In this document: piece after piece, positions 1-10,845 of the stretch | Numbering within the stretch: the first letter of the stretch is position 1 | How the letters are laid out: each line of letters begins with the position of its first letter | DNA from: Puniceicoccales bacterium | GTDB lineage: Bacteria > Verrucomicrobiota > Verrucomicrobiia > Opitutales > LL51 | Length of the DNA: 10,845 nt | Assembly (NCBI GenBank): GCA_031276935.1 | Contig: JAISMD010000057.1 | Location: forward strand, 1-10,845 | Reading direction: 5' to 3' | Notes under the pieces: generated by a model | What the model was told of the DNA's origin: nothing | What the model saw: the letters and a program-made list of their open reading frames with translations, nothing else | The model's database searches: none | Program-made: the position numbers and the translations under genes

Positions 1-1229
1 ATGGCAACCACCAGTGCGCCAAAGATGACCGCACAAAATAGGGGAGTCGTCGAAAAGGATTGAAGAAATGCCGCCAAATTTTCTCGGAACAGAACAAAGG
101 TGAAGAACGATGAACCCAATAGAAGCAGCATGAGAGGCGTTGCAAAGGCCGCTGTAGCCCAGCGACAAACGCGGAGAATGTTGCCGCCAATGATGAGCAT
201 TATCATCGAAGCAATGCCACCGTAGAAAGTAAATTGATTCATGAATGTGTTATAGTCATTGGGGTCGGAATACTGCATTCCCAATTGCTTTTTCCAAAGG
301 CCTTCCACCAGATTTACGCTGATGCCGTAGCACACAACCAGCGCCACAATAAGACCCAAATAGGGCGATGTGAAAATGACTTTAAAACTCTGCCAGAGGG
401 GCATTTTTTTCTTACCTTTTCCCGTATTGCCGGGGAGTTCCGGTTTGTCGTAGAAGCGCTTATCGGTGAGCACGTACCGGTAAATCCAACGGTAAACAAT
501 CATCGCTGCGATCCCTAAAATAACCACGATCCCCATCATATATTTTAGGGAAATTTCCCAGGCATCGACGCCGGCGGGAACTTTGTTGTGGATGTCGGAA
601 CACCATTCGCCCACTTTGCCTTCCAATAGGACGGATATTTGGGCCATAAATGCAAAAAATGCATACATTCGTTTCGCTTCGGAAGTCTTCGTAACCTGGT
701 TGGCAAATTGCCAAAACGATAGCGATAGCAACGCTGAACCCCAGATTTCTGCCAGAATGTAGAAAAGGGAATAGGACCAATTCCCAACAATGGCGATGGG
801 CCAATGGAGGAAACTGGGAGTGGAAGCTCGCCAAACGGCTATGGTTTCGGAGGAAAAGTGTAGCGCGTTCAAATTGGGGTAAATGAAAAATGCAAAACAA
901 CCGAAGAAGAGAATAAATGGCGTCAATGTCACATAAAATAGGTGTTCGTTGGTGAAAATATTACTCGCTTTGGTGTAGAGGAGCATGAAAATAATGGCCG
1001 CAGGCGCAACGCAATACCCTTTCAGAAATGGAATAACCTCCGCATCGGATCCCGGTCCCGTGACGATGAGCGAATCCTTAATATTCCTCAGACAGGTGTA
1101 GTTAAAAAGAATGCAAAAAAACATAAATCCCATGGGGATTGCCTTTTTAAGTTCGTAGGCGTAGATGGGGAAAAAGATGCGTCGCAATTTTCCGAATTCC
1201 TGACCATTTCTTTGTATCGTATCTGACAT
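1..1229 (-). CDS. tlc: ATP/ADP translocase (NTT/Tlc nucleotide transporter), 3' end cut by window
   Basis: Members of this family sit in the inner membrane and exchange host ATP for ADP, or import other nucleotides. Reading from the ATG at 1227-1229 gives 409 uninterrupted codons to the window edge; the family is usually about 500 residues, so the C-terminal fifth is missing. About ten of the usual twelve membrane helices can be seen, near residues 31-48, 68-86, 97-117, 151-175, 188-203, 230-250, 290-308, 334-352, 357-381 and 394-409. Family signatures include the N-terminal KLRRIFFPI and ELKKAIPM, FNYTCLRNIKDS (43-53), AEVIPFLK (63-70), AEIWGS (160-165) and NLVEGLWKKQL (306-316). K51, E161 and E309 match three of the four charged residues reported as essential in the plant plastid homologue; the fourth lies outside the window. 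The start is preceded by AGGA about 7 bases upstream. The substrate (ATP/ADP exchange versus other nucleotides) cannot be told from sequence. Family call is firm; the symbol is generic. Confidence 0.95.
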   Translation of the reverse strand, partial: MSDTIQRNGQEFGKLRRIFFPIYAYELKKAIPMGFMFFCILFNYTCLRNIKDSLIVTGPGSDAEVIPFLKGYCVAPAAIIFMLLYTKASNIFTNEHLFYVTLTPFILFFGCFAFFIYPNLNALHFSSETIAVWRASTPSFLHWPIAIVGNWSYSLFYILAEIWGSALLSLSFWQFANQVTKTSEAKRMYAFFAFMAQISVLLEGKVGEWCSDIHNKVPAGVDAWEISLKYMMGIVVILGIAAMIVYRWIYRYVLTDKRFYDKPELPGNTGKGKKKMPLWQSFKVIFTSPYLGLIVALVVCYGISVNLVEGLWKKQLGMQYSDPNDYNTFMNQFTFYGGIASMIMLIIGGNILRVCRWATAAFATPLMLLLLGSSFFTFVLFRENLAAFLQSFSTTPLFCAVIFGALVVA

Positions 1230-1284
1230 AATTTTTTCCTAAAAATGAAAAATATATTTCTCCCTAATTAAATGAAGAAGCACT

Positions 1285-1312
1285 AATGTACTACGACTTC
1301 TAATTCAATCAA
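1285..1312 (-). promoter_or_regulatory. Candidate sigma70 promoter for the translocase gene
   Basis: On the minus strand a -35-like TTGATT (1307-1312) is followed after 16 bases by a -10-like TACATT (1285-1290), with about 50 bases to the translocase ATG. The match is 4 of 6 at each box, so this is plausible but not proven. It lies in the 247-base AT-rich gap shared with the divergent exported-protein gene. Confidence 0.4.
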
Positions 1313-1390
1313 GACATTTTTTTTAAAATCATTGAAATGTGTTTTCCCGAAGGCTTTGTTAATTGTTTTTTATGGGAGAAATTAATAAAG

Positions 1391-1453
1391 TTTAAATATT
1401 TTTAAAAAATTTTAAAAATTTTACTTGACAGCGGTAAATTTGTCGGCGATACC
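1391..1453 (+). promoter_or_regulatory. Candidate promoter with UP-like A/T tracts for the exported protein
   Basis: A perfect -35 hexamer TTGACA lies at 1425-1430. It is preceded by alternating A and T runs (1391-1424) that resemble an UP element bound by the RNA polymerase alpha C-terminal domain. At 17 bases spacing the -10 is only GATACC (1448-1453, 3 of 6), so activity may depend on the UP tract or an activator. A good ribosome site, AAGGGA (1465-1470), stands 6 bases before the ATG at 1477. Confidence 0.5.
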
Positions 1454-1476
1454 CAAAACCATCCAAGGGATAAGAT

Positions 1477-2460
1477 ATGAAAAATACAATTAAAATTAAA
1501 ATCGTTTCATTGATCGTTGCTAGCCTATGTGGCTCAGCATTTGCAAACAATGCTTGGGAAGAAAATTCTTGTGAATCTCCTAATTATCCTGGGCTTGGAG
1601 AGCAAGTTATCCATGATTATTATATGGATCCTTCTAATAATTATGGATATTATGGTAGTTCTTGTGCATTAGCTAGGTCGAACATCCGTCTTTTTGTCGA
1701 TGCATCCAGCAGGAAATTCGCATTTCTGGATTCTGCCGGACGTCCCATGTATTTTATACTGTGTGAATCCCTGAAAAAATTCCTTTCCAAGGATTGTTGC
1801 TGCCATGTTCTTCCGAACAAATTGTTTAATAGAATTGTCGATAAAAAAAGCTGCGATAAAATGAAGAACTTTTACGCCCAAAATTTGGGTGATATCGTAC
1901 ACCGTGCCGAGCTTGAAAAAGATAATTTTAAAAAAGAATATGATTCGGGCTTGAACGTTATCGTTTTAGAAAATATTACAAAGCCTGAATGTCGCTACAT
2001 TGTGGATGCAAAAAATGCCCGAGTCTTTTCATGTTTACCGGGACAGCTCAATAAAGTTTGTTCGATGAAACTCCCTGAGGCTATTTTCCAGAAAATAGTA
2101 AAAGATTGCAATTACATTAGCATTAATGGTGAGAAACATATTGTTTTTGATTTCTTGGGTTTAGCGGCAAAGGCTAGAACCATTACGGGTCAGAAATTAA
2201 GTGTGGCGAAGGATTATGCGATTGTGGCAAAAGATGTTGTTCTAGACTGGGCAGCAAAGGCTGCAATCGTTTTGGGCCCAAGATTAAGTGCAGCGAAGGC
2301 TTGGTTCCAACCAAAGATGCATGTTGCTTGGACGTACAGCAAATGGGGCATGGCAGATGTGTTGAAAAAAACTGCCGAGATATGCAGCATTTTGTCGGAT
2401 AAATTACGGCCTAAGGATCAGATAGTAGCAGTGGAAAATATAACCATAGGCCAAAACTAA
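1477..2460 (+). CDS. Exported cysteine-rich protein of unknown function with internal duplications
   Basis: I do not recognise this 327-residue protein. It starts with a classical Sec signal peptide: lysine-rich n-region (KNTIKIK), hydrophobic core and an AFA|NN cleavage site after residue 23. C18 does not sit in a proper lipobox, so it is probably not a lipoprotein. The mature part has 12 cysteines (residues 32, 63, 96, 107-109, 126, 172, 186, 195, 211, 303), suggesting disulfides in an oxidising compartment. Two related modules are visible: 71-126 and 173-211 share R-[LY]-[FI]-VDA, then C-x(9-11)-C-x3-LP-x2-[LI]F-x2-IV ending in Cys. The C-terminal third (229-276) is Ala/Lys-rich and carries a second, 29-residue-period duplication. 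The ATG has a well-spaced AAGGGA, and an intrinsic terminator follows. Codons are clearly more A/T-rich than in dnaG or rpoD. Facing the ATP/ADP translocase, it could be an envelope or host-interface protein, but this is inference; it may equally be a lineage-specific orphan. Confidence 0.85.
   Translation: MKNTIKIKIVSLIVASLCGSAFANNAWEENSCESPNYPGLGEQVIHDYYMDPSNNYGYYGSSCALARSNIRLFVDASSRKFAFLDSAGRPMYFILCESLKKFLSKDCCCHVLPNKLFNRIVDKKSCDKMKNFYAQNLGDIVHRAELEKDNFKKEYDSGLNVIVLENITKPECRYIVDAKNARVFSCLPGQLNKVCSMKLPEAIFQKIVKDCNYISINGEKHIVFDFLGLAAKARTITGQKLSVAKDYAIVAKDVVLDWAAKAAIVLGPRLSAAKAWFQPKMHVAWTYSKWGMADVLKKTAEICSILSDKLRPKDQIVAVENITIGQN
1687..1854 (+). repeat. Duplicated Cys module A of the exported protein
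   Basis: Residues 71-126: RLFVDA opens the unit, C96 and C108 precede LPNKLFNRIV, and C126 closes it. It aligns with module B (1993-2109) with a gap of about 15 residues between the VDA segment and the first Cys. Residues from C108 to V121 align with C195 to V208 at a constant offset of 87, with L112/L199, P113/P200, F117/F204, I120/I207 and V121/V208 identical. Confidence 0.6.
1993..2109 (+). repeat. Duplicated Cys module B of the exported protein
   Basis: Residues 173-211: RYIVDA opens the unit, C186 and C195 precede LPEAIFQKIV, and C211 closes it. This is the shorter copy of module A; C172, just upstream, may be an additional partner. Confidence 0.6.
2161..2304 (+). repeat. Tandem 29-codon duplication in the exported protein C-terminal region
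   Basis: Nucleotides 2161-2217 and 2248-2304 start exactly 87 bases (29 codons) apart and match at about 39 of 57 positions by eye. They encode LAAKARTITGQKLSVAKDY and WAAKAAIVLGPRLSAAKAW, a shared AAKA...G-[QP]-[KR]-LS-x-AK pattern separated by ten residues. An amphipathic helical segment is likely. Confidence 0.75.
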
Positions 2461-2505
2461 TCATCGGAATTCTTTAAAAAATTAATAAAAAAATATTTTC
2501 AAAGG

Positions 2506-2531
2506 CGGATCATCAATGGTCCGTTTTTTTT
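2506..2531 (+). terminator. Rho-independent terminator after the exported protein
   Basis: CGGATCA (2506-2512) and TGGTCCG (2517-2523) form a 7-bp stem with one G-T wobble around a TCAA loop, followed directly by eight T (2524-2531). The A/G run just before the stem can pair with the T run and extend the helix. On the minus strand the same hairpin is followed by a T-richer stretch, so it may also stop the converging helicase transcript. Confidence 0.9.
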
Positions 2532-2636
2532 ATTCATTTTTCCATCTCGATTTTTTCTGTTTTTCTCCGAGGCATCGGTGTTTCTGAACCCGTCGAGGGA
2601 CGGCAATAAATCTTCCCAAAACCGCATTTGGCTAGA

Positions 2637-5105
2637 TTATTCCGTTTTTAGGAGTTCATGGATATGCTGGAGGAAAAATTCCGTTCCCCGTTGTTTCACT
2701 TGGAGGGAATCGATAATTTCGCTAAATAGGGAAGTTTTTTTCTCCTGGAGCCGTTGGATTGAGGCTTCTATGGAATTTTGTGCGATTAGGCGGTAGATTG
2801 TTACTTTTTTATCCTGACCGATGCGATGAACCCGATCCATGGCTTGTTTTTCCGTGGAGGGATTCCACCAGGGATCCATTAGGAATACCGATTCGGCCGC
2901 GGTCAACGTGATACCCACACCACCCGCTTTCAAGGATATTAGCATGATTGCACTGTTCCCAACGCATTGGAATTGATCCACCACCACATTGCGATTCTTC
3001 GTCGAACCAATGATTTCGAAGCAATCAACGGTGGGGAATTCTTCCCGCAACATGGATTTGATGCGCCGTAGAAAACGAACAAATTGACTGAAAATAACGA
3101 CTTTTTTCTGTCCCTTCGAAAATTCACTCACCAATATGTCGCGGAGTGTACCCAATTTACCACTTTCCCAGAAGGGTGTTTCGACGGAGGGTACGATGGC
3201 CGGATCACAGGCTACCTGGCGTAGGCGGGTCAGGGCGGAAAGGATGCCGAAACGGTGATTCTTGAAATCGAAGTGATGTTGCTCATCGCCGTAGCGGCGG
3301 AGGGCGTGGTTCATGACCGATTTGTAAAGATTCTGCTGTATTGAAGTCATTTCACAGGGGACATTGATTTCTATCTTCTGTGGCAATTCTTTGGCAACCA
3401 TCTCCTTCGTCCGCCGTAGCATGAAAGGAGCAATTTGCTTCTTGAGCCTAGCGCCGATCTCTTCGCCTTTGCATAGTTCAATGAATTGTCCCTTTTCCCC
3501 CAGTAATCCCGGCATCAAAAATCGGAAAATACTCCATAGGTCGAGTAAATTATTTTCGATGGGAGTGCCGGTGAGAGCCAATCGCCATTGGCTTCGGATA
3601 GCGGTGCAGGCGTAGAATACCTTGGTTGCCGAATTTTTAATGAATTGGGCCTCGTCGAGTACGGCGAGTTGGAATGTCTTTTCGGCGATCTTCGCCTTAT
3701 GGCGACGCAGTTGGGTATAGCTGATGACCCAGATATCGATCCCTTTTTCATCCAGATTCGATGCCGATGAAAATATGCGTAGCTTTAATTTCGGGAAAAA
3801 TTTTTCCGCCTCCCTCTGCCAGACGTAAACCACACTCGCCGGACAAACGACAATGCTGCTTTGTCCCCCATTCATTTTGGCGATGAAGGTCAAAACCTGC
3901 AGTGTTTTTCCCAATCCCATGTCATCGGCGATGAGGCCGTGGAAACCGTGGCGGAGAATATGGTTGATCCAAAAAACACCCTCCCGTTGATAGGAACGCA
4001 GTATTTGGGGAAGCGTAAGGGATTGATTCGGAGGAGAAGTGAAGGAACGTTGCCATTCTTCCATGGAGGGATCATTTCCGTAATTGAGTTCCGATAGATT
4101 GAAAATGGAATAAATCATGTAGCGGGGAATGTGACCGTTGAATTTATTAAGCACACTGCGTTGTGCTGCGACGGCGGTAATTTCTTTTTTCCCCATGCGT
4201 ACGGCTCCCAGTCCGTCGATCAGGAATGGATTCCCATCGCTTTTCAGTATCTTAGGAATAAAGTGTTGTTCCAGAATATGGGTACCATCGGAGAGCTGTA
4301 GGGATAGGTCGGAGAACCCGTTCCCATTTTCCACCCCACTCCTAAAAATAGCGTGAATTTCCCTAGGTCCTTGGCATAGCTTTTCCACATTACCGTCCAA
4401 TTGGATGCTGAAATCGTTGTGCCAACGGGGTAGGGTGTAGCGACAAAAATCAATGGCCGAAGCGGTGTGGCTAATGCGATATTCCTTGCTCTTCTTGTAA
4501 AAAGAAAATCCCGATTTCCTTGCGAGATGGATCAATTTGATGACCGCATCCCGTTCCAATTTCGTGGCCACATTGGCGTAGCGGGAGAGGTGATTGGGAA
4601 AGACTAATCTATGGTTTTCCATCCAGTAGGCCCGGAAACATAGATGTTGGCCGGAGGTATAGAATAACAGGTGTAATATCTTATCGCCGAGCTTATTTTC
4701 GTCACATTCCTTTCCGTTGCAGGGGGGACATCTATGGAGCGTATCACCGTCTTCCTCGTCGTGGAGAAAGAGGGCATCCTGTTTATCGATGATCGCCTCG
4801 TCCATGGCCAGTAGGGCACCGATGGCGGCATCGTTCTTATCGGCGACGGAGGAACGGGCGGATAATTGTCCTTCTTCCAGGTCGATGACGGCGAATAATT
4901 GGGTCTTGCCTTCCCCAAAATACCGGACAATCACGTCATCGGAACGGATTTCGATTTCCCGAATGGGACAGCGTTCGAGGAAGCGCATCCCCTCCCTAAT
5001 TTCATCCTTCGAAAAAGTATTTTGCCAGTCCTTTTGGGCGAAAATTTCCATCCAATTTTCAAGGGATTGTCGCTTGAATGTGACGGCTGGAGCGCGATTA
5101 TGCAT
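2637..5105 (-). CDS. SNF2-family DEAD/DEAH helicase-like ATPase
   Basis: This is a superfamily 2, SNF2/RapA-like DNA translocase: it hydrolyses ATP to move along double-stranded DNA and is expected to remodel protein-DNA complexes rather than unwind strands. In numbering from the chosen ATG at 5105 (822 residues): LRSYQREG (369-376), Walker A in DDMGLGKT (394-401), Walker B DEAQ (484-487), motif III LTGTPIEN (511-518), motif IV VIFSQF (670-675), motif V SLKAGGVGITLT (724-735) and motif VI DRVHRIGQ (757-764). All ATPase motifs are intact. The N-terminal half (1-360) is not a family I recognise; it has a small CPPC-x4-C cluster near 126-134 that could bind metal. The frame stays open to an ATG at 5237, but those 44 extra residues are low-complexity, encoded by AT-rich DNA and lack a ribosome site, so I prefer 5105. 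The role is unknown: it may assist transcription recycling or repair. Nothing nearby suggests a defence island. Confidence 0.93.
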   Translation of the reverse strand: MHNRAPAVTFKRQSLENWMEIFAQKDWQNTFSKDEIREGMRFLERCPIREIEIRSDDVIVRYFGEGKTQLFAVIDLEEGQLSARSSVADKNDAAIGALLAMDEAIIDKQDALFLHDEEDGDTLHRCPPCNGKECDENKLGDKILHLLFYTSGQHLCFRAYWMENHRLVFPNHLSRYANVATKLERDAVIKLIHLARKSGFSFYKKSKEYRISHTASAIDFCRYTLPRWHNDFSIQLDGNVEKLCQGPREIHAIFRSGVENGNGFSDLSLQLSDGTHILEQHFIPKILKSDGNPFLIDGLGAVRMGKKEITAVAAQRSVLNKFNGHIPRYMIYSIFNLSELNYGNDPSMEEWQRSFTSPPNQSLTLPQILRSYQREGVFWINHILRHGFHGLIADDMGLGKTLQVLTFIAKMNGGQSSIVVCPASVVYVWQREAEKFFPKLKLRIFSSASNLDEKGIDIWVISYTQLRRHKAKIAEKTFQLAVLDEAQFIKNSATKVFYACTAIRSQWRLALTGTPIENNLLDLWSIFRFLMPGLLGEKGQFIELCKGEEIGARLKKQIAPFMLRRTKEMVAKELPQKIEINVPCEMTSIQQNLYKSVMNHALRRYGDEQHHFDFKNHRFGILSALTRLRQVACDPAIVPSVETPFWESGKLGTLRDILVSEFSKGQKKVVIFSQFVRFLRRIKSMLREEFPTVDCFEIIGSTKNRNVVVDQFQCVGNSAIMLISLKAGGVGITLTAAESVFLMDPWWNPSTEKQAMDRVHRIGQDKKVTIYRLIAQNSIEASIQRLQEKKTSLFSEIIDSLQVKQRGTEFFLQHIHELLKTE

Positions 5106-5117
5106 ACCTAGCCGAAC

Positions 5118-5146
5118 ATTCTGCAAAAAAAGAATGAAAATATCAA
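5118..5146 (-). promoter_or_regulatory. Candidate promoter for the helicase gene
   Basis: On the minus strand TTGATA (5141-5146, 5 of 6) and CAGAAT (5118-5123, 4 of 6) are separated by 17 bases. Initiation would fall only a few bases before the ATG at 5105, giving a nearly leaderless transcript, which weakens the case; the only Shine-Dalgarno-like bases, CTAGGT, touch the ATG. Confidence 0.3.
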
Positions 5147-5311
5147 GTATTTTCCAAAAACCTATTTTTATATTGCCGTTGGAATTTAAAAATACTACCG
5201 GTGTACACCCTCCGATGGAGAAAAAAGGTTTCGCCATGAATTTTCGTGTCGGGAAAGGAAAACGGGGAAAAACCTAGGAATAATAGAATTTATGGCGAAA
5301 GACTTGATTTT

Positions 5312-5320
5312 TGCTAAAAT
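5312..5320 (+). promoter_or_regulatory. dnaG: Candidate extended -10 promoter for dnaG
   Basis: TGCTAAAAT is an extended -10 (TG-n-TAAAAT, 5 of 6 in the hexamer) placed 27 bases before the dnaG ATG. No good -35 stands 17 bases upstream, as expected for extended -10 promoters. The TTGATT at 5304-5309 is too close to pair with it. The predicted leader is about 20 bases and shows no clear Shine-Dalgarno. Confidence 0.45.
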
Positions 5321-5347
5321 GCTCCTAGGAAAATGTAGTCCGTATCC

Positions 5348-7183
5348 ATGATCAAGCGAGAGTGTATAGAACGTGTTAAGGCCGTTGCCGATTTGTACGA
5401 TATCGTTTCCGGTTACGTGCAATTGAAGCGTTCGGGAAGCAATTGGAAAGGCCTTAGTCCCTTTACGACGGAAAAAACACCCTCCTTCTTTGTCCTCCCC
5501 GAAAAACGTTTTTTCAAGTGTTTTAGTACGGGCTACGCCGGAGACGTCTTCCGTTTCTTGGAACTGAAGGAGAATTTTTCCTTTCTAGAATCCGTCGAAT
5601 GGTTAGCGAAACGCTACGGCATAGCGTTGGAATACGAAGGAGATGGGTCGACGAAAACCCATACAAAGTCAAAGAACGAATTGTTCGATCTCCACGGAGA
5701 GGCCATGGCCTATTTTCGGAAAAAATTTCTGGAGAATCCCCGGATACAGGACTATTGGCAACGGGTACGTCATTTTTCCCTGGAAGCGGCGGAGCGCTAC
5801 GGTATTGGTTGGGCACCGCCCGGGGATAGGGACTTACTTTCCCTGCTGAAGAAAAAGGGTTACGGAGAAGAAGCTCTGGAGCAGTGTGGTCTATTTCTAT
5901 GGAATACGAAGGATAAAAAAAATTGGAATTTCCGTTTTGCCGGTCGACTGATCATTCCGATTCAGGACGTTCAGGATCGGGTCATTGGATTTTCGGGGAG
6001 AATTACGGAGGCCAAGGACGATGGTTTTGCCAAGTACATCAATTCTCCGGAATCGCCTATTTTTCACAAAGGTGGTGTGCTCTACGGCCTTAATCATGCC
6101 CGCAGATCTACGGGAGGTCCATTGGTGATCGTCGAGGGTCAATTGGACGCAATTCGCTGTTGGGAAAGCGGTATCCATGGAGCCGTTGCCCCCCAGGGAA
6201 CCGGTCTTACGGAAACGCAAATGCATCTATTGCGCCGCTACACATCGCAATTGATTTGCCTAATGGACGGGGATGGGGCGGGACAAAAATGTGCGCTCCG
6301 TCTCGTTGAGCTTTCCTTCAAGGCGGCCATGGAGAGTCAGATTGTGACGTTGCCCGAAGCGGATGATCCCGATTCCTTTCTACTGCGTATGGGGAAAACG
6401 GGTTTCGAGGATCTGAAAAGGGAATCCATGATCGCCTTCCTTTGCCGTACCTGTCTTCCCCAGGGAGTGGAAGCTACGGCGATCGAAAAGGCAAATTTTT
6501 TGGAAAAGGTATACGGGATGATCCATGGTAGTGATTCGGAAGTTACACGGGAAATTTACCTGGATGAACTCGCCCAACAACTCCAACTAAATCGCCATGC
6601 CATTGGCAATGATTTTCGTAATTTTTGTGGGGATAGAAAATTCACCCTGGCGCAACCGGTGGTCTCTCCAAGCCCGGAGAAAAAAACAAGGGAAGGGAAA
6701 TTACGTACGGCGGAATATGATCTCCTTTCCCTCGTACTGCACCACGAAGATTTGGGATTAAGCGTGGCCTATCTTTTGGAGGACGCCTGGTTGGAAGACG
6801 GTGAACAGGGGCGTCTCCTACTCAAGGTACTCAATGAAATGCAGGCCCATACTTGGGAGGGGCCTCGGAGCGACAATCCCATCTTTTCCCCCGATGAAGT
6901 GAACGAGCTTTTTTCGATCCTTGCCACGGAGGAGGATGGGGAAGATCCCGTCGCCATGGCCAACGCCTGTATCCGCTCCATATGTGCCACCTTCGCAAGG
7001 AAACAATTGGAAAAAATCAATCAAAAAGCGTCGGAGCAACGAAAATTTACAAAAAACAAAAATTTGCTTGACGACCCTACTTTCTTTGAAAAGCTGCAGG
7101 CTGAGAAATTGCGTTTACGCCAATTGTTGATTTCTTGTCCCAGGATAGGGGGTGGAGGAGAAGGCGTTATCTATGGAAAGTAA
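5348..7183 (+). CDS. dnaG: DNA primase DnaG, with a degenerate zinc-binding domain
   Basis: This enzyme synthesises the RNA primers for replication together with the replicative helicase. The 611-residue length is normal. N-terminal CHC2 domain: residues 1-95, with the recognisable EKTPSF (42-47) and AGDVFRF (64-70). Catalytic core: the [14 protein letters not shown] segment (229-242) precedes the TOPRIM domain, which has EGQLD (263-267, usually EGYMD) and DGDGAG (307-312), followed by DPDSF (340-344). A C-terminal helicase-binding-like region runs from about 455 to 595. The oddity is in the zinc site. Of the four usual ligands (Cys-x2-His ... Cys-x2-Cys) only C58 remains; the others are S37, T40 and T61. 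The fold seems kept while metal binding is probably lost, perhaps a feature of the lineage. An in-frame stop at 5336-5338 makes 5348 the first usable ATG. The gene overlaps rpoD by 11 bases (32 if rpoD begins at its upstream GTG), so the two are probably cotranscribed. Confidence 0.97.
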
Positions 7184-8858
7184 GAAGACGAAAAAGGATA
7201 CCGATAATGGTGTCAACGAGCGGATGAAGGAATTAATTCGTTTTGCTCGGGGGAAGGGTTACCTGACGTTACAGGATATTAGTGAATATCTACCGGAGAG
7301 CATTGAAAATCCGGAGGATATAGAAAATGTCATGAATATCCTCGATAACCTCGAAATCGAGATCGTGGACAGCGAGGAGTCGGAGCTCGAGAAAAAGCGT
7401 GCCGTCATCGAAGCGGCTACGGAGAATCCTTCGGACAGTGCGGGGGAGGATCCGGTACGCATGTATTTACGGCAGATGGGACAGGTCCCTCTGCTTACCC
7501 GGGAACAGGAAATATCCATTTCCAAGCGCATAGAAAAAGCGGAACTACAGGCGCAGGATGAATTATTTTCGGTCCATTTGACAGCCCTATTTCAGATCGA
7601 TCTCGCCGAACGCCTCCTCAATCGGGAGGAACGTTTCGACCGCATCGTACTGGACAAAAAAATTGAAAGTCGGGAGGTTTACTACCGCATATTGGAGCGT
7701 TCCATACAGGAGAGTAAGTTGCTATTGGAAAAAATTCAGGAGGTATGGCATTACCTGCAACAGGCCAAGGATGAAAAGGAACGGAAAAGAACCGCCATTC
7801 GCCTACGGCAATTCCAATCCCAATTGAAGACGATTATGAAACGTTTTTGTTTCAAAATGAAGATTTTCGAGGATTTTCTCCAGCGTTTACGTCCGGATTT
7901 GAAGCAGATCGAACAACTACTTCGGGAGATTGGGAAGGTAAAACTACTAGCGGAACGCAAGAAAATTGATGTCAGTACCCAATTGGAACGCATTCGCCGT
8001 GCCCTAACGAAGTTGGAGGAAAAATACAATGTGGACCCGGAACGGTTATTGGAAATCGTAAAGAATTTCCGGGACTACATGAAGGAAGCCCATCGGGCGA
8101 AACAGGAAATGGTGGAGGCTAACCTCCGCCTCGTGATTAGCATTGCGAAAAAGTACACCAACCGTGGATTGACCTTTTTGGATTTAATTCAGGAGGGGAA
8201 TATGGGTTTAATGAAGGCCGTTGAGAAATTTGAGCACCGCCGTGGTTATAAATTTTCGACCTACGCGACCTGGTGGATTCGTCAGGCGATTACCCGTTCC
8301 ATTGCGGATCAAGCGCGGACGATTCGCATTCCGGTGCACATGATTGAAATTCTCAATCGGGTCATGCAGATACAGCGGCAGTTGCAGCAGGAACTTGGCC
8401 ACGAAGCAACGGCGGAAGAAGTGGCGAAGGAAATGGATTTACCTCTGGATCGGGTGAAAACGATTATGAAAATGGCACAGCAACCCATTTCCCTACAGAG
8501 TCCGGTCGGGGACAATGAGGATTCGAGTTTCGGTGATTTCATCGAGGATAAGTCGGCAGAAAATCCCTACGATATGACGGCTTACAGTCTATTGCGGGAA
8601 AAGATTGACGATGTATTGGTGAGTTTAAGTGATCGGGAAAAGGAGGTTTTGATGCTGCGTTTTGGTTTAAGGGACGGCTACAGTCGGACCCTGGAAGAAG
8701 TTGGACAGATGTTTAAGGTGACCCGGGAACGTATCCGGCAAATCGAAGCCAAGGCGTTGAGGAAAATGCGACACCCTACCCGTATCCGACAGCTCCATGG
8801 TTTCTTCGACGGTGAATTCACCACGGAAGGCCCCGGTTTCGAGGATTTTATCCAGTGA
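7173..8858 (+). CDS. rpoD: Primary RNA polymerase sigma factor RpoD (sigma70)
   Basis: This is the housekeeping sigma subunit that directs RNA polymerase to -35/-10 promoters. From ATG 7173 it is 561 residues. Region 1.1-like acidic N-terminus about 10-75; region 1.2 from [18 protein letters not shown] (92-109); a charged, coiled-coil-prone non-conserved region about 120-305; region 2 [20 protein letters not shown] (317-336) through [13 protein letters not shown] (361-373) to IRIPVHMIE (384-392); region 3 about 395-475; and region 4 with [16 protein letters not shown] (484-499) and the helix-turn-helix [20 protein letters not shown] (505-524). After the usual RQLHGF end there is an acidic tail of about 18 residues. 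An in-frame GTG at 7152 would add seven residues; I prefer ATG 7173 because GGAGGAG (7154-7160) and GAAGG (7160-7164) lie in front of it. It overlaps the end of dnaG, pointing to translational coupling. rpsU, often in this operon in proteobacteria, is not present upstream. Confidence 0.98.
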
Positions 8859-8989
8859 CCGACAATCGATTGATTGCGGAAAATAATATTTTTTTACGGC
8901 CAACGGATCTTTCCCCTCGGAGGAACGGAGCTTTTTTTTGAAGATTTGTTTTGCATTGGGGAAATTTTTAGAGAAATTTGTCGGGAACG
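8859..8989 (+). other. Gap between rpoD and pheT
   Basis: The 131 bases hold no gene or tRNA. A short imperfect hairpin with a T run (listed separately) lies in the middle. No convincing promoter for pheT was seen, and the ribosome site before its ATG is weak (GGGA at 8983-8986). The six-base direct repeat AACGGA occurs at 8902-8907 and 8924-8929. Confidence 0.5.
8908..8939 (+). terminator. rpoD: Possible weak terminator after rpoD
   Basis: TTCC (8911-8914) can pair with GGAA (8922-8925), extended by two more pairs across a mismatch, and eight T follow at 8932-8939. The stem is short and imperfect, so termination may be partial, leaving pheT readable from the dnaG-rpoD transcript. Confidence 0.35.
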
Positions 8990-10845
8990 ATGAATGTGAG
9001 TCTAAATCAATTGAGACGTTTTGTCGACCTCAATGAACCGGCGGAGGAAATTGAAAAAATCCTCGTTAAATTGGGTTTGGAGGTAGAGTCCGTTGAACAT
9101 AGGGGAATGGGGAAAAATGATGGAATTGTTGTTGCTAGAATTGTGCATTTCGAACCCCATCCCCACGCCGATCGATTAAGGTTATGTCGGGTGGATATGG
9201 GGGATGGAGAACTGCGGCAAATCGTTTGTGGGGCAACTAATTTTAGGGAAAATGATTGTGTTCCTTTAGCCCTACCGGGGGCCGTACTTCCCGGGAATGT
9301 GAAGATAAAAAAGGCGAAACTTCGCGGCATTGAATCGGAGGGGATGCTATGCAGCGGTCGGGAACTGGGTCTAAATTCGGACCAGAATGGCCTATTGATT
9401 TTGAAGGAAGGTTATCCTCTGGGGATGAAAATCCACGATGTTTTCCCGGAAAGCGATACCATTTTTTCCCTGGAATTTACGGCGAACCGGGGCGATGTTC
9501 TTTCCCACTACGGTGTCGCTCGGGAGTTAGCTGCTTGGTATAACATTCCCCTTGCTCCCATCAAGGTCCCGCAAATGGCGCAATTCGATGGCGTGACGGG
9601 TGATGCTTTGGCCGTCGAAATTCTTTCGAAGGATTGTGAACTTTATACGGCGATTGTTTTGAAGAACATTCGCATTGGGGAGAGCGTGGATTGGATTCGC
9701 CGTGATTTGGAGGCGGTCGGTGTAGCCGTTGTGAATAATATTGTGGATCTAACTAACTGGATCATGGTGACCTATGGCCAACCGCTCCATGCCTTCGATC
9801 GTTCCAAAGTAGGGCGTAAAATTATGGTACGCGGTGCATCGAGTGGGGAGAAAATCAGGGCGTTGGACGGGAAGGAGTACGAATTAAATCCATCCATGTT
9901 GTTGATTTGCGACGAAAATCATCCCCTTGGTATCGCCGGAGTCATGGGAGGGGAAGAGACAAAGATTACGGAAAATACGACGGAAATTATTTTGGAAAGC
10001 GCTTATTTTGTCGCAGACAGTGTGCGTAGGACGTCCCGTAGCCTGGGTATTAATTCGGATAGCGCCTACCGCTACGCCCGCCATGTCGATCCTGCACAGA
10101 CGGAAAATTTCCAAAAGATAGCCGTTCAAATGTTGGTGGATTTGTACGGTGCCAAACCGGCTTCCCCCATTATTTTAGCGCCAAGAGATGCCCATTTTCC
10201 GTCCAGGGAAATTGAACTGGATCCGAATTTTGTGCGGAAAATTTTTGGTTTCCCCGTGGAGGATGGAGTAATTTTTGACCTACTCGTGCGCCTACAATAC
10301 ACGGTACATCGTCGGGACAATGGGCCTTGGATCGTGGAATCGCCCACCTATCGTTGGGATGTGCTACGGCCCATCGATTTGGTCGAGGAGTGTTTACGAA
10401 TTTACGGCGTGGATAAAATTCCGTCCCCGATTACGGCGATGAAAATTTTTCCCAATGCGTCCTGCAATAGCGTTCATAAGAAGCGGGAAATCATACAATT
10501 TTTAGCCCATAATCGGTTCGTTGAGTGCTACAATTATTCCATGGTGAGGGAGACGGAAAATGCCCTACCCATCGCCAATCCATTGATCGAAAATCAAACT
10601 CATCTGCGGACTTCCCTGATCCCCGGATTGGTGGATGTGCTGCGCCACAATCTACAAAACGGCAACAAATACGCCAAATTTTTCGAGTTTGGCCATGTTT
10701 TTCGGAAGCTGGATGATGCCTTTGAGGAATTGATTTCCGTAGCGTTTCTATTGGGGACGGACTCGGGGGATGAACATTGGGAACCCTTTGTAAAACCAAC
10801 ATTTTTTACCGTAAAAAATTTGATGTGCCATCTCTGGTCCATCGC
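8990..10845 (+). CDS. pheT: Phenylalanyl-tRNA synthetase beta subunit, 3' end cut by window
   Basis: The beta chain of the alpha2beta2 PheRS enzyme, which attaches phenylalanine to tRNA-Phe and edits mischarged tyrosine. 618 codons are open to the window edge, and a full-length chain is about 800. Domains in order: N-terminal VSLNQLRRFVDL (3-14); EMAP-type tRNA-binding OB fold about 44-155 with PHPHADRLRLCRVD (56-69) and LRGIESEGMLCS (111-122); TANRGDVLSHYGVAREL (164-180); the B3/B4 editing domain about 215-380 with GQPLHAFD (263-270), GIAGVMGG (314-321) and ILESAYF (334-340); the B5 domain about 400-480 with DLVEECLRIYG (463-473); and the start of the catalytic-like domain with NPLIENQTHLRTSLIPGL (530-547) and FFEFGHVF (564-571). 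H267, A316 and E336 look equivalent to known editing-site residues. One odd spot: the usual RGVDP near 364-368 reads RHVDP. ATG 8990 gives the canonical N-terminus. No pheS lies upstream, so the usual pheS-pheT pairing is broken here. Confidence 0.97.
   Translation, partial: MNVSLNQLRRFVDLNEPAEEIEKILVKLGLEVESVEHRGMGKNDGIVVARIVHFEPHPHADRLRLCRVDMGDGELRQIVCGATNFRENDCVPLALPGAVLPGNVKIKKAKLRGIESEGMLCSGRELGLNSDQNGLLILKEGYPLGMKIHDVFPESDTIFSLEFTANRGDVLSHYGVARELAAWYNIPLAPIKVPQMAQFDGVTGDALAVEILSKDCELYTAIVLKNIRIGESVDWIRRDLEAVGVAVVNNIVDLTNWIMVTYGQPLHAFDRSKVGRKIMVRGASSGEKIRALDGKEYELNPSMLLICDENHPLGIAGVMGGEETKITENTTEIILESAYFVADSVRRTSRSLGINSDSAYRYARHVDPAQTENFQKIAVQMLVDLYGAKPASPIILAPRDAHFPSREIELDPNFVRKIFGFPVEDGVIFDLLVRLQYTVHRRDNGPWIVESPTYRWDVLRPIDLVEECLRIYGVDKIPSPITAMKIFPNASCNSVHKKREIIQFLAHNRFVECYNYSMVRETENALPIANPLIENQTHLRTSLIPGLVDVLRHNLQNGNKYAKFFEFGHVFRKLDDAFEELISVAFLLGTDSGDEHWEPFVKPTFFTVKNLMCHLWSI

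Follow-up and report, generated by a model that had tools for sequence, protein, structure and literature searches.

A putatively exported two-module protein encoded between ATP/ADP translocase and SNF2-family genes in one genus of small-genome Opitutales

Amp and Imp, the antigenic and immunodominant membrane proteins of phytoplasmas, belong to host-dependent bacteria and are classed partly by chromosomal gene organisation, and 'strong positive selection' has been described for them in PMC3143171. Repeats of 11 residues that form a 3-11 helix have been described in perilipins, synuclein and apolipoproteins (PMC5889406). A synuclein-like region is also ascribed to WalE1, a Wolbachia effector that colocalises with actin (PMC4958246). 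The protein studied here, referred to as X, was likened to Amp and Imp without any claim of sequence relation. X would likewise be a membrane protein of a host-dependent bacterium and was classed partly by its place on the chromosome; however, it differed from Amp and Imp in having a two-module core with a repeat tail and a dN/dS not significantly above 1.

The window, i.e. the whole stretch of DNA analyzed (10,845 nucleotides), carried the following features.

3..1229, minus strand: TLC-type ATP/ADP translocase gene (TLC), leaving the window and divergent from X; Pfam PF03219, 473 bits
1425..1430, plus strand: TTGACA, resembling a -35 hexamer and lying 5' of X, from the intergenic alignment
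1477..2460, plus strand: coding sequence of the putatively exported protein X, 327 aa, ATG start; relatives adjoin the same neighbour genes
1477..1545, plus strand: predicted Sec-type signal peptide of X, residues 1-23, judged by eye
1672..1860, plus strand: module 1 of X, residues about 66-128, FxFLDxxGxP ... CxxLPxKLFxxI, from hhalign against module 2
1861..1947, plus strand: linker of X, residues 129-157, the negative control, with a profile matching neither module
1948..2151, plus strand: module 2 of X, residues about 158-225, xxVDxxxxR ... xxxxLPxxI[FY]xKI, from hhalign against module 1
2152..2457, plus strand: lineage-variable C-terminal tail of X, residues 226-327
2164..2215, plus strand: tail repeat of X, copy 1, 52 nt, at a spacing of 87 nt (29 codons)
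2251..2302, plus strand: tail repeat of X, copy 2, with 73% identity to the first
2501..2528, plus strand: intrinsic-terminator-like stem-loop (12 pairs) with a T tract, 3' of X
2637..5237, minus strand: SNF2-family helicase gene (SNF2), convergent with X, the other border; Pfam PF00176, 188 bits

The open reading frame 1477-2460 was real and had been read correctly in the initial annotation (327 aa from an ATG). The predicted signal peptide, MKNTIKIKIVSLIVASLCGSAFA, ended in AFA as described there; it was judged by eye without a predictor, and signal-like N-termini were seen in the same way in the alignment of all nine X copies. Thirteen cysteines were counted in X, of which C18 lay within the signal peptide, leaving 12 in the mature chain. 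Both motif series noticed at the outset were also present, namely R71-x2-VDA76, LP113-x2-LF-x2-IV121 and C126 in the first and R173-x2-VDA178, LP200-x2-IF-x2-IV208 and C211 in the second. The X gene was divergent from the ATP/ADP translocase gene, as had been noted, and stood single between it and the convergent SNF2 gene. Beyond the latter, dnaG was identified further along the window by Pfam; two more genes there are, by our own recognition, rpoD and pheT. Four terminator-like sites were found in the region against 1.3 expected. The bases TT[GT]AC occupied the position of TTGACA in 7 of 8 aligned intergenic regions; the promoter scan did not list the hexamer at 1425..1430, and promoter pairs were no more frequent than by chance. 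A search of the window against Rfam gave no RNA at the gathering score.

The distribution of X was investigated in a sample of 372 genomes of the order, 12 of them from the genus, the window's own genome being G000. A nine-row profile (E<=0.001) detected relatives in eight genomes, all of the genus, i.e. in 8 of 12 members versus none of the 360 other genomes of the order. Within the genomes and databases searched, X was confined to a single genus; hence the gene and its place were known from that genus alone, though not from all its members. The relatives were 16-28% identical to the window copy (16-27% in one comparison), the G002 copy being an open frame at 16%. In all eight genomes the gene adjoined TLC and/or SNF2: both borders lay on one contig in five (G000, G002, G004, G006 and G008) and one border was visible in three (G003, G007 and G010). 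As to whether X is a multi-copy family, a question raised at the outset, these searches returned a single locus in each genome; in G003 this locus comprised two copies in tandem, the second of which (G003b) was cut by the contig end. The G007 copy ended early, within module 2 (203 aa).

The remaining four genomes of the genus gave no relative with the nine-row profile, several assemblies being incomplete. In G001, TLC and SNF2 were apart and SNF2 had other neighbours; an unrelated signal-bearing ORF was divergent from TLC (L025:3468-4437) and matched itself alone among the 12 genomes. The contigs of G005 stopped 280 and about 360 bases past the two borders. Neither border gene was recovered in G009, and in G011 no TLC was recovered and another ORF end was found at the SNF2 border. 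The sister genus (G012, G013) contained no X relative, and its TLC and SNF2 genes had other neighbours. Based on the G001 arrangement and the four genomes without a relative, it was concluded that the X gene and its place are not indispensable.

A search with the window protein alone found no homologue among 5.8 billion proteins. When the best 7998 candidates by shared words were scored, followed by 7611 in a second round, only P0003 (the G002 copy, recorded as 'Opitutales bacterium') and P0004 (87% identical to the G002 copy, recorded as 'Verrucomicrobiota bacterium') were related to X among candidates of about 180-572 aa. In a search of 53 genomes at E<=1, 11 had a match; those in G009, G048, G033 and G052 (E 0.05-0.31) were taken as chance. 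Two genome_contigs loci, in Roseburia (L013) and Intestinimonas (L014), had tblastn E values of 1.0 and 2.5, respectively, at a larger database size and look like chance as well, within ORFs that are unrelated; another ORF of L013 reached E 0.015-0.05 against the X profiles. A mobile origin was rejected, as no relative of the window protein was found in plasmids, phages or viral contigs, the last being searched for close relatives only. The resolution of the X, TLC and SNF2 trees was too low to separate vertical descent from exchange. Two further irregularities were observed near these loci: a 115-bp tandem array of four copies upstream of the SNF2 gene in G003 (contig C33, L045:3507-3969), and an ORF start, MSDSLAELNNRIREASSW..., that occurred twice in G007 (contig C23, L031:8050-9039 and 11182-11421), possibly through partial duplication or an assembly effect.

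We proposed that X is this species' form of a lineage-specific exported protein encoded at a fixed place, tlc - X - snf2, in a genus of small-genome, translocase-bearing Opitutales. X would be synthesised as a Sec precursor. The core of its mature part is built from one strand / LP-helix module that is present twice, in diverged form; the tail behind it contains repeats, is probably helical and varies among species in length and make-up. The binding partner of the core would vary from lineage to lineage and would most likely be a host molecule; the tail would hold the protein to a membrane or lipid surface. We give this reading, a Sec-exported host-interface protein with a partner-binding core and a membrane-held tail, about an even chance. 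Export is suggested by the signal peptide judged by eye, and a host-facing role by the lifestyle and by the rate of change, which is often high in proteins that face a host; the exported, possibly host-facing protein of the initial annotation is, to this extent, one that we also infer. The genomes of the genus measured 0.6-1.1 Mb as assembled, and a family suggested as possibly free-living, UBA9783, has been described (PMC12306168). If the proposal is true, most species would carry a fixed, easily found place with a fast-changing exported protein beside a nucleotide-import gene, which could help to find the host cell in or on which each species of this poorly known genus lives. Bacterial exported proteins would, moreover, be seen to assemble tails from in-frame helical repeats, as eukaryotic lipid-droplet and vesicle proteins do. 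Should the host-facing part prove wrong, X would still represent a protein family that is new and whose internal duplication is supported.

Further, the rates of change were determined by the NG86 method with our own script for two close pairs, G004-G010 and G007-G008. For X, dN/dS was 0.441/0.501 = 0.88 in the first pair and 0.175/0.439 = 0.40 (interval 0.24-0.60) in the second, while TLC gave 0.038/0.792 = 0.05 and 0.081/0.975 = 0.08, respectively, and SNF2 0.068/1.037 = 0.07 in G007-G008. The X core alone gave 1.14 (bootstrap 0.77-1.76) and 0.51 (0.30-0.88) in the same order of pairs. The X protein evolves much faster than its TLC and SNF2 neighbours; the ratios are rough because the dS of X was below that of TLC in both pairs (0.50 vs 0.79 and 0.44 vs 0.98). 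As dN/dS was not significantly above 1, relaxed constraint is possible and adaptive change is not proven.

Near-neutral drift of a functionless, decaying orphan gene would agree with the core ratio of 1.14 in one pair, with the early stop of the G007 copy in module 2 and with the four genomes without a relative, several assemblies being incomplete. However, nine frames were open with signal-like starts, that of G002 even at 16% identity, the ratio in G007-G008 was 0.40, and the LP-x2-helix motif was retained in most aligned copies. We regard decay as distinctly unlikely.

The ancient duplication inside X that had been suggested from two similar segments was supported at the level of profiles. 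Module 1 matched module 2 (8 rows) with an hhalign E of 2.7e-4, a score of 22.9 and a probability of 42%; none of 300 column shuffles was as good (maximum 15.6), and the reversed profile scored 9.6. Disjoint halves of the rows gave E 0.023 and 0.0053. When the modules were realigned separately in four row sets, two of which excluded the window protein, E ranged from 2.7e-4 to 1.8e-3, none of the 200 shuffles made for each set was as good, and the linker controls gave E 0.2-0.9. Single sequences carried less of this signal. The Smith-Waterman score of the two modules in the window protein was matched by 38 of 1000 shuffles, and the corresponding counts were 4 for G003a, 18 for G003b and 208-589 for the other six copies. 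Either short motif occurred twice in none of 20000 shuffles of the mature window chain, the motifs having been picked post hoc. The duplication is supported as real and old, the hhalign probability of 42% being modest.

The signature attributed to both units held in part. The LP-x2-helix was shared, while the pairing of the R-x2-VDA motifs was not: the best register paired L-D85 (of FxFLDxxG) with V-D177, so VDA76 was not the partner of VDA178, and the profile register consisted of an LD/VD strand and the LP-x2-helix. R71 and R173 were found in the window copy alone among the nine aligned copies. The majority residues were YLF-x-D-A ... F-x-x-L-D-x-x-G-x-P ... C-x-x-LP-x-K-LF-x-x-I in module 1 and V-I-V-L-Q-D ... 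x-x-V-D-x-x-x-x-R ... V-Y-x-I-x-LP-x-x-I-Y-x-K-L in module 2.

The initial annotation had taken the duplicated unit for a disulfide-bonded domain; on this reading the duplicated module would be secreted and stabilised by cysteine pairs, which would define the family. The 12 cysteines of the mature window protein would suit this, as would C109, which all nine aligned copies share, and C126, present in 6 of 9. However, no cysteine of module 2 was conserved throughout, C186 occurring in 5 of 9 copies and C195 and C211 in the window copy alone, so that cysteines were not conserved at matching places of the two modules, and the further relative P0004 had Tyr at the place of C109. The DsbA-type thioredoxin fold PF13462 was found in 0 of 12 genomes of the genus versus 9 of 14 control genomes, a search that covered one oxidase family, with VKOR and others outside it. 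Owing to the low conservation in module 2 and the absence of PF13462, the disulfide part was left unsupported, and the paired-disulfide module as a whole is very improbable.

That X matches no known family, as first reported, was upheld for the core, for which nothing exceeded a curated cut-off in Pfam, NCBIfam or PDB. The window protein had no match in Pfam at E<=1, in NCBIfam at E<=5 or in PDB at E<=5. The best matches of the nine copies and the core profile had E values of about 0.05 in Pfam, 0.0095 in NCBIfam (in a tail) and 0.12 in PDB, none of them over a curated cut-off. PHROG matches were found in relatives and none in the window copy; the best had an E of 5.7e-4, several were to tape-measure families, and our guess is that they reflect helical repeats. 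Matches of bPH_1 to the G008 and G007 copies (E 0.14 and 0.26, respectively) were too weak, and those of ApoE chains to the X linker (E 0.43 or worse) were likewise rejected.

Past module 2 the copies had little in common. In the window tail, LGLAAKARTITGQKLSVAK recurred at the protein level as LDWAAKAAIVLGPRLSAAK with an offset of 29 residues (0 of 200 shuffles), which is an addition to the initial account; this repeat and the shared chromosomal place of X are the new facts reported here. Six tails from the nine copies were examined, because G007 and G003b end before the tail and the short tail of G008 was excluded. Self-offsets were 29 residues in the window copy, 22 in G010 and 51 in G006 (0 of 200 shuffles each), and 11 in G003a, G004 and G002 (1, 4 and 15 of 200 shuffles, respectively, the last being weak). 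The DNA arrays of the tails had periods that were multiples of three, namely 18/33/66 bp in G010 and 66/87/117/153 bp in G006; in G003a, 93-bp tandem units lay within module 2. The hydrophobic moment of an 11/3 helix over the whole tail was significant in four of six tails (G006, reached by 2 of 1000 shuffles; G010, G003a and G004, by none) and not significant in the window tail or G002, where 138 and 186 of 1000 shuffles, respectively, reached the value. Hydrophobic 19-mers occurred past module 2 in G003a, G004, G008 and G010. Residues 248-266 of the window copy formed a borderline one, with a mean of 1.5 like that of the relatives', although it contained two Lys and two Asp.

The X tail is probably helical. 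In several relatives of X the tail has a period of 11 or 22 residues, reminiscent of the 11-mer amphipathic helices of alpha-synuclein, perilipins, apolipoproteins and CCT-alpha, and the 11/3 moment of four tails has the geometry described in PMC5889406. From this periodicity and the hydrophobic segments of several relatives we infer contact with a membrane or lipid surface, more weakly for the window copy. The likeness has its limits: X had no Pfam match to those families, is bacterial and carries a signal peptide, and the window tail combined an offset of 29 with a moment that was not significant, so the window's own tail is a point against the lipid view. Residues 266-314 of the G010 tail weakly resembled the WalE1 family NF047982 (E 0.0095), but scored 14.9 bits where the cut-off is 90, and this was seen in one of nine copies; the window copy had no NCBIfam family at E<=1, NF047982 included. 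The likeness of G010 to WalE1 is probably one of shared repeat geometry, not family membership.

The hydrophobic 19-mers could equally serve to anchor the protein in the membrane of the bacterium itself. X could then be an ordinary, fast-drifting envelope protein under relaxed constraint, periplasmic or anchored past module 2, and not facing a host. Such an envelope protein would fit these segments, borderline in the window copy, the dN/dS below or near 1, and the GC content of X, which was 0.386 vs 0.458-0.490 in the window's other genes. It accounts less readily for the same neighbours being kept in 8 of 12 genomes although the copies are 16-28% identical to that of the window, for the strong constraint on TLC and SNF2 in the same genomes, and for array periods in multiples of three. 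We consider an ordinary envelope protein possible though somewhat unlikely.

A bolder form of the host-interface reading may also be put forward. X would represent an unnamed family of symbiont exoproteins that leave through Sec and type II secretion to the host, coat host or symbiosome membranes with synuclein- or perilipin-like tails, recognise a lineage-specific host partner with the two-module head, and are encoded at a dedicated, fast-evolving site beside the ATP/ADP translocase gene. This coat model is unlikely, and our estimate of it was lowered slightly because the G001 locus was no like-for-like swap of the occupant.

With regard to export routes, three secretins were found in the window's own genome. 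The first matched GspD best (TIGR02517, 317 bits, below the cut-off of 351), with its GspD N0 domain over the cut-off (PF21305, 33.4 vs 27), and this GspD-like secretin makes an exit of X through Sec and type II secretion possible. The second matched the Amuc_1098 pilus family best (358 bits, below the cut-off of 750). The third (L065, contig C53) was a type III SctC (332 bits, cut-off 238) next to a CesT-like chaperone (25.8 bits, cut-off 22). Nine of the genus's 12 genomes contained FHIPEP/SctV, which was not found in the own, 83%-complete assembly.

These type III genes, together with an ORF end at the SNF2 border of G011 (contig C42, L048:1-318) similar to the SseC translocator C-terminus (PF04888, 20.9 bits, below the cut-off of 30.2), could be taken to mean that X belongs to the type III system of the genus or is exported by it, e.g. 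as a translocator-like protein. However, type III substrates as a rule lack a Sec signal, and X as such a substrate was rejected because of its Sec-type signal peptide (by eye); nor did the nine X copies show any SseC match at E<=1. A type III role of X is scarcely credible.

The presence of a non-flagellar type III secretion system in a genus of Opitutales with small genomes (L065, L069, L070, L071-L073) is an observation in its own right. Among the papers listed by a literature search, none had a title on type III secretion in Opitutales symbionts, and the word 'secretion' occurs 0 times in the main text of PMC12306168, on the possibly related family UBA9783. In G004 (contig C35, L070), SctV (TIGR01399, 884 bits) was accompanied by SctY. 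Past SctV and one ORF of 400 aa, a giant ORF of at least 1980-2378 aa was found (L070:1-7134, L072:1-6553, L069:8061-14000), truncated in each case where the stretch or contig ended. Signal-bearing ORFs were also seen by eye near SctY-SctV, none of which matched the X core profile. Four lay upstream of SctY-SctV in G008 (L069:374-4007), of which two had nearly the same signal peptide (KSIAAMVVVGGLLNSASVAT) but differing mature parts; a single such ORF stood at this place in G004 and in G002.
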